Position numbers and translations under genes: made by a program. Source: Peptoniphilus ovalis (lineage in GTDB: Bacteria > Bacillota > Clostridia > Tissierellales > Peptoniphilaceae). Taken from it: 64,000 nucleotides of DNA. The DNA lies in the NCBI RefSeq assembly GCF_018919265.1, contig NZ_JAHLQO010000003.1, forward strand, positions 1 through 64,000. The letters are read 5' to 3'. The notes beneath the pieces are model-generated. The model had not been told where the DNA came from. It made no database searches and saw nothing but the letters and a program-made list of their open reading frames with translations. Position 1 is the first letter of the stretch; every line of letters begins with the position of its first letter. Shown here in pieces: positions 1-64,000 of the stretch.

Positions 1-49
1 ATACCTCTATCTTATTTCTATCATTTAGGGTAAGATGTTTATAACTCAT
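1..49 (-). CDS. IS30-family transposase, N-terminal fragment (runs off window)
   Basis: Reading leftwards from an ATG at 49, the frame gives MSYKHLTLNDRNKIEV and continues past base 1. The MSYKHLT opening followed by a charged 'R-K-IE' helix is the usual start of IS30-family transposases, which carry an N-terminal helix-turn-helix and a DDE catalytic core; only the first 16 residues are visible here. A strong ribosome binding site (CGGAGG, 55-60) lies just upstream. The element sits directly upstream of the ABC importer operon and is transcribed away from it. Whether the transposase is intact cannot be told. Confidence 0.7.
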   Translation of the reverse strand, partial: MSYKHLTLNDRNKIEV

Positions 50-147
50 ATTAACCTCCGTGTGTGTTTTTGTCGTTATTAACATTTTACACGAAGTTAG
101 TATGAGTTTTTATTTATTTTAGGTGTCGAACTTAATTTTACAACTTA
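1..147 (-). mobile_element. Left-edge fragment of an IS30-family insertion sequence
   Basis: The first bases hold the 5' end of a transposase gene on the minus strand and, outside it, an untranslated end region. The stretch near 121-147 (TGTCGAACTTAATTTTACAA core) resembles the outer end of IS30-type elements and is proposed as the terminal inverted repeat. The other end lies beyond the window, so neither the repeat nor a target duplication can be checked. The boundary at 147 is an estimate. Confidence 0.55.
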
Positions 148-192
148 TCTTATAAATTAATATTCTATTTTCTCAATTTTCACTTCAATTTA

Positions 193-222
193 TTTTCAAA
201 TTGTCTAAATCTTTGGTATAAT
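193..222 (+). promoter_or_regulatory. Sigma-A type promoter of the ABC importer operon
   Basis: TTTTCA (193-198), an 18-nt spacer and TATAAT (217-222) precede the TTG start at 252. The promoter lies outside the proposed IS30 end, so the operon does not depend on the element for transcription. Confidence 0.6.
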
Positions 223-251
223 TTAAATAGTTTAATAAAGGAGAGTTTGTC

Positions 252-1784
252 TTGAATATAAAAAACGATGATTTAGTCGTTCGCATGGTAAATATTACCA
301 AAAAATTTGGGGATTTTACTGCAAACGATATGATAAACCTCGATATTAGAAGAGGTGAAATTCACTCGCTTTTGGGAGAAAATGGAGCTGGTAAGACTAC
401 TCTTATGAATATGCTTTACGGTATGTTTTCTCCAACTTCGGGTGAAATTTATATAAATAATAAAAAAGTTGAGTTCAAGGATCCTAACGATGCCATTAAA
501 GAAGGTCTTGGAATGGTCCATCAACATTTTATGCTTATTGAGCCCTTTACAGTTGTTGAAAATATTATTCTTGGAATGGAGCCAATGAATGGCATTAGAG
601 TTGATAAAGATAAGGCTAGAAAGGAAATTGTTGAACTATCTGAAAGATACGGATTTAAAATTGATCCTGATGCTAAGATAGAAGATATTACTGTTGGTAC
701 TCAACAAAAAGTCGAAATTTTAAAAGTGCTTTACAGAGGTGCTGATATTTTAATTTTTGACGAGCCTACGGCTGTTCTTACTCCTCAAGAAATTACTGAG
801 TTAATGGAAATTATTAAAAATCTTTCTAATGAGGGAAAGTCTATAATCATTATTACTCACAAGCTTAAAGAGATTAAACAAGTTGCTGACAGATGTACTA
901 TTATAAGACGTGGCAAAAAGATTGAAACTGTAAATGTAGCTGATGTTTCTGAATCTGAACTTGCTGATATGATGGTTGGTCGTTCTGTGCATCTTGATGT
1001 TAATAAAAGTGATGCTAATCCAGGTGATATCGCATTAGATATTAAAAACTTAACTGTTCTTGATTCTAGAAATGTTAAGAAACTTGACGATTTAAATTTA
1101 AATGTACGCTTTGGTGAAATTCACGGAATAGCTGGAGTTGATGGAAATGGTCAGTCTGAATTAATTGAAACCCTTACTGGTCTTAAAAATGCAGAAAGTG
1201 GTTCTGTAATTTTTAAAGGAGAAGAAATTTTAAACAAAAGTCCAAGAGATATTATAGAAGCTGGACTTAATTCTATTCCAGAAGACAGACAGATTAGAGG
1301 ACTTGTATTAGATTTTACTGTTGCTGAAAATTTGATTTTAAAAGATTATTACACAGATAAATATTCTAAAAAAGGAATTTTAGATTTTAATAATATAGAT
1401 AATCATGCTAAGGATTTAATTGAATCCTATGATATTAGACCAAGAGATATCTATCACAGAGCTGGTGAATTATCTGGTGGTAATCAACAAAAAGTAATTC
1501 TTGCAAGAGAAATTTCAAATGACCCTGATTTATTAATTGCTGCTCAACCTACAAGAGGACTTGATGTTGGTGCAATTGAATATATTAGAAACTTCTTAAT
1601 TGGTCAAAGAGATAGGGGAAAGGCAGTGCTATTAATTTCTTTTGAACTTGATGAAATTCTTGCTCTTTCTGATAAAATCTCGGTTATTTATAATGGAAAG
1701 ATTTTAAAAACTTTTGATGCAAAAGAAACTAATGAAAGTGAAATTGGACTTTATATGGCGGGAGGTAAAAATGAAGAGAAATAG
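252..1784 (+). CDS. ABC importer ATP-binding protein, BMP-type nucleoside/simple sugar family (YufO/NupO-like)
   Basis: Energises an importer of the purine nucleoside/simple sugar type. The 510-residue protein carries two ABC domains in tandem, the usual size. The first has Walker A GENGAGKT (residues 42-49), Walker B ending DEPT (about 170) and a modified signature TVGTQQK. The second has a clean signature LSGGNQQK (about 407) but a degenerate Walker B (AAQPTRGLD), as is normal in YufO-type proteins. The start is TTG with AAAGGAGAG at 237-245; an in-frame ATG at 285 lacks such a site. It overlaps the first permease gene. The lipoprotein that normally precedes this gene is absent. Substrate is inferred from family only. 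Confidence 0.9.
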   Translation: MNIKNDDLVVRMVNITKKFGDFTANDMINLDIRRGEIHSLLGENGAGKTTLMNMLYGMFSPTSGEIYINNKKVEFKDPNDAIKEGLGMVHQHFMLIEPFTVVENIILGMEPMNGIRVDKDKARKEIVELSERYGFKIDPDAKIEDITVGTQQKVEILKVLYRGADILIFDEPTAVLTPQEITELMEIIKNLSNEGKSIIIITHKLKEIKQVADRCTIIRRGKKIETVNVADVSESELADMMVGRSVHLDVNKSDANPGDIALDIKNLTVLDSRNVKKLDDLNLNVRFGEIHGIAGVDGNGQSELIETLTGLKNAESGSVIFKGEEILNKSPRDIIEAGLNSIPEDRQIRGLVLDFTVAENLILKDYYTDKYSKKGILDFNNIDNHAKDLIESYDIRPRDIYHRAGELSGGNQQKVILAREISNDPDLLIAAQPTRGLDVGAIEYIRNFLIGQRDRGKAVLLISFELDEILALSDKISVIYNGKILKTFDAKETNESEIGLYMAGGKNEEK

Positions 1785-2895
1785 ATTTATATACACACTT
1801 CTTGCAATAGTACTTGGTATGCTTATTGGTTCAATTATTTTATTGATAAGCGGTACTAATCCAATTGAAGCCTATAAAGTTATTTTCGTTGGAGCTTTTG
1901 GTAAGCCTAAATATATTTCATGGACTATTGTAAAAGCTGTTCCATTAATTTTAACAGGTCTTTCTGTAGCTTTTGCTTTTAATACTGGACTATTTAACAT
2001 AGGAGCTGAAGGACAATATATTGTTGGTTCAGTTGGAGCTCTTTTAGTAGGTCTTTTAGTTGATTTACCTCCAGTTATTCATGGTATTGTAGCTCTTGCT
2101 GCAGGAATGTTTTTTGGATATTTATGGGGAGCATTTGTTGGACTTTTAAAGGCAAAATTTGATGTAAATGAAGTTATTTCTTCAATAATGATGAACTGGA
2201 TAGGTTTTTACTTTAGTAACTTCTTATTGAGCTTTCCAATTATTAGAAATATTGAATCAGATAACTCTTATCCAATTAAATCCAGTGCAGATATTAGAAT
2301 TCTTGGACAATGGAAGACAAGTGAAGCTGGAAAAGAATTTTTAATGAACAATAGATTTCTTAGAGATATTTTAAATCCTCCAGTTAACTGGGGTATTATA
2401 ATTGCAATAATTGCAGCAATCATTATTTGGTATATATTAAAAAAGACAACTCTTGGATACGAACTTAGATCTGTTGGATTTAATCCTAAAGCTGCGGAAT
2501 ACGGCGGAATTAGCATTAATAAATCTATAATGGCATCTATGGGAATTGCGGGTGCTTTATCAGGTCTTGCAGGTGCCATTACTGTACTTGGAGTTTCAGG
2601 TAATATTGGTATGATGGCTGCTCAAGAGGGATATGGATTTGACGGAATGGCAGTAGCTCTTATTGCTGGAAACAATCCCATTGGAACTATTCCAGCTGCT
2701 ATTCTATATGCCGGCTTATCATATGGCGGTGGAAAACTTACTACTATTGGAACTTATTCTGAAGTAGTTGATATAATCGTAGGTATTATGATTTTATTTA
2801 TAGCAATTCCTAAACTTTTAGACATTATAAGATTCTTTTTTGCTAAATGGTTTAAAAAAGATGAAAAAGATGTAGAAGGAGGTCAATATGAATAA
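1771..2895 (+). CDS. ABC importer permease 1, BPD_transp_2 family (YufP/NupP-like)
   Basis: First membrane subunit of the nucleoside/sugar-type importer: 374 residues with about ten hydrophobic segments from residue 8 on. Glycine-rich motifs typical of this permease family (GLFNIGAEGQ near residue 75; GYELRSVGFNPKAAEYGG near residue 235) match the inner-membrane subunits that dock on the tandem ATPase. The start chosen is the ATG at 1771, which has GGGAGG six bases upstream and overlaps the end of the ATPase gene by 14 nt; the longer in-frame extension to 1714 lies wholly inside that gene and has no ribosome binding site. Confidence 0.9.
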   Translation: MKRNRFIYTLLAIVLGMLIGSIILLISGTNPIEAYKVIFVGAFGKPKYISWTIVKAVPLILTGLSVAFAFNTGLFNIGAEGQYIVGSVGALLVGLLVDLPPVIHGIVALAAGMFFGYLWGAFVGLLKAKFDVNEVISSIMMNWIGFYFSNFLLSFPIIRNIESDNSYPIKSSADIRILGQWKTSEAGKEFLMNNRFLRDILNPPVNWGIIIAIIAAIIIWYILKKTTLGYELRSVGFNPKAAEYGGISINKSIMASMGIAGALSGLAGAITVLGVSGNIGMMAAQEGYGFDGMAVALIAGNNPIGTIPAAILYAGLSYGGGKLTTIGTYSEVVDIIVGIMILFIAIPKLLDIIRFFFAKWFKKDEKDVEGGQYE

Positions 2896-3847
2896 TTTAG
2901 TCTTAAACATAGCTAGTATTCTTTCTATAACATTTTTATATTCAGCACCTCTTATCTATACAGCACTTGGAGGAGTCGTTTCAGAAAACTCAGGTGTAGT
3001 TAATATTGGGCTTGAAGGTATGATGTCAGTGGGAGCTGTAGTAGGTTCAATTGTAGGGTTTTATCTTGGAAATCCGTGGATAGCTTTTATTTGTGGAGGC
3101 CTTGGCGGAATGGCAATGGCTCTTCTTCATGCAATAGCAACGATAAACTTTGCTGCTGATCACGTTGTAAGTGGTATCGCAATTAACTTAATTGGACCAG
3201 GACTTTCACTTTTTCTTTGTAGACTCTTCTTTGATGGAGCTGCAATGAGTAAATCTATACCATATGAAAGTAAGTTGCCAATTTTATTTCAATCATTTTT
3301 TAATAAATTTGAAGGAAATAGTCAAATTATGAAGTTTTTGGATATAGTTTTCTCTCAATATGCATCTGTTTATATTGCATTTATATTAGTTGCCATAGTA
3401 TATTTTATACTTTATAAAACTAGACTTGGACTTAGAATCAGATCTGTTGGAGAATATCCAAAGGCGGCTGAAACTCTTGGAGTAGATGCTTACAAAATTA
3501 AATATATATGTGTTCTTTCAGCAGGATTTTTAGCAGGACTTGGCGGAGCTTCAATGTCACTTGCAGTTGTTTCTAACTTTAGAGAAACACTTATATCAGG
3601 TCAAGGATTTATTGCGCTAGCTGCAGTAATCTTTGGTGGATGGAGACCACAAGGAGCAATGCTTGCTTGTCTACTATTTGGTTTTGCACAAGGCTTATCA
3701 GTTTTCTTAGGTTCAATAGGAATTGAAATTGATACAAATTTACTTTCTATGATACCTTATGTTATAACTCTTGTAGTTCTAATAGCATTTGTTAAGGGAA
3801 GAAAAGCTCCTTCTGCAAATGGTATTCCATATGAAAGAAATAAATAA
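2888..3847 (+). CDS. ABC importer permease 2, BPD_transp_2 family (YufQ/NupQ-like)
   Basis: Second membrane subunit, 319 residues, about eight to nine hydrophobic segments. It shares the family motifs NIGLEGMM (about residue 40) and LGLRIRSVGEYPKAAETLGV (about 180) with its partner. It overlaps the preceding permease by 8 nt and has AGGAGG upstream, so translation is probably coupled and the two form a heterodimer. A strong terminator follows directly, closing a three-gene operon with no binding-protein gene. Confidence 0.9.
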   Translation: MNNLVLNIASILSITFLYSAPLIYTALGGVVSENSGVVNIGLEGMMSVGAVVGSIVGFYLGNPWIAFICGGLGGMAMALLHAIATINFAADHVVSGIAINLIGPGLSLFLCRLFFDGAAMSKSIPYESKLPILFQSFFNKFEGNSQIMKFLDIVFSQYASVYIAFILVAIVYFILYKTRLGLRIRSVGEYPKAAETLGVDAYKIKYICVLSAGFLAGLGGASMSLAVVSNFRETLISGQGFIALAAVIFGGWRPQGAMLACLLFGFAQGLSVFLGSIGIEIDTNLLSMIPYVITLVVLIAFVKGRKAPSANGIPYERNK

Positions 3848-3853
3848 TTTTTT

Positions 3854-3882
3854 AACTACAGTTTAAGACTGTAGTTTTTTTA
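3854..3882 (+). terminator. Intrinsic terminator after the ABC importer operon
   Basis: Nine-base-pair stem AACTACAGT/ACTGTAGTT with a five-base loop, followed by a run of Ts. Confidence 0.9.
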
Positions 3883-4028
3883 TTTAACAAAAAATTTCAT
3901 TGAATAAGAGTTAATACTTTATACTTTTTCATTATTAATTTAATATAAGTTAGATTATTAATATATTTTCGATTTTTTAGTAATGGTATTTTTCTTTACA
4001 ATTAATGTACTTTAAGTTTAAATAATGT

Positions 4029-4069
4029 TATAATTATAACAAAAGGTAAATTTAAAGGCTTAATAGCCT
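4029..4069 (+). promoter_or_regulatory. Candidate -10 and leader hairpin of the rnf operon
   Basis: A TATAAT hexamer at 4029-4034 has no convincing -35 partner. It is followed by a small hairpin AGGCT-TAAT-AGCCT (4056-4069) just upstream of the rnfC ribosome binding site AAGGGG. The rest of the 240-base gap holds nothing I recognise; no Rex box was seen. Confidence 0.4.
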
Positions 4070-4087
4070 AATAAGGGGTGAAGTTTT

Positions 4088-5422
4088 ATGAGTTCAAGAA
4101 ATCTCACTTTTTCCGTAGGTGGAGTTCATATGGACGAACACAAAACTTTAACAGAAAAGATCGCAATTGAAAGGATGCCAAGTCCTAAGATTTGCTACAT
4201 ACCTATGTCACAACATATTGGTGCACCTTGCTCACCAGTTGTTAAAAAGGGTGATACTGTTAAAGTTGGACAAATTGTGGGGGATTCTAGCGCTTATATT
4301 TCAGCTGCAGTACATTCATCTGTTTCTGGCGTAGTTATAGATATTAAAAAGATGTATACAGCTGATGGTAGGTATTGTGATTGCGTTGTAATTGAAAACG
4401 ATGGCAAAGACGAGTATATTGCTGAAACAACAGATTTTAAAGACTACAAAGATCATCCAATCGATGATTTAATTCCTTTTATTAAAGAAAAGGGAATAGT
4501 AGGTATGGGCGGAGCAGGTTTTCCACTTCATGCTAAATTAAAATCTGAAGATCCAGTTTTAGATGAATGCATCATAAATGGTGCTGAATGTGAGCCATTT
4601 TTAACTTGCGATCACAGAATTATGTTAGAAAAAACAGAAGAAATTTTAGAGGGTTTAAATATCTTTTCATATTTTTATAATCAGGATTCTTCTTACATGG
4701 CAATTGAAGAAAATAAACCTGATGCAATAGCAAAAATGGAAGAGGTTATTAATAATCATCCAAATTGGAACCATCTAAAAGTAGTTGGTTGTCAAACTAA
4801 ATATCCTCAAGGTGATTCTAAAAGATTGTCTGAGGCTGTAGTTGGCAGAATTGTTCCTCAAAATGGTGTTACAAATGATGTAGGAGTTTTCCTAACTAAT
4901 GTTGGTACAACTCTTGCTTTTTATGAAGCTGTAATAGAAGGTAAGCCTTCATATGAAAGAGTTATTACAGTAAGTGGTTCTGGAATTAATGAACCTAAAA
5001 ATATTCTTGTAAAAGTAGGTACTCCTGTAGGAGATATTTTGGATTTTTGTGGTGGTGTAAAAGAAAACTTTGTTGAAATAGTATGCGGTGGACCAATGAC
5101 TGGTAAATCAGTATTTAGTTTAGATGCACCTATTACTAAAACTACTTCTGGAATACTTGTGTTTACAGAAGAAGAAGTAAAGCCAATTACTGAAACACCT
5201 TGCATTAGATGTTCAAGATGTGTAGATCATTGTCCAGCAAATATCAATCCAACAGATATTAACCATGCAATTTTAAAAGGCGATGTAGATTTATGTATAG
5301 ATCTTCACGCTGACCAATGCATGGAATGTGGTATCTGCTCATTTGTGTGTCCAGCTAAAAGACATCTTAGCGCTTCAGTTAAATTAGCTAAGAGAGAAAT
5401 TAGAGCTAATGCTAAGAAATAG
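4088..5422 (+). CDS. rnfC: Rnf electron transport complex subunit C (NADH-interacting)
   Basis: Peripheral subunit of the Rnf complex, which couples reduced ferredoxin oxidation by NAD+ to Na+ or H+ export. The 444-residue protein has the glycine-rich NADH/flavin motif GMGGAGFP (about residues 139-146), a SLBB-like middle region and two C-terminal [4Fe-4S] motifs, CIRCSRCVDHCP (about 372) and CMECGICSFVCP (about 411). Length and order match clostridial RnfC. The ATG at 4088 follows AAGGGGTG. First gene of a tightly packed six-gene operon. Confidence 0.97.
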   Translation: MSSRNLTFSVGGVHMDEHKTLTEKIAIERMPSPKICYIPMSQHIGAPCSPVVKKGDTVKVGQIVGDSSAYISAAVHSSVSGVVIDIKKMYTADGRYCDCVVIENDGKDEYIAETTDFKDYKDHPIDDLIPFIKEKGIVGMGGAGFPLHAKLKSEDPVLDECIINGAECEPFLTCDHRIMLEKTEEILEGLNIFSYFYNQDSSYMAIEENKPDAIAKMEEVINNHPNWNHLKVVGCQTKYPQGDSKRLSEAVVGRIVPQNGVTNDVGVFLTNVGTTLAFYEAVIEGKPSYERVITVSGSGINEPKNILVKVGTPVGDILDFCGGVKENFVEIVCGGPMTGKSVFSLDAPITKTTSGILVFTEEEVKPITETPCIRCSRCVDHCPANINPTDINHAILKGDVDLCIDLHADQCMECGICSFVCPAKRHLSASVKLAKREIRANAKK

Positions 5423-5433
5423 GAGGGATCAAT

Positions 5434-6450
5434 TTGGAAAATACTAATATAAAAAAAGATCCAGTCACTGCAAATGAAGCAAAATTTGTATCTTTAGCTC
5501 CACATATTAGAGCAAATGATACAGTATCAAAAATAATGCTAGATGTAATAATTGCACTAGTACCTGCAATGATTGCAGCAGTTTATTTCTTTGGAATTAG
5601 ATCTATTGCTCTTATTGCTGTATGTGTTGGTTCATGTGTATTTACAGAACTTATAACACAAAAGGCACTTAAAAAGCCTGTGCAAATTAATGATTTATCT
5701 GCAGTTGTAACTGGTATACTTATTGCACTTAATATGCCACAGTCATTTCCACTTTGGATGGCAGCTTTTGGCTCTGTATTTGCAATATTAATTGTTAAAG
5801 AATGTTTTGGTGGTATAGGATTTAACTTTATGAATCCAGCACTTGCAGCAAGACTTGTTTTAATGGCTTCTTGGCCTAAAGAAATCACTGATTACATTTC
5901 TCCTGAAATGCTAAAATCAGGTATTGATATTACTACTTCTGCAAGTCAAGCAGTTGATGCAATTTCATCGGCTACTCCACTTCAAATTATTGCTACTGGA
6001 GATTTTGCTAATCTTCCAGCTTTATCAGATATGTTTATAGGAAATATTGGTGGTGTTATTGGAGAAACTTCAGCAGCAGCACTTTTAATCGGATTTATAT
6101 ATTTAGTTGTAAGAAAAGTTATTTCATGGGAAATTCCAGTAATATATGTAGCAGTAACTGCTATTTCACTTATTATTTTTGGAATACCAGTAAATATAGT
6201 TCCATATGAATTATTAGCAGGAGGACTTTTACTTGGTGCTATTTTTATGGCAACTGATTATACAACTAATCCAATAAATAGAAAGGGAAGAATTATTTTT
6301 GCCATTGGATGTGGATTTTTAACAGCACTTATAAGAACTAAGGCATCTCTTCCTGAAGGTGTATCATATGCAATTTGTTTAATGAATATTGCTACACCTA
6401 TTATTGACAAACTTACAATTGGTAGTGCATATGGGGAGGCGAAAAAATGA
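5434..6450 (+). CDS. rnfD: Rnf complex subunit D (membrane, covalent FMN)
   Basis: Integral membrane subunit of Rnf, 338 residues with about nine to ten hydrophobic helices. The threonine that carries covalently bound FMN is present in the SSATP motif (about residue 181). A TTG start at 5434 follows AGGAGGG at the correct distance, 11 nt after rnfC. The last four bases overlap rnfG (ATGA), suggesting translational coupling. Confidence 0.96.
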   Translation: MENTNIKKDPVTANEAKFVSLAPHIRANDTVSKIMLDVIIALVPAMIAAVYFFGIRSIALIAVCVGSCVFTELITQKALKKPVQINDLSAVVTGILIALNMPQSFPLWMAAFGSVFAILIVKECFGGIGFNFMNPALAARLVLMASWPKEITDYISPEMLKSGIDITTSASQAVDAISSATPLQIIATGDFANLPALSDMFIGNIGGVIGETSAAALLIGFIYLVVRKVISWEIPVIYVAVTAISLIIFGIPVNIVPYELLAGGLLLGAIFMATDYTTNPINRKGRIIFAIGCGFLTALIRTKASLPEGVSYAICLMNIATPIIDKLTIGSAYGEAKK

Positions 6451-7031
6451 AAGAACCTATTAAATTCGGACTTATTCTTTTAATTTTCTGTGCTTTTTCC
6501 GCTGGACTACTTGCAGCTGTAAATAGCTTTACTGAACCAGTAATTGCTGAAGCTGAATTAAAAAGTACACTTGCTTCTTATGAAGTAATTTTTGGAGAAA
6601 AGGCAGATAATTTTGAAGAATACGACAAAGAAAAATTATCAAATATTAAAGAAAAATATCCAAATATAGATAATATATTCGTTGCTAAAAATGGTGACGA
6701 AGTTGTAGGTTATGGTATCAATGTTAATTCTAATGGATATGGTGGAGCTATGACTAATGCCATTGGTATTTTATTAGATGGAGATACTATAGCTGGATTT
6801 AGAAATATTTCAAATGGAGAAACTAAAGGATTCGGTTCTAGAATAACAGAAGAAGAGTACTTCAATTCTTATAATGGCAAATCTGCAGCTGGTCCACTTG
6901 AAATATCAAAAGATCCTCAAGCTGAAAATGAAATTATGTGGTTAACATCAGCTACAATTTCATCAAAGGCTGCTCAAGAAGGATCTAATGAAGCAGTAAA
7001 AGTTTATAATGAAGTTTTAAAAAATGAATAA
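6447..7031 (+). CDS. rnfG: Rnf complex subunit G (FMN-binding, membrane-anchored)
   Basis: 194-residue subunit with one N-terminal membrane helix (about residues 6-26) and an extracytoplasmic FMN-binding domain. The FMN-attachment motif appears as TSATIS, with the likely acceptor threonine about residue 170. A glycine-rich GYGGAMTNAIG segment (about 90) is typical of the family. It overlaps rnfD by four bases and is followed by rnfE after 11 nt. Confidence 0.95.
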   Translation: MKEPIKFGLILLIFCAFSAGLLAAVNSFTEPVIAEAELKSTLASYEVIFGEKADNFEEYDKEKLSNIKEKYPNIDNIFVAKNGDEVVGYGINVNSNGYGGAMTNAIGILLDGDTIAGFRNISNGETKGFGSRITEEEYFNSYNGKSAAGPLEISKDPQAENEIMWLTSATISSKAAQEGSNEAVKVYNEVLKNE

Positions 7032-7042
7032 GGGGGAAATTA

Positions 7043-7639
7043 ATGAAATTATCTAAAGTATTTTTAAATGGTGCATTAAAGAACAACCCTGTATTCATGC
7101 AACTTATAGGGCTTTGTTCTGTACTTGCTATAACTTCAAGTTTAAGTAGTGCAATTGCTATGGGTATTGCAGTAACATTTGTACTTATAATGAGTAATGG
7201 TGTAGTTTCTGCTTTAAGAAATATAATACCAGATAAAATAAGAATTCCTTGTTTTATAGTTGTAATTGCAACTTTCGTAACATTAGTTCAAATGATTCTA
7301 CAAGCTTATGTTCCTTCAATATATGCAGCACTTGGTATATTCTTACCACTTATAGTAGTAAACTGCTGTATTCTTGGAGAAGCAGAGGGATTTGCTTATA
7401 AAAATAAACTAATTCCTTCTATTATTGATGGTCTAGGAACAGGAGTTGGATATACTATGGCAGTATGTGCAATGGGATTTGTTCGTGAATTCTTTGGATA
7501 TGGTACTCTTTTAGGAGTACAAATTTTACCAGAATCTTATCCTGGAATAGGAATATTTGGAGCGCCAGCAGGAGCTTTTATTCTTCTTGGATTCTTAATT
7601 GCAGGATTTAGACTAGTTTTAAATAGGAGGGCAGATTAA
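7043..7639 (+). CDS. rnfE: Rnf complex subunit E (membrane)
   Basis: 198-residue integral membrane subunit with six hydrophobic helices, homologous to rnfA next door and to NqrD/NqrE. Family landmarks visible are the NNPVF start, GVVSALRN, and the conserved CILGEAEGFA stretch, whose cysteine is thought to help ligate an iron centre at the interface with RnfA. AGGGGGA precedes the ATG. The stop overlaps the rnfA start by one base (TAATG). Confidence 0.96.
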   Translation: MKLSKVFLNGALKNNPVFMQLIGLCSVLAITSSLSSAIAMGIAVTFVLIMSNGVVSALRNIIPDKIRIPCFIVVIATFVTLVQMILQAYVPSIYAALGIFLPLIVVNCCILGEAEGFAYKNKLIPSIIDGLGTGVGYTMAVCAMGFVREFFGYGTLLGVQILPESYPGIGIFGAPAGAFILLGFLIAGFRLVLNRRAD

Positions 7640-8217
7640 TGTTAGAAAGTATTTTTATAATCTTAATTTCAACAATACTTGTAAATAACTATATTTTTGC
7701 TCAATTCCTTGGTATTTGTCCTTTCCTTGGCGTTTCTTCAAAAACAGAAACAGCAATAGGAATGGGGGTTGCAGTAACCTTTGTAGTAGTCCTTGCGTCT
7801 GCAATTACATGGCTAATCCAAACTTTTGTGTTGGATAAATTTGGACTTGGATATTTACAAACTATTGCATTTATTTTAGTAATAGCATCATTAGTACAAT
7901 TTGTAGAGATGTTTATTAAAAAATCATCTCCTTCACTATATCAAGCAATGGGAGTTTATCTTCCACTTATAACTACTAACTGTGTAGTTCTTGGTGTAAC
8001 TGTGCTTAATGTTCAAAATGGATATAATTTAATAGAAACAATATTTAGTGGTTTTGGAGCTTCAGTTGGTTTTACACTAGCTCTTGTTCTTATGGCAGCT
8101 CTAAGAGAAAAACTACTTCTTGCTGATGTACCTAAGCCACTTCAAGGAGTTCCAATAGCTCTAGTAAGTGCTGGACTTATGGCTATTGCATTCTCAGGTT
8201 TCGGCGGATTGGTATAG
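7639..8217 (+). CDS. rnfA: Rnf complex subunit A (membrane)
   Basis: 192-residue integral membrane subunit pairing with RnfE. Six hydrophobic helices; the family features NNYIFAQFLGICPFLG near the N terminus and TTNCVVLG near residue 110, each with a conserved cysteine, are present. In the clostridial gene order it sits between rnfE and rnfB. Its ribosome binding site (AGGAGGG) lies in the end of rnfE. Confidence 0.97.
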   Translation: MLESIFIILISTILVNNYIFAQFLGICPFLGVSSKTETAIGMGVAVTFVVVLASAITWLIQTFVLDKFGLGYLQTIAFILVIASLVQFVEMFIKKSSPSLYQAMGVYLPLITTNCVVLGVTVLNVQNGYNLIETIFSGFGASVGFTLALVLMAALREKLLLADVPKPLQGVPIALVSAGLMAIAFSGFGGLV

Positions 8218-8226
8218 GAGGTAGTT

Positions 8227-9135
8227 ATGGAAATTAGTACAGTACTTACCCCAATGTTGTTTTTGGGAGTTGCTGGAGCATTCTTTGGAGTTATACTTTC
8301 AATTGCATCAAAGGTATTTTACGTTAAGGTAGATCCTAAGGTAGCAGAAATAAGAGATGCTTTACCAGGTGCCAACTGTGGTGCTTGTGGATTCCCAGGC
8401 TGTGATGGTCTAGCTGAAGCTATAGCAAATGGTTCTGCACCTACTAATGCTTGTGCAATAGGTGGAGCAGAAGTAGCTGAAGAAGTCAGTGAAATAATGG
8501 GAGTCAATGCAGGAAATATAGAAAGAAATGTAGCATGTGTACTTTGTCAAGGTGATTGCGACAAAGCTAAAAATAAATATGATTACAATGATTTAGTTGA
8601 CTGTAGACTTATTGCAGATTACCAACAAGGTGCTAAAGCTTGTAATTATGGATGCTGTGGCGGAGGAACTTGTGTAAGTGTATGCGAATTTGATGCATTA
8701 CACATGGTTAATGGAATCGCAGTAGTGGATAAAGAAAAATGCGTTGCTTGTATGAAATGTATTAATATTTGTCCTAAGAAAATCATTAAACTTGTTCCTT
8801 ATAAATCAAAAACTCAAGTTAAATGTATGTCTCTTGACCTCGGAAAAGTGGTTAGAAATAATTGTAAGACTGGATGTATATCTTGTGGAATTTGTGAAAA
8901 GAATTGTCCTAAAGATGCAATCCATGTTGAAAATAATCTTGCTTCAATTGATTACGATAAATGTATAAATTGTGGAATCTGTGTTTCAAAATGTCCTACA
9001 GGAGCAATATTCTGTGAATATCCTGAAAGAGTTGAAAAGATGAAGCAAAAGGAAAAAGAAAAGAAAGAAAAAGAAAAACAAAAGAAATTAGAAGAAGCTA
9101 GACTTAAAAAAGAACAAGAAAAAGTTAATGCTTAA
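8227..9135 (+). CDS. rnfB: Rnf complex subunit B (polyferredoxin, ferredoxin-accepting)
   Basis: 302-residue entry subunit for electrons from ferredoxin. An N-terminal membrane helix (about residues 7-29) leads to the Fe-S domain CGACGFPGCDG (about 47-57) and then four ferredoxin-like cysteine clusters (about residues 138-155, 174-185, 217-231 and 245-256), the expanded arrangement of clostridial RnfB. The last 30 residues are a highly charged lysine/glutamate tail, likely a coiled coil or helix of unknown role. AGGAGG precedes the ATG and a strong terminator follows. Confidence 0.97.
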   Translation: MEISTVLTPMLFLGVAGAFFGVILSIASKVFYVKVDPKVAEIRDALPGANCGACGFPGCDGLAEAIANGSAPTNACAIGGAEVAEEVSEIMGVNAGNIERNVACVLCQGDCDKAKNKYDYNDLVDCRLIADYQQGAKACNYGCCGGGTCVSVCEFDALHMVNGIAVVDKEKCVACMKCINICPKKIIKLVPYKSKTQVKCMSLDLGKVVRNNCKTGCISCGICEKNCPKDAIHVENNLASIDYDKCINCGICVSKCPTGAIFCEYPERVEKMKQKEKEKKEKEKQKKLEEARLKKEQEKVNA

Positions 9136-9150
9136 CTTAATTTAAATAAT

Positions 9151-9185
9151 AAAGACTGTATCAATTGCGATACAGTCTTTTTTTA
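9151..9185. terminator. Terminator of the rnf operon
   Basis: Twelve-base-pair perfect stem AAAGACTGTATC/GATACAGTCTTT, six-base loop, then TTTTATTT. Its right edge touches the stop codon of the converging pseudogene, so it may serve both strands. Confidence 0.95.
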
Positions 9186-9616
9186 TTTATCTTTTATATA
9201 TACAGTTCTCGAGTTTTCATCCCATCTAACATCTTTCTCAAATATTTCAGAAATATCTCTTATGGGAACCATTGTCCTATCTTTATAAATTATAGGAGGC
9301 GTATCTATTTTTATTTCATCATATTCATCTATGCCAACAATATTTTTTCCAATCCAAAGAAAAACTCCTCCACCAGAATTTTGAAATTCAGGTCGAAAGA
9401 TTGCAATTCTTCTTTCTTCTTCATTCCAGTTAATATTTAGACCTAAATTTTCTGCTATAAATCCAGAACTCTATCATTTCTTATAATTGGAGCTGTATCT
9501 GTTTTAATTGCTTTTCCATTTATGTTAATGATTATGTCTCTTTGTGCAAATAAATTTTGTGACAAGCTAAGTAAAAAAATTATAGTTATAAGTAATAATT
9601 TTAAATTTCGTTTCAT
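9183..9616 (-). pseudogene. Secreted copper amine oxidase N-terminal (stalk) domain protein, frameshifted
   Basis: From an ATG at 9616 (GAGGTG upstream) the frame encodes a signal peptide (MKRNLKLLLITIIFLLSLS...FA) and then IININGKAIKT-APIIRNDRVL, before an early stop at 9455-9457. In another frame the remainder of the family continues without a stop to 9183: FIAENLGLNINW, then DRTMVPIRDISE and W-E-SRTVYI. The expected VPIR codons are missing at 9463/9464, consistent with a deletion of about 10 nt (434 nt remain; 444 would be 147 codons plus stop). The intact relative at 18420 has the same architecture and 150 residues. The domain is common on cell surfaces in this group; copper binding is not implied. 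Confidence 0.85.
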
Positions 9617-9724
9617 AAAATCACCTCTTGGATTCTATATACTCATTTAATTTTATTTAAAACATAAAAAATAATTGAATATAAAATTATTATTGACAAG
9701 AATAATATTATTGAATGATATATA

Positions 9725-9738
9725 ATATCAATTGATAT
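9725..9738. promoter_or_regulatory. Candidate operator palindrome upstream of the ABC transporter pair
   Basis: ATATCAATTGATAT is a perfect 14-bp palindrome, followed by another ATATCAA half-site at about 9742-9748 and preceded by an imperfect TTGAATGATAT. It lies downstream of a consensus TTGACA (9693-9698) in the leader of the ABC/AraC operon. The position suits repression, for example by a metal-responsive regulator; the regulator is not known. Confidence 0.45.
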
Positions 9739-9771
9739 AAAATATCAAAAAATAAATAAGGAGGTTGTAAT

Positions 9772-11517
9772 TTGAAATTATACAAGAAATTATTATCCTA
9801 TATACCAGAAAGAAAAGTACATGCTATATTGGCTGTAGCTTTTACTGCAATAGGTAATATATTATTATTTTACGCATACTATCTTATATGGACTTTAGTA
9901 AGAGATGTATTTATGGGAGAAAGTTTGACTGATTCAAAGAAGACATCAATATTGATTTTATCTCTATTTATTTTGCAAGGAATTATTTATATTTTTGGAT
10001 TATGGATGAGTCATCTCACAGGATTTAGACTTGAAACTAGACTTCGTGAAAAAGGAATAAAACATTTAATTAATGCATCAAATACTTTTTTTGACACACA
10101 TGACTCTGGAGAAGTTAGAAAAATAATAGACAATAATGTTGAACAAACTCACATGATTGTCGCTCATTTAATACCTGATCAAACTACAGCAATATTAATA
10201 CCAATACTTATGCTTTTATTAGTATTTAAATTAAATATTTATCTTGGAATATTTTTCGTTCTTATAATGATTATTTCGCTAATTATAATGAAGGCTATGA
10301 TGGGCGATGTAAGTTTTATGGGTGAGTACATGAAAAAAGGCGACGAATTAAATGCAGGAGCAGTTGAATATGTACGTGGAATGCCAGTTGTAAAAATATT
10401 TAATGCACCACTTATTGGATTTAAAAAGCTTTACGACAATATTATCTCATATAGAGATTTAGTTTATAAATATTCAATGTCATGTAGAATTCCCTATGTT
10501 AGTTTTCAATGGATATTAAATATTTTTATAATCATGCCAGTTTTCCTCGCAATATTTATGGTAAGTAGAGGCGAAGATGCTGCACTTTGGTCAGCTAAAA
10601 TATTATTTTTCACACTTTTTATGGGAATATACTTCTCAAATCTAATGAAGGTTATGTATGTTGGAATGTATACATATCAAGCAAACTCTGCAGTAGATAA
10701 TCTTGAAAATTTATTTAAAGAAATGAATGAGAAAAAAATTGCATTCGGAAATATTTCTGAGATGAAAAATTCAAATATTGAATTTAAAAATGTTGACTTT
10801 TCATATGACGGAGAAAATAAAATAATTAATAATTTATCTTTGAAATTTAATGAAAATAAAGTCTATGCACTTGTTGGTTCATCAGGTTCTGGAAAGTCCA
10901 CAATAGCAAAACTTATCTCAGGACTTTATCCAGTAGATTCAGGCCAGATTAAAATAGGAGATGTAAATATTTACGATTATGACAAAGAATATTTAATGAA
11001 GAATATTGGAATAGTTTTTCAAAATCCTAAATTATTTAAAGATTTATCAATTTTTGAAAATATAAAACTAGCAAACAAAGATGCAAGTGATGAAGAAGTA
11101 ATAAAATCACTTAAAGTTGCTAGATGTGATGAGTTTATAAATAAATTTAAGAATGGATATAATGCTGTAATAGGAGAAGATGGAATTAATCTTTCAGGTG
11201 GGGAAATTCAAAGGATTTCTATTGCAAGAATTTTCTTAAAAAATCCTAAGATTATAATACTTGATGAAGCATCGGCAGCAGCTGACCCAGAAAATGAATA
11301 TGAACTTCAAATTGCATTTAAAGAATTAATTAAAAATAGAACAGTTATAATGATTGCTCACAGACTTTCTTCAATAAGAGGAGTAGATGAAATACTTGTT
11401 GTTGAAAATGGAAAAATCATAGAAAGAGGAAGTCACAATGAACTTATGGACAGAGATTCTAGATATAAAGAATTTGTAAATCTTTATGAGTCAGCAAATG
11501 AATGGAGGGTTAAGTGA
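9772..11517 (+). CDS. ABC transporter, fused membrane/ATPase half, first of a pair (YbtP/IrtA-like group possible)
   Basis: 581 residues: an N-terminal six-helix type I exporter-fold membrane domain (about residues 1-320) and a C-terminal ABC domain with Walker A GSSGSGKST (about 368), signature LSGGE (about 482), Walker B IIILDEA and the H-loop histidine in IAHRLSS. The start is TTG, eight bases after AAGGAGG. It is translated together with the second half-transporter, so a heterodimer is likely. Pairs of this kind followed by an AraC regulator often move siderophores or metal chelates inward despite the exporter fold; here that is inference, and drug or peptide export is equally possible. 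Confidence 0.88.
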   Translation: MKLYKKLLSYIPERKVHAILAVAFTAIGNILLFYAYYLIWTLVRDVFMGESLTDSKKTSILILSLFILQGIIYIFGLWMSHLTGFRLETRLREKGIKHLINASNTFFDTHDSGEVRKIIDNNVEQTHMIVAHLIPDQTTAILIPILMLLLVFKLNIYLGIFFVLIMIISLIIMKAMMGDVSFMGEYMKKGDELNAGAVEYVRGMPVVKIFNAPLIGFKKLYDNIISYRDLVYKYSMSCRIPYVSFQWILNIFIIMPVFLAIFMVSRGEDAALWSAKILFFTLFMGIYFSNLMKVMYVGMYTYQANSAVDNLENLFKEMNEKKIAFGNISEMKNSNIEFKNVDFSYDGENKIINNLSLKFNENKVYALVGSSGSGKSTIAKLISGLYPVDSGQIKIGDVNIYDYDKEYLMKNIGIVFQNPKLFKDLSIFENIKLANKDASDEEVIKSLKVARCDEFINKFKNGYNAVIGEDGINLSGGEIQRISIARIFLKNPKIIILDEASAAADPENEYELQIAFKELIKNRTVIMIAHRLSSIRGVDEILVVENGKIIERGSHNELMDRDSRYKEFVNLYESANEWRVK

Positions 11518-13238
11518 TGAAAGAATATTTAAAAAATAGATTTGCCTTAACTGATAAAGGTGCAAGAGGATTAATTATTGCATCAAAATATTCTACTTTA
11601 AAATCTTTGTCTTTTATGCTTCCAATAATGCTTTTAATGTATGTACTTCAAGGACTTTTAGGGCTTGGAAGTTTTGATATAAAAATTGCGATTTTATTAT
11701 TTATAGTTATTGGATTATTTATGTTTTACATTTTAAATAGAGATTATATGACTACTTACGATGAAACCTATAAGGAATCTGCAAATCTAAGAATTGAAAT
11801 TTCAAATATTGTAAAAGATTTACCACTTTCATTTTATTCAAGGACAGATTTAACTAATCTTTCTCAAACAATAATGAAAGATGTGGAAACAATTGAGCAT
11901 GCACTTAGCCATGCACTTCCAGGTTTCTATGGATTTATTATAAGCTTTATTATAATTTCTATTATGCTTTTAATTGGAAATATAAAACTAGGACTTTCAG
12001 TTATTATTCCAATTCTTTCATCAATGATTTTAAGTTTTATATCTAAAGACATACAAAGTAAATCTGCAAAAGTTTATTATAAAGAACAGAGAAAATCTTC
12101 TAAGATGTTTCAAGAATTAATTGATTTGTCAACTGAGATTAAATCATATAATTTGTCTAATGAAAAGATGGAAGAATCTATAAAATTTGTAAGAAAATTA
12201 GAAAAATTTCACATTTCTTCTGAACTTGGACAAGTAATTCCAATTACATTTTCTGGAGTTGTGTCAAATTTATCACTGGGTTTAGTAATGTTTGTAGGCT
12301 TAAATGAACTGATTAGGGGAAATATAAATGTATTATATTTTGCAGGTTATTTATTTGCAGCTGCAAGATTAATAGATGGCACAACAGCTTTTAGTGGATA
12401 CTATGGAGAAATGATGTTTATAGATTCTCCAATAAAAAATATAAACGCTCTTAGAAATGAAGTAGTGGTAAAAGGAAAAGAGGCCAACTTAAAAAACTTT
12501 GATATTGTGGGCGAAAATGTTGATTTTTCATATATAGAAGGCAAAAAAGTTGTAGATAATATTTCCTTTGAGTCCTTACAAGGAAGAACCACTGCACTTG
12601 TTGGTCCATCAGGTTGTGGAAAGACTACAGTATTAAGAATTGTTTCAAGATTATATGATTATGATGATGGACAGATTTTAATTGACGATAAAGAAATAAA
12701 TAAAGTAGCAGCTAAAAATTTATTTAAGCATATATCCATGGTTTTCCAAGATGTAATTTTATTTAATGGAAGTGTAATAGATAATATTAGAATTGGAAAT
12801 ATGTATGCAAGTGATGAAGAAGTGCTTCATGCTGCAAAGCTTGCAAATTGCGATGAATTTGTAAATAAACTCCCTAATGGATATGACACAAATATTGGAG
12901 AAAATGGTTCAAAATTATCTGGTGGAGAAAGACAAAGAATTTCTATTGCAAGAGCATTCTTAAAAAATGCTGAAATAATATTACTTGATGAAATTGCAGC
13001 ATCACTTGATGTTGAAAATGAAAAATATATTCAAGAATCCTTAAATAAACTAACAAAAGATAAAACAGTTATGATAATTTCTCATAGAATGAAATCAATT
13101 CAAAATGTAGATCAAATTATAGTAATGAATGATGGCAAGATTGAAGACATTGGAACACATGAAGAACTTTTAAATAGAAGTAAAACTTATAAGAAGATGA
13201 TTGATTCTTCAATAGCATCAGAAGAATTTATATATTGA
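11517..13238 (+). CDS. ABC transporter, fused membrane/ATPase half, second of a pair
   Basis: 573 residues with the same layout as its upstream partner: membrane domain to about residue 320, then an ABC domain with Walker A GPSGCGKTT (about 365), signature LSGGE and Walker B ILLDEIAASLD. The residue after the Walker B glutamate is I rather than A, a minor change. The ATG at 11517 shares its first base with the TGA stop of the partner and has GGAGGG seven bases upstream; a GTG three bases earlier is possible. The seven-base gap to the AraC gene suggests one transcript of three genes. Confidence 0.88.
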   Translation: MKEYLKNRFALTDKGARGLIIASKYSTLKSLSFMLPIMLLMYVLQGLLGLGSFDIKIAILLFIVIGLFMFYILNRDYMTTYDETYKESANLRIEISNIVKDLPLSFYSRTDLTNLSQTIMKDVETIEHALSHALPGFYGFIISFIIISIMLLIGNIKLGLSVIIPILSSMILSFISKDIQSKSAKVYYKEQRKSSKMFQELIDLSTEIKSYNLSNEKMEESIKFVRKLEKFHISSELGQVIPITFSGVVSNLSLGLVMFVGLNELIRGNINVLYFAGYLFAAARLIDGTTAFSGYYGEMMFIDSPIKNINALRNEVVVKGKEANLKNFDIVGENVDFSYIEGKKVVDNISFESLQGRTTALVGPSGCGKTTVLRIVSRLYDYDDGQILIDDKEINKVAAKNLFKHISMVFQDVILFNGSVIDNIRIGNMYASDEEVLHAAKLANCDEFVNKLPNGYDTNIGENGSKLSGGERQRISIARAFLKNAEIILLDEIAASLDVENEKYIQESLNKLTKDKTVMIISHRMKSIQNVDQIIVMNDGKIEDIGTHEELLNRSKTYKKMIDSSIASEEFIY

Positions 13239-13250
13239 GGTTTTTTGAAT

Positions 13251-14171
13251 ATGAAGGGTCTTAATACTTGGGGATTTAAAGCTTACCCAACAGAAAATAA
13301 AAATATAATAGAATACGTAGGAATAGATGCTCCAAAAAACAGAATGAAATCTTACTTAATTTTACCGGGAATTTATGTAATGTTTATAACTTTAGGGCAA
13401 AAATATGTAGCTCATGACTCTGATTATAATGGAAGATTTGGTTACAGAATTGCATATTGCTACGAGGGAAATTATTACACTCATATAAATGATACTAAAG
13501 TTTTAATAACTAGAGAGATTTTTGTAGGTAAATCCATTCCAAAATCTTTAGAATCTTATTCGACAAATGACAGGACAACTGCCTTTAATATAGTTATTGC
13601 ACCTAAGGAATTAGATAAGACTTTGGATTATTACAAAATAATTGATAAGTTTATAAAAATATCTCGCAGCATAAAAGATATTGGAATTATATTAAACAAC
13701 AAAGAATTATTATTTGTTGCAAATCAATTAATAGATAATTTGAAGAAAGAAGATTTGTTTCTAATAACTCTTAAAACATTAGAGTTAATATATATAATAA
13801 CCAAAGAAAATATAAATGAAATTAGAAAAAAATATTATCAAGAAAATAATACCGAGGACATGATAGAAATAGAAAGATTTATTTCAAATAATTTAGATTT
13901 AGATATTAACTTAGATTTAATTTGCAAAAAGTTTAAAATTTCAAAATCTTATTTAAATAATAATTTCATGAGAAAATTTCAGTACACACCGATTAAATAT
14001 TTAAATAATATAAGAATGATAAAGGCAGAAAATTATCTAATAAATACAAATATGGAAATAACGGATATTGCTGAAAAAATAGGATTTAAAAATCCATCTA
14101 ATTTTTCAAGATCTTTTAAAAAGTTTACAGGCATAAGCCCAAGTAAATATAGGAAAAATAATAAGGACTAG
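13251..14171 (+). CDS. AraC-family transcriptional regulator
   Basis: About 306 residues. The last 90 residues form the AraC double helix-turn-helix: DLICKKFKISKSYLNNNF (about 222) and ITDIAEKIGFKNPSNFSRSF (about 268), ending in the conserved F-x-G-x-SPSKYR. The N-terminal 200 residues are not a recognised ligand domain. It is the last gene of the ABC transporter operon and probably controls it. Two starts are possible: ATG 13251 (ten bases after TTGAGG) or in-frame TTG 13245 (four bases after). The stop codon lies inside the terminator stem. Confidence 0.88.
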   Translation: MKGLNTWGFKAYPTENKNIIEYVGIDAPKNRMKSYLILPGIYVMFITLGQKYVAHDSDYNGRFGYRIAYCYEGNYYTHINDTKVLITREIFVGKSIPKSLESYSTNDRTTAFNIVIAPKELDKTLDYYKIIDKFIKISRSIKDIGIILNNKELLFVANQLIDNLKKEDLFLITLKTLELIYIITKENINEIRKKYYQENNTEDMIEIERFISNNLDLDINLDLICKKFKISKSYLNNNFMRKFQYTPIKYLNNIRMIKAENYLINTNMEITDIAEKIGFKNPSNFSRSFKKFTGISPSKYRKNNKD

Positions 14172-14190
14172 AATTTACTAGTCCTTTAAT
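14163..14190. terminator. Shared terminator between AraC gene and nitroreductase gene
   Basis: AAGGACTAG/CTAGTCCTT stem with a six-base loop; the left arm contains the TAG stop of the AraC gene. T-rich flanks on both strands suit two converging genes. Confidence 0.8.
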
Positions 14191-14982
14191 TTATAGTGAG
14201 ATTTCTCCAATATAGTAATGCTTTCCAGCATCTTTTAAATCAATTGTCCATTTCTTTTCTGTGCCAATTGATTTAAGCATTTCTTCGATATAGAAAAGAA
14301 TAACGCCCATATCTACGAAAGATCTATTGTCATCTTCTGATTTAACCATATAAGCATCAATCTTAGAGCCATTTAATACAAATCTCCAAGGTTGTAAGTT
14401 CATATGACTTGGTGCATATCTTGCAGAAGAGAATACATCAAAGATTCCATAGTTTTCTAATGTTTCCATGGAAATTGGATTTCCTAATGTGTCTTGGAAC
14501 ACAATTTCATCAACTGGAAGTCTTGAACTGGAAACTTCAGGATCAAAGAATTTTTTCTTTTGTCCATAACCAAGAGCGATTAAAAAATCAATTCCAACTC
14601 CATTTTCACCAAAGATAGATTTTTTAGTATCATGATCAACTTGATCTACAGTTATCCAACAAGTATCTAAATTTAAATCAACAATCTTTGTGTTTAGTTT
14701 TTCAAGTAAATATCCACCAGTTAAAATATTTAGTGGAGAATTGTCTTTTATATCAAGGGAAATATAATGTGGAGCTTCAATCATTACGCCAGAGTAACCA
14801 GCTTTTCCTTTAAGTCCTTCATACACAATTTTTCCATTTTCATAAAGAGATAAACCTACACCGTCTTCGCTATCTATTTCTTGAATAAGTAATTTTATAT
14901 TTTCTAAAACATCTCTTGGAACGTTGTCATTTTTGAAATCCCTCACTGATTTTCTCTTTTGTAAGAAATTTGTCATTAACAT
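14191..14982 (-). CDS. Nitroreductase family protein, two-domain form
   Basis: 263 residues, longer than the 170-220 of single-domain nitroreductases. The N terminus has the FMN-binding start LQKRKSVRDFKND (residues 6-18), and FSSARYAPSHMNLQPWRFVL (about 184-203) repeats the family's R-SxxNxQPW theme, so two half-domains are fused in one chain that may form the FMN pocket without dimer swapping. Likely an NAD(P)H-dependent FMN reductase of unknown substrate. The ATG follows AGGGGG by seven bases. It lies downstream of tmcAL on the same strand but with a 90-base gap. Confidence 0.8.
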   Translation of the reverse strand: MLMTNFLQKRKSVRDFKNDNVPRDVLENIKLLIQEIDSEDGVGLSLYENGKIVYEGLKGKAGYSGVMIEAPHYISLDIKDNSPLNILTGGYLLEKLNTKIVDLNLDTCWITVDQVDHDTKKSIFGENGVGIDFLIALGYGQKKKFFDPEVSSSRLPVDEIVFQDTLGNPISMETLENYGIFDVFSSARYAPSHMNLQPWRFVLNGSKIDAYMVKSEDDNRSFVDMGVILFYIEEMLKSIGTEKKWTIDLKDAGKHYYIGEISL

Positions 14983-15073
14983 AATAATACCCCCTAATTT
15001 GCTTATAATTAAATTATATCATAATAAGAGATTTAAAAAAATAATTTTGCCAATTGCTATTATGAAATAGTTT

Positions 15074-16216
15074 TTATAATTTTTTATAAACCTCTTTTGT
15101 AAAATCTTCATTAATTAATCCATTTTTAAGATTATATAAGTTTGTAGCATATATTTCTTTATCTAGTATTTTTTTAAAATTTTTATCAGCTTTGTCATAA
15201 AATCTTTTAAAAGAATAAATAATATTTTTGTTTTTAGAATTTTTAAGAATCTCCAATCCATTTTCATCGAGACCTAGAACTCTAATATATGGATAGTTAA
15301 AAGAATTTAAAATTAAATCCTTTTTAATGTCTAAAAGTATTTGCATACATAATCTTTTAATTCTGGACTTACTATGTCTTTTTGAATGAACTTTCTCAAT
15401 AAATTGAGAAAAAGTATTTGCATGAAGATTATCTTTCATTCTATTTTCAAGTCCTACTTCGTAATCAAAATAATCTTCATAATTAATATCTCCTGAAATT
15501 AATTTATATCTGAAAATATCATAATAATTTTCTAAATTATTTTGAGGTACTAAATCATAATTTGGAATAAATTTAGAAATATCCTCTTCATCAAATGCTT
15601 TATTTCTTATAAATGAAGCAGAAGCAATATTATCAATTGAATGTAAATCATTATGATCGACATTTTTTCTTTTTAATGATAGGGGAGTAATAGACGAATT
15701 TAAATCTATAAGTGCTTTTATATACTCTATTCCCAAAATATTATTAGGTTTACTTAAAATATATTTTTCTCTCTCACTAAGAAAGTCCATTGATAGTTCT
15801 CTTGCTTTTATGTATGAATTCCCAGTATCTAAAAACTTTTTTATTTTATTTTCATCAAGATTACTTTCAATTTTAGAAATAATATTTTCTAACAATTCTG
15901 AGTCATCTTCTGCTCCAAAATAAAGCCTGTCAATAACTCCCATGGAATTTAAAATATTAACAGTGCCCTTAGAGAAAATTTCAGCATTTGAAGTTGAATA
16001 TATAAGAGGATTTTCTATTACAAGGCTTGCTCCATTATCAACAGCAATTTTTGCTCTTTCAAATTTGTTAATAATTGCTGGTTCTCCTCTTTGCACAAAA
16101 TTTGAAGACATAATTACTACAATATTATCTGTAAAAATTTCTCGAATTTTATTTAATTGATATAAATGCCCATTGTGAAATGGGTTATATTCAGCAATTA
16201 CTGATGCAATTTTCAT
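15074..16216 (-). CDS. tmcAL: tRNA(Met) cytidine acetate ligase (TmcAL/YlbM family)
   Basis: 380 residues, the family's usual length. The nucleotidyltransferase HxGH-type motif PFHNGH (about residues 12-17) sits right after the conserved IAEYNPF start; GAED (about 100), SKPNNILG (about 150-157) and KRKNVDHND follow as in family members. TmcAL uses ATP and acetate to make N4-acetylcytidine at the wobble base of elongator tRNA-Met. The start is the ATG at 16216, nine bases after TTGGAG; a longer frame to 16231 would start with a TTG inside that site. It is divergent from acetate kinase, an apt neighbour since acetate is its substrate, though co-regulation is not shown. Confidence 0.9.
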   Translation of the reverse strand: MKIASVIAEYNPFHNGHLYQLNKIREIFTDNIVVIMSSNFVQRGEPAIINKFERAKIAVDNGASLVIENPLIYSTSNAEIFSKGTVNILNSMGVIDRLYFGAEDDSELLENIISKIESNLDENKIKKFLDTGNSYIKARELSMDFLSEREKYILSKPNNILGIEYIKALIDLNSSITPLSLKRKNVDHNDLHSIDNIASASFIRNKAFDEEDISKFIPNYDLVPQNNLENYYDIFRYKLISGDINYEDYFDYEVGLENRMKDNLHANTFSQFIEKVHSKRHSKSRIKRLCMQILLDIKKDLILNSFNYPYIRVLGLDENGLEILKNSKNKNIIYSFKRFYDKADKNFKKILDKEIYATNLYNLKNGLINEDFTKEVYKKL

Positions 16217-16234
16217 TTTTAAAAACTCCAATTA

Positions 16235-16261
16235 TTGACTAAATTTACCATTTGTTATAAT
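16235..16261 (+). promoter_or_regulatory. Extended -10 promoter of ackA
   Basis: TGTTATAAT (16253-16261) is an extended -10. A TTGACT at 16235-16240 lies 15 nt upstream, a short spacer. Confidence 0.6.
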
Positions 16262-16319
16262 ATTAATTATAGTTATTATACAACAAAAAATATTTATTTA
16301 AAAATTTGAGGAGGAAAAT

Positions 16320-17516
16320 ATGAATGTATTAGTAATTAATTGCGGATCATCTTCGTTAAAATATCAATTAATTGATATGAGTAATGAAGAAGTAAAAGCA
16401 AAGGGATTAGTAGAGAGAATTGGAATTGAAGGATCTAGAATTAAACACGAAACAATAGGAAAAGAAAAAGAAACTATTGAAACACCAATGAAGGATCACA
16501 AAATAGCACTTGAATTAGTTATGGATTCTCTTACAAATGAAGATTATGGTGCTATAAAATCACTTGATGAAATTAGTGCTGTAGGTCACAGAGTAGTTCA
16601 CGGTGGTGAAGATTTTGCACAATCCGTAATTATTGACGATAAGGTTCTAAAGGCTATTGAAGATAATGTAGAAATAGCTCCTCTTCACAATCCACCAAAT
16701 ATTATGGGAATTAAGGCTTGTCAAAAATTACTTCCAAATGTAAAACAAGTTGCAGTATTTGATACAGCTTTCCATCAAACAATGCCAGCAGAAAGCTACA
16801 TTTATGCACTTCCATATGAATATTATGAAAAATATAGAATAAGAAGATATGGTTTCCACGGAACAAGCCATAAATATATTACAAATAGAGCAGCAGAAAT
16901 GCTTGGAAAAGATGTCAATGAAGTTAACTTAATCACTTGCCACCTTGGTAATGGATCAAGTATTTGTGCTGTTGAAAATGGTAAATCAATTGATACTTCA
17001 ATGGGCTTTACTCCACTTGAAGGACTTGCAATGGGAACTAGATGTGGTGACTTAGACCCAGCAATCTTACCATTCCTAATGGAAAAAGAAAATCTTTCTC
17101 CAGATGAAATTAACAATGTTATTAATAAAAAATCAGGAGTTCTTCGCATTTCTGGAGTATCAAGTGATTTTAGAGATATTGAAGCTGCAAGAGATGAAGG
17201 AAACGAAAGAGCAGCACTAGCACTTAATATCTTTGAAAAGAGAGTTAGAGGATATATTGGAAACTACTTCACTGAACTTGATCATGTAGATGGAATTGTC
17301 TTTACAGCAGGTGTTGGTGAAAACTCAATAGAAATGAGAGAATCTATCTGTGCAGGACTAAAATCACTTGGAATTGAAATTGATAAAGAAAGAAACAATG
17401 TTAGAGGAGAAGATAAACTTATCTCTTCAGATAACTCAAAAGTTAAAGTTTTTGTAATTCCTACTAACGAAGAATTAATGATTGCAAGAGACACAAAAGA
17501 ACTTGTTGAAGCTTAA
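16320..17516 (+). CDS. ackA: Acetate kinase
   Basis: Interconverts acetyl phosphate plus ADP with acetate plus ATP, the main substrate-level ATP step of acetogenic fermentation. 398 residues, normal length. The phosphate-binding [10 protein letters not shown] motif (residues 7-16), GHRVVHGG (about 89), [10 protein letters not shown] (about 148), RYGFHGTSH (about 178) and [10 protein letters not shown] (about 238) are all intact. GAGGAGG precedes the ATG. No phosphotransacetylase gene is adjacent. It is transcribed alone from an extended -10 promoter. Confidence 0.98.
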
Positions 17517-17533
17517 AAAAATCATTTAAAGTG

Positions 17534-17562
17534 TTGACATTTGCACATCAAATGGTTATAAT
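17534..17562 (+). promoter_or_regulatory. Consensus sigma-A promoter of yceD-rpmF
   Basis: Perfect TTGACA (17534-17539), 17-nt spacer, perfect TATAAT (17557-17562). The strongest promoter in the window, fitting a ribosomal protein operon. Confidence 0.92.
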
Positions 17563-17590
17563 GATGTGTATGTAATTTTGAGGTGAGAAT

Positions 17591-18127
17591 ATGAAATTAG
17601 ATTTAAGTAGTTTTTTATCATCAGAAGAACAAAGATTGGATTTTGATGGAAAGTTAAATGAAAATGACACGGATTTAAATCTAGATAATCTAAATCTCAT
17701 CTATCCCATAGAATATAGCGGGTATGTGCATGATTTAACAGGTGAGTTAGTACTCTCTATAAATATTAGCTACAGCTTTAAAGCACATTGTGATAGATGT
17801 ACTGCTGAATTCATAAATCATAGAGAAACTAATTACGAGGGATATAACTTTAAAGATCCAAGTTTTTATGATGAAAATTCAATTGATGAATACTTTGATA
17901 TAAATGATGATTCAATCGATTTATCAAAAATTATTTTGTCACAAGTAATTACATCTATACCTGGGAAAAATTTATGTAGCGATGATTGTAAAGGACTTTG
18001 TCCTCATTGTGGCAAGAACCTAAATGAAGGAGCTTGCGACTGCGAAGTTTCAGAAGAAACTGAAGAGGAAAAAGTAGACCCAAGATTCGAAAAATTATTA
18101 GATTTATTTAAAGATGAGGAGGTGTGA
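17591..18127 (+). CDS. YceD/DUF177 family protein, rRNA-accumulation factor
   Basis: 178 residues. The family is widespread and almost always precedes rpmF; it has been linked to 23S rRNA accumulation. The C-terminal [19 protein letters not shown] motif (about residues 133-151) and an earlier CDRC (about 68) give four or more cysteines that could hold a metal. GAGGTGAG precedes the ATG. Its end lies three bases from the rpmF start, so the two genes are co-translated. The acidic tail ([12 protein letters not shown]) matches family members. Confidence 0.9.
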
Positions 18128-18129
18128 AA

Positions 18130-18318
18130 ATGGCCGTACCAAAGAGAAAAACTTCAAAACAAAGAAAAAACAAGAGAAGAGCATCTTCTTATAGATTAAA
18201 TAAAGCAACAGTTGTAGAATGTCCTAACTGCCATGAAATGAAATTACCTCATAGAGTTTGTCCATCATGTGGACACTATGCAGGCAAAGAAGTTTTAGCA
18301 GAAGTTGAAGCAGAATAA
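18130..18318 (+). CDS. rpmF: 50S ribosomal protein L32
   Basis: 62 residues starting [14 protein letters not shown], the canonical L32 N terminus, which fixes the ATG at 18130 rather than a GTG two codons earlier. Two CxxC pairs, CPNC (about 32) and CPSC (about 48), make this the zinc-binding (C+) form. GGAGG at 18118-18123 overlaps the end of yceD. Followed by a terminator. Confidence 0.98.
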
Positions 18319-18320
18319 TT

Positions 18321-18348
18321 AAGTGAGGTTTAGACCTCACTTTTTTTA
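18321..18348 (+). terminator. Terminator of yceD-rpmF
   Basis: AAGTGAGGT/ACCTCACTT stem with a four-base loop and seven Ts. Confidence 0.95.
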
Positions 18349-18419
18349 TTAACTTTTAAATTTGTGTAAAATATTTTTATATGATATTATATTAATAATA
18401 ATTAAGAGGAGGATTTTAA

Positions 18420-18872
18420 ATGAAAAAAAGATTAATATTATTACTAAGCGTACTATTATTAGTGCCAAGTATTGTATTCGCAGCAAAGGATATCGTTATT
18501 GAAATCAATGGAAAAGCAATAAAAAGCGAACAACCAGCTATAATTGACAATGGAAGAACTTTAGTACCTATTAGATTTATTTCAAAAGCTTTAAACTACG
18601 AAGTAGAATGGGACGATGATGATAGAGAAGTAGAAATCGAAAACGATGATGCAAAAAAAGGTGAAGTAGAAAAAGTTACTTTAAAAATTGGAGAAAAAAG
18701 AGCAAAAATTGAAATTGAAGATGGAGAAGATAGATATATCGATCTTGAAGTTGCTCCAGCAATTAGAAACGATAGAACTTATGTACCTTTAAGATTTGTA
18801 TCAGAAACATTTGGTCATAATGTAGACTGGAATAACGATACAAGAACAGTTATTATTAATACAGTTAAATAA
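18420..18872 (+). CDS. Secreted copper amine oxidase N-terminal (stalk) domain protein
   Basis: 150 residues: signal peptide MKKRLILLLSVLLLVPSIVFA (1-21), then two stalk-domain half repeats, GKAI...RTLVPIRFISKALNYEVEW (about 29-63) and APAIRNDRTYVPLRFVSETFGHNVDW (about 104-139), ending in RTVIINTV. Very acidic middle. Exported; probably a small cell-surface or secreted protein. The domain name comes from copper amine oxidase but no copper ligands are evident. Alone between terminators, with GAGGAGG before the ATG. It is the intact relative of the pseudogene at 9183-9616, and the same domain occurs in the protein at 51393. Confidence 0.85.
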   Translation: MKKRLILLLSVLLLVPSIVFAAKDIVIEINGKAIKSEQPAIIDNGRTLVPIRFISKALNYEVEWDDDDREVEIENDDAKKGEVEKVTLKIGEKRAKIEIEDGEDRYIDLEVAPAIRNDRTYVPLRFVSETFGHNVDWNNDTRTVIINTVK

Positions 18873-18884
18873 TTTAATTAAATT

Positions 18885-18908
18885 AAGGCTCTTAGTGAGC
18901 CTTTTTTA
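18885..18908 (+). terminator. Terminator of the stalk-domain gene
   Basis: AAGGCTC/GAGCCTT stem, five-base loop, then six Ts. Confidence 0.9.
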
Positions 18909-18955
18909 ATTGTAAAATATTAAAGATTACAAAATTATTACAAAATTGTAAATTC

Positions 18956-18985
18956 TTGGACTACATCTATACTTTTTGGTATCAT
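18956..18985 (+). promoter_or_regulatory. Promoter of the SLH protein gene
   Basis: TTGGAC (18956-18961), 18-nt spacer, TATCAT (18980-18985); the ATG is 18 bases further on, giving a very short leader. Confidence 0.55.
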
Positions 18986-19003
18986 ATTTCCTCGAGGTGA
19001 ATT

Positions 19004-19870
19004 ATGAAAAAAATTGTATTGATGTTAATTTTTGCTATTAGCATTTCTTTTAATGCTTTTGCAAATAGTGAAGTTAGTATCCTTTCAAATATTATTGCAT
19101 ATAAAGATGGTCAAAATTATAACTTTGAAATTAAAAATGCAAAGGGAAGTCAAAAGGTTGAAGTTGAAGTTTCAAGTGATGGTAATAATCAAAAATCTAA
19201 GCTTGTAAAAATCGTCGATAATTCAAATGGTAAGAAATTAATTTCAATTAATCAAAATGAATTAGACAAAATTGTAACTCCTTCAAATGGTTATTCTTTT
19301 AAACTTGGTTTCTTAGATGATAACAATAATGTAAAAAAATCACAAAATTTACATTTAGGTAAAACAGAAATTTTTAGAAACTACAGTCCTTGGGCATATG
19401 GAAATCTTCAAAAGGCTTATGCAAACAAAATGCTTTCAGCTGAAGTTGCATCTAATGTTGGAAAAAATATTACAAGAGAAGAGCTTGCTGAAATTGCAGT
19501 TAAAGCTTGTGAAATTAAGTTTAATAAAACTTCACAAGGTTCTGTTAAACATTTCAAAGACACTGATAATAAATATGTAAACATGGCATATGATTTATTT
19601 ATTATGAGTGGAAATGGAGATGGAACTTTTAATCCAAAGCGAGAAGTCACTAGACAAGATTATGCTGTTGTTATTTCCAATATATTTGATTTAAAAAATA
19701 ATAAAAGTGTAAAGATTAAAGATTCAAAAGATATTGCTAAATATGCAAAAGATGCAGTTAATTCTGCTGTAAATGGTGGATATCTTTCAATTTATGAAGA
19801 TGGAACTTTTAAACCTAAAAAAAATATGACTAGGGAAGAAGTTATTTCATCAATTGTAAGGATTTTATAA
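19004..19870 (+). CDS. S-layer homology (SLH) domain protein
   Basis: 288 residues with a signal peptide (about 1-20, ending NAFA). The N-terminal 100 residues form an unknown beta-rich region. Three SLH motifs follow at about 127-170, 185-232 and 240-288; each has the ITREELAEI / VTRQDYAVVI / MTREEVISSI helix, and the last two also show G-GTFNPK-type loops. SLH domains bind pyruvylated secondary cell wall polymers, so the protein is probably wall-anchored. GAGGTGA precedes the ATG. A single gene with its own promoter. Confidence 0.88.
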   Translation: MKKIVLMLIFAISISFNAFANSEVSILSNIIAYKDGQNYNFEIKNAKGSQKVEVEVSSDGNNQKSKLVKIVDNSNGKKLISINQNELDKIVTPSNGYSFKLGFLDDNNNVKKSQNLHLGKTEIFRNYSPWAYGNLQKAYANKMLSAEVASNVGKNITREELAEIAVKACEIKFNKTSQGSVKHFKDTDNKYVNMAYDLFIMSGNGDGTFNPKREVTRQDYAVVISNIFDLKNNKSVKIKDSKDIAKYAKDAVNSAVNGGYLSIYEDGTFKPKKNMTREEVISSIVRIL

Positions 19871-19919
19871 AACAAATCAAATTATTGTATATTTTATGTA
19901 AATTAAAATTTTTTTATGA

Positions 19920-19925
19920 TATAAT
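19920..19925 (+). promoter_or_regulatory. Candidate -10 box of the 19943 gene
   Basis: TATAAT 17 bases before the ATG; no good -35 seen. Confidence 0.4.
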
Positions 19926-19942
19926 ACTTCCAAGGTGAGGCT

Positions 19943-20305
19943 ATGAAAAAAGTTGTTTTTGACACAAGCCCTCTTGGAAGTTTTCAATTTTCATGTGAGG
20001 CTTATAAGATTTATTATAAAGAAAAATTCAATCAAAATATTTTTTTCTACACAAGACATAATGGCAAGTACATAAAAGTAGAAGATAAACTACAACTTAG
20101 AGAGTTAAGTAATAGAGTAATTGTTAAAAATGATTTAGGCAATGAGGTTGATGAAATACCTCATAATAAAGACATGAGAGTTGCCCCTTTAACTGAAGAG
20201 TTAGAAAGTGATGATACTTTAATAAAAATTGTTGATAGGCTAGGAGATAAGGCAAGCTGGAAACATTCGAAGATTAAAGTTGTTGAATTAGTAGATGAAA
20301 TATAA
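19943..20305 (+). CDS. Unknown 120-residue cytoplasmic protein
   Basis: I do not recognise a family. The protein has no signal peptide or membrane segment. It contains two aromatic-rich strands (FQFSCEAYKIYY, NIFFYTRH), then a charged KVEDKLQLRELSNRVIV stretch and a C-terminal SWKHSKIKVVELVDEI. AAGGTGAG precedes the ATG, and the coding bias matches its neighbours, so it is probably a real gene. It stands alone, with its own -10 and a shared terminator downstream. Confidence 0.65.
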   Translation: MKKVVFDTSPLGSFQFSCEAYKIYYKEKFNQNIFFYTRHNGKYIKVEDKLQLRELSNRVIVKNDLGNEVDEIPHNKDMRVAPLTEELESDDTLIKIVDRLGDKASWKHSKIKVVELVDEI

Positions 20306-20308
20306 AAA

Positions 20309-20338
20309 AAGAGATTCAATTTGAATCTCTTATTTTTT
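20309..20338. terminator. Shared terminator of the 19943 gene and the CorC/HlyC gene
   Basis: AAGAGATTC/GAATCTCTT stem, five-base loop, A and T tracts on both sides; it overlaps the last codons of the minus-strand gene. Confidence 0.85.
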
Positions 20339-21586
20339 TGCCTTAACTGGTAGTTCCAGTAAGATTTTTTCTATTCTGTTTTTCTTTGACTTCATAATAG
20401 TTATTTTGATTTCATCCACATTTATTATTTCATTAATTTCAGGGAATCTATCAATTCTTTCGATTATAAATCCACCGATAGAGTCAAATTCTTGGCATTC
20501 TAAATCTAAATCAAATCTTTGATTGATTTCATCGAGATTTACAGATCCATCGATTAAATACTTTCCTGGAGCAACATTTACTATATCCTCATCATCTTCA
20601 GTGTCATACTCATCTGATATCTGTCCGACAATCCTTTCAAAGATATCTTCAAAAGTAATCATGCCTTCGGTTCCGCCGTATTCGTCAGTTACTATTGCAA
20701 CTGAAAGCTTATTTTGTCTCATTTGACTAAAAAGTGTACCCGTTGGCTTGTACTCAAATGTAAAAAATGGTTTTTTCAAATAAAAGGTGTTTTCTGAAAG
20801 TGGCTTGCTATGATCCATATGAAAGATATCTTTTACATTTAATATTCCTATAATGTTGTCAAGATTGTCTTCATATACAGGCATTCTCGAATAAGAATAT
20901 TTTGAAATCTTATCAATGATTGATTCATAATCTTCATCAATTTCAATTCCAATAATATCTGTTCTTGGAGTCATAATATCTCTTGCGTATATATCTTTGA
21001 AGTCAATTACATTTTCAATCATCTTGGATTCGTTTTTATTAATTATTCCTTCTTCAATACTTAAATTCATTGCATCTTTTAAATCTTCTTCAGTAATAAT
21101 TGGGTCCTCATAATTTTTATCCTTTAAGAAGATTTTAATAATTGTATTTGATAAAAATGTCAAAAGCATTGATAGTGGTCTAATTAAAATAATTGAAAAA
21201 TTTAAAAATTTCGCAAATTTTGGAACAATTTCCTTATAATTTGATTTACCTAAATTTCTGGGAAGACTTTCTCCAATTAAAATTATTATTATAGTTGAAA
21301 TTATAATTCCAATAATAACTCCCGTGAAATTCCATTTTTCATAAAAAAACAATGACATAAAAATTATGCTTAGTGCATTTGAAAAGTAATCATATATCAA
21401 AGTAGCAGAATATAATTCTTTGCTATTTGAAAGTTTTTTTATTAATCTTATATTAGGTGCACCTTCATCTTCAAGCCTTTCAATTTTATTAGGTCCAAGT
21501 GTGAGGTAGGCGTTCTCAATTAGTGTAAATATATAAGATAAATACATTGCAACTAAAGATATGAGAAGATATATATAGTCAATCAT
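20330..21586 (-). CDS. CorC/HlyC-family membrane protein (CNNM, CBS pair, transporter-associated domain)
   Basis: 418 residues: CNNM-type membrane domain with three to four helices (about 1-165), a motif MENVIDFKDIYARDIMTPR (about 184-203) leading into two CBS domains (about 200-325), and the C-terminal CorC_HlyC domain with SIGGFII (about 365). These proteins are associated with Mg2+/cation efflux or homeostasis; the old name 'hemolysin' is not supported by function. GGAG lies about 11 bases upstream of the ATG. A minus-strand TATAAT at 21623-21628, just downstream of glmS, is its likely -10. Confidence 0.9.
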   Translation of the reverse strand: MIDYIYLLISLVAMYLSYIFTLIENAYLTLGPNKIERLEDEGAPNIRLIKKLSNSKELYSATLIYDYFSNALSIIFMSLFFYEKWNFTGVIIGIIISTIIIILIGESLPRNLGKSNYKEIVPKFAKFLNFSIILIRPLSMLLTFLSNTIIKIFLKDKNYEDPIITEEDLKDAMNLSIEEGIINKNESKMIENVIDFKDIYARDIMTPRTDIIGIEIDEDYESIIDKISKYSYSRMPVYEDNLDNIIGILNVKDIFHMDHSKPLSENTFYLKKPFFTFEYKPTGTLFSQMRQNKLSVAIVTDEYGGTEGMITFEDIFERIVGQISDEYDTEDDEDIVNVAPGKYLIDGSVNLDEINQRFDLDLECQEFDSIGGFIIERIDRFPEINEIINVDEIKITIMKSKKNRIEKILLELPVKAKK

Positions 21587-21642
21587 TAATTTTGTTCACT
21601 CCATTTTTAATATTCTTCTTCTATTATACTAAAGTCATGTAA

Positions 21643-21667
21643 ATAAAAAAAGCTGCCGAAGCAGCTA
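21643..21667 (-). terminator. Terminator of glmS
   Basis: On the minus strand AGCTGC-TTCG-GCAGCT with a UUCG tetraloop, followed by seven Ts. Confidence 0.95.
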
Positions 21668-21678
21668 TTCTAAAATTT

Positions 21679-23502
21679 TTATTCAACTGTTACAGATTTT
21701 GCAAGGTTTCTTGGCTTATCAACATCATTTCCAAGAAGTAGGGAAGTGTAATAAGCAATTAATTGCTCAGGTATTACAGCAAGTAGTGGCGTTAATAAAT
21801 CCATAGTCTCTGGAATTTCTATTATATCTTCAGAAATATCTTTAGAAAATACATTGTTATTTTCGATGATAGAAATAACTTTTGCTCCTCTTGCAGTTAA
21901 CTCTTGATTGTTAGATAAAGTCTTTTCTAACACATCTTTTTGAGTCGCTACAGATATTACAGGAGTTCCTTCTTCAATCAATGCAATTGAACCATGTTTT
22001 AATTCTCCTGAAGGAAAGGCTTCAGTGTGAATATAAGAAATTTCCTTAAGTTTAAGAGCTCCTTCTTTTGCAGTTATATAATCAAGTGATCTACCTGTAT
22101 AGAAAATTGATTTTGCATCTTTAATTTCATCAGCTATTTCTTTGAAATTTTCTTTATCTTCTAAAATTTCTTCTATTTGAGAAGGAATCTTTTCAAGATT
22201 TTCAATTATTTCTTTAACTTCATCTTGAGAAATTTTTTCTGCCTTTAGAGCAATATCCATAGCCATAAAGTATAGTGAAATAACCTGAGTTGTGTATGCC
22301 TTAGTAGAAGCAACTGAAATTTCAGGTCCTGCATAACAATAAATTACCTTATCTGCTTCTCTTGCAATAGTTGATCCAACTACATTTGTAATTGCTAATA
22401 CCTTTGCTCCATGTTTTTTAGCTTCTTTAAGGGCAGCTAATGTATCAGCAGTTTCTCCTGATTGAGAAACTAAAATTACAAGTGATTTATCATCTATGAA
22501 CATATTCTTGTATCTAAATTCAGATGCAATTTCAGCAACTACTGGAACTTTAACAAGTTTTTCAATTGCAAACTTACCAACTTCTCCAGCGTGAAAAGCA
22601 GTACCGCATGCAGTAATAAATATTTTATTAAAGTTTTCAATTTCTTCTTTTGTAAATGCAGCATCTTCTAAGTTTATTTTATAGTCTTTATGCTTAACAG
22701 AAATTACATCTCTTAAAACTTTAGGTTGTTCGTGAATTTCCTTAATTAAAAAATGATCATATCCTTCTTTAGAAGCATCTTGTGAAGAATAATCAACTTC
22801 AAGAATTTCTCTTTCGATCTTATTGTGATTAGCATCATAAATTGTATAAGAATCTTCTCTAATGTCTACAACATCTCCATCTTCAAGATAAATTATTTTA
22901 TTAGTATGTTCAATAACAGATGTTATATCACTAGCTATTAAATATCCATCTTTATCTATAGCAAAGATTAAAGGAGAAGAATGTCTAACTGCAATAAGTC
23001 TGTCAGGTTCATTTCCGTCAATAATTCCTAAAGCGTATGCTCCTTTAAGAGAATCTATTGATTTAAAAACTGCATCTAAAATATCTCCATTATAATTTTC
23101 TGAAATTAGATTAGGAATTACTTCAGTGTCAGTTTGGGATTTAAAGTTATATCCTTTTTCAGTTAATTCATCTCTTAGCTCAACATAATTTTCGATTATT
23201 CCATTGTGAACAACGGCAATACTTTCATCATTTGAAACATGAGGATGAGCGTTTATTTTGCTAGGTACTCCATGAGTTGCCCATCTAGTATGACCAATTG
23301 CATTATTAGAATTAAGTGAACTAAAATCAAAACTTTCTTCTAGATTTTTAATTCTTCCAACTTCTTTATTAGTTATAAGCTTTCCATCTTTAACAAGTGA
23401 AATACCAGCAGAATCATATCCCCTGTATTCCAACTTTTTCAATCCATTAATTACAATTTCTGTAGCATTTTTCTTGCCATTGTAACCAACAATTCCACAC
23501 AT
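21679..23502 (-). CDS. glmS: Glutamine-fructose-6-phosphate aminotransferase (isomerizing)
   Basis: Makes glucosamine-6-phosphate from fructose-6-phosphate and glutamine, the first step to UDP-GlcNAc and peptidoglycan. 607 residues, full length. The N-terminal glutaminase has the nucleophile Cys2 in MCGIVGY, GHTRWATHG and the HNGIIENY loop; two SIS domains follow with CGTAFHAGEVG (about 302), SQSGETADTLAAL (about 349) and SGELKHGSIALIE (about 481); the protein ends in the conserved PRNLAKSVTVE. Expression is controlled by the ribozyme in its leader. Confidence 0.98.
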   Translation of the reverse strand: MCGIVGYNGKKNATEIVINGLKKLEYRGYDSAGISLVKDGKLITNKEVGRIKNLEESFDFSSLNSNNAIGHTRWATHGVPSKINAHPHVSNDESIAVVHNGIIENYVELRDELTEKGYNFKSQTDTEVIPNLISENYNGDILDAVFKSIDSLKGAYALGIIDGNEPDRLIAVRHSSPLIFAIDKDGYLIASDITSVIEHTNKIIYLEDGDVVDIREDSYTIYDANHNKIEREILEVDYSSQDASKEGYDHFLIKEIHEQPKVLRDVISVKHKDYKINLEDAAFTKEEIENFNKIFITACGTAFHAGEVGKFAIEKLVKVPVVAEIASEFRYKNMFIDDKSLVILVSQSGETADTLAALKEAKKHGAKVLAITNVVGSTIAREADKVIYCYAGPEISVASTKAYTTQVISLYFMAMDIALKAEKISQDEVKEIIENLEKIPSQIEEILEDKENFKEIADEIKDAKSIFYTGRSLDYITAKEGALKLKEISYIHTEAFPSGELKHGSIALIEEGTPVISVATQKDVLEKTLSNNQELTARGAKVISIIENNNVFSKDISEDIIEIPETMDLLTPLLAVIPEQLIAYYTSLLLGNDVDKPRNLAKSVTVE

Positions 23503-23569
23503 TTCTTTCTACCTCCATTACTAGAGATTCACTTCATTTCCTTTGTTATAAAATTGCTTTTATTTTTTA

Positions 23570-23656
23570 AGAAATGCTAAGGCTGTGATACCTTTAGAGC
23601 ATCCGCCGAATTTTCGATAACTCTACTCCTCGTCAGCCAAATAGGCTCAGGCGCTT
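23570..23656 (-). ncRNA. glmS ribozyme (glucosamine-6-phosphate responsive)
   Basis: The minus strand reads AGCGCC with the cleavage site between A23655 and G23654, then GAGCC/GGCT (P1), TGACGAGG, TAGAG...CTCTA, GTTATCGA and TCGGCGGATGC, all in the order of the glmS ribozyme core, followed by an AAGG/CCTT helix and AGCAT pairing with ATGCT. P1 is very short, and the leader then runs about 70 bases to the glmS ATG. Binding of glucosamine-6-phosphate would trigger self-cleavage and mRNA decay. The extent of the 3' accessory helices is approximate. Confidence 0.93.
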
Positions 23657-23679
23657 AATAAATTTTTATCTCAATAGAG

Positions 23680-23708
23680 ATTTTAACATAATAGATATTT
23701 AAAGTAAA
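23680..23708 (-). promoter_or_regulatory. Promoter of the glmS transcript
   Basis: Minus-strand TTTACT (23703-23708), 17-nt spacer, TAAAAT (23680-23685), which would start transcription about 15-20 bases before the ribozyme cleavage site. Confidence 0.7.
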
Positions 23709-23739
23709 CTTTGTGTTAAAATTAGAGAAGGGAGGAAGT

Positions 23740-24441
23740 ATGAAGTATCAAAAAGAATATATCATTAATAAAGATTTAACTACTTCAGATATAACTAAAT
23801 ATTTTATAAATACGTCCAATGAAGAATCAATTAAGTTAAATTTAGATAACAATAAATTAATTGAACTTGGATACACATGGATGATTTATAAATGGAGAGT
23901 TAATATAAATAGGAAACCTATTGTTAATGAAAAAGTCATTGTTAACACATGGGCAAGTGGTTTTAAAAATTTATATGCCTTTAGAGAATTTGAAATGAAA
24001 TCTAAAGATGAAATAATATCAAAGGCTTCAGTTGTATTTATTTTAATAGATCTTAAAAAGAGAAAACCCATTAAAATTCCAGAAGACATTATGAATTATT
24101 ACACTTGTGATGAAATGAGAAATTTTGAAAATATTGATAGAATAAATATAAAAGATGATTTTGAAAAGATTAATACCTGTATTTACGAGGTGAAAAAATC
24201 TGATATAGATGAGAATAATCATGTAAATAACTCTGTTTATGTAGATATTATGAAAGATTCTCTACCTGATGAATTTAAAAATATGAAAATTAAAAATATA
24301 AGCATTCATTATATGAAAGAAATTAAATTAGGTGATACTGTAAATATTGATGTATTTAAAGGAAAAGATAAAATATTTTTTGATTTTAAATCCTATGATA
24401 CTAGCATTAAACACGCAAGAGCATGGGTTAGTATAAATTAG
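23740..24441 (+). CDS. Acyl-ACP thioesterase (FatA/FatB-like, double hotdog)
   Basis: 233 residues, the size of bacterial acyl-ACP thioesterases. Two hotdog folds in tandem: the first contains WMIYKWRVNINRKPI and TWASGFKNLYAFREFEM (about 50-95), the second the catalytic-type segment DENNHVNNSVYVDIM (about 161-175) with the family's N-H-V-N-N. It releases fatty acids from acyl carrier protein. The ATG at 23740 follows GGGAGG; an upstream in-frame TTG at 23713 has no ribosome binding site. The start region is only about 30 bases from the divergent glmS promoter. Confidence 0.87.
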   Translation: MKYQKEYIINKDLTTSDITKYFINTSNEESIKLNLDNNKLIELGYTWMIYKWRVNINRKPIVNEKVIVNTWASGFKNLYAFREFEMKSKDEIISKASVVFILIDLKKRKPIKIPEDIMNYYTCDEMRNFENIDRINIKDDFEKINTCIYEVKKSDIDENNHVNNSVYVDIMKDSLPDEFKNMKIKNISIHYMKEIKLGDTVNIDVFKGKDKIFFDFKSYDTSIKHARAWVSIN

Positions 24442-24530
24442 CCATAAGTTGAAAAATAATATATCAAATGGTAACATAATTTTAGAGAAAGTTAATAATT
24501 AATACATATTTAAAACATATGGAGGTTAAA

Positions 24531-25280
24531 ATGGATAGAGAGAAAGTTTTAGCAGTGATAAATGGAAAGGAAGTTACAGGAGAGGATTACAATTTATTTA
24601 TGGAATCTTTAAATCCTCAACTTAGAGCTTACTTTTCTCAAGATGAAATAAATAAAGAAGTTGTAAATGAATTAGTTTATCAAGGACTTTTATATCAAGA
24701 AGCAATTGAAAAGGGAATAGATGAAGATGAAGATTTTCAAAAAGTTCTAAATAAAACTAAAGAAACAATGCTTAAAACTTATGCACTTGGCAAGCTTCTT
24801 TCAACTGTTTCTGTTACAGAAGATGAAGTTAAAGAATTTTTTGAAGAACATAAGGAAGAATTAAAACAAGGCGAAAGTGCAAGAGCTTCACATATTCTTG
24901 TTGAAGAAGAAGATAAGGCAAAAGAAATTTATGAAAAAATTAAAAATGGTGAAGATTTTGAAGCTTTAGCCAGAGAATTTTCAACTTGTCCTTCAAGTGA
25001 AAAGGGTGGAGACCTTGGCACATTTACTAAGGGACAAATGGTCAAAGAATTTGAAGATGCAGTATTTAATAATGAAGAAGGACATATTACAGAACCTGTT
25101 AAAACTCAGTTTGGTTATCACATTATAAAAGTTGTTGAAAAAAATGATGCGAAAGATGCAGAATTTGATGAAGTTAAAGATAAATTAGAAGCACAAGTCA
25201 GAAGACTTAAAGAACAGGACCTATACAACAATAAAATTAATGAATTAAAAGAAAAATATACAGTAGACATGAAAATCTAG
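24531..25280 (+). CDS. Peptidyl-prolyl isomerase, parvulin type (cytoplasmic PrsA/SurA-like)
   Basis: 249 residues. An N-terminal SurA/trigger-like helical region (about 1-105) precedes a parvulin domain (about 110-205) with ARASHILVEEED, FSTCPSSEKGGDLGTF and FGYHIIKV, the standard parvulin landmarks; a charged coiled-coil tail closes the chain. Unlike PrsA there is no signal peptide or lipobox, so it probably acts in the cytoplasm. The start is the ATG at 24531, five bases after GGAGG; the upstream in-frame ATG is part of that site. The RelA/SpoT-like gene follows after seven bases. Confidence 0.9.
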   Translation: MDREKVLAVINGKEVTGEDYNLFMESLNPQLRAYFSQDEINKEVVNELVYQGLLYQEAIEKGIDEDEDFQKVLNKTKETMLKTYALGKLLSTVSVTEDEVKEFFEEHKEELKQGESARASHILVEEEDKAKEIYEKIKNGEDFEALAREFSTCPSSEKGGDLGTFTKGQMVKEFEDAVFNNEEGHITEPVKTQFGYHIIKVVEKNDAKDAEFDEVKDKLEAQVRRLKEQDLYNNKINELKEKYTVDMKI

Positions 25281-25287
25281 GTGAGAA

Positions 25288-26619
25288 ATGAAACTAGAGC
25301 TTTTTAATTATGTTGACGACGTCTTAGCGCTGTACGATTACCACTATATTGAAATAGTTGGAGTCAATAATGAATTAAAAAAATATTTTACAGAAGAATT
25401 AATTGATGACGACAGATTAGTAAATATTTCCACTAGATTAAAAACTCAAGAATCTTTAAAGGAAAAGTTAATAAGAAGAAATTTCTACATGAGATTTCCA
25501 GATCCAGTAGCCGGTTTTAAAATGATTCAGGATATTATCGGAGTTAGAATTGAGTGTAGATTCATAAAAGATGAAGAAGACTTATACAAAAAAATAATTG
25601 AAGAATTTACAATAAAATGCGAGGATGGATATTACGCATCATCTAAAAATACAAAAATTAGACTTAATTTAGAAGACAATCAACCACAAGAAATGTTAAA
25701 TGGATTTAAAATGTTTAAACTCGATGGAACATATTTTGATGGTGAAATTCTTTACTGTTTCGAACTTCAAATAAAATCACTTGTTAATGTTTTTTGGGGA
25801 GAAATTGACCATAAGCTTCTTTATAAAAATTACAATTACATGATAACTGCAAATTTTTTCAGAGAGATTATGAATTCAATTAGCGACAATCTTACAATGA
25901 TTGATAAACAACTCATGATTTTATACAATCATGTGAGAAAACAAGATGCATCAGAAACATTAACTGCTGAAATGCAACTTAAAAAACTGCTATCTAAGAT
26001 ACTTCACGATGTCTTTACTAGAAAGATTTTAGATGAACTAGGAATGTTTATAAATCTTAAAACTATAAGCGATGTTGTTGTAGATTTCCTTTTCTTGAAA
26101 TCTCAAAAGAATAAGGATTTAAGCTATGGTGAAAATTTTATTTCTCTGATAAATAAAATAAATTCAGCATCAGCTAGTGACATGGATTTAGAAGAATATT
26201 TAGTTTTTAAGAAAAAACCTAAGTATTATGATTCATTTTCTAAATCAATTACAGATACTCTATACGAAATAATTAATAAAGACTTTGAATGGAATATACT
26301 ATTTAAAATAATAAGAATAATAACATCTGACGATAATAGACATAATTTTACAGATTTTATAATTTTTATTAGATATGAATATACGATTAGTCTTTATGAT
26401 TTATTCGAAGAAAAAGATTTCGATGTAGATACTAGAGATTTTTTAGAAAATACATTCTTGTATGAAGTTGCTAATGAATTTAAAGCTAAGCCTACTCTAG
26501 ATTTTCTTCTCGAAGAATCTCTGGATAAATTTAATAAAGCAATTTTAGAAATGAGAATTAGTAAGAGTACATTAGAAGAAGATATGTTAAAAATATTTAG
26601 AGATAATTATTCTTTTTAA
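25288..26619 (+). CDS. RelA/SpoT synthetase-domain protein with variant G-loop and helical C-terminal extension
   Basis: 443 residues. The N-terminal 215 residues match the alarmone synthetase fold: STRLKTQESLKEKLIRR (about 48-64), QDIIGVRIECRF (about 81-92, including the Mg2+ aspartate), ELQIKSLVNVFWGEIDHKLLYK (about 164-185, including the catalytic glutamate). The usual Y-x-S-x-H loop that stacks on guanine is replaced by NGFKMFKLDG (about 136-145). The remaining 230 residues are helical, without hydrolase HD or ACT domains, and unrecognised. A (p)ppGpp or related nucleotide synthetase is possible but the altered loop makes substrate uncertain. Coupled to the parvulin gene upstream. Confidence 0.75.
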   Translation: MKLELFNYVDDVLALYDYHYIEIVGVNNELKKYFTEELIDDDRLVNISTRLKTQESLKEKLIRRNFYMRFPDPVAGFKMIQDIIGVRIECRFIKDEEDLYKKIIEEFTIKCEDGYYASSKNTKIRLNLEDNQPQEMLNGFKMFKLDGTYFDGEILYCFELQIKSLVNVFWGEIDHKLLYKNYNYMITANFFREIMNSISDNLTMIDKQLMILYNHVRKQDASETLTAEMQLKKLLSKILHDVFTRKILDELGMFINLKTISDVVVDFLFLKSQKNKDLSYGENFISLINKINSASASDMDLEEYLVFKKKPKYYDSFSKSITDTLYEIINKDFEWNILFKIIRIITSDDNRHNFTDFIIFIRYEYTISLYDLFEEKDFDVDTRDFLENTFLYEVANEFKAKPTLDFLLEESLDKFNKAILEMRISKSTLEEDMLKIFRDNYSF

Positions 26620-26668
26620 GACTGTAAATATTTAAAATACTTATGTATAATATTATTAGGAGGTCTAA

Positions 26669-28123
26669 ATGATAGATAAAAATTCTTTAAAAGAAAATAG
26701 AATATTTTATTACTTCGATGAAATAACTAAAATTCCAAGATGTTCTTTTGAAGAAGATAAAATAAGAGAATATCTTGTTAATTTCGGTAAAGAACACAAT
26801 TTAGAAGTATGTGTTGATAAAATTGGAAATGTAGTGCTTAAAAAAGATGCTACAGAAGGATTTGAAGATTCAGATAGTATTATTCTTCAAGGTCATATGG
26901 ATATGGTTTGTGAAAAAACTAATGAATGCACTATTGATTTTTCTAAAGACCCCATTAAATATGAAATTGAAGGTGACTTTTTAATTGCTAAGGAGACTAC
27001 TCTTGGGGCTGATAATGGTATAGCAATTGCAATGATTCTTGCAATACTTGAATCAGAGGAGTACAAGCACCCTAAAATTGAAGCTTTATTTACAGTTAAT
27101 GAAGAAAGCGGAATGACTGGTGCTGCAAATCTTGATGGCTCAATGCTAGATTCAAAAAGACTTTTAAATCTAGACTCTGAAACTGAAGGTGTAGGTTGTA
27201 TAAGCTGTGCTGGAGCGGAAAGAGATTTAATTATATTTAAAAAAGATTACAAAGATATTGATAAAGATAGTAATTTCTATGAAATTATAGTTAATGGTTT
27301 AAAAGGTGGACATTCAGGTCAAGAAATTCAAGTAGGACTTGGAAATGCAGTTAAAATTTTAGGAAGAAGTCTTCATAATATATTTAAAAATACAAATTCA
27401 GATTTAATTGAAATCGAAGGTGGAGCAAAACCAAATGCAATACCTAGATATGCTAGAGCTCTAATAAGAGTAGATGAAGATGAGATTAAAATTCTTCAAG
27501 ATTTAGTAGTTGAATTAAATTCACAATTTGTAACTGAACTTGGAAAAGTTGATCCCGATGTTAGACTTAATTTTGAAAAGTCTAAAAATACATCAGACAA
27601 AGCTTTTACTGATGAATTAAAAGAAAGTATAATTCAAGCTTTAAATTTACTACCTAATGGTGTAATGACTATGTCAAAAAATATTGAAGGATTAGTTGAA
27701 TCATCTGTCAATGTTGGTGTTATTGAAAACAAAGAAGATACTGTTAATATTATTTCTAATATTAGATCTTCAGTATCATCATTAAAAGAATATATAGGTG
27801 AAATAAATAAAATAGCTGCTCAAAAATTTGGAGCAGAAGTTGAAATTTTAACAAAATATCCGGCTTGGGAATATAGCGAAAATTCTGAATTAAGAGATAT
27901 TGCTAGCAAGTCTTATAAAGAACTTACTGGTAAAGATTTCAAACTAGAAGCTATACATGCAGGACTTGAATGCGGACAATTCGTAGAGGAGCTAGGAAAT
28001 ATTGATATGCTTTCAATAGGACCTAATATGAAGGGAGTTCACGCACCAGGCGAACATCTTTCAATATCATCTACTGAAAGAACATTCGAATTTTTAATTA
28101 AAATACTAGAAAATTTAAAATAA
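26669..28123 (+). CDS. pepD: Cytosolic aminoacyl-histidine/non-specific dipeptidase (M20C)
   Basis: 484 residues, standard for PepD. Two-zinc M20 metallopeptidase: LQGHMDMVCEK (about 71-81) and LGADNGIAIAM (about 111-121) carry the metal His and Asp, NEESGMTGA (about 144-152) the catalytic and metal glutamates, and HAGLECGQF (about 430) a late ligand region. Cleaves dipeptides in the cytoplasm, fitting an amino-acid-fermenting lifestyle. AGGAGG precedes the ATG; a TATAAT at 26646-26651 may start its transcript. Confidence 0.94.
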   Translation: MIDKNSLKENRIFYYFDEITKIPRCSFEEDKIREYLVNFGKEHNLEVCVDKIGNVVLKKDATEGFEDSDSIILQGHMDMVCEKTNECTIDFSKDPIKYEIEGDFLIAKETTLGADNGIAIAMILAILESEEYKHPKIEALFTVNEESGMTGAANLDGSMLDSKRLLNLDSETEGVGCISCAGAERDLIIFKKDYKDIDKDSNFYEIIVNGLKGGHSGQEIQVGLGNAVKILGRSLHNIFKNTNSDLIEIEGGAKPNAIPRYARALIRVDEDEIKILQDLVVELNSQFVTELGKVDPDVRLNFEKSKNTSDKAFTDELKESIIQALNLLPNGVMTMSKNIEGLVESSVNVGVIENKEDTVNIISNIRSSVSSLKEYIGEINKIAAQKFGAEVEILTKYPAWEYSENSELRDIASKSYKELTGKDFKLEAIHAGLECGQFVEELGNIDMLSIGPNMKGVHAPGEHLSISSTERTFEFLIKILENLK

Positions 28124-28142
28124 ACGATTATTTGGAGGAATT

Positions 28143-28475
28143 ATGAATAACGAAGAAAAACATGTTCACGATCACGAGCACTGCGGCTGCGGATGCGACC
28201 ACGACCACGAAGAAGGCTATCAAACTATAACTCTTACACTTGAAGATGATAGTGAATTAGTTTGTTTAGTACTAGGCATATTTGAATTTGAAGGACAAGA
28301 ATATATTGCTCTAGTTCCTGAAAATGAAGAAGATGGAGAAGATGTATTTATTTACAAGTACAAAGAAGTTTCTGAAGAAGAAGTTGAACTTGATGTAATT
28401 GAATCTGAAGAAGAATTTGAAAAAGTTTCTGAAGCTTTTGAAGAAATTTTCGATGACTATGAGGAAGAAGAATAA
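28143..28475 (+). CDS. DUF1292 family protein with His/Cys-rich N terminus
   Basis: 110 residues. Residues 7-26 hold a metal-binding-like cluster (HVHDHEHCGCGCDHDHEE) ahead of the DUF1292 core: ITLTLEDDSELVCLVLGIFEFEGQEYIALVP, then an EDVFIYKY strand and an acidic tail. Function is unknown; the core is usually found near Holliday-junction resolvase (yrrK/yqgF) genes in Firmicutes, not here. TGGAGG precedes the ATG. It follows pepD by 19 bases and precedes a radical SAM gene by 8. Confidence 0.85.
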   Translation: MNNEEKHVHDHEHCGCGCDHDHEEGYQTITLTLEDDSELVCLVLGIFEFEGQEYIALVPENEEDGEDVFIYKYKEVSEEEVELDVIESEEEFEKVSEAFEEIFDDYEEEE

Positions 28476-28483
28476 TTTTCTAA

Positions 28484-29392
28484 ATGTGTTATAGAAAATA
28501 TTCTGATTTTCTCAAAGAGAAATTTGGAGAAAAGGTATATAAATTACCAATAAAACTTGACCTTACTTGCCCCAATAGAGATGGAACTTGCGGATACGGA
28601 GGTTGTATCTTTTGTGGGGAAGAAGGTGGAAGTTTTGAAAATAATTACGGTTCAATTAAAGACCAATTAAATTTTAATAAAGAAATTATTAAAAACAAGT
28701 ACAAGGCAAATAAATATATTTCTTATTTTCAAAATTTTACCAATACTTATATGGACTTTAATAAATTTAAAGAATCCGTTTTAGAATCTCTAATTGATGA
28801 TGTAGTAGGTGTAAGTATTTCTACAAGGCCTGATTGTCTTGGAGAAGAGTATTTAGATTTTTTGGAAGAGTTAAATAAAGATTATTTTATAACTGTGGAA
28901 CTTGGACTTCAAACAGTAAATTATCACACTCTTGATAAAATAAATAGAGGTCATGGTTTGGCAGAGTTTATAGATTCTTGTATTAAACTCAAAAAAAGAA
29001 ATATCAATATTTGCACTCATATTATTATAGGACTTCCTTGGGATAATGATAGAGATATTGTAGAATGTGCAAGAATTTTAAACGCACTTGGTGTAGATGA
29101 AGTCAAAATTCATGCACTTTATATTGTAAGGAATACAGTTCTTGGTAAGATGTATCTTAATAATGAAATTGCTCCAATTTCTTTAAAAGATTACAAGAAA
29201 AAAGTTATACTCTTTTTAAGACATCTCAAAGATGATATAATAATTGAAAGATTAATTGGAAGAGCACCTGAAGAAAATTCTCTATTTTGTAACTGGGATA
29301 CGTCTTGGTGGAAGATTAGAGATGACATAGTTAAAGAAATGAATGATAAAGGCTATTCTCAAGGTGATCTAGTGAAAGGAGAAATACTATGA
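28484..29392 (+). CDS. Radical SAM protein of the TIGR01212/YtqA family
   Basis: 302 residues. The iron-sulfur site is CPNRDGTCGYGGCIFC (about residues 29-44), the atypical spacing of this family, followed by YFQNFTNTY, SISTRPDCL and VELGLQTVN. The function is not established; members have been suggested to modify tRNA or sulfur-containing cofactors. The N terminus matches family members, yet no good Shine-Dalgarno sequence is visible, so translation may depend on coupling to the DUF1292 gene. It overlaps the next gene by four bases. Confidence 0.88.
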   Translation: MCYRKYSDFLKEKFGEKVYKLPIKLDLTCPNRDGTCGYGGCIFCGEEGGSFENNYGSIKDQLNFNKEIIKNKYKANKYISYFQNFTNTYMDFNKFKESVLESLIDDVVGVSISTRPDCLGEEYLDFLEELNKDYFITVELGLQTVNYHTLDKINRGHGLAEFIDSCIKLKKRNINICTHIIIGLPWDNDRDIVECARILNALGVDEVKIHALYIVRNTVLGKMYLNNEIAPISLKDYKKKVILFLRHLKDDIIIERLIGRAPEENSLFCNWDTSWWKIRDDIVKEMNDKGYSQGDLVKGEIL

Positions 29393-29814
29393 TTAAGTAT
29401 ATTTTAGGAAGCAAAGGTTCTGGAAAAACAAGATGGTTAATCGACAATGCTAATGAAGATTACAAAAAAGGCGACGGAAACATTGCTTTTGTAGAAGTTG
29501 ATGATGATCATATTTTTAGTCTTGATTACAATGTAAGATTAATCAATGCAACTGACTACAGATTAAATTCAATTGACAGTTTTTACGGATTTATTTGTGG
29601 ACTTTTAGCAATGGATTATGACTTGCACAAAATCTATATTGACGGAATTTACAAAGTATTGTCATTAAATATTGAAGACTTAGAACATCTTTACAACAAA
29701 GTTTCTAAAATTCCTGATGCAGAAAATAAAGAAATTTTCATTAATGTAGATTATTTAAAAGCAGATATGCCTGAAGCATTAAAGGATCATTCAATAGAAG
29801 TTACTGAAAACTAA
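29389..29814 (+). CDS. Small P-loop protein of unknown function
   Basis: 141 residues with a clear Walker A, LGSKGSGKTRW (about 6-16), near the N terminus and possible Walker B strands (IYIDG about 84; EIFINVD about 118). Too short for a full ABC ATPase and lacking a signature motif. Nucleotide binding is likely, activity unknown. Start ATG overlaps the radical SAM stop (ATGA) with AAAGGAG upstream, so the two are coupled. Confidence 0.7.
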   Translation: MIKYILGSKGSGKTRWLIDNANEDYKKGDGNIAFVEVDDDHIFSLDYNVRLINATDYRLNSIDSFYGFICGLLAMDYDLHKIYIDGIYKVLSLNIEDLEHLYNKVSKIPDAENKEIFINVDYLKADMPEALKDHSIEVTEN

Positions 29815-29823
29815 GGTGAAATT

Positions 29824-29916
29824 GTGGATAGAAAATTAATTGTCAGAATTATTGCAATAGTCTTAGTAATTGCTATGGTTATTCCAGTAGTTCTAAATGT
29901 TACTGGTGTTTTGTGA
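29824..29916 (+). CDS. 30-residue single-helix membrane peptide
   Basis: A GTG at 29824 opens MDRKLIVRIIAIVLVIAMVI followed by PVVLNVTGVL and TGA. A basic start and a 20-residue hydrophobic helix make a one-pass membrane peptide. GGTGA lies a few bases upstream. Its stop overlaps the GTG of the next gene (GTGA), so it sits exactly in the translational chain between two annotated genes. It resembles in size the tiny membrane proteins of Firmicutes such as Prli42-type peptides, but homology is not claimed. Confidence 0.6.
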   Translation: MDRKLIVRIIAIVLVIAMVIPVVLNVTGVL

Positions 29917-30467
29917 AATTTAATAGACGTAAAGGGCTTTTTGAAGATTTCTTTGAGCATAGATCTTTTCTTATTATGCAATATACTAATGGGGATTTAT
30001 CTAAAAGAGAATTTTTACAAAAGAATTTTGATTACTTTGCAATGAAAAATGCAAAGCCTTATGTAAAAGTAGACTCCTATGAAAAGGGAATGTATAATTA
30101 CCAATACTATAATGTAATGGCAAAGTATTACAGGTCTCTTTCTAAAGAAGTGAGAAATACTAAGAAGCACTCTAAATATTATAATTATTATTTAAATTTA
30201 ACAAATAAATATTATCAGCTTAAAGATAAATCAGTTCTTGCAATTTTAAGATTGCAAGAATTTAGAAATATGAAAGCTTATTTTATAAGGTGTCAATCTA
30301 AAGCTCTTAGAAATGAACTTTACGAAATTGTATTAGAAGACAAAAAAGAAGCCATTTTTCATTCAAAGGCTCCTTGGCTTTTAACAATTCTAAAAGATGA
30401 AAATATCTTTGACGATAAAATGAAGACGTCAGTAATTGATCATTATATAAACGAAAAATATTATTAG
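29913..30467 (+). CDS. Unknown 184-residue basic, tyrosine-rich protein
   Basis: No family recognised. The chain is strongly basic and rich in tyrosine (YYNYYLNLTNKYYQ near residue 90), predicted mainly helical, with no signal peptide or membrane helix. It starts with GTG overlapping the stop of the membrane peptide and no separate strong ribosome binding site, so its translation probably depends on the small peptide. A shared terminator follows. Association with nucleic acid or membrane is possible from charge alone. Confidence 0.65.
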   Translation: MKFNRRKGLFEDFFEHRSFLIMQYTNGDLSKREFLQKNFDYFAMKNAKPYVKVDSYEKGMYNYQYYNVMAKYYRSLSKEVRNTKKHSKYYNYYLNLTNKYYQLKDKSVLAILRLQEFRNMKAYFIRCQSKALRNELYEIVLEDKKEAIFHSKAPWLLTILKDENIFDDKMKTSVIDHYINEKYY

Positions 30468-30468
30468 A

Positions 30469-30498
30469 AAATCCTTCGGTATTAGCCGAGGGATTTTT
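30469..30498. terminator. Shared terminator of 29913 and DUF2007-like genes
   Basis: Eleven-pair stem AAATCCTTCGG/CCGAGGGATTT (one G-T pair), six-base loop, five Ts; it reaches the stop of the minus-strand gene. Confidence 0.9.
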
Positions 30499-30754
30499 AA
30501 TCAAAATTTAATTCATCAGATACGTCATTATCTTGCATAAAATAAACAAGAAGTTCATTTGCATTTTCAAAGTCTTCTTCTTTTACATAAATTCCCTTTT
30601 CATAAGTAGAAAATCCAGAAAGCATTCTCATTAAATCATCATCATTTTCCACAAAATAGGGAATAGAGTTATCTTCTAAAAAAGACACAATTTCATCAAA
30701 AGTTAGTTTATTTGTAGTAGAAACTAATTTTACATATTCAATATCTTTTGTCAT
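30497..30754 (-). CDS. DUF2007-like putative signal transducing protein
   Basis: 85 residues. The pattern YVKLVSTTNKLTFDEIVSFLEDNSIPYFV followed by GIYVKEEDFENANELL is that of the DUF2007 fold (a small ferredoxin-like alpha/beta domain, sometimes called putative signal transducing protein). Its biological role is unknown. GGTGATAT lies upstream of the ATG. Single gene converging on the unknown basic protein. Confidence 0.75.
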   Translation of the reverse strand: MTKDIEYVKLVSTTNKLTFDEIVSFLEDNSIPYFVENDDDLMRMLSGFSTYEKGIYVKEEDFENANELLVYFMQDNDVSDELNFD

Positions 30755-30803
30755 AATATCACCAATTTAATTATACCCTATAATTTAAATTTATATAGAT
30801 TAT

Positions 30804-30834
30804 TTGAGTTTTAAAATCTCAATGGGTGTATAAT
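30804..30834 (+). promoter_or_regulatory. Promoter of the NSS transporter with an internal inverted repeat
   Basis: TTGAGT (30804-30809), 19-nt spacer, TATAAT (30829-30834). The repeat TTGAG...CTCAA (30804-30808 / 30818-30822) spans from the -35 into the spacer and could be an operator. Confidence 0.5.
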
Positions 30835-30864
30835 TGTTTTATAAATATATATAAGGAGAGAAAA

Positions 30865-32172
30865 ATGTCAAAACAAAATGAAGGATTTTCTTCGATTTTA
30901 GGTTTTATAATGGTTGCAATTGGGCTTGCACTAGGTATAGGAACGCTATGGAGATTTCCATATGTGGTAGGAGAAAATGGTGGAGCAATTTTTATTTTCC
31001 TTTACATTCTAATTATTTTAATAATTGGAATTCCTCTTATGACCTGTGAAGTTACAATTGGATATAAGACAGGAAATGCTGCCATAGATGCATATAAAAA
31101 TCTAAAACCAGGAACAAAATGGTACTTAGCAGGATATTTACACACTTTAGCTGCTCTTTTAATTGTTGGATATACTTCAGTTATATATGCTTGGATAATG
31201 AAATATATTGCAGGCGCAGTTGCTGGAGATTTTGTGGGACTTACAAGTTCAGGAATACAAACTTATTTTAATGATTTTAATGCAAATAAAAAAATTGTAT
31301 TTTTATTTTTCCTAATTAATTTCATTTTAAATGACTTAGTAATTATTTTAGGGGTTCAAAAGGGAATAGAAAGAGTATCAAAAATATTAATTCCTATATT
31401 ATTTGTAATTATGATTATAATAATATTCTTCGCCCTTAGACTTCCTGGAGCCATGGAAGGTTTAGAATTTTTATTCAATCCAGATATTTCTAATTTTTCT
31501 ATGAATTCAGTTATAACTTGTTTAGGTCAAGCTTTCTTTGCACTTGGGCTTGCTATGTTAGGTTCAATGGTTTTTGGATCATATATTAAAGAAGAAAATG
31601 AAAATATCTTTAGACATTCAACTGTGATATGTATAGCTCTTGTAATTGCTGGAATTTTATCAGGACTAATGATACTTCCTATAGTTTTTGCAACTGGACT
31701 TGAACCAGGAGAAGGAGTTGCTCTTACATTTCTAACACTTCCACTAGCATTTAATGTAGTTCCTTTTGGAAGAGTTTTATCTGTTCTATTTTATTTTGGA
31801 TTTTATATTGCTGCCTTCACATCTTCAGTTGGAGTACTTGAAGCAATAGTTGGACAGTTTATGGAAAGATTTAAAATAGGAAGAATTAAAGCACTAATTT
31901 ATGCATCAATTATTATATTAATTATCGCAGCACTTTCTATATCTAGTGACAGCGTATTTAATTTCTTAGATAATTTTGAAAGTAATTATGTACTTGTATT
32001 TGGGTGCCTTGCCATTGCAATATTTTCTGCAAGAGCATGGGGAATGAAAAATGTAATTGAAGGTGCAAATATTAAAAATTCATTTATTAAAACTTGGATG
32101 AATATTAGTATAAAATATATTTCTCCAATTGTTATAGTAGTAATATTTTTAAGTCAGTTTATAAAATTTTAA
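30865..32172 (+). CDS. Sodium-dependent transporter, NSS (SNF) family
   Basis: 435 residues with 11-12 membrane helices, typical for bacterial neurotransmitter:sodium symporters such as LeuT or MhsT relatives. The helix-1 motif GLALGIGTLWRFPYVVGENGG (about 14-34) carries the Na+ and substrate-binding unwound region. Probably imports an amino acid with Na+, matching the Rnf-type ion gradient. The ATG at 30865 follows AAGGAGAG; the longer frame upstream begins inside the promoter and is rejected. Confidence 0.92.
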   Translation: MSKQNEGFSSILGFIMVAIGLALGIGTLWRFPYVVGENGGAIFIFLYILIILIIGIPLMTCEVTIGYKTGNAAIDAYKNLKPGTKWYLAGYLHTLAALLIVGYTSVIYAWIMKYIAGAVAGDFVGLTSSGIQTYFNDFNANKKIVFLFFLINFILNDLVIILGVQKGIERVSKILIPILFVIMIIIIFFALRLPGAMEGLEFLFNPDISNFSMNSVITCLGQAFFALGLAMLGSMVFGSYIKEENENIFRHSTVICIALVIAGILSGLMILPIVFATGLEPGEGVALTFLTLPLAFNVVPFGRVLSVLFYFGFYIAAFTSSVGVLEAIVGQFMERFKIGRIKALIYASIIILIIAALSISSDSVFNFLDNFESNYVLVFGCLAIAIFSARAWGMKNVIEGANIKNSFIKTWMNISIKYISPIVIVVIFLSQFIKF

Positions 32173-32176
32173 ACAT

Positions 32177-32204
32177 AAAAAAAGACCCGCTTGGGTCTTT
32201 TTTA
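32177..32204. terminator. Shared terminator of NSS transporter and rpsD
   Basis: AAAAAGACCC/GGGTCTTTTT stem with a GCTT loop, A and T tracts on both strands. Confidence 0.95.
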
Positions 32205-32801
32205 TTACATATTCTTAGAATAGAATTCAACGATTAATTGATCTTCAATTTCTATTGGAATTTCTTCTCTATCTGGGGAAGAAACTAAAGTAGCTTTGAA
32301 GTCTTCATCTTTTGAAATATAAGGATAGTTTACAACAATATTAGTGTTGTAGTTTTCCTTGAATAAATCAACTTTTCTACCTTTTGCAGAAAGAGCGATT
32401 ACATCAGATGGTTCACATCTGTAAGAAGGAATATTAACTTTCTTTCCATTTACAGTTACATGACCATGACTAACCATTTGTCTAGCTTGTCTAATAGAAG
32501 AAGCAAAGCCCATTCTATAGCAAAGATTATCTAGACGTCTTTCTAAGAAATTAATTAGGTTAGGACCAGTTTGTCCTTGAGTTCTTTGAGCTTCCTTGAA
32601 TAAATTTACGAATTGTTTTTCAAGAACGCCGTAGTAAGCCCTTAATCTTTGTTTTTCTAAAAGTTGTTTACCGTATTCAGTAAGTTTCTTATCGCTTCTT
32701 GCAGTACCTCTTGTAGCTCTTTTCATAGCCTTAGGGTGACCACAAACATTAAGTCCAAGTCTTCTTGATTGTTTGAACTTAGGATCCATCATTTTTGCCA
32801 T
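32205..32801 (-). CDS. rpsD: 30S ribosomal protein S4
   Basis: 198 residues. The N terminus (FKQSRRLGLNVCGHPKAMKRA) is of the type lacking the four-cysteine zinc site, and the S4 RNA-binding domain is clear (LERRLDNLCYRMGFASSIRQARQMVSHGHVTVNG, about 93-126). It binds 16S rRNA early in small-subunit assembly and represses its own mRNA in bacteria. Here it stands alone rather than in the alpha operon. GGAG is 12 bases from the ATG, which is long; see the leader features for a hairpin and a short upstream frame. Confidence 0.97.
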   Translation of the reverse strand: MAKMMDPKFKQSRRLGLNVCGHPKAMKRATRGTARSDKKLTEYGKQLLEKQRLRAYYGVLEKQFVNLFKEAQRTQGQTGPNLINFLERRLDNLCYRMGFASSIRQARQMVSHGHVTVNGKKVNIPSYRCEPSDVIALSAKGRKVDLFKENYNTNIVVNYPYISKDEDFKATLVSSPDREEIPIEIEDQLIVEFYSKNM

Positions 32802-32809
32802 ATTTTCAT
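32789..32809 (-). CDS. Possible six-codon upstream ORF in the rpsD leader (MKIWQK)
   Basis: An ATG at 32809, four bases after GGAG and out of frame with rpsD, reads six codons and stops at a TGA that overlaps the Met4-Met5 codons of S4 (ATGATG). Its spacing to the Shine-Dalgarno sequence is as plausible as that of the annotated S4 start. It could be chance, a decoy, or a termination-reinitiation device. Confidence 0.3.
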   Translation of the reverse strand: MKIWQK

Positions 32810-32816
32810 CAAACTC

Positions 32817-32847
32817 CTTATAAATCTTCGCCGCGATAATTTATAAG
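32817..32847 (-). promoter_or_regulatory. rpsD leader hairpin reaching the Shine-Dalgarno sequence
   Basis: Arms CTTATAAAT and ATTTATAAG (32817-32825 and 32839-32847) pair over nine bases with a 13-base loop. On the mRNA the 3' arm ends in AAG and is part of the AAGGAG ribosome binding site, so folding would hide it. S4 autoregulation through its leader is known in other bacteria; binding here is inference. Confidence 0.5.
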
Positions 32848-32855
32848 CCGATAGC

Positions 32856-32884
32856 ATTATACTAAATCTCAATGTTTTTGTAAA
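32856..32884 (-). promoter_or_regulatory. Promoter of rpsD
   Basis: Minus-strand TTTACA (32879-32884), 17-nt spacer, TATAAT (32856-32861). Confidence 0.85.
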
Positions 32885-32975
32885 GTAAAATAAAAGAATA
32901 TTTAAAACTTTTACACTCTAACAAAAATATTTTGTTAACACAACTGATTATTCATTAATTAATTATATTATTTTA

Positions 32976-32984
32976 TGTTATACT
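32976..32984 (+). promoter_or_regulatory. Extended -10 upstream of the carboxyltransferase gene
   Basis: TGTTATACT is an extended -10 about 65 bases before the ATG; no good -35. The gap between rpsD and this gene holds otherwise only the rpsD promoter and AT-rich sequence. Confidence 0.5.
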
Positions 32985-33047
32985 AAAGATAATATCAAAG
33001 ACAGAAATGAAATTCAAAATATTATTTTATTAATTATAGGAGGATAT

Positions 33048-34391
33048 ATGAAAAAAATAGAATTTGTAGATACAATTCTTAGAGATGCTCATCAATCTTT
33101 AATGGCAACGAGAATGACATATAAAGATATGGAACCAGCTCTTGAAAGACTTGATAAAGTTGGTTACAAAGCTATTGAATGTTGGGGTGGAGCTACATTT
33201 GATTCTTGTATAAGATTTTTAAATGAAGACCCATGGGAAAGAATTAGAAACATTAAGAGTAAATTTAAAAATACAAAAACTCAAATGCTTTTAAGAGGAC
33301 AAAATCTTCTAGGATATAAAAACTATCCAGATGATGTAGTTGAAAAATTCGTTGAATTATCTGTTAAAAATGGTGTAGATATTATTAGAATTTTTGACGC
33401 ATTAAATGATGTTAGAAATATAGAAACTTCTCTTAAAGCTACAAAAAAAGCCGGTGCAGAAGCTCAAGTTGCTATTTGCTATACAACTTCAGATGTTCAC
33501 ACTATTGAATACTTTACTGATCTTGCAGTTAAAGTTCAAGAAATGGGAGCAGATTCAATCGCTATAAAAGATATGGCTGGAATTCTTACTCCATATGTTT
33601 CTAGAGATTTAGTAAAATCAATTAAAAAAGTTATCGATATTCCTCTAGAGCTACACACTCACGATACTACTGGATGCTCAAATATGACTTATCTTAAGGG
33701 AATAGAAGAGGGAGCTGATATAATTGACACAGCAATTTCTCCATTCTCAGGCGGTACAAGTCAACCTGCAACAGAAACTCTTGCAATTGTTTTAAAAGAA
33801 GCAGGATATGATGTTGATTTAGATTTAGATATATTAAATGAGCTTGCTCCTTATTTCCAAGAAGTTAAAAACAAATATTTAAATGATGGAACTATGAGAG
33901 TTAAAATGCTTACAGTTGATCCTAAGGGACTTATCTATCAAGTACCAGGTGGAATGCTTTCTAACTTAAGTTCTCAACTTACAGCTGCAAAACAAGATCA
34001 TTTATTTGACAAAGTTCTTGCTGAAGTTCCTAATGTTAGAAAAGACATGGGATATCCACCACTTGTTACTCCAATGAGTCAAATGGTTGGTACTCAAGCA
34101 AGTTTTAACGTAATGACTGGAAAGAGATATAAAATGGTTCCAAATGAAATCAAAGATTATCTAAAGGGACTTTATGGTAAAGCTCCAATTGAAATTGATG
34201 AGGACTTTAGAAAATCAATTATTGGAGATGCTGAAGTTATTACTGATAGACCAGCAAACCACTTAGAACCAGCTCTTGATAAATATAAACAAGAAGTTGG
34301 AGATTTAGCAAGATGTGAAGAAGATGTTTTAACTTATGCATTATTCCCACAAGTTGCTAAAGAGTTCTTAAAAAATAAATACAACGCTTAA
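33048..34391 (+). CDS. Carboxyltransferase subunit (oxaloacetate decarboxylase alpha / pyruvate carboxylase B type), no biotin domain
   Basis: 447 residues. A TIM-barrel carboxyltransferase: DTILRDAHQSLMATRM (about 8-23, catalytic Asp and Arg), GGATFDSCIRFLNEDPWERI (about 46-65), the lysine IAIKDMAGILTP (about 174-185) that becomes carbamylated, and LHTHDTTGCS with two metal histidines (about 204-213). The conserved carboxyltransferase (PYC_OADA) domain follows. The chain stops before any biotinyl MKM domain, so a separate biotin carrier must supply CO2. Related subunits occur in oxaloacetate or methylmalonyl-CoA decarboxylase and transcarboxylase; none of the partner genes is nearby. Confidence 0.87.
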   Translation: MKKIEFVDTILRDAHQSLMATRMTYKDMEPALERLDKVGYKAIECWGGATFDSCIRFLNEDPWERIRNIKSKFKNTKTQMLLRGQNLLGYKNYPDDVVEKFVELSVKNGVDIIRIFDALNDVRNIETSLKATKKAGAEAQVAICYTTSDVHTIEYFTDLAVKVQEMGADSIAIKDMAGILTPYVSRDLVKSIKKVIDIPLELHTHDTTGCSNMTYLKGIEEGADIIDTAISPFSGGTSQPATETLAIVLKEAGYDVDLDLDILNELAPYFQEVKNKYLNDGTMRVKMLTVDPKGLIYQVPGGMLSNLSSQLTAAKQDHLFDKVLAEVPNVRKDMGYPPLVTPMSQMVGTQASFNVMTGKRYKMVPNEIKDYLKGLYGKAPIEIDEDFRKSIIGDAEVITDRPANHLEPALDKYKQEVGDLARCEEDVLTYALFPQVAKEFLKNKYNA

Positions 34392-34395
34392 TATA

Positions 34396-34427
34396 AAATA
34401 CTATCTAGGAAACTAGGTAGTATTTTT
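34396..34427 (+). terminator. Terminator of the carboxyltransferase gene
   Basis: Thirteen-pair stem closed by a GAAA tetraloop (34409-34412), then five Ts. Confidence 0.95.
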
Positions 34428-34476
34428 GCATTTAATGTGAATTTATTGTATATTTATTTTTAGGAAAGGTGATTAA

Positions 34477-35724
34477 ATGAATTATAAAGATTTTAAAGTT
34501 GAGGATTATATAGATTTATATTCAGAACTAATATTAAAAACAGGACTTAGAATTAAAGAAGGCGACAGACTTGTTGTTAGATGTCCAGTTGACGCTAGAG
34601 ATTTTGCAATTTCAATTACTAAAAAAGCTTATGAACTAGGCGCGATTGAAGTGCAAATGGACTACAGAGATGAAATTTTATCAAGACTTAAATATGAAAA
34701 TGAATCAGTTGAAGTATTGACAGATATCCCAAAGCATAAAGTTGATAAAGAGAATTACTATATGGAAAAGAAAGCAAAATATCTTTCTGTAACTGGTGCA
34801 AATCCTGATGCTTTTAAAGGAGTAGATTCAGAAAAATTATTTAAAGCAAATCTTGCTAGCTCAAAGGCACTTAAAGACTTTAGTGCTAAGATGATGGCAA
34901 ATTATATATCTTGGATAGTAGTTGGTGCAAGTATTCCATCTTGGGCAACAAAAGTATTTCCTGATTTAGACAAAGAAGAAGCAGTAAGAAAATTATGGTT
35001 TGAAATATTTAATTCAGTTAGACTTTTTGAAAATGATCCAGTAAAAGCAACTAATGAACATATTGAAAATTTAAATAGATACAGCAAATTTTTAAATGAA
35101 AATAAATTTGAAAAATTAGTATATACATCTAAAAGGGGAACTAATCTTCAAGTAGAGCTACCAAAAGGATATATCTTTGCAGGAGCAACTGATAAAAATA
35201 GTGATGGAGAAACATTTATTGCAAATATGCCAAGTGAAGAAGTTTTCTCTGCTCCAAAACTCGATGGTGTAAATGGTATAGTTTATTCAACTCTTCCACT
35301 TAATTACAATGGAAATTTAATAAAAGATTTTTATTTGAAATTTGAAAATGGAGAAGTAGTAGACTATGATGCTGAAGAAGGTAAAGAATATTTAAAAAAT
35401 ATTTTAGAAACTGACGAGGGATCAAAAAAACTTGGAGAAGTTGCACTAGTATCATACAACACTCCAATTTCTATGAGAAAAGTTCTATTCTTTAATACTC
35501 TTTATGATGAAAATGCTTCATGTCACTTTGCACTTGGTAAATCATATCCAAGCTGTATAGAAAGTGGAGAAAAATTATCTATTGAAGAATTAAAGGAAAG
35601 AGGAATGAATGATTCTCTAACTCATGTTGACTTTATGGTTGGCGATGAAACTACAAATATTGTAGGAATCAAAGAAAATAGAGAAGAAGTTCAAATCTTC
35701 AAAGACGGAAATTTTGTAATTTAA
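34477..35724 (+). CDS. M29-family aminopeptidase (AmpS/PepS type)
   Basis: 415 residues, the normal length. M29 landmarks visible: NMPSEEVFSAP (about 249-259, metal glutamate), CHFALGKSYPSCIESG (about 349-364, metal histidine) and THVDFMVGD (about 383-391, metal His and Asp). It removes N-terminal residues from peptides with two metal ions. GGAAAGGTGAT precedes the ATG. Like pepD and the Xaa-Pro peptidase at the right edge, it fits peptide and amino-acid catabolism. Single gene between two terminators. Confidence 0.93.
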   Translation: MNYKDFKVEDYIDLYSELILKTGLRIKEGDRLVVRCPVDARDFAISITKKAYELGAIEVQMDYRDEILSRLKYENESVEVLTDIPKHKVDKENYYMEKKAKYLSVTGANPDAFKGVDSEKLFKANLASSKALKDFSAKMMANYISWIVVGASIPSWATKVFPDLDKEEAVRKLWFEIFNSVRLFENDPVKATNEHIENLNRYSKFLNENKFEKLVYTSKRGTNLQVELPKGYIFAGATDKNSDGETFIANMPSEEVFSAPKLDGVNGIVYSTLPLNYNGNLIKDFYLKFENGEVVDYDAEEGKEYLKNILETDEGSKKLGEVALVSYNTPISMRKVLFFNTLYDENASCHFALGKSYPSCIESGEKLSIEELKERGMNDSLTHVDFMVGDETTNIVGIKENREEVQIFKDGNFVI

Positions 35725-35749
35725 AAAGGCCCCATGTGGGGCTTTTTTT
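35723..35749. terminator. Shared terminator of M29 peptidase and comEA
   Basis: AAAAGGCCCC/GGGGCTTTTT stem with an ATGT loop and long A/T tracts. Confidence 0.95.
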
Positions 35750-36389
35750 AATAAGTCGATATATAATCCTTCATTGATTCAAATTTTTTATCTCCAATCC
35801 CATCAACATTTTTAATATCTTCAATTGATGAAAATTGAGAATTCAATCTGTAATTTATAATCTTCTCTGCAGTTTTTTCTCCAACTCCTGGAATTTTTTG
35901 AAGCTCTGAACTATCAGCTGTATTTATATTAATAAGTGGTCCAGAATTTGAACTAGGAATAGAAGTTAAACTGTTTACCATTGGAGTTTCAACTTCTCCA
36001 ATTTTAGGAATATAAATCTTTTCTTCATCATTTAATTTTTTAGCAAGATTTATTTTATCTAAATCTGCATCATCAATTGGTCCTCCAGCTTTTTCGAGAG
36101 CATCAACAATCCTACTATCACTATTTAATTTCAAAAGTCCAGGATTTTTAACAGCCCCAGAAATATGTACATAAATTTCTCCACTTTTACTCTCATTTTT
36201 ATTTTCAATTTCAATTTCTTCTTTATTATTTTTAAATTCCTTCGATGTATTTATATCTAAGAGATAATTTTCATTTGATACATTACTTGAAACATAATAC
36301 TGGTATCCTATTATTATAAGAAGAATAGAAATTATTATGTATGGAAGATTATCTTTTTTGAAAATGTTTTTAAAAAAATTATTATTCAT
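35748..36389 (-). CDS. comEA: Competence protein ComEA-like, helix-hairpin-helix DNA-binding protein
   Basis: 213 residues: one N-terminal membrane anchor (about 16-33), a spacer, a SLBB domain (YVHISGAVKNPGLLKL...IYIPKIGE, about 72-132) and a C-terminal double helix-hairpin-helix (ININTADSSELQKIPGVGEK and IKNVDGIGDKKFESM, about 152-209). This order is that of the DNA receptor ComEA of Gram-positive transformation systems, which binds incoming duplex DNA outside the membrane. The usual comEB/comEC partners are not adjacent. The next minus-strand gene upstream is unrelated. Confidence 0.88.
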   Translation of the reverse strand: MNNNFFKNIFKKDNLPYIIISILLIIIGYQYYVSSNVSNENYLLDINTSKEFKNNKEEIEIENKNESKSGEIYVHISGAVKNPGLLKLNSDSRIVDALEKAGGPIDDADLDKINLAKKLNDEEKIYIPKIGEVETPMVNSLTSIPSSNSGPLININTADSSELQKIPGVGEKTAEKIINYRLNSQFSSIEDIKNVDGIGDKKFESMKDYISTY

Positions 36390-36446
36390 ATAAACTCTCT
36401 TTTCTTTATTATTTATTTAATACCCTTATTACAAATTCTTATTCAG

Positions 36447-36475
36447 TTTTCAAATAATAAAAAGTATGTTATAAT
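36447..36475 (+). promoter_or_regulatory. Promoter of the EF-G-like gene
   Basis: TTTTCA (36447-36452), 17-nt spacer, TATAAT (36470-36475). Confidence 0.7.
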
Positions 36476-36522
36476 TTATTTAATAAAACGATTTCAAAAA
36501 TTTACATATTAGGAGGAAGACT

Positions 36523-38580
36523 ATGAAAGTTTATAAAACAGAACAAGTTAGGAACCTTGCTCTCGTAGGACATTCTGGGTCTGGAAAGACCAACCTTACA
36601 GAAGCAATGCTATACCAAAGTGGTGCTACTAAGAAACTTGGAAATGTTTCTAGTAAAAATACTGTATCTGACTTTTCTAAAGAAGAAAAGGAAAGAGGCA
36701 CATCAATTGGTACAGCAATTATTCCTGTTGAATGGAGAAATTACAAGGTCAATGTTATAGATACACCAGGATTTTTAGACTTTTCAGGCGAAGCTCATGG
36801 AGCTTTAAGAGCCAGTGAAGCAGCAATCATGGTAATTGATGCAACTAAGGGAATAGAAGTTGGAACAGAAAGAACTTGGAAATATACAGAAAAAATTGGT
36901 CTTCCAAGAATTATTTTTATAAATAAAATTGATGGTGAAAATGTAAACTTTAGAAAATTAATGGAAGAATTAGAAGATGCCTTTGGCAAGAAAGTTATTC
37001 CATTTTCAGTTCCAATTGGTGAAGGAGAAAACTTTGTTGGAGTTACTGATGTAATTTTCCAAAAAGGATATAAATATGTTAATTCTGCACCTGAAGAAAC
37101 AGAACTTAATCACGATCAATTAAAAGCAACCGAAAGAATGTATGAAGAAATTGCAGAAGTTGTTGCAGGATCTGATGAAGTTTTAATGGAAAAATATTTC
37201 TCTGGAGAAAAATTTACAAGAGAAGATTTATTAAGAGGAGTTACAACAGCTCTACTAGAAGGTGATGCTGTACCACTTCTTGTAGGCTCTGGTGAAAAAG
37301 GAATAGGAATAGATATTCTTCTTAATACTATCGTTAACTACATGCCTGCACCAAATGATCCTCGTGCTCACACTGGATTTAGATTTAAAGAAGGGGAAGA
37401 AAGAACAGTAAATCCTAAAGAACCTTTCGCAGCAGTTGTATTTAAAACAATTTCTGACCCATTCTTAGGAAAAATATCAATTTTTAAAGTAATTTCTGGG
37501 GTACTAAATAAAGAAACTTCTATTTACAATGTAAATTCTGAAGAAAGTGAAAAACTCGGTGGAATTTATGTAATGAGAGGTAAGGAACAAATAGAAATTG
37601 AAGAAATATATGCAGGAGATATTGGAGCAACAACTAAGCTTTCTAATACTGTAACTGGAGACACTTTATGTGACAAAGATCATATAGTTGAATATAAGAA
37701 ATTAAAATATGCAACACCAGTACTTTATTATGCAATTGAACCAAAAACTAAAGGTGATGAAGAAAAACTTTCTCAATCACTTAAGAAAATTAGAGAAGAA
37801 GATCCTACTTTTGTTATAGAAAGAAATCCTGAAACTAAGCAACTTACAATTGGTGGACAAGGTAAAGTTCAACTTGATGTAATTCTTGAAAGATTAAAGA
37901 ATATGTATGGCGTTGAAGTTGAAATAGTTCCATTTATTATTCCATATAGAGAAACTATTAGAAAGACAGCAAGCGTACAAGGTAAACACAAGAAACAATC
38001 TGGTGGTGCCGGACAATATGGAGATGTTTGGATTAGATTTGAACCATCTGATCAAGACTTTGAATTCGATGAAGAAGTTTTTGGTGGAGCAGTTCCAAAG
38101 AACTACTTCCCAGCAGTTGAAAAGGGAATTATTGAATCAAAAGAAAAGGGAGTTCTTGCAGGATATCCTGTTACTAATTTCAAAGCTGTTCTATACGATG
38201 GATCTTACCATGATGTGGATTCCAATGAAATGAGTTTCAAACTAGCAGCAAACTTGGCATTTAAAAAAGGTATGCAAGAAGCAAGTCCAGTTTTACTTGA
38301 ACCAATAATGAAAGTTGAAGTAACAATCCCTGAAGCTTATCTTGGAGATGTAATGGGCGATATGAATAAAAGACGTGGAAGAATCTTAGGTATGGATCAA
38401 CAAAATGATGGTACTCAAGTTCTCATAGCTGAAGCTCCACAAGCTGAGTTATTCACTTATTCTATTGATTTAAGATCACTAACTCAAGGTAGAGGAACTT
38501 TCGAAATGGAATTTATAAGATACGAAGAAGTTCCACAAAATATCGCTGAAAAAATAATAGAAGAAAGAAAAGAAAAATAA
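36523..38580 (+). CDS. Elongation factor G-like GTPase (second-type EF-G, FusA2 group)
   Basis: 685 residues with the full EF-G domain series. G1 is GHSGSGKT (16-23) instead of the canonical AHIDAGKT of translocating EF-G; G3 is DTPGFLDF (about 83-90) and G4 NKID (about 132). The domain IV motif KHKKQSGGAGQYGDVWIRF (about 488-506) is conserved. This variant G1 marks the paralogue group found beside the housekeeping EF-G, proposed to act in ribosome recycling or special translocation. AGGAGGA precedes the ATG. Transcribed alone, terminator directly after. Confidence 0.9.
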   Translation: MKVYKTEQVRNLALVGHSGSGKTNLTEAMLYQSGATKKLGNVSSKNTVSDFSKEEKERGTSIGTAIIPVEWRNYKVNVIDTPGFLDFSGEAHGALRASEAAIMVIDATKGIEVGTERTWKYTEKIGLPRIIFINKIDGENVNFRKLMEELEDAFGKKVIPFSVPIGEGENFVGVTDVIFQKGYKYVNSAPEETELNHDQLKATERMYEEIAEVVAGSDEVLMEKYFSGEKFTREDLLRGVTTALLEGDAVPLLVGSGEKGIGIDILLNTIVNYMPAPNDPRAHTGFRFKEGEERTVNPKEPFAAVVFKTISDPFLGKISIFKVISGVLNKETSIYNVNSEESEKLGGIYVMRGKEQIEIEEIYAGDIGATTKLSNTVTGDTLCDKDHIVEYKKLKYATPVLYYAIEPKTKGDEEKLSQSLKKIREEDPTFVIERNPETKQLTIGGQGKVQLDVILERLKNMYGVEVEIVPFIIPYRETIRKTASVQGKHKKQSGGAGQYGDVWIRFEPSDQDFEFDEEVFGGAVPKNYFPAVEKGIIESKEKGVLAGYPVTNFKAVLYDGSYHDVDSNEMSFKLAANLAFKKGMQEASPVLLEPIMKVEVTIPEAYLGDVMGDMNKRRGRILGMDQQNDGTQVLIAEAPQAELFTYSIDLRSLTQGRGTFEMEFIRYEEVPQNIAEKIIEERKEK

Positions 38581-38586
38581 ATTTAT

Positions 38587-38615
38587 TTGGGTCCTTAAGG
38601 GGACCCAATTTTTAT
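38587..38615 (+). terminator. Terminator of the EF-G-like gene
   Basis: TTGGGTCC/GGACCCAA stem, six-base loop, five Ts. Confidence 0.92.
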
Positions 38616-38626
38616 TTATATAAAAC

Positions 38627-38655
38627 TTTACAAAATACATGAAGTATATTAAAAT
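38627..38655 (+). promoter_or_regulatory. Promoter of the ctsR operon
   Basis: TTTACA (38627-38632), 17-nt spacer, TAAAAT (38650-38655). Predicted start falls in the first CtsR box. Confidence 0.65.
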
Positions 38656-38661
38656 ATAATT

Positions 38662-38678
38662 AGTAAAAGATAGTCAAA
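38662..38678 (+). promoter_or_regulatory. CtsR operator box 1
   Basis: AGTAAAA-GAT-AGTCAAA matches the heptad direct repeat (A/G)GTCAAA-NAN-(A/G)GTCAAA with one mismatch. Confidence 0.8.
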
Positions 38679-38699
38679 TTTATTATTTTTTACGTTAAA

Positions 38700-38716
38700 A
38701 GACAAAGATAGTCAGA
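38700..38716 (+). promoter_or_regulatory. CtsR operator box 2
   Basis: AGACAAA-GAT-AGTCAGA, two mismatches to the heptad repeat; centred 38 bp after box 1 and ending 12 bases before ctsR. Confidence 0.7.
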
Positions 38717-38728
38717 AGGAATGATTAT

Positions 38729-39181
38729 ATGGCAAAATTATCTAACTCCATAGAAGATTTTTTAAATGAATTAATTTTTGAATCTGGTGGAGCAATAGAA
38801 ATACAGAGATCTAAAATTTCAGATTATTTTAATTGTGCTCCTTCACAAATAAATTACGTATTGACCACAAGATTTACACCATTTAAAGGGTATTATGTAG
38901 AATCAAGACGTGGTGGTGGAGGATACATTAGAATAGTTAAAGTTAAATTTGATGATGACAAAGAGACATTAAATACTTTTATTGATTTTATCGGAGACTC
39001 TATTACTAAAGACAAATCCGATGAATTATTAAAAGAACTTTATAGATTAAAAAAAATTACTAAGAGAGAGTCAGAGTTAATTAAGGTATGTTTATCTGAT
39101 AGGGCTCTTTGCGAAAGCGAAAATAAGAATAATTTAAGAGCAAGTTTATTAAAGAATATGCTCCTAGTTATTTTTAGTTAG
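38729..39181 (+). CDS. ctsR: Transcriptional repressor CtsR
   Basis: 150 residues, full length. Represses class III heat-shock genes (clpC and partners). The winged helix-turn-helix is conserved: CAPSQINYVLTTRF (about 31-44) and the wing ESRRGGGGYIRIVKV (about 53-67), whose Arg before the glycines corresponds to Arg62 of B. subtilis CtsR, a site of McsB phosphorylation. Two CtsR boxes overlap the promoter, so the operon is self-regulated. AAGGAATG lies 9-16 bases upstream, a modest ribosome binding site. Confidence 0.96.
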   Translation: MAKLSNSIEDFLNELIFESGGAIEIQRSKISDYFNCAPSQINYVLTTRFTPFKGYYVESRRGGGGYIRIVKVKFDDDKETLNTFIDFIGDSITKDKSDELLKELYRLKKITKRESELIKVCLSDRALCESENKNNLRASLLKNMLLVIFS

Positions 39182-39191
39182 GGGGAAGAAT

Positions 39192-39701
39192 ATGCTTTGC
39201 GACAATTGTAAAGAGAGAGAATCAGTAATCTCATATACTAAAATAAATGACGATAGAGTGGAAGAAGTTCATCTCTGCGAAGTATGTGCTGAAGAAAAAT
39301 TTAAAAGAGAATTTAAGGGGTATCAAGATATTATTCCTCAAATAGAAAATGCATTAAATAATATTTTTAAATTTACTGCAAATAATTCTAAAGATGAAGA
39401 AGATGTAAAATGCGAATTTTGTGGAACAAGTTTTACACAAGTCAAAAATTCAGGAATACTTGGCTGTCCTAAATGTTATGAAACTTTTCAAGCTGATATA
39501 AAGAAATATTTAAATGCATTAAATGTTAATTCTAAATACAAAGGAAAAATTCCGAAAGATGCAGATAGTTATATAGTTTACAATAGAAAACTTGAAGATT
39601 TAAAATCTAGACTTGATCTTGCTATTAATTTAGAAGAATATGAAAAAGCAGCTGAGATAAGAGATGAAATTAAAAGTTTAAAGGGAGATACAATTGCATA
39701 A
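39192..39701 (+). CDS. mcsA: McsA, zinc-finger adaptor/activator of arginine kinase
   Basis: 169 residues. Four CxxC pairs: CDNC (3-6), CEVC (about 29), CEFC (about 74) and CPKC (about 93), as in McsA, followed by a C-terminal UvrB/UvrC motif (EDLKSRLDLAINLEEYEKAAEIRDEIKSL, about 137-165). McsA binds and stimulates McsB and links to ClpC. All zinc ligands are intact. AGGGGGA precedes the ATG; its end overlaps mcsB by eight bases. Confidence 0.94.
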   Translation: MLCDNCKERESVISYTKINDDRVEEVHLCEVCAEEKFKREFKGYQDIIPQIENALNNIFKFTANNSKDEEDVKCEFCGTSFTQVKNSGILGCPKCYETFQADIKKYLNALNVNSKYKGKIPKDADSYIVYNRKLEDLKSRLDLAINLEEYEKAAEIRDEIKSLKGDTIA

Positions 39702-40674
39702 TATTGTTTTAGCAAATACAATGAGATTATATCGGAATGTTGACTCGAAAAACTTTGTAAAAAATATGAATGATGATGAATTGAGAGAAAATCTTGAACA
39801 ATTAGAAGAAATTGTATTAAATCTAGGATATGAAAAATTAGACATTGATAATTTATCATCACTTAAAAAATTAGAATTAATTGAGAAAGGAAAGCTTGAT
39901 AAAAAATTTATTGATAGAAAGCATAAAGGTTATTATATTAAAGATAATAAGCCTGATATTTTAATTAATTCTTATAATCATATTGAACTTTCAATTTCAA
40001 GTGCAGAGAAATCCTTAGATGAATTATTTAATGAAATTTATGAATTAGAAGAAGAACTTGAAAATCATGTACACTTTGCTTTTGATCCAAATTTTGGATA
40101 TTTAACTCCTAATGTATTAACTGCTGGGACAGGACTTAGTCCAATGTCTTTAATTTATCTACCAGCACTTAACTACTTTGGAGTAAAAGAAATGGCAAGT
40201 GGACTTTCAAGACTTGGTTATACTCTTGGAAGTTTTAGAGATAGATCTGGAAGAGCAATTGGAAGTATTTTTACAATAGGATTTGAATCAACTTTTGGCG
40301 AAGAAGAAAAATCTTATATAGAAAAATTAAAGATAATAATAAATGAAATTTCTGATATAGAAATGGAAAATAGAAAAAAACTTTATTTAGATAATATTAT
40401 TACTCTTGAAGATATGGTAAATAGGTCCTATGGGACTCTTGCCAACGCTAGGGTAATATCAGAAGAAGAGATGATTAATTCAATGAGCAATATTAATTTA
40501 GGCGTAGAATTGTCTATCTTAAAACCTAATAGAGATTTTGATTTCTTTAGTGAAGTTCAAAATCTTAGAAATGGTCATTTGCAAATTGATAGAGGCTCAA
40601 TATTAGACTTAAAATCAAGAGATATTTTAAGAGCTAATAAAACAAGAGCCTTAATGAGGGAGGTTTTTAGATGA
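39694..40674 (+). CDS. mcsB: McsB-like protein (ATP:guanido phosphotransferase fold), probably catalytically inactive
   Basis: 326 residues against about 360 for B. subtilis McsB; the first 20 residues are missing. The fold is recognisable (GYLT-GTGL-LPAL, RSYGTLANARVI, LGVELSILKP), but by hand alignment the catalytic set is gone: the SSRIRLARN loop is ANTMRLYRN, NEEDHIRIQ is NSYNHIELS (catalytic Glu and ATP-binding Arg lost), the active cysteine in SCPTNVGTGLRAS is lost (PNVLTAGTGLSPM, including the Arg), and the second catalytic Glu in EGSEAVGN is replaced (RSGRAIGS). TTG start with AAGGGAG six bases upstream. Frame and codon use are normal, so it is selected for some non-kinase role, perhaps scaffold or phospho-arginine binding. 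Confidence 0.85.
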   Translation: MHNIVLANTMRLYRNVDSKNFVKNMNDDELRENLEQLEEIVLNLGYEKLDIDNLSSLKKLELIEKGKLDKKFIDRKHKGYYIKDNKPDILINSYNHIELSISSAEKSLDELFNEIYELEEELENHVHFAFDPNFGYLTPNVLTAGTGLSPMSLIYLPALNYFGVKEMASGLSRLGYTLGSFRDRSGRAIGSIFTIGFESTFGEEEKSYIEKLKIIINEISDIEMENRKKLYLDNIITLEDMVNRSYGTLANARVISEEEMINSMSNINLGVELSILKPNRDFDFFSEVQNLRNGHLQIDRGSILDLKSRDILRANKTRALMREVFR

Positions 40675-43136
40675 GTATGTTTGGTAGATTTAGTGAGAAA
40701 TCACAAAAAGCCATACTTTTTGCCCAACAAGAAGCAAGAGAACAGAAACATTCATACATTGGATCTGAACATATACTGCTTGGGATAATTAAAGAAGGTA
40801 CTGATGCCGGTGCTCATGTACTTTCTAAACTTGGAATAGATTATAAGAAAGCTAAAGATGCAACACTTGATATAGTTACTATGGGACAAGGCCCAGTTCT
40901 TTCAAGTATTGCTTACACACCTAGAACAAAGAGAATCTTTGAACTTGCTTTTGAAATTTCAAGAGAATTAGGAGAAACTACAGTTTCAACTGAACATCTT
41001 CTTTTAGGAATTTTAAGAGAAGGTCAAGGTGTGGCAATTTTAGTCCTAAAAAGATTAGGAATTGACATTATAAATCTAGAAAATGAAATATTAAATAATA
41101 TAGATGAATATGAAGATGACGACGAAAGTCCTGAAATTTCATCAGAAGCATTAGAAAAATATACAATTAACTTAAATAAAAAAGCTGAAGAAAGAAAAAT
41201 TGATCCAGTAATTGGAAGAGATAAAGAGATTAAAAGAGTAATACAAGTTCTTTCAAGAAGAACTAAAAATAATCCAGTTCTTATAGGTGAACCTGGTGTT
41301 GGTAAAACTGCCATTGCTGAAGGTCTTGCAGCAGAAATTGTAGCAGGAAATGTTCCTGAAGTAATGAAAAATAAAATTATTTTAACTCTGGACGTTTCAG
41401 GACTTATTGCAGGGTCTAAATACAGAGGGGACTTTGAAGAAAGACTTAAAAATGTAACTTCTGAAGCTTCAAAGAATAAAAATATTATTCTTTTTATTGA
41501 TGAAATGCATGTAATTATTGGTGCTGGATCTGCTGAAGGTTCACTTGATGCATCAAATATTCTAAAACCTATGCTTACAAAATCAATTCTTCAGGTAATT
41601 GGAGCTACTACAATTAATGAATATAGAAAAAATATTGAAAAAGACAGTGCATTTGAAAGAAGACTTATGCCAATTATGGTTGAAGAACCAAGTGTAGAAG
41701 ATTCAATTAAGATATTAAATGGATTAAAGAGCATTTATGAAAATCATCATAATGTAATAATTTCTGATGAAACAATTGAAGCTGCAGTCAAATATTCTGA
41801 TAGATATTTAAATGACAGATTCTTACCAGATAAGGCAATAGACCTGATTGATGAAGCTAGCTCTAAATTAAAAATAGAATCTTATAAAGTCCCAGAATTT
41901 GAAGAAGAATATAAAGCTAAGCTAGAAGAAATAGAAGACAAAAAGAATGAAGCCGTTAAAAATCAAGACTATGAATTAGCTGCAAATCTTCGTGATGAAC
42001 AGAAAAAAGTTGAAGCTGAATACAAGAAAAAGCTTGAAGAATTTAAAGAAAATGAGCAGAAAAAAGAAGTTACTAAAGAATTAGTTGCCGATATAGTTTC
42101 TGAATGGTCTAAAGTTCCTGTAAAGGATATGACTGAAGAAGAAAGCGAAAAGTTAAAAGATCTTGATGTAAACTTAAAAGAAGATGTAAAAGGACAAGAT
42201 AATGCTGTAGAGACTATTTCTAAGGCGATTAAGAGATCTAGGATTGGACTTAAAGATCCAAATAAACCAATTGGATCCTTTATGTTTGTGGGACCAACTG
42301 GTGTAGGTAAGACATTTCTTGCAAAAAGTCTAGCTAAAAATCTTTTCGGTAAAGAAGAAAATATGATTAGATTCGATATGTCTGAATATATGGAAAAATT
42401 TACCGTATCTAGACTTGTTGGATCACCTCCAGGATATGTAGGTTATGATGAAGGTGGAGAATTAACAGAAGCTGTTAGAACACACCCTTACTCAGTTATT
42501 CTTTTAGACGAAATTGAAAAGGCACATCCTGACATATTTAATATTTTACTTCAAATATTAGATGATGGAAGACTTACAGACTCAAAGGGAAGAACTGTAA
42601 GTTTCAAAGACACCGTTATAATTATGACTTCTAATGTTGGTGCTAACTTACTTGCTAAAAATTCAGTTTTAGGCTTCTCAACATCCAGCGATGATGCCAA
42701 GAAAAATGAATTTGAGCAAATGAAAGATATTATAAATAGTTCACTAAAAGAGAGATTTAGACCAGAGTTTTTAAATAGAATTGATGATGTCGTAATATTT
42801 AAAACTCTTGATAAGACAGAAATTAAATCAATTGTTAAGAATATGCTTGAAACTCTTAAAACTAGACTTCTTGACATGGGCATCAGTGCTAAATTTACAA
42901 ACAAGCTTGTTGATTTTCTTGTTGAAGAAGGTTATGACAAGAAATTTGGAGCAAGGCCACTTTCAAGAACAATTACTAAATTAATTGAAGATAAAATTGC
43001 AGACGAATACCTTGAAGGTAATATTAAAGACGGCGACGAAATTAATGTTGATGTTAAGTACAAGAAGATTCAAATTAATAAATCAAAAAGGAAAAAGTCA
43101 GTAAAAAATGAAAAAGAAGACAGTGTATCAGTGTAG
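40671..43136 (+). CDS. clpC: ClpC ATPase, AAA+ unfoldase of the ClpCP protease
   Basis: 821 residues. N-terminal repeat domain with both phospho-arginine pocket motifs (GSEHILLGI about 31-39 and STEHLLLGI about 104-112, each with the key Glu). First AAA domain: Walker A GEPGVGKT (about 206). Middle region includes a UVR motif (about 425-447). Second AAA domain: GPTGVGKT (about 541), then the ClpP-facing loops and a lysine-rich tail. It feeds substrates to ClpP. Overlaps mcsB by four bases; its 3' end contains the radA start. Confidence 0.97.
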   Translation: MSMFGRFSEKSQKAILFAQQEAREQKHSYIGSEHILLGIIKEGTDAGAHVLSKLGIDYKKAKDATLDIVTMGQGPVLSSIAYTPRTKRIFELAFEISRELGETTVSTEHLLLGILREGQGVAILVLKRLGIDIINLENEILNNIDEYEDDDESPEISSEALEKYTINLNKKAEERKIDPVIGRDKEIKRVIQVLSRRTKNNPVLIGEPGVGKTAIAEGLAAEIVAGNVPEVMKNKIILTLDVSGLIAGSKYRGDFEERLKNVTSEASKNKNIILFIDEMHVIIGAGSAEGSLDASNILKPMLTKSILQVIGATTINEYRKNIEKDSAFERRLMPIMVEEPSVEDSIKILNGLKSIYENHHNVIISDETIEAAVKYSDRYLNDRFLPDKAIDLIDEASSKLKIESYKVPEFEEEYKAKLEEIEDKKNEAVKNQDYELAANLRDEQKKVEAEYKKKLEEFKENEQKKEVTKELVADIVSEWSKVPVKDMTEEESEKLKDLDVNLKEDVKGQDNAVETISKAIKRSRIGLKDPNKPIGSFMFVGPTGVGKTFLAKSLAKNLFGKEENMIRFDMSEYMEKFTVSRLVGSPPGYVGYDEGGELTEAVRTHPYSVILLDEIEKAHPDIFNILLQILDDGRLTDSKGRTVSFKDTVIIMTSNVGANLLAKNSVLGFSTSSDDAKKNEFEQMKDIINSSLKERFRPEFLNRIDDVVIFKTLDKTEIKSIVKNMLETLKTRLLDMGISAKFTNKLVDFLVEEGYDKKFGARPLSRTITKLIEDKIADEYLEGNIKDGDEINVDVKYKKIQINKSKRKKSVKNEKEDSVSV

Positions 43137-44484
43137 TGATTGCGGATATATTTCCCATGGTTACTTTGGAAAATGTCCTAATTGCGGAGCATGGAATACT
43201 TTAGAAGAAAAAGAAGAGGAAACAGGTAATAAATCTTCTTCTAAGAAAAAATCAAATAAAGATGCCTTAAAATTATCATCTGTAAAAATTTCATCTGATG
43301 AGAGAATCAAAACTGATATTGAAGAATTTAATAGAGTTATGGGCGGTGGAATCGTCCGTGACTCTGTTAGTATTTTAACTGCAAAGCCAGGTTCAGGTAA
43401 ATCAACGCTTTTAATGCAGGTGGCAAATGACCTAGCTAATAAAGGTTTAAAGGTTTTATACGCATCAGGAGAAGAATCAGAAACTCAAATAAAAATGAGA
43501 GCCGAGAGAATTCTTGATAAGTTATCTGATAATATTTGGGTTTATTCTACAACTTCACTTAATTCTGTACTAGATCAAGTTGATAAAATTGATCCAAGTT
43601 TTATAATCATTGATTCAATTCAAACATTTACATTAGATGAATTTACACAAAGACCAGGTACACCAACGCAGACTATGGAATGTGCTTATAAAATGACTGA
43701 AATAGCTAAGGATATTAACAAACCTAGAATGGTTTTTCTAGTTGGTCAAATGACTAAACAAGATGAACTTGCAGGGGTTAGAAGTCTTGAGCATTTAGTG
43801 GATACAGTTTTATTAATTGAAGGCGAATCTTCAGAAGATTTAAGGTCTTTAATGGCCACAAAAAATAGATATGGTTCTACTGGTGAGATTGGATTTTTCT
43901 CAATGACTGAAAAGGGAATGCTATCAATTGACAATCCTTCAGAATATTTTATGACAAAAAGAGAGGGAAATGCAGAAGTTCCAGGTTCATCTCTATCAGT
44001 GATAAGAGAAGGGACAAGACCTATAATACTTGAAACAGAAGCTCTTGCATCTAAAACATTTTTACCTTATCCATCTCGTATTTCTGAATGTCTTCAAAAA
44101 GATCAATTAAACACATTGGTCTCAATCCTTGAAGAAAGAGCTGGAATAAAATTCTTGGATAAAAATATAGTTGTAAAGACAACTGGTGGTATAAAATTAA
44201 AAGAACAGGCTGCAAACTTATCTGTAATGGTTTCCATAGTTTCTTCAACACTAAATCAATCCGTTGAACAAAATTCAGTTTTTATTGCTGATGTTGGACT
44301 TACAGGAGAACTTAAAAATGTTCCAAGTCTAGAGCCTAGACTTAGAGAAGTTGAAAGAATGGGATTTAAAAAGGCCTATGTTTCTAAGTATGCAAATGTC
44401 AAAATAGAAAATTATAAAACCTTAGAAATAAGAAAAGTTTCAAATATTTTGGAACTATTAAAAGAAGTTTTTAAATTAAAATAA
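43108..44484 (+). CDS. radA: DNA repair protein RadA/Sms
   Basis: 458 residues. Zinc finger CSDCG...CPNCG (Cys 9, 12, 23, 26), RecA-like ATPase with Walker A AKPGSGKST (about 92-100), the RadA signature KNRYG (about 251; usually KNRFG) and a C-terminal Lon-like domain. A helicase for branch migration in recombination and transformation. The ATG lies 29 bases inside clpC, so the genes are translationally linked, as in B. subtilis where radA follows clpC. No disA gene follows. Confidence 0.96.
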   Translation: MKKKTVYQCSDCGYISHGYFGKCPNCGAWNTLEEKEEETGNKSSSKKKSNKDALKLSSVKISSDERIKTDIEEFNRVMGGGIVRDSVSILTAKPGSGKSTLLMQVANDLANKGLKVLYASGEESETQIKMRAERILDKLSDNIWVYSTTSLNSVLDQVDKIDPSFIIIDSIQTFTLDEFTQRPGTPTQTMECAYKMTEIAKDINKPRMVFLVGQMTKQDELAGVRSLEHLVDTVLLIEGESSEDLRSLMATKNRYGSTGEIGFFSMTEKGMLSIDNPSEYFMTKREGNAEVPGSSLSVIREGTRPIILETEALASKTFLPYPSRISECLQKDQLNTLVSILEERAGIKFLDKNIVVKTTGGIKLKEQAANLSVMVSIVSSTLNQSVEQNSVFIADVGLTGELKNVPSLEPRLREVERMGFKKAYVSKYANVKIENYKTLEIRKVSNILELLKEVFKLK

Positions 44485-44512
44485 AGCTGTGGGCAGTCCA
44501 CAGCTTCTTTTA
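44484..44512. terminator. Shared terminator of the ctsR-radA operon and brnQ
   Basis: AAGCTGTGG/CCACAGCTT stem with a five-base loop, followed by CTTTTAT. Confidence 0.85.
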
Positions 44513-45814
44513 TGCTTTTTTAGTTTTAAATTTAGAAATTACAATTGCTACAAAAAGTCCTATAAGCATGGGAACAATCCAGCCAATTCCATATTGTTGA
44601 AGGGGTAAATTATTTAATGTTTCCCCAAAAGATCCAAGAATTTCATATCCATTTAGAACAAATAGAATTCCAAAGAATAATGATACAAATGCAGGAATTT
44701 GGAAAATTAAATCATCTTTAATTTTTTTACTGAAAAGTCCGATTAAAATAATTGTCATTGCACATGGATAAAGTGTTTCTAGTATTGGTGCTGAAATCTT
44801 TATAATTTCGCTAACACCAAGCATTGATATTAAGCATGAAATAACTGAGCAAATAATTACATTTACTTCATAAGAAACTTTTCCCTTGGAAAGATCATTA
44901 AAAAAGTTACCAGCTGAGGAAACAAGACCGATTGCCGTAGTTAAACACGCTAGAGCAGTAATAATTGCAAGAATATAAACTCCAACGCCTCCTAGGATTC
45001 TATTTGTAATATCAACTAGAAGTGTAGTATTATTAGTATCTATTCCATAGTTACCAAGTCCTGAAGCTTGAGCTCCAAGATAAGTAAGTCCACCATAAAT
45101 TGCAGCCAAACAAATAGCAGCTATAATACCTGAAATTATTGTTGCTTCTATTTCAACTTTCTCTGAAGAATAATTTCTTTCTTTTACGGCATTTATGACA
45201 ACAAGAGAAAACATGCAACCTGCTATTGCATCCATTGTTTGGTAACCATCTTTAATTCCTCTTTCTAAAATATTTGTAATCATTGAATTGTCAGAAATTT
45301 CTCCAATAGGAGAAAAAATTCCCTTTGTAATTAAAATTACGATACAAATAATTAAAGCAGGTGTTAAAAATTTTCCTACAATCTCTACAACCTTATTTGG
45401 TCTAATAGTTAATAGACATGTAATTACAAAGAAAATTATTGAAAATACATATCTATTTATTGAACTTCCAAATATAGGAGCTATTGCAATTTCAAAAGTT
45501 GTAGCTGCTGTTCTAGGAGTGGCTAAAAAAGGTCCTATACATAATATAATTGCAGTTGAAATAATAATAGCAAATACTTTATTAACTCTAGAAGCAAGTA
45601 AATTTAAGTTTCCATCGTATTTTGAAAGGGCAATAATTGAAAGAAGTCCAAGACCAGCATCAGCAATACCAAATCCTAAAAATCCAACCCACCATTTAGA
45701 ACCAGTGATAAGTCCCAAATATGGTGGAAAAATCAAGTTTCCTGCACCAAAAAACATAGCAAAAAGTGCAAAACCAATAATGAAAACATCATTGTATTTA
45801 ATTTCGCGATTCAT
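44510..45814 (-). CDS. brnQ: Branched-chain amino acid transporter BrnQ (LIVCS family)
   Basis: 434 residues, about 12 membrane helices, Na+ or H+-coupled import of Leu/Ile/Val. The N-terminal motif FALFAMFFGAGNLIFPPYLG (about 14-33) is diagnostic. The start is ATG 45814, seven bases after GGGAGG; the longer frame to 45829 starts within that site. Divergent from folC with a 23-bp palindrome in the shared 188-base region; no T-box leader is seen. Confidence 0.94.
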   Translation of the reverse strand: MNREIKYNDVFIIGFALFAMFFGAGNLIFPPYLGLITGSKWWVGFLGFGIADAGLGLLSIIALSKYDGNLNLLASRVNKVFAIIISTAIILCIGPFLATPRTAATTFEIAIAPIFGSSINRYVFSIIFFVITCLLTIRPNKVVEIVGKFLTPALIICIVILITKGIFSPIGEISDNSMITNILERGIKDGYQTMDAIAGCMFSLVVINAVKERNYSSEKVEIEATIISGIIAAICLAAIYGGLTYLGAQASGLGNYGIDTNNTTLLVDITNRILGGVGVYILAIITALACLTTAIGLVSSAGNFFNDLSKGKVSYEVNVIICSVISCLISMLGVSEIIKISAPILETLYPCAMTIILIGLFSKKIKDDLIFQIPAFVSLFFGILFVLNGYEILGSFGETLNNLPLQQYGIGWIVPMLIGLFVAIVISKFKTKKA

Positions 45815-45897
45815 AAAAAAACCTCCCACGTATATAAAAATATAATATCACATTTTCTTATGGAATACTTTCCTTTTATTAATTAATAAGGTATTTT

Positions 45898-45920
45898 TAA
45901 AGTAAAATAATTTTACTTTA
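45898..45920. promoter_or_regulatory. Candidate operator: 23-bp palindrome between brnQ and folC
   Basis: TAAAGTAAAAT-A-ATTTTACTTTA has 11-bp perfect arms around a single base. No T-run follows, so it is not a terminator. It lies about 85 bases upstream of each gene and could control either. Confidence 0.5.
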
Positions 45921-46002
45921 TCTAAAAGTTTGCAAATTATTTAATGACTAAAAATTATGTAAGTGTTAATATATGTTTATACATAACTTAAAGGAGTAAG
46001 AA

Positions 46003-47289
46003 ATGAACTATATAGAGTCAGTTAAATGGGTTGAAAATAGAAATATTCCTCTTGGTGAGTTTACAACAGACAATATAAAAAAGCTTTTAGAATTATTTGA
46101 TAAGCCTCAAGATAAATATAAAGTTATTCACATAACAGGAACTAATGGCAAGGGATCAACTGCAAGCTTTTTAAGTAATGCTTTACTTGCGAATAATTTA
46201 AAAGTTGGTAAATTTACATCTCCTTATATTACAAATATAAGAGAACAAGTCCAAATAAATGAAGATTATATTTCTGAAGATGACTTTACAAAAATTGCAA
46301 ATGAAGTTAGAGAGAAAGTTGAATTCTTAGATAGTAAAGAAATTTATGTAAGTGGATTCGAAATAATTACATCGATAGCATTTATTTATTTTTCAAAAGA
46401 AAAGGTTGATTTTGGAGTTATTGAAGTTGGAATGGGAGGAAGAGTTGATTCAACTAATGTAATGGAAAAATCAATTCCAGTTTTCTGCCATATTTCATTA
46501 GATCATGTAAATATTTTAGGAAATAATTTACATGAAATTGCAAAAGAAAAAGGTGGAATAATAAAAGAAAAATCAAATGTCTTTAGCTACCCTCAAGAAA
46601 AAGAAGCCAGTGATACATTAAAGAAAATATCAAAAGAAAAAAATTCCAATTACAATGAATTTAAAATTGAAGAAGTTAAAATAATTTCATCTAGAGATAA
46701 TGAAACAGTTTTTAATTTTAGAAAGCATAAAAATCTAAAAATTAATTTAGTTGGAGAGTATCAAGCATATAATGCATCTCTTGCTATAACTATTCTTGAT
46801 TTTTTAAAAGATGAATTAAATCTAGATGAAGATTTAATAAAAAAAGGACTTGAAAATGCAAAAAATATTGGAAGAATAGAATGTTTATCTAAAAATCCAA
46901 CAATTCTTGTTGATGGTTCTCACAACTTAGATTCAGTTGAAAGACTTGTTGAAAATATTAAAAAATTTAATTATGATAAATTAATTCTAGGTTTTAGTCT
47001 TTTAAAAGACAAGGATCATTCTCATATTTTAAAACTAGTTGAAAATATTGCAGATGAAATAGTCATAACTGAAATAGATAATTATAGAAAAACTGATTTA
47101 AAAGACTTAGAAAGGGAATTCAAAGAATTTTCTAATAAAAACATTTATGCAATAAAAGATAGGGAAGAAGCAGTTTCAAAAACCTTTGAACTTGCAAGTG
47201 AAAAAGATTTAATACTTTGGTGCGGATCACTTTACTTAATAAAAGATATAAGAAAAATAATATTAGACAAAATAAAAAAAGCAGATTAA
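46003..47289 (+). CDS. folC: Folylpolyglutamate synthase/dihydrofolate synthase family
   Basis: 428 residues, Mur-ligase fold. The ATP loop HITGTNGKGSTASFL (about 46-60), KFTSPYI (about 72) with the family's omega-loop region, GVIEVGMGGRVDSTNV (about 141-156), HVNILG (about 168) and DGSHN (about 305) are conserved. It adds glutamate to folates (and may join dihydropteroate and glutamate). AAGGAG precedes the ATG. The stop lies in the terminator stem shared with msrAB. Confidence 0.95.
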   Translation: MNYIESVKWVENRNIPLGEFTTDNIKKLLELFDKPQDKYKVIHITGTNGKGSTASFLSNALLANNLKVGKFTSPYITNIREQVQINEDYISEDDFTKIANEVREKVEFLDSKEIYVSGFEIITSIAFIYFSKEKVDFGVIEVGMGGRVDSTNVMEKSIPVFCHISLDHVNILGNNLHEIAKEKGGIIKEKSNVFSYPQEKEASDTLKKISKEKNSNYNEFKIEEVKIISSRDNETVFNFRKHKNLKINLVGEYQAYNASLAITILDFLKDELNLDEDLIKKGLENAKNIGRIECLSKNPTILVDGSHNLDSVERLVENIKKFNYDKLILGFSLLKDKDHSHILKLVENIADEIVITEIDNYRKTDLKDLEREFKEFSNKNIYAIKDREEAVSKTFELASEKDLILWCGSLYLIKDIRKIILDKIKKAD

Positions 47290-47303
47290 TTTCTGCTTTT
47301 TCT
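47276..47303. terminator. Shared terminator of folC and msrAB
   Basis: AAAAAGCAGA/TCTGCTTTTT stem, six-base loop; includes the folC stop codon. Confidence 0.92.
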
Positions 47304-48260
47304 TTATTTTACAAAAATTTTATAATCAGAGTATCCATATTCATCCATTTCTTCATAGGGAATAAATTTTAGAGATGCTCCATTTATGCAATATCTAAGT
47401 CCACCTTTATCTCTTGGACCATCTGGAAATACATGACCTAAGTGAGAATCTGAAGAAATTGATCTAACTTCAGTTCTTCTCATTCCATAAGAAGTATCAT
47501 TAACTTCTTCTAAATCATCTGAGATTATTGGCTTTGAAAATGATGGCCAACCACAACCGGCATCAAATTTATCACTTGACACAAAAAGAGGCTTTTTAGA
47601 AAGTTTATCTACATAAATTCCCTTTCTATACTCATCGTTTAGCTCACTTGTAAAAGGTCTTTCAGTTGCTGAATTAACCATAACATCGTAACTTATATCA
47701 TTTAATATTTCTCTCTTTTTCTCATTTGAATCTATAAATTTTCTATCATCATCTATAAGTGGCTCATCTATTAAATTTAAATTAACATGACAATAGCCAT
47801 TTGGATTTTTTTCTAAATAATCTTGATGATAATCTTCGGCTTTTATAAAATTCTTTATTTCTGAGATTTCAACTGCAATATTTCCAATTTTTTCTTCTTG
47901 ATATTCTATAAAGTCTTCAACAATTTCTTTAGACTTCTCATCATTTTTTTCCCAATAGATTCCAGTTCTATATTGTCTTCCTATATCATTTCCTTGTCTA
48001 TTAACTGAGTGAGGATCTATAATTCTAAAAAAATGGAGTAGAATTTCTGTTAGAGAAATCACAGAAAAATCGTAATAAATTTTAACTGTCTCTGAATGGT
48101 CAGTAGAAGCAACAATCTCGTAATTAGTATCTTCAGTCTTTCCATTTGCATATCCTACTATGGTCTTTAAAATTCCTTTAATGTTTTGAAAATAATATTC
48201 AGTTCCCCAAAAACATCCTCCAGCAAGATATATAGTTTTTATATTTAAATTGCTATTCAT
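47304..48260 (-). CDS. msrAB: Bifunctional peptide methionine sulfoxide reductase MsrA/MsrB
   Basis: 318 residues, a fusion of MsrA (about 8-160; catalytic [11 protein letters not shown]) and MsrB (about 180-316; CGWPSF and catalytic [11 protein letters not shown]). It reduces both S- and R-methionine sulfoxides. MsrB lacks the two CxxC zinc pairs. The ATG at 48260 follows GAGGTG; the frame extends 29 codons upstream but without a ribosome binding site and not resembling a signal peptide. Transcribed alone, terminator shared with folC. Confidence 0.95.
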
Positions 48261-48429
48261 TAACTTCACCTCATCTGATTTATACCCCAATATAGAAGTG
48301 TAAAAAATATTAGAAATAATTTCACAAATTATCTTTGATATTATCACAATAAAGTTTTATAATAAAATAAATTATTTTAGTTTTAAAATATTTTTGCATA
48401 AGTTAATAAAATATGGTATAGTTAAATAT

Positions 48430-48458
48430 TTTACTTTATAGAATTTTTCTGATATACT
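48430..48458 (+). promoter_or_regulatory. Promoter of carD-yacL
   Basis: TTTACT (48430-48435), 17-nt spacer, TATACT (48453-48458), 28 bases before the carD ATG. Confidence 0.75.
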
Positions 48459-48485
48459 ATTATGTGGGGAAATAGGAGGTAAAAT

Positions 48486-48968
48486 ATGTTTGACATTGGC
48501 GATAAAGTTGTATATCCAATGCATGGAGCGGGTACAATAGTATCAATAGAAGAACGTGAAATATTAGGAAATATTCATAAATATTATATTATGAAACTAC
48601 CTATAAATAAAATGAAGGTAATGATTCCTATAAAAAATGCCGAAGAAGTTGGTTTGCGTAAAATTTCTAATGTTGATGCAATGGACAGTGTACTAGAAGA
48701 ATTGTCTTCACTTGAAGAAATTGAAGTTCCTAAGAACTGGAACAGAAGATATAGATTTAATCTTGAAAAAATAAAATCTGGAAATCTTATAGAGATTGCA
48801 GAAGTTATTAAATGTCTAGAGAATTTAGATCAAAAAAAATCTCTTTCTACAGGTGAAAGAAAAATTTTAAATGAAGCAAGACAAATTATTGTTTCAGAAA
48901 TGGCATTGGTTTATGACAAAGACGTTGAAGAAATAACTAAATTAATTGACAAAGCAATATTTGGATAA
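48486..48968 (+). CDS. CarD/CdnL-family RNA polymerase-binding regulator
   Basis: 160 residues. N-terminal CarD/TRCF RNA polymerase-interaction domain (FDIGDKVVYPMHGAGTIVSIEE, residues 2-23, and MKVMIPIKNAEEVGLR, about 42-57) and a helical DNA-binding C-terminal half. Such proteins stabilise open complexes at rRNA and other promoters. AATAGGAGG precedes the ATG. The gene ends three bases before yacL, an arrangement common in Firmicutes. Confidence 0.9.
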   Translation: MFDIGDKVVYPMHGAGTIVSIEEREILGNIHKYYIMKLPINKMKVMIPIKNAEEVGLRKISNVDAMDSVLEELSSLEEIEVPKNWNRRYRFNLEKIKSGNLIEIAEVIKCLENLDQKKSLSTGERKILNEARQIIVSEMALVYDKDVEEITKLIDKAIFG

Positions 48969-48971
48969 GGA

Positions 48972-50093
48972 GTGATTATTATTAGCAAGAATAGAAAAAT
49001 AGTGTCCAGAATATTTAAAGTATTATTTACTTTAATTGGAGCACTTGCTGGTTTATTTCTTGTAAATGTTTTGTCTGAAATCCAATTTGTTAGAACCATA
49101 GAAAATAAAAGTATAGTTACTGCAGTTTCTGCTGCAATTGTTATTTTATTCGGACTTATATTTTTTATACTATCTCCAAAGGCTTTAAAAACTTTGGAAG
49201 AACTTTTATCTGTATGGGAAAAACAAATTCAAACAAAATCATTAACAGAAATATTATTAGGGGCAGTTGGACTTATAATTGGACTTATAATAGCATTTTT
49301 AGTTTCACAACCAATTTATAAAATTCCAATACCTTATGTGGGTTCTGTAATATCCATATTGTTATATGGAATGTTAGGATATTTAGGTTTAAAAATTGGA
49401 ATGTCAAGTAAGATAACTCTTTCTGATAGAATTAGAGAAATTACTTCATCATCATCTAAGAAAACACCTAAGATTAAGGAGCCTTCAAAAGAATATTCAG
49501 GAATCCCTAAAATTTTAGACACTTCAGTTATTATTGATGGAAGAATACTTGACATTGCAAGAAGTGGATTTATAGAAGGACCCTTAATTGTTCCAGTTTT
49601 CGTATTAGAGGAGCTTCAACATATTGCAGACTCTTCTGATAATTTAAAGAGAAATAGAGGAAGAAGAGGCCTTGATACAGTTGCTGAAATTCAAGAACTT
49701 AATAATATTGAAGTTGTAATTTACAAGGGTATGATTGATGAAATACCTGAAGTTGATTCAAAGCTTCTTAAATTAACACTTGATCTTGGCGGTAAAATTG
49801 TAACAAATGACTTTAATTTAAATAAAGTTGCAAGAGTTCAAAACCTCGATGTGCTAAACATTAACGAGCTTGCCAATGCAGTTAAACCTGCTTATCTCCC
49901 TGGCGAAGAAATGCACATCCATATTATTAAAGAAGGTAAAGAACAAAATCAAGGTCTTGCATATCTAGACGACGGAACAATGATTGTAGTTGAAAATGGA
50001 AAGAATTTAATAGGTAATAGCATTGATGTAGTGGTTACAAGCGCACTTCAAACTTCCGCAGGGAAGATGATATTTGCAAAACCCAAGTCATAA
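48972..50093 (+). CDS. YacL-like PIN/TRAM domain membrane protein
   Basis: About 373 residues: three to four membrane helices (about 14-150), a PIN nuclease-fold domain ([20 protein letters not shown], about 178-197, with the acidic LDTS start; later [10 protein letters not shown] about 277) and a C-terminal TRAM RNA-binding domain (about 300-365). Likely a membrane-associated RNase; substrate unknown. The start is unclear: the first GTG (48972) overlaps its own GGAG, while in-frame ATT codons at 48978 and 48981 are better spaced but are rare starts. Confidence 0.87.
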
Positions 50094-50121
50094 AAAGGCT
50101 CTGCATATGCAGAGTTTTTTA
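50093..50121 (+). terminator. Terminator of carD-yacL
   Basis: CTCTGC/GCAGAG stem around ATAT inside a 16-bp palindrome, extended by A/T pairs, then six Ts. Confidence 0.92.
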
Positions 50122-50205
50122 TTTGACTATATAAAAATTTTGTATTATCATTTTTAAGTAGAAATATAGATGATTTTTATTTTCAAATAAAATTAGGAGG
50201 AAAAG

Positions 50206-51273
50206 ATGAAATTATTTTTACCAGGACCTGTTTCTGTTAGAAAAGAAGTATTAGAAAAGTTTTTAGAGCCGGTTATTGGACATAGATCTGCACAAGCTTC
50301 TGAAATCCAAAAAACTATTAGCATAAATATACAAAAAATATTAGGCACAGAGCACACTATTATAACTTCTACATCTTCAGGTACAGGACTTATGGAAGGT
50401 GCTATTAGATCTTGTACTAAAAAAAGAGCACTAATTTGTAGCTTAGGATCTTTTGGAGAGTTATGGTATAAACTTGGTCTTGAAAATTCCATTGAAACTG
50501 ATATTTTAAGATCTGTAAGTGGAGAAGCTACTGATATAAATAAATTAAAGGAACTTTTAAATAAAAACGATTTCGATTTTGTTGGAATTACTCACAATGA
50601 AACTTCTACAGGTATCAAAAATGATTTAGATGAATTTAAAGATATTATTGCTCAACACAGTGATATTATTTGGGCTCTTGATGCAGTAAGTTCGGCTGGT
50701 GGTACTCCAATTAATCAAGATTATTATGGAATAGATATAGTAATCACTTCATCTCAAAAATGTTTAGGCCTCACTCCAGGACTTAGCTTTGCTTCAATCT
50801 CAGATAAAGCCTATGAAAAAGCAAAGACCGTTGAAAATAGAGGGCATTATTTTGACTTTGTAAATCTATACGATTTTATTAAAGATCATGACTTCCAATA
50901 TCCTTCAACTCCTGCAATTTCAAATATGGTTAGCGCAGCTTATCAACTTGACTATATAGTAAATGAAGAGGGAGTAGAAAATAGATATAAAAGACATCTT
51001 GAAATGAGCGACTACTTCAAACAATGGGCTAATAAATATTTCCCAGTTTATGGCAATCCTAAATATCAATCTCCTACTATTACTGCTATAAATAACACAA
51101 ATAATATTGATTTTAATGATTTAAATAATAAATTAATGGAAAGAGATATTATGATTTCCAATGGATATGGAGACTTAATAAATAAAACTTTTAGAGTTGG
51201 TCATATGGGAGATTATACAATTGAAGATATGAAATACCTTACAAAAAATATTGAAGAAGTTTTAGGATTATAA
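50206..51273 (+). CDS. Class V aminotransferase (alanine-glyoxylate/serine-pyruvate type)
   Basis: 355 residues, PLP-dependent fold type I. FLPGPVSVRKEVL (about 4-16) and the RSAQ stretch open the family; TSTSSGTGLMEGAIR (about 53-67) is the phosphate-binding loop, WALDAVSSAGG (about 156-166) holds the PLP aspartate and TSSQKCLGLTPGLS (about 181-194) the Schiff-base lysine. Probably transaminates serine, alanine or aspartate with glyoxylate or pyruvate; no neighbour narrows this. AGGAGG precedes the ATG. Single gene with its own terminator. Confidence 0.87.
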   Translation: MKLFLPGPVSVRKEVLEKFLEPVIGHRSAQASEIQKTISINIQKILGTEHTIITSTSSGTGLMEGAIRSCTKKRALICSLGSFGELWYKLGLENSIETDILRSVSGEATDINKLKELLNKNDFDFVGITHNETSTGIKNDLDEFKDIIAQHSDIIWALDAVSSAGGTPINQDYYGIDIVITSSQKCLGLTPGLSFASISDKAYEKAKTVENRGHYFDFVNLYDFIKDHDFQYPSTPAISNMVSAAYQLDYIVNEEGVENRYKRHLEMSDYFKQWANKYFPVYGNPKYQSPTITAINNTNNIDFNDLNNKLMERDIMISNGYGDLINKTFRVGHMGDYTIEDMKYLTKNIEEVLGL

Positions 51274-51280
51274 TCTTTTT

Positions 51281-51308
51281 AGACTCTAGTTATACTAGGG
51301 TCTTTTTA
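51281..51308 (+). terminator. Terminator of the aminotransferase gene
   Basis: AGACTCTAGT/ACTAGGGTCT stem (one G-T pair), three-base loop, five Ts. Confidence 0.9.
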
Positions 51309-51392
51309 ATTAAATTTTTATTACAATTGCATATTTTCTTTGAGTAATTAACGCAATTAATTTATACTCATATTTGAAATGTAGGTGAAATT

Positions 51393-53615
51393 ATGAATAA
51401 AAAAATAAAGAAAATAGTATGTGCTTTTTCTCTTGTTTTTCTAATAACTTTAGTTGGAAATGTATTTGCTGAAAATAAGTTGCTTTTCCAAGAAGAAATT
51501 GCACCTGGAGTTGTTAGATATAAATACACAGTTGAGAAAAAATCTAAAAATGCACAAGCTAATGTAGTTAAAGTTGATTTAAACAATCCTTATATTAAAA
51601 TTAATACAGTTGCAGGTGCGGGTACTTACACTAATAAAGCTACAGTCACACAAATGGCAAATAGAACTAATGCAGTAGCACTAGTTAATGGAGATTTCTT
51701 TACTATGAATCTTCAAGGTGCACCAATGGGAGCTTCTGTAATTAATGGTGAGATAAAGTCATCTCCAGCTGTGTTGACTGATATTTGGTCTTTTGGAATT
51801 GACTCTAATAACAACGCTCATATTGAGATTACAAATTTTGCAGGAAAAGTTACTGCACCTAATGGCAATTCATATCCTATTGATGGACTAAATAAGACAT
51901 ATTATTGGTATCAACCATCAAAAGAATATTCTCACGAATCTAAAATTCAGATGTATGATTCTTTTTGGTCTTCAAAATCCAGAGGAGATAAAACAGCAGG
52001 AGAGGTCTTACTCTCTAAAGACAATGTTGTTGAACAAATCCAATTTAGAAAAAATATAGATATGAAAATCCCAGAAGGAAAGAAAGTTCTTCAAGTCAGT
52101 GGTGGGTCCGAAAGATTTATCCAACAAAATGTGAAAGTTGGAGACAAGTTAAAAATTGAAACAAATATTAATCCAAACAGAAATTGGAAGATGATGATTG
52201 GTGGACACGCTCTTTTAGTGCAAAATGGAGCAGTAAAAAATTATACCAAGGATACTGCATCACTTGGTGGAGTTAGAGCAAGAACTGCTGTTGGAGTAAG
52301 TAAAGACAAGCAAACAGTTTTTATAGTTACTACAGAAGGAAGGACAAATAGATCATCAGGTATGAGTTTAAGAGAACTTTCTCAATTTATGCTTGATTTA
52401 GGTTGCGATATTGCTCTTAACCTTGATGGTGGTGGCTCAACTGCAATGTCTGTTAGAAATCTTGGAGATATAAATAGAACAAGAGTTACTAATCCTGAAA
52501 AAAATGCAGGCGAGAGAAAAGTAGTTAATGGACTTGGAGTTTTTAATACTACTAAAAATACTGGAGTAATTGTAAATGGAAAAGTTGAAGGTAATTTAAA
52601 TACTATAGTTGGAGAAACTTCAGAATATAAATTAAAGTCCGCATGGGATGAATATTTAAATCCAATTGATATTAAAAATAGAAATTACAGTTTATCTGAA
52701 AATTCAAATGGAGCTAATATTTTAAATGGAACTCTTTATACCGCTCTAACTCCTGGTAAATTTAATCTTACAGTAACTACTGATAAGGGAGAAAGTTTTA
52801 ATAAAGAGATAAATGTAGCTGATGCTTCAGCATATAATAATATTAAAATTACTCCAAGCACACAAATTATTAAAAATGGAAGCAACATTAAATTAAAAGC
52901 TATTGGAGAATTCAATGGAAGAAAAATAAATATTTCTCCAAAAATTATAAATATTTCTTTTGAAGATATTAATGCAAATATAAATCCAAGTGATTCTAGT
53001 ATAAATATTATAAGCTACGGTGAAAATCCAAAGATTATAGCTAAAATTGGAGAAAAAACTTCAACATTAAGATTGTTTGACGAAAATTCTAAATTTATAA
53101 AAATGAAAGTCAATGATGTAAATTACAGCATAAATGGAGAAGCAAAAAAAATGGACGCAAAACCATTTATTTCAAACTCTCGTACACTTGTTCCAATTAG
53201 ATTTATTATTGAAGCTATAGGTGGAGAAGTAAATTGGAACAATGATTCAAGACTTGTGACAATTAATTACAACGGAAATATTATTGAACTTCCAATAGAT
53301 TCTAAGATTATTAAAATCAATGAAAGTAATCTAGAAATTGATCAAGCATCTATTATAAAAGGCGATAGGACTTATGTGCCTATTAGGTTTGTTGCAGAAA
53401 ATCTTGGAATGAATGTAAATTATATTGACGAAACTCGCGAAATTGAAATTATTTCAAAAGCAGATAATTCAAGTTCTGAAAAAGATGTAATTGAAGAATC
53501 AATAATTGAATATAAAGAACAATCAGAAAGGAATAACAATAAAAATTCTAATAATAATATAAACAATAATAAAAATTCTAAAAATGACAATAATATAAAT
53601 AGCAATAAGGAGTAA
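51393..53615 (+). CDS. Secreted phosphodiester glycosidase (NAGPA-like) with stalk domain and Asn-rich tail
   Basis: 740 residues. Signal peptide 1-26. The phosphodiester glycosidase domain (about 75-390) shows VNGDFFTM, the PMGASVINGEI loop, ALLVQNGAV, RTAVGVSKD and LNLDGGGSTAM followed by VVNGLGVF. A middle Ig-like region (about 400-590) leads to a copper amine oxidase N-terminal/stalk domain (RTLVPIRFIIEAIGGEVNW and RTYVPIRFVAENLGMNVNY, about 596-686). The last 30 residues are mostly Asn, Lys and Ser. It probably trims cell-wall or exopolysaccharide phosphodiesters outside the cell. The tail ends two bases before the OYE gene, whose Shine-Dalgarno sequence it contains. Confidence 0.87.
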   Translation: MNKKIKKIVCAFSLVFLITLVGNVFAENKLLFQEEIAPGVVRYKYTVEKKSKNAQANVVKVDLNNPYIKINTVAGAGTYTNKATVTQMANRTNAVALVNGDFFTMNLQGAPMGASVINGEIKSSPAVLTDIWSFGIDSNNNAHIEITNFAGKVTAPNGNSYPIDGLNKTYYWYQPSKEYSHESKIQMYDSFWSSKSRGDKTAGEVLLSKDNVVEQIQFRKNIDMKIPEGKKVLQVSGGSERFIQQNVKVGDKLKIETNINPNRNWKMMIGGHALLVQNGAVKNYTKDTASLGGVRARTAVGVSKDKQTVFIVTTEGRTNRSSGMSLRELSQFMLDLGCDIALNLDGGGSTAMSVRNLGDINRTRVTNPEKNAGERKVVNGLGVFNTTKNTGVIVNGKVEGNLNTIVGETSEYKLKSAWDEYLNPIDIKNRNYSLSENSNGANILNGTLYTALTPGKFNLTVTTDKGESFNKEINVADASAYNNIKITPSTQIIKNGSNIKLKAIGEFNGRKINISPKIINISFEDINANINPSDSSINIISYGENPKIIAKIGEKTSTLRLFDENSKFIKMKVNDVNYSINGEAKKMDAKPFISNSRTLVPIRFIIEAIGGEVNWNNDSRLVTINYNGNIIELPIDSKIIKINESNLEIDQASIIKGDRTYVPIRFVAENLGMNVNYIDETREIEIISKADNSSSEKDVIEESIIEYKEQSERNNNKNSNNNINNNKNSKNDNNINSNKE

Positions 53616-53616
53616 T

Positions 53617-54510
53617 ATGGAATTTAAAAACAATTTTTATTTGCCACCAATGGCAAAAGAAAACTCAATCGATGGAATACCAAACCCTTCGTTAATTGAT
53701 TATTATGAGGAAATGGCAAATAAAGGGTTTGGACTAATAGTTTTAGAGCATGCCTATGTTGATGTAAGGGGAAAAGCAAGTCCAAAACAAATGTCTATTG
53801 ATGAAAATTATGATGAAAAGACTCTTACTGAAATTAGAAAAGTTATTCAAAAGCATGAAGTTAAGGCAATAATGCAAATTGCCCATGGTGGTAGAAATTC
53901 AAAGGGAAGCGAAATTAAGTTTGGAGCTTCAGAAGAAGAAGGAGTATTAGAACTTTCAGTTGAAGATATAAAAGAACTTGAAGAGAAGTTTTTACAATCT
54001 GCAATTAGGGTTAAGAATATGGGATATGATGCTGTGGAAATTCACTCTGCTCATGGATATCTTTTAAATCAATTCTTCTCACCAGTTACTAATAAAAGAA
54101 ATGATGAATACGGCGGAAGTTTAGAAAATAGACTTAGATTTTTAATAGAAATTTTAGAAAAAATAAAAAATGAAATGCCTGATTACCCAGTTTTTGTTAG
54201 ACTTGGAGCTTGCGATTATGTTGAAGGTGGAAATGTAATTGAAGATGCAGTAAAGGCTTCTAAAATTCTTGAAAAATACATCGACTACATTGACATATCA
54301 GGTGGAATAACAGGATTCTTAAAACATTCTGAAAATGAACTTGGTTATTTCACATCTGAAGCTAAAAAAGTTAAAGATGAAACAAATTTAAAAGTTTTAA
54401 TGGCTGGTGGAATTAAGTCAAGAGAAGAAGCTCAAAAATTACTAGATGAAAAATCATGTGATATGGTTGGAATTGGTAGAGCTGCTTTGAGAAAAGATTT
54501 TAAATTATAA
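53617..54510 (+). CDS. NADH:flavin oxidoreductase, old yellow enzyme family
   Basis: 297 residues, shorter than the usual 340-370. TIM barrel with LPPMAKE (about 8), MQIAHGGRNS (about 88-97), EIHSAHGYLLNQFFSPVTNKRNDEYGGSLENR (split about 143-174) and LMAGGIKSREEA (about 266) followed by MVGIGRAALR, the FMN phosphate region. There is no C-terminal Fe-S or NAD domain. Reduces activated alkenes or similar; substrate unknown. AAGGAG lies in the end of the preceding gene, so the two are probably co-translated. Confidence 0.88.
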   Translation: MEFKNNFYLPPMAKENSIDGIPNPSLIDYYEEMANKGFGLIVLEHAYVDVRGKASPKQMSIDENYDEKTLTEIRKVIQKHEVKAIMQIAHGGRNSKGSEIKFGASEEEGVLELSVEDIKELEEKFLQSAIRVKNMGYDAVEIHSAHGYLLNQFFSPVTNKRNDEYGGSLENRLRFLIEILEKIKNEMPDYPVFVRLGACDYVEGGNVIEDAVKASKILEKYIDYIDISGGITGFLKHSENELGYFTSEAKKVKDETNLKVLMAGGIKSREEAQKLLDEKSCDMVGIGRAALRKDFKL

Positions 54511-54634
54511 AAAAGCGACTTTAATAATTGCATCAGATTATAGAAAACCCACTATAAAGCTTAACGAGTTAGCTTTTATAGTGGGTTTTTACTTTGTCAT
54601 CAGTCTGAAAGCGGGCTTTAAATAGTCGCTTTTT
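54510..54634. terminator. Nested terminator between OYE gene and murC, probably split by an insertion
   Basis: Outer arms AAAAAGCGACT (54510-54520) and AGTCGCTTTTT (54624-54634) form a typical shared terminator stem. Between them lies a second, longer hairpin with arms from ACCCACTATAAA to TTTATAGTGGGT (about 54544-54590) with A and T tracts. CTTTAA occurs on both sides of the inner block. The right outer arm also encodes the end of MurC. Confidence 0.8.
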
Positions 54635-56012
54635 CTTTTAACAAAATTTCTCCAATTTTATAAACATCGCCTGCACCCATAGTGACAACTATATCATCTT
54701 CCTCGATATTATTTTTTATAAAATCTATTATATCATCAAACTCAGCAATATAATAAACATTGTCTCTGTGTTCCGCAATGGCATTTTTTAAAGTTTTTGA
54801 ATGAATATCACCATAATCTTTTTCTCTAGCTGCATAAATATCAGTAATAATAATTATATCAGACTCATCAAAAGACTTGGAAAATGCATCTAATAAAAGT
54901 TTAGTTCTAGTAAATGTATGAGGTTGAAAAACTGTTATTAGTTTTCCTTTACATGAAACCTTCAGAGCATGAATAGATGATTTTATTTCAGTAGGATGAT
55001 GTGCATAATCATCTACAATTTGAGCACCTTCATATGTTCCTTTATTTTCAAGTCTTCTTTCAACGCCTTTATAATCTTTTAGCCCCTTTATACAATTTTC
55101 GATTGAAATTCCATTAACACGAGAAGCTGCAATAGCTGCAAGAGAATTTAATACATTGTGATTACCCATAATTGAAAGACTTACACGATTTATTTTTTCT
55201 CCATTAATATACAAATCATAAGATGCAAATCCATTTTCATCGTAATCAATATTTTTTGCCATTACATCAGCTTCATTATTTATACCAAACGTAATAACTT
55301 TACAATTTTCGATTGGATAAAGTTTTTCAACATTTTCATCATCGGCATTTAAAATTGCAATGGCTTCACTATCTAAGTTATCTACATATCTTTTAAATGT
55401 CTTAATAATGTGATCAATATTGTCAAAATAATCCAAGTGATCTTCATCAATATTTAAAATAATTGCAGTTGTAGGGAAGTATTTTAATATATTTGCCTTG
55501 TATTCACAGGCTTCTGTTAAGAATAAATCTTCTCCACCAATTCTAATATTGCCATCAATATCTTTTAGTTGACCTCCAAGCATAATTGTAGGATTAACAT
55601 CTAAATCTTTAATAATTTCAGCAATCATAGAAGTTGTACTAGTCTTTCCATGAGTTCCAGAAACTGCTATAGAAGAATTAAAGTTTTTCATTACAGCGCC
55701 TAGAAAAGTTGCCCTATCTACAATATCAATTTTATCTTTAACGGCTTGCATGTATTCTTCATTGTCAAAACTAATTGCATCTGTAAATACAACAAGATCC
55801 ATATTTTTTATATGCTCTTTCTTATGTTCATAATAAATTGTTGCGCCGTTTTTTTCTAATTTATCTGTATTAATTGTATGACTTCTGTCACTTCCAAAAA
55901 CATTATAGCCTCTATCAAGCATTAATTCTGCAAGTGCTGACATACTAATTCCGCCAATACCAATAAAAAATATATTTTTATAATCGCTATTATCTATGTT
56001 AATTTCAAACAA
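54618..56012 (-). CDS. murC: UDP-N-acetylmuramate-L-alanine ligase
   Basis: 464 residues. Adds L-Ala to UDP-MurNAc in peptidoglycan synthesis. FIGIGGISMSALAELM (about 16-31) binds the nucleotide sugar, AVSGTHGKTSTTSMI (about 112-126) is the ATP loop, DEDHLDYF (about 195-202) and DDYAHHPTEI (about 333-342) are Mur ligase motifs. The start is a TTG at 56012, eight bases after GGAGG; the longer frame begins inside that site. Its last codons form part of the terminator with the converging OYE gene. Confidence 0.97.
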   Translation of the reverse strand: MFEINIDNSDYKNIFFIGIGGISMSALAELMLDRGYNVFGSDRSHTINTDKLEKNGATIYYEHKKEHIKNMDLVVFTDAISFDNEEYMQAVKDKIDIVDRATFLGAVMKNFNSSIAVSGTHGKTSTTSMIAEIIKDLDVNPTIMLGGQLKDIDGNIRIGGEDLFLTEACEYKANILKYFPTTAIILNIDEDHLDYFDNIDHIIKTFKRYVDNLDSEAIAILNADDENVEKLYPIENCKVITFGINNEADVMAKNIDYDENGFASYDLYINGEKINRVSLSIMGNHNVLNSLAAIAASRVNGISIENCIKGLKDYKGVERRLENKGTYEGAQIVDDYAHHPTEIKSSIHALKVSCKGKLITVFQPHTFTRTKLLLDAFSKSFDESDIIIITDIYAAREKDYGDIHSKTLKNAIAEHRDNVYYIAEFDDIIDFIKNNIEEDDIVVTMGAGDVYKIGEILLKEKATI

Positions 56013-56155
56013 AGTTATTTCCTCCAATTCTTTTTAATTATACCACAAATAGTCATGATTTTAATAATATGAGAAATAAAGTAAAAAAATTAAAAACTTT
56101 TAACTATTTTGATTAATTAATATATTTAAATATAATTTATTTTATCAAGATTTTA

Positions 56156-56164
56156 TGCTATAAT
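56156..56164 (+). promoter_or_regulatory. Extended -10 promoter of spoVG
   Basis: TGCTATAAT, with a weak TTTATT 17 nt upstream of the hexamer (56136-56141). Confidence 0.65.
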
Positions 56165-56190
56165 TAATAAAAAGAAGGGGAGTGCACAAA

Positions 56191-56484
56191 ATGAATATAA
56201 CTGATGTAAGAATTAGAAAAATACCCGCAGACGGAAAATTAAAAGCAATTGTATCTGTAACATTTGACAACGAAATTGCACTTCATGATATAAAAATCAT
56301 AGAAGGTAATGATTCATTATTTTTAGCAATGCCTAGCAGAAAACTTCCTAACGGTGAATACAGAGATATTGCACATCCAATTAATGCTGAGACTAGAAAA
56401 GAATTAGAAGATGTTGTATTTAAGAAATACGAAGAAGTATTAAATGAAATACAATCTGAAGATAGTGAAAATGAAGAAGAATAA
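56191..56484 (+). CDS. spoVG: SpoVG family RNA/DNA-binding regulator
   Basis: 97 residues, full length. [38 protein letters not shown] is split across residues 2-39 as the canonical N-terminal half; [19 protein letters not shown] (about 51-69) is the most conserved stretch. SpoVG binds nucleic acids and affects cell-surface and stress genes even in non-sporulating species. ATG 56191 follows AAGGGGAG by eight bases; a GTG three codons earlier overlaps that site. Acidic tail. Confidence 0.95.
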
Positions 56485-56485
56485 A

Positions 56486-56528
56486 TAAAAACTGGTAAGA
56501 AGCCTGTGACTTCTCTACCAGTTTTTTT
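56486..56528. terminator. Shared terminator of spoVG and alr
   Basis: ACTGGTA/TACCAGT outer stem and GAAG/CTTC inner stem, A tract before and seven Ts after. Confidence 0.9.
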
Positions 56529-57681
56529 AAATTATATCAATTGTATCTATTAATTTATTGTTTTTAAAATAGTGTTTAGGAAGTCTTCTATTAAAGTGGG
56601 TAATAAAAGATGTTTCGCAGTCTCCGCTGAATTTACAAATATCTCTTACTCTTATCTCTTCGTCACCTTGTTTTCCAATTAAAACGCCTTCATCTCCAAT
56701 TTTAACTTCAACATCTGTCGCATCAACCATCATTTGATCCATACAAATCAATCCAACTTGAGGACATCTAACACCATTTATTAAAACTTCGATCTTACCT
56801 GATAAAATTCTGGGAAAAGCATCGGCATAACCAAGTGGAATTGTAACTATTTTAGTGTCTTTATCACAAGTATAATTTCTTTCATATCCTACAGTTTCAC
56901 CTTTTTTAACTTCTCTTATTGAAGCAATCTGTGCTTTTAATTCAAATATTTCTTTTAAATTATATGAATCTGCCAATTCTTTTGCATCAGTTAGTCCGTA
57001 TTGAATAATTCCAGGTCTTACCATATTAAAATCATATTCTCTATAAAATAAAATTGAAGCAGAGTTAGCTATGTGTTTGTATTTAAAAATAACTTCTCTT
57101 TTTTCAAGTCTTTTTAGAAAATCAGAAAATTTATCAAATTGATTTTTTGTAAAATCATGATCACCTTCGCAAGCTGCAAAATGTGAAAATATTCCTTCTA
57201 CATTAAGATTAGATAGATTATAAATTTTTTCAACCTCGTCTAAGTGTTCTTCATCTGCTAGAAATCCAATTCTAGACATGCCACTGTCAAAAGCAATATG
57301 AACTTTAGTAGTTTTATTTAATTCTTTTGCTTTTTCATTTAGCTTTAAACCATTTTCTAAGCTTGAAAGGGAAAGGATTATATTATTTTCTATTGCTGAT
57401 TTAAAAAGATAATCGGGAGTATATCCCAAGATTAAAATTTCAACATCTTCAAATTCTTTTCTAAGAGCTAAAGCTTCAGACAATGTTGCAACTCCGTAGT
57501 ATTTCACTCCAAGTTCTCTTGATTCTCGAACAAAAGGAATTGCACCTAATCTATAACCATCACTTTTTACTATACTCATAATTTGAACATCTTCGCTGAT
57601 TTTATTTTTAATCTCTTTAATATTATGTATAAAGTTATCGAGATTAATTTCAATCCAAGCAGGTCTTCTTAAAAAATCCAT
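56527..57681 (-). CDS. alr: Alanine racemase
   Basis: 384 residues. PLP enzyme making D-alanine for peptidoglycan. The Schiff-base lysine is in SIVKSDGYRLG (about 35-45); most racemases have KANAYGHG here, so the H of that motif is changed. FDSGMSRIGF (about 131-140), the catalytic tyrosine in VGYERNYT (about 265) and IPLGYADAFPR (about 279) are present, as is the C-terminal CMDQMMVD. Located next to murC and spoVG on the cell-wall side of the window. Divergence at the lysine loop leaves a related amino-acid racemase possible. Confidence 0.88.
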   Translation of the reverse strand: MDFLRRPAWIEINLDNFIHNIKEIKNKISEDVQIMSIVKSDGYRLGAIPFVRESRELGVKYYGVATLSEALALRKEFEDVEILILGYTPDYLFKSAIENNIILSLSSLENGLKLNEKAKELNKTTKVHIAFDSGMSRIGFLADEEHLDEVEKIYNLSNLNVEGIFSHFAACEGDHDFTKNQFDKFSDFLKRLEKREVIFKYKHIANSASILFYREYDFNMVRPGIIQYGLTDAKELADSYNLKEIFELKAQIASIREVKKGETVGYERNYTCDKDTKIVTIPLGYADAFPRILSGKIEVLINGVRCPQVGLICMDQMMVDATDVEVKIGDEGVLIGKQGDEEIRVRDICKFSGDCETSFITHFNRRLPKHYFKNNKLIDTIDII

Positions 57682-57740
57682 TTTTATACCTTCATTCTTT
57701 TGTGTAATATTAATATTATATCACATGAGAATTTTTTGAA

Positions 57741-57767
57741 AAATAAAAAAGGAGCCTAAGCTCCAAA
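57741..57767 (-). terminator. Terminator of the NCS2 permease gene
   Basis: Minus-strand GGAGC-TTAG-GCTCC followed by six Ts. Confidence 0.92.
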
Positions 57768-57768
57768 T

Positions 57769-59088
57769 TTAATATTTTTTGTCTATTAATAAAATATTTA
57801 AAAGAACAGCAACTATTGTCCCACCTGAAATGCCAGAAGAAAACAGGGAAGAGATAATAGTTGGAAGTCCTGAAACAATATCTGGTCTAATTGTAATTCC
57901 AATCCCAACTCCAATACTAGATGCTATTATCATAATGTTTTTTGTGGTAAATCTCGTTCTACTTAATGATTGAATACCTGCAGCGATAATTGTTCCAAAC
58001 ATAAGTATTCCTGCACCTCCTAAAATTGGTGTGGGCATAATAGAAACTAGCATTGCAAATTTTGGACAAAAACTCATTAGAATTAAAATTGCCGAAGAAA
58101 AGAGTGCAACTTTTCTTGATGCACATTTTGTTAAAGGAATTAGTCCAACATTTTGACTAAAACTTTGAGCGGCTCCTGATCCAAAAAGAGGAGAAATCAT
58201 AGAACCCACAGCATCTGCTCTAACTCCATTTGCAATATCGCTATCGCTAAGTTCAACCTCACAAACTGATCCTAAAGTTTTCATCACTCCGACAGTTTCA
58301 ATTATTGTCACTAAATAGCCTGCTATAAAAGGCATTAAAAATTTTATATCAAATGTAATACCAAAGGGTAAAATTTGTGGTAGTGCAATCCAAGGTGCTT
58401 CTATAATTTTAGAAAAATCTACAAGATTAAGTGGAATGCATATAATATATGCAACAATCATTGCTATAAAAACTGAGGCAGTTGTAATAAATCCTCGTCC
58501 GTAATGATTTATAAAAATTATTAAAAGAAAAGTAAAGGTTGCAATGGCAATATAAAGTGGGTCACCAAAATTTTCTGCAGTTGCTCCACCTCCAACCCAA
58601 TCAAAGGCAACAGGCATCATTGTAATTCCAATTAATGTTATTACAGTTGATGTTACAATGTCTGGGAAAAATTTTAAAAGAGGTTTTATAAAGAAGCTTA
58701 AAATAAATTCTAAAAAAGCCCCCATAATTGTCGCACCAAAATACCCTGCAAGTCCTCCGCCCATAGTATTAATCACTGCATTAGCTGGAGGCACAAAACC
58801 AAAATCAGTTCCCATAATTGTTGGAAGCCCTATTCCTATTTTATATTTTCCAAAACCAATCCCTTTAGTTTGAATAAATGAACAAATACCTGAAGCAAGT
58901 AAAGCTGCTGAAACCATCAGTGCTGTTTCTTCGACATTTGTGCCTGAAATAGCAGCAATGCTTAATGGTACTGCGATAATACCACTAAATGCAGTTAAAA
59001 TATTTTGAAAACCAAGTAGCGACGATTTTAAAAAATTTGGATTATCATTAATATTATATTCTAATTTAATTCCATTATACTTTTCCAC
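57769..59088 (-). CDS. NCS2-family xanthine/uracil permease
   Basis: 439 residues, about 12-14 membrane helices. NCS2 marks include QNILTAFSGIIAVPLSIA (about 27-44), the SQNVGLIPLTKCASRKV segment (about 302-318, holding the family QNxG motif) and PTPILGGAGILMFG. Imports a nucleobase, xanthine/urate or uracil class, with protons. The start chosen is a GTG at 59088, five bases after AAAGGAG; a longer frame upstream lacks a site. Only 77 bases separate it from crcB, too few for a purine riboswitch. Confidence 0.87.
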   Translation of the reverse strand: MEKYNGIKLEYNINDNPNFLKSSLLGFQNILTAFSGIIAVPLSIAAISGTNVEETALMVSAALLASGICSFIQTKGIGFGKYKIGIGLPTIMGTDFGFVPPANAVINTMGGGLAGYFGATIMGAFLEFILSFFIKPLLKFFPDIVTSTVITLIGITMMPVAFDWVGGGATAENFGDPLYIAIATFTFLLIIFINHYGRGFITTASVFIAMIVAYIICIPLNLVDFSKIIEAPWIALPQILPFGITFDIKFLMPFIAGYLVTIIETVGVMKTLGSVCEVELSDSDIANGVRADAVGSMISPLFGSGAAQSFSQNVGLIPLTKCASRKVALFSSAILILMSFCPKFAMLVSIMPTPILGGAGILMFGTIIAAGIQSLSRTRFTTKNIMIIASSIGVGIGITIRPDIVSGLPTIISSLFSSGISGGTIVAVLLNILLIDKKY

Positions 59089-59165
59089 AATAACTCCTTT
59101 ATAATATAAATAATAAAGTATTTTAACACATATGAAATTTATTAACAATTAAAGGGGGACTTAAA

Positions 59166-59516
59166 TTGTATATATTTGTTGCTTTAGGTGGAGCACTTGG
59201 AAGCATTTTGAGATATTTTATTAGTCAAACTATTCAAACTAAAAATAATTTTCCACTTTCAACGCTTTTAATTAATGTAACGGGAGCTTTTATAATCGCA
59301 TTTATATCATTTTATGCCGAAGAAAAAAATATAAATGAAAAGTTATTAGTATTTTTAAAAGTTGGATTTTGTGGTGGTTTTACTACATTTTCAACATTTA
59401 CTTTTGAGATATATAATCTGTCAAATGCTGGAGAAAATTTTTATTCTATATTTTATGCAGTTTTAAGTTTATTTCTATCAATAATTGCAATTAATATTGC
59501 TAGAATCTTAATTTAA
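59166..59516 (+). CDS. crcB: Fluoride channel CrcB/FluC
   Basis: 116 residues, four membrane helices. GGALGSILRYFI (about 8-19), LINVTGAFIIAF (about 40-51, with the conserved Asn) and GFCGGFTTFSTFTFE (about 72-86, with the phenylalanines lining the pore) are conserved. Fluoride exporters work as dual-topology dimers. Many low-GC species carry two adjacent crcB genes; only one is seen here. Start is TTG after AAAGGGGGA. No fluoride riboswitch precedes it. Confidence 0.93.
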   Translation: MYIFVALGGALGSILRYFISQTIQTKNNFPLSTLLINVTGAFIIAFISFYAEEKNINEKLLVFLKVGFCGGFTTFSTFTFEIYNLSNAGENFYSIFYAVLSLFLSIIAINIARILI

Positions 59517-59517
59517 T

Positions 59518-59561
59518 ACACACAGACTGTAAATAATAGCAATAATCTATAGTTTGTGTGT
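59518..59561. repeat. Inverted repeat between crcB and the two-component genes
   Basis: ACACACAGACTGTA (59518-59531) and TATAGTTTGTGTGT (59548-59561) pair over 14 bases with two G-T pairs and a 16-base loop. No T-run follows on either strand, so it is not a standard terminator. Confidence 0.55.
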
Positions 59562-59637
59562 AAATTTAAGAATTTCTTAATAATTAAGAAGATTTTTTGT
59601 AATTTGTGTTTGTTATTATAAATTCAAGGAGGAAGAC

Positions 59638-60339
59638 ATGAGAAATTTTAATATATTAATTGCAGAAGATGACAAGGACATATCTAAATCTATTGGAATT
59701 TATTTAAAAAATGAAAATTATAATATTTTTTATGCTTATGATGGACTTGAAGCTTTAGAAATTTTTGAAAAAGAAAAAATTGATTTAATAATTATGGATC
59801 TTATGATGCCGAAACTTTCTGGGGAAGAGGCTATTATCAAGTTAAGAGAAATATCTGTAGTACCAATTTTAATTTTATCAGCAAAATCAGAAGACACAGA
59901 TAAAATTTTTGGACTAAATATTGGCGCCGATGATTATATCCAAAAACCTTTTAATCCTCTTGAACTTATAGCAAGAGTAAAAAGTAATTTAAGAAGATTT
60001 TATTCCTATGATTCAAGAAAAGATGATTCTAATTTTATTGAAATTGGCGGAATTAAATTAGATTTAAATCAAAAAATAGTTTTCGTAGATGATAATCCCG
60101 TTACATTAACATCAATTGAATTTAAAATTTTAGAACTTCTCATGAATAATCCAAATCGTATTTTCTCTATTGAAGAAATATATGAAAATGTGTGGAATGA
60201 GCCCGCCATTGAAGCTAAAACTGTCACAGTTCATATAAGGAGAATTAGAGAAAAAATAGAAGTAAATCCAAAAAAACCAATGTATTTGAAAGTTCAGTGG
60301 GGCTTGGGATACAAGTTTGAAGATGGAGGTAGAAAATGA
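59638..60339 (+). CDS. OmpR-family response regulator
   Basis: 233 residues. Receiver domain (about 4-118) with the acidic pair in AEDDKD (about 9-14), phospho-acceptor Asp54 in IIMDLMMPK and lysine in IQKPFNPLEL (about 103); winged-helix DNA-binding domain (about 135-230) with LTSIEFKILELLMNNPNRIFS and the VTVHIRRIREKIE recognition region. AAGGAGGA precedes the ATG. Forms an operon with the histidine kinase (ATGA overlap). Resembles VanR/PhoP-type regulators; the signal is not known. Confidence 0.95.
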   Translation: MRNFNILIAEDDKDISKSIGIYLKNENYNIFYAYDGLEALEIFEKEKIDLIIMDLMMPKLSGEEAIIKLREISVVPILILSAKSEDTDKIFGLNIGADDYIQKPFNPLELIARVKSNLRRFYSYDSRKDDSNFIEIGGIKLDLNQKIVFVDDNPVTLTSIEFKILELLMNNPNRIFSIEEIYENVWNEPAIEAKTVTVHIRRIREKIEVNPKKPMYLKVQWGLGYKFEDGGRK

Positions 60340-62384
60340 ATAAGGATAAATATAAATTAAGTAGCTTTATTATTTTAATTTTAATTATATCTGCTATTTC
60401 TCTAGTAATTGGTAATTTATATACGCATGAATTAAATAGAGGAAGAAATTTAAAACAATTTAGCTATGATAAGATTTCAAGTACAGTTAGAAATTCTCTT
60501 TATGGAGGAAACTATGACAGTGAATATCACTTCAAATATGCTGTAAAGTCATATAAGTTAAAATATTATTATCCAAATGGAGATGTCGTAGAAGATTCTG
60601 AAATTATAAAGAAATTTGAACAAAAGAAAAGTTTGGAGGATAAAGGACTTAATCCAAAAGACTATATGTATGAAGAGGATTTGAACATACCTTATATTAA
60701 GGGAGAATTTGGTACATTTTACATTTCTAATGATATTGTTGAACCCGAATTTGAGCCACTTCAATTAGATACTAAAGGAAAAGATTTCTTTATTTCTGGT
60801 ACATTTGATGGAAAGAAAGTACAATTTGATAAAATAAGTAGAAGTAAAAGATTTGACAACAGTAATTATTCATTTCTAATAGATAAATTTAAAAAAGAAA
60901 TCTTAGAATATTATAACAATTATCTAATGGACAAAAATATAAAAAATTTAAAATTTGCATATTATGGTAATTTAGATGATCCAGTTTTTAAAAATATTGA
61001 AATAGATTCAATGATAGATAATATTTATATCTCAGGAGGAACTTCAGTATTTACTTCACTAGTTTTATCATTTGTAGTAGGTCTTATTCTAAATATTAAT
61101 AAGATTAAGAATTCTGATAAGCTTAGGGCAATATTTTCTATACCAATAGAAATAGTTGGAATATTATTCTTTATGTTATTTTTCTTAGGTATAGGTACAA
61201 CTAGTTTATATTTTATATATAATAGTCTAGAAATATATTATCTATTGTTCTTTATAGGTTGTTTCTTAGTTACTTTAACAGGTTTACACTTAACAATTAA
61301 TTTAAAAAGTGTCTTTAGTAAAAATTCTGGAAATTTATTATTAGAAAATTCAATCATCTGTAGAATTTTTAGAAAAATTATTGGAGAAATGTCCGATTTA
61401 AACACTGAGAAATTTAATAACTATAAAATTAAATTCACAATAATTTTCTCTGTTATCATTTTAGTTGTATTATTTTTACTTCTAATTATGCAAACTAATC
61501 CTCTTGCTTTGGCGATAATTTTAATCATTGGAGCTTCTTTATACTTCGTTTTAATTTCAAATATAAATGAAGTTGCAAGAATTAACAAAGAATCCAATAA
61601 AATTGTTGCTGGAGATTATAAAAACAAAATAGAAAATAATAATGGAATCTACAGCGGAATAATTGAAAACTTTAACAATATAAGTTCTAACTTAGATATA
61701 GCAGTTGAAGATGCTCTTAAATCAGAAAGGCTAAAAACAGAACTTATAACTAATGTAAGCCATGATTTAAAAACTCCACTTACATCAATTATTAATTATT
61801 CAGATTTATTAAATAAAGAGGGAAATAGCCAAGAAGAAATAAAGGAATATTCTAAAATTATCAATGAAAAGTCTAATAAACTTAAAGTTTTAATCGAAGA
61901 CTTATTTGAAGTGTCTAAGGCAAGTTCAAATAATATTGAACTACAGAGAGAAAATTTAGATTTTAAATCATTAATTGCTCAATCAATAGGTGAATGGGAA
62001 GATAAAATATCTGAAAAGAATATAGAAATAATTTCTAAGCTACCAGAAGAAAAAGTAATCTTAAATATTGATGGGCAAAAAATGTCTAGAGTTTTAGATA
62101 ATTTATTTTCAAATATATCAAAATATGCTTTAGAAAACTCAAGAGTTTACTTAGAACTTGAAAACAATAATGAAGTTAAACTTACTATAAAAAATATTTC
62201 TAAATATCCACTTGATATTACACCAGATGAATTAATAGAAAGATTTACTCGTGGAGAAAAATCTAGAACAACATCAGGATCAGGTCTTGGACTTTCAATT
62301 GCATCTTCTTTTGTAAAAGCTCATGGAGCAAGCTTTAATATTGACATTGACGGGGACTTATTTAAAATTACAATTATCTTCTAA
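60336..62384 (+). CDS. Membrane sensor histidine kinase with large N-terminal sensor region
   Basis: 682 residues. One helix (about 8-25) opens a large extracytoplasmic region of about 200 residues. About four to six helices follow (about 230-410), then a HAMP-like linker. The dimerisation helix has His476 in NVSHDLKTPLTSIINYSDLL, and the ATPase has the N box DNLFSNISKYA, FTRG and GSGLGLSIA. The G1 box is replaced by a KNISKYPLDITPDEL stretch, as in a known kinase subgroup. Partner of the upstream regulator; sensed signal unknown, cell-envelope stress being a guess. Confidence 0.92.
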   Translation: MNKDKYKLSSFIILILIISAISLVIGNLYTHELNRGRNLKQFSYDKISSTVRNSLYGGNYDSEYHFKYAVKSYKLKYYYPNGDVVEDSEIIKKFEQKKSLEDKGLNPKDYMYEEDLNIPYIKGEFGTFYISNDIVEPEFEPLQLDTKGKDFFISGTFDGKKVQFDKISRSKRFDNSNYSFLIDKFKKEILEYYNNYLMDKNIKNLKFAYYGNLDDPVFKNIEIDSMIDNIYISGGTSVFTSLVLSFVVGLILNINKIKNSDKLRAIFSIPIEIVGILFFMLFFLGIGTTSLYFIYNSLEIYYLLFFIGCFLVTLTGLHLTINLKSVFSKNSGNLLLENSIICRIFRKIIGEMSDLNTEKFNNYKIKFTIIFSVIILVVLFLLLIMQTNPLALAIILIIGASLYFVLISNINEVARINKESNKIVAGDYKNKIENNNGIYSGIIENFNNISSNLDIAVEDALKSERLKTELITNVSHDLKTPLTSIINYSDLLNKEGNSQEEIKEYSKIINEKSNKLKVLIEDLFEVSKASSNNIELQRENLDFKSLIAQSIGEWEDKISEKNIEIISKLPEEKVILNIDGQKMSRVLDNLFSNISKYALENSRVYLELENNNEVKLTIKNISKYPLDITPDELIERFTRGEKSRTTSGSGLGLSIASSFVKAHGASFNIDIDGDLFKITIIF

Positions 62385-62432
62385 TGTTTAATATATAATT
62401 ATTAGGATATATAACTCTACAGGGGTGATATC

Positions 62433-62870
62433 ATGTATTTAGAAGATTATGAAGTTGGAAAAGAATATTTTATAGAGCCTCACGAAGTTAACGAAGAAGA
62501 AATGATAAATTTTGCAAAAGTTTATGACAACAGACCATTTCACATCGATGAAGAAGGTGGAAAGGAATCGAGATTTAATAAAATTTTTGCATCAGGTTTT
62601 TTCACATTAGTGTTTACGTGGAGCAAGTGGGTAAACACAAAAATTGATAGTGAAGGAGTAATTGCTGGTATTGGTCTTGATAATTTAAGATGGCATAAAC
62701 CAGTTTTTGCAGGAGATGTTTTAAAATCTAAGGTCAAAATTTTAGAAGTCAGCCCATCTCAAGATAAGCCTGTGGGTTCTGTTAGACTTTACTTTGAAAG
62801 TACAAATCAAAATGATGAAAAGGTAATAAGTCTTGAAGCAATTTATCTTGTGAGTAAGAAAATTAAATGA
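62433..62870 (+). CDS. MaoC-like hotdog-fold dehydratase
   Basis: 145 residues, single hotdog. The hydratase-like motif AKVYDNRPFHIDEE (about 29-42) has the Asp and His of the (R)-specific enoyl-CoA hydratase site, followed by FNKIFASGFFTL and GIGLDNLRWHKPVFAGDVL. Probably hydrates or dehydrates an acyl-CoA; pathway unknown. GGGGTGAT precedes the ATG. Monocistronic, followed by a terminator region containing a short duplication. Confidence 0.87.
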   Translation: MYLEDYEVGKEYFIEPHEVNEEEMINFAKVYDNRPFHIDEEGGKESRFNKIFASGFFTLVFTWSKWVNTKIDSEGVIAGIGLDNLRWHKPVFAGDVLKSKVKILEVSPSQDKPVGSVRLYFESTNQNDEKVISLEAIYLVSKKIK

Positions 62871-62874
62871 AAGG

Positions 62875-62922
62875 GTTCGGTTAATTTCTAAACTGAGGTT
62901 GTAAACAGTCTGAGTTCGGTTA
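62875..62922 (+). repeat. Nine-base direct repeat GTTCGGTTA flanking 30 bases, upstream of and into a terminator
   Basis: Copies at 62875-62883 and 62914-62922 bracket a 30-base segment ending CAGTCTGA. The second copy forms the left arm of the terminator hairpin; the first copy could pair with the same right arm. Confidence 0.7.
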
Positions 62923-62940
62923 TATGCCGAACTTTTTTTA
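62913..62940 (+). terminator. Terminator of the MaoC-like gene
   Basis: AGTTCGG/CCGAACT stem, seven-base loop, seven Ts. Confidence 0.92.
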
Positions 62941-62989
62941 TTTGCTCATTTTTTAACTTGTGATAATATATCTTATAGGATGTGATAAT

Positions 62990-64000
62990 GTGATTTTAAA
63001 TGATATTCGAAATAAAATGTTAGAAAATAATATAGATTTTTATATAATTCCAACTAATGATCCACATGGTTCAGAATATCTTCCTGATTATTATAAAGAA
63101 AGAGAATTTGTAACTGGATTTACAGGTTCACAAGGCACTGCTGTCATAACAAAAGATAAAGCATATCTTTGGACAGATGGAAGATACTTTATTCAAGCTG
63201 CAAATCAAATTAAAGACTATGGATTTGAACTTCAAAAGCAAGGCTTATCTGGAGTTTTAAATTATGATGAGTGGATTAAAGAAAATATAAAAGAGAAAAT
63301 GACAATTGGTCTTAATGCAGAATATTTTTCTCATTCAAATTATTTAAGTCTTAAAAATAAATTGATTCCTAAAAACATAAATATTATTGATATAGACTTA
63401 ACTTGTGATTTATGGAATAATAGATATCCTCTTCCAAAAGATGATGCCTTTATATTAGATATAAAATATGCTGGGAAAAGTGCTTTAGAAAAAATTGAAG
63501 AAGTTAGGAAAGGCTACAAAGAAAAAAATGCAAACATGACTATAATTTCTTCACTTGTTGACAATTCATGGATACTTAATATTAGAGGTAATGACATTGA
63601 AAACACACCTGTTGTTATTTCATTTTTAATCATAGAAGATGATAAAGTAATTCTATTTGTAGATAAAGAGAAAGTTTCAAATATTTCTAATGTAATTAAT
63701 AAAGTAGCAGAAATAAAAGATTACTCTGAATTTTATGATTATTTAAAAAGTTATAAAAATCAAAAAATATATGTAGATGATAAATCAATTAACGAGAGAA
63801 TTTATCAAAGTATATCTGAAAATAATGAAATTATTTTTGGTAACAATATTTCAGAAGATTTAAAAGCTATCAAAAATGATGTAGAAATAAAAAATCTTGA
63901 AGACACATATATAAGAGATGGAGTCGCTTTATTTAAATATATCTACTGGCTTAAAGAAGAAATTAAAAAAGTAGCAATTGGAGAATATGACGCTGCCATG
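62990..64000 (+). CDS. Xaa-Pro aminopeptidase (M24B), N-terminal part, runs off window
   Basis: 337 codons from a GTG at 62990 (AGGATG upstream) to the window edge without a stop. The N-terminal creatinase-like domain is clear: YIIPTNDPHGSEYLPDYY (about 18-35), REFVTGFTGSQGTAVI (about 38-53) and LWTDGRYFIQA (about 61-71), then a second similar domain with DNSWILNIRGNDI (about 192-204). This is the three-domain APP/XPNPEP1 type that removes an N-terminal residue before proline; the metal-binding pita-bread domain lies past the edge. Confidence 0.92.
   Translation, partial: MILNDIRNKMLENNIDFYIIPTNDPHGSEYLPDYYKEREFVTGFTGSQGTAVITKDKAYLWTDGRYFIQAANQIKDYGFELQKQGLSGVLNYDEWIKENIKEKMTIGLNAEYFSHSNYLSLKNKLIPKNINIIDIDLTCDLWNNRYPLPKDDAFILDIKYAGKSALEKIEEVRKGYKEKNANMTIISSLVDNSWILNIRGNDIENTPVVISFLIIEDDKVILFVDKEKVSNISNVINKVAEIKDYSEFYDYLKSYKNQKIYVDDKSINERIYQSISENNEIIFGNNISEDLKAIKNDVEIKNLEDTYIRDGVALFKYIYWLKEEIKKVAIGEYDAAM

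What the first reader, a model, noticed from the sequence alone, without database searches (positions are those of the whole stretch)
39694..40674. McsB appears to be a dead kinase inside an otherwise intact arginine-phosphorylation operon
Seen: the protein keeps the fold landmarks of McsB (GYLT, GTGL, LPAL, RSYGTLANARVI, LGVELSILKP) but, in a hand alignment to the B. subtilis protein recalled from memory, lacks the ATP-binding Arg in SSRIR, both catalytic glutamates (NEEDH to NSYNH; EGSEAVGN to RSGRAIGS), the Arg in HIRIQ, the reactive Cys before GTGLRAS and the Arg after it. It is also short at the N terminus. Established: McsB phosphorylates arginines in CtsR and in substrates, and ClpC reads the mark through two glutamates in its N domain. 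Here those ClpC glutamates (SEHILLG, TEHLLLG), the CtsR wing arginine, the McsA zinc pairs and the CtsR boxes are all retained. Inference: the writer has become a scaffold, a phospho-arginine binding adaptor or a regulator of ClpC, while another enzyme writes the mark or none does. A retained reader without a writer would be new biology.
Basis: partly seen in the sequence, partly recalled or inferred. Interest (0 to 1): 0.75.

Follow-up and report, generated by a model that had tools for sequence, protein, structure and literature searches.

The report
Dead arginine kinase kept as scaffold
In this anaerobe and its relatives the protein that in other bacteria tags proteins with phosphate on arginine has lost its catalytic residues, and the enzyme that removes the tag was not found either, yet the protein is still maintained by selection, apparently as a non-catalytic partner of the stress regulators encoded beside it.

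The parts
39694..40674 (+). mcsB orthologue, 326 aa, TTG start overlapping the end of mcsA; pseudo-arginine kinase
39718..39720 (+). codon for T9, at the place of B. subtilis R29 (kinase-essential, active site)
   Evidence: alignment; R29K kills the kinase in B. subtilis (PMC7235348 section 7)
39970..39975 (+). S93-Y94 in NSYNH, at the place of E120-E121 of NEEDH
39985..39987 (+). E98, at the place of R125
   Evidence: R125K kills the kinase
40111..40113 (+). N140, at the place of reactive C167
40138..40140 (+). S149, at the place of R176
   Evidence: R176K kills the kinase
40228..40230 (+). G179, at the place of R207
   Evidence: R207K kills the kinase
40243..40245 (+). R184, at the place of catalytic E212
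40618..40635 (+). RDILRA, the RDxxRA pArg-receptor motif (R337, D338, R341 of B. subtilis McsB), retained
   Evidence: site described in PMC8370763 (passages) and PMC7235348
39192..39701 (+). mcsA, both zinc fingers present
39411..39476 (+). McsA second zinc finger (C-x2-C-x14-C-x2-C), by position and spacing the one that docks on McsB
   Evidence: docking role PMC12467219 section 2.10
38729..39181 (+). ctsR
   Evidence: PF05848 and PF17727
38662..38716 (+). two CtsR-box-like sites upstream of ctsR (38662-38678, 38700-38716)
40671..43136 (+). clpC; both N-domain glutamates (E33, E108) kept

Best explanation
This is an McsB orthologue that can no longer phosphorylate arginine and is kept for what McsB does without catalysis. 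Shown by sequence: most active-site residues are gone across the clade, a YwlE-type arginine phosphatase is not found in the same genomes, the fold is kept under selection (in this clade above all the dimerization domain), and McsA keeps the zinc finger that docks on McsB. Inferred: McsA and pseudo-McsB still form a complex; it binds CtsR and/or the ClpC N domain and controls derepression of the operon and delivery of CtsR (and perhaps misfolded clients) to ClpC. The likeliest trigger is the thiol switch described for B. subtilis: oxidised McsA lets go of McsB, and free McsB strips CtsR from DNA without kinase activity. That last step is the least certain (about 0.35).
For: (1) Dead: of eight diagnostic residues the 102 McsB proteins of the family hold 6-8 (22 genomes) or 0-2 (80 genomes), none 3-5. 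Kept in the 80 dead: R29, C167, R176 in 0, R207 in 1, R125 in 5, R31 in 8, E212 in 8, E121 in 9. R-to-K at R29, R125, R176 or R207 each abolished B. subtilis McsB activity in vitro (PMC7235348 section 7). (2) Eraser lost too: CTGNTCR (YwlE P-loop, motif recalled) in 19 of 22 active genomes plus CAGNTCR in G128; 0 of 80 dead match CTGNTCR. LMW-phosphatase domain hits occur in 34 of 80 dead genomes: 33 were read as C(V/T)HNSCR, arsenate-reductase type by recall, the 34th is a contig edge. (3) Kept under selection: median dN/dS 0.129 (44 pairs, own genus), 0.121 (37, g3), 0.141 (15, g35), and on few pairs 0.11 (1, g36), 0.05 (2, g6), 0.05 (1, g5), 0.37 (2, g4), against 0.083 (9 pairs) in active g2. 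Single open frame of 319 aa or more in 79 of 80. (4) Constraint moved: between-genus identity in active-site motifs is 0.73 in the active sister clade and 0.31 in the dead Peptoniphilus clade; C-terminal part with the dimerization domain 0.47 and 0.46; last 30 columns 0.42 and 0.56. (5) McsA coupling: second finger 22/22 active, 80/80 dead, 3/19 mcsB-less; first finger 22/22, 67/80, 19/19. In the dead Peptoniphilus clade R255 25/28, R272 28/28, R281 28/28, R341 28/28, R337 26/28; K mutants of R255, R272, R281 and R341 lose McsA stimulation. (6) Kinase-independent McsB functions are on record: McsB-C167S stabilises MgsR less than a deletion does (PMC7235348 passages), and McsB released from oxidised McsA removes CtsR from DNA (PMC5506225 passages). 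(7) No MecA over the Pfam cut-off in 14 of 14 genus genomes, one weak match in G004, so no other recognisable ClpC adaptor of that family.
Against: In B. subtilis the ClpC-adaptor function is reported to need kinase activity (PMC5506225 passages). Retention differs between dead clades: R337 is a gap in 34 of 34 of g3/15/18 and kept in 2 of 18 of g5/6/7/24/35 and only 2 of 22 active relatives; R272 and R281 are 0 of 34 in g3/15/18; R86, also an McsA-stimulation residue, is 0 of 80 in dead (5 of 22 in active). S285 of the pArg pocket is Glu in 26 of 28 of the dead Peptoniphilus clade. In g5/g6 the whole protein is poorly conserved (dimerization part 0.11). R34, H123 and G172 are kept nearly everywhere, which could mean residual ligand binding. 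G116's mcsB is split over two frames, as is its clpC. 19 relatives lost mcsB altogether, so the function is dispensable, and 3 of these keep McsA's second finger. The phylogeny-aware pair test for McsB state and YwlE has 3-4 independent pairs and cannot reach significance. I have no binding or expression data.
Confidence: 0.7

Rival explanations
1. Decaying gene: the kinase was lost and the protein is a transient relic on the way to the complete loss seen in relatives, with no present function.
For: 19 of the 20 CtsR-bearing, McsB-negative genomes read have ctsR-mcsA-clpC without mcsB. dN/dS is higher than for ClpC and CtsR (0.129 vs 0.063 and 0.071 in g1); two g4 pairs reach 0.28 and 0.46. 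The g5/g6 proteins are very divergent. G116's copy is split (its clpC too).
Against: Purifying selection in three well-sampled dead groups, single open frame of 319 aa or more in 79 of 80 dead copies, unchanged constraint on the dimerization domain in the Peptoniphilus clade, McsA docking finger 80 of 80; the dead state spans 14 genera.
Confidence: 0.12
2. pArg reader without a local writer: the retained RDxxRA pocket and ClpC glutamates read phosphoarginine made by another enzyme or an outside source.
For: RDxxRA kept in the dead Peptoniphilus clade (R337 26/28, R341 28/28); ClpC E33/E108 kept in 74/80 and 65/80 dead genomes.
Against: Only one PF00217 protein in the genome; YwlE motif in 0/80; ClpC glutamates also kept without mcsB (18/19, 13/19); R337 rare in active relatives (2/22) and S285 replaced by Glu.
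Confidence: 0.07
3. Altered enzyme: the pocket still binds a nucleotide or guanidino ligand or does different chemistry with a new set of residues.
For: R34, N35, H123, G172 and G174 are kept in 79, 79, 80, 80 and 73 of 80 dead proteins; one clade has uniform new residues (g3/15/18: N at R29 in 32/34, E at R176 in 30/34).
Against: In the dead Peptoniphilus clade active-site motifs are no more conserved than the rest of the catalytic domain (0.31 and 0.31), and in g3/15/18 hardly more (0.39 and 0.37), unlike an active site under selection; four arginines that each abolish activity when changed to Lys are gone in the window protein.
Confidence: 0.09
4. Artefact: misalignment, assembly error or a second, intact McsB elsewhere.
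For: None found.
Confidence: 0.01

Closest known systems
McsB protein-arginine kinase (B. subtilis, G. stearothermophilus, S. aureus)
   Same: Orthologous position in ctsR-mcsA-mcsB-clpC, phosphotransferase plus dimerization domain fold, RDxxRA motif, McsA partner with both zinc fingers
   Different: Catalytic glutamates, reactive Cys and four kinase-essential arginines are replaced; no YwlE found in the genome; below the cut-off of all five NCBIfam McsB models it matches
McsB-C167S laboratory mutant of B. subtilis (PMC7235348, passages)
   Same: Catalytically dead McsB that still contributes to degradation of a client
   Different: Natural, clade-wide, many residues replaced, in genomes without the phosphatase
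Bacterial serine/threonine pseudokinases (PMC12599244, seen as search listing and start of abstract only)
   Same: Kinase fold kept after loss of catalysis
   Different: Different fold and different phospho-residue (recalled); this is the phosphagen/guanidino-kinase fold
Arginine and creatine kinases (phosphagen kinases)
   Different: Active small-molecule enzymes; here the catalytic residues are lost

Membership tests
McsB (orthologue) | Guanidino-phosphotransferase domain PF00217 | tested here: met
   79.8 bits against cut-off 22.4
McsB (orthologue) | Two-domain fold with the McsB dimerization domain | tested here: met
McsB (orthologue) | Gene order ctsR-mcsA-mcsB-clpC | tested here: met
Protein-arginine kinase (enzyme) | Catalytic E121, E212, C167 and kinase-essential active-site R29, R125, R176, R207 | tested here: not met
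   all seven replaced; R34, also active-site, is kept
Protein-arginine kinase (enzyme) | NCBIfam McsB equivalog cut-off | tested here: not met
   176.9 vs 385 and 153.5 vs 500 bits; weak test, as only 5 of 102 McsB in this family pass 385 and none of 391 class genomes passes 500
Protein-arginine kinase (enzyme) | Arginine phosphorylation in vitro | not testable with these tools
   needs purified protein
Phosphoarginine system | Arginine phosphatase YwlE in the genome | tested here: not met
   no CTGNTCR match and no PF01451 match in G000
ClpC adaptor | Binds ClpC N domain and activates the hexamer | not testable with these tools
   needs biochemistry
McsA partner | McsA with McsB-docking zinc finger encoded next door | tested here: met
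   C-x2-C-x14-C-x2-C at 39411-39476

The most novel reading that the evidence does not exclude
A recurrent, selected class of pseudo-arginine kinases: in several anaerobe lineages the pArg writer and eraser were dismantled together while the McsA-McsB complex was kept as a phosphorylation-free stress switch on CtsR and ClpC. That would make the scaffold role an ancestral, separable function of McsB, and these genomes natural separation-of-function strains.
Probability: 0.6. Interest if true: 0.8.

Novelty: new variant of a known kind. Interest (0 to 1): 0.72.

Why it matters
Whether McsB's adaptor and CtsR-displacing roles are separable from its kinase rests on work in B. subtilis such as the C167S mutant. 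Here many species appear to have done the separation: the chemistry and its eraser are gone, the protein and McsA's docking finger stay, and in 16 of 19 relatives without McsB, McsA has shed that finger while keeping the other. That gives a natural series (writer active, dead, absent) in which the non-catalytic function can be isolated. It also warns that 'protein arginine kinase' annotations in Peptoniphilus and relatives should not be read as evidence for phosphoarginine, and it predicts which genomes lack it. In the open-access library searched, no paper holds McsB together with Peptoniphilus, Anaerococcus or Finegoldia, or 'pseudoenzyme' together with 'phosphagen kinase'. Six papers hold 'McsB' and 'pseudokinase': five were listed, and passages of one were seen, which calls another protein, Pkn5, the pseudokinase.

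Tried and rejected
Second kinase in the genome: none by PF00217. Retained ClpC glutamates and CtsR wing arginine as signs of pArg reading: rejected, because genomes without mcsB keep them too. A story in which the pArg-receptor pocket explains retention: not adopted, because R337 is rare in active relatives and missing in other dead clades, and S285 became Glu. Single origin of the dead state: the ClpC tree needs 4 active/dead changes, and the dead Peptoniphilus clade is sister to an active clade; but dead lineages have long branches and the toolkit warned of long branches meeting, so I claim only that at least two origins in the family are well supported. That tree holds 105 rows: 77 of the 102 McsB-bearing genomes (g3 thinned to 8 of 31; G129 and G116 also missing, their ClpC being short or split), 20 mcsB-less, 8 outgroups. 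One search used a serine pattern that misses AGY codons and is not used; its one hit in a dead genome (G008, CKGNTTRS) has no PF01451 support there. A position-based count of McsA fingers was replaced by a spacing-based one. Fisher tests ignore phylogeny and are not relied on; the phylogeny-aware test had 3 pairs, same direction in 2.8 on average, median p 0.25. dN/dS is Nei-Gojobori with many dS near 1; only pairs with McsB synonymous difference 0.03-0.62 were used (44 of 91 in g1, 37 of 465 in g3, 15 of 15 in g35, 9 of 28 in g2), so values are rough. Of the 28 family genomes without an McsB hit, 20 were read for gene order; G090's contig ends 8 bases after the mcsA stop, so it is not counted as mcsB-less; G107 was fetched but used only in the tree; 7 lack a CtsR hit and were not read. 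In the class survey 17 low or odd scorers were taken up: 14 were read, 3 (G165, G259, G400) are fragments; other low scorers were not read.

Full report

The kinase is dead by sequence. In B. subtilis numbering R29, E121, R125, C167, R176, R207 and E212 are T, Y, E, N, S, G and R. R-to-K at R29, R125, R176 or R207 each abolished B. subtilis McsB activity in vitro (PMC7235348, section 7 read). R31, R34, R337, H123 and G172 are kept.

It is a clade property. 130 genomes of the family (39 genera) were searched; 102, in 24 genera, have an McsB match. Scored on R29, R31, the second Glu of NEEDH, R125, C167, R176, R207 and E212, 20 have 8 of 8, one 7 (Cys to Ser), one 6, and 80 have 0, 1 or 2; none has 3-5. 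Active (10 genera) and dead (14 genera) share no genus. On a ClpC tree rooted with eight genomes of other families of the order, active versus dead needs 4 changes; the dead Peptoniphilus clade (g1, 4, 26, 36, 37, 38) is sister to an active clade (g2, 14, 19, 20, 22, 39), and most other dead genera sit among active g13, g21, g30 and g31. In the order, 108 of the 111 McsB matches outside this family are over the cut-off; the other three (G165, G174, G184) are partial; their active sites were not read. In 391 genomes of the class, low scorers appeared in other families; of 14 proteins read from these, 12 (7 of f60, 3 of f27, one each of f98 and f99) have 0-2 of the eight residues, G447 has 3, and G253 lacks only the Cys.

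The eraser left with the writer. The YwlE P-loop CTGNTCR was found in 20 of 130 family genomes: 19 of the 22 active ones, and G090, whose contig ends just after mcsA so that its mcsB is unknown; 0 of 80 dead. One more active genome, G128, has CAGNTCR, making 20 of 22; G087, whose McsB has 6 of 8 residues, has CIGNTARS; G020 has no match. LMW-phosphatase domain hits in 34 dead genomes were checked: 33 read C(V/T)HNSCR, arsenate-reductase type (name recalled), one is a contig edge. The window's genome has no such domain at all. Outside the family CTGNTCR is in 0 of the 12 dead genomes (5 have other CxGNTCR hits, as do some controls) and in 24 of 25 high-scoring controls, whose active sites were not read; G447 and G253 have it.

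It is kept under selection. Median dN/dS is 0.129, 0.121 and 0.141 in three dead groups, 0.083 in active g2; groups with one or two usable pairs range from 0.05 to 0.37. Between genera, active-site motifs fall from 0.73 identity in the active sister clade to 0.31 in the dead Peptoniphilus clade, the same as the rest of the catalytic domain there (0.31), while the C-terminal part with the dimerization domain is unchanged (0.47, 0.46) and the last 30 columns rise (0.42, 0.56). This is relaxation centred on the active site. In g3/15/18 the figures are 0.39, 0.39 and 0.51; g5/g6 are divergent throughout (0.24, 0.11, 0.14).

The McsA interface persists. McsA has two zinc fingers; the C-terminal one docks on McsB in the S. 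aureus complex (PMC12467219, section 2.10 read). By cysteine spacing that finger is present in 22 of 22 active and 80 of 80 dead genomes but in 3 of 19 genomes that lost mcsB; the N-terminal finger is present in 22 of 22, 67 of 80 and 19 of 19. So, in these genomes, the McsB-docking finger is lost only where McsB is gone, while the other finger is lost only where a dead McsB remains. The 16 losses come from few lineages, so they are not 16 independent events. In the dead Peptoniphilus clade most residues needed for McsA stimulation in B. subtilis are kept: R255 25/28, R272 28/28, R281 28/28, R341 28/28; R86 is not, 0/28. In g3/15/18, R272 and R281 are lost (0/34 each).

What it probably does. 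Two kinase-independent activities are on record: McsB-C167S is less defective than a deletion for MgsR turnover (PMC7235348, passages), and McsB set free by oxidised McsA removes CtsR from DNA (PMC5506225, passages). The latter needs what is kept here: CtsR, McsA with its cysteines, and an McsB that binds both. I rate non-catalytic McsA-partner and CtsR/ClpC regulator at 0.7 and this specific thiol switch at about 0.35. Against it, the same review says McsB's ClpC-adaptor role needs its kinase, relatives can lose mcsB altogether, and 13 dead genomes lack McsA's first finger. MecA, another ClpC adaptor named in that review, is not over cut-off in any of 14 genus genomes (one weak match).

ClpC's two glutamates are kept in 18/19 and 13/19 genomes without mcsB (74/80 and 65/80 with dead McsB, 22/22 and 22/22 with active), and the CtsR wing arginine in all of these genomes. 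They do not show a pArg reader, and the missing YwlE speaks against a pArg economy. The RDxxRA pocket is kept in this clade but not in most active relatives, and its Ser is Glu, so its role is open.

Novelty. I found no report of a natural pseudo-McsB in the listings of ten searches of an open-access library; subscription papers were not searched. A pseudoenzyme of a known family is a new variant of a known kind; the clean co-loss of writer and eraser with a retained scaffold, apparently more than once, is the surprising part.

Noticed in passing
window 39192-39701 and McsA of mcsB-less genomes (loci L206-L225): Genomes that lost mcsB keep an McsA-like gene with only the first zinc finger in 16 of 19 cases, so McsA may have an McsB-independent role, perhaps on CtsR.
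   Followed up: partly
L247 (G447, family f82): McsB with 3 of 8 catalytic residues and the YwlE motif still in the genome: a possible snapshot of the transition.
   Followed up: no
L246 (G253, 0.9-Mb genome) and L119 (G085): Otherwise intact McsB with the reactive Cys replaced by Ser, YwlE motif present in the genome; may be active with altered kinetics.
   Followed up: no
window 36523-38580: An elongation factor G-like gene (NF009381) directly upstream of ctsR; EF-G-like ORFs also precede ctsR in several other family genomes whose loci reach that far, e.g. G101, G064, G089.
   Followed up: no
McsB column of B. subtilis S285 in the dead Peptoniphilus clade: Glu in 26 of 28, beside the kept R337/R341 of the known pArg pocket; could mimic a bound phosphate and lock the oligomer.
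   Followed up: no
L121 and L173 (G087): McsB with R176K and E212T in a genome whose YwlE-like protein reads CIGNTARS: writer and eraser both altered.
   Followed up: no
L132 (G116): mcsB and clpC are each split over two frames; sequence error or decay, not resolved.
   Followed up: no
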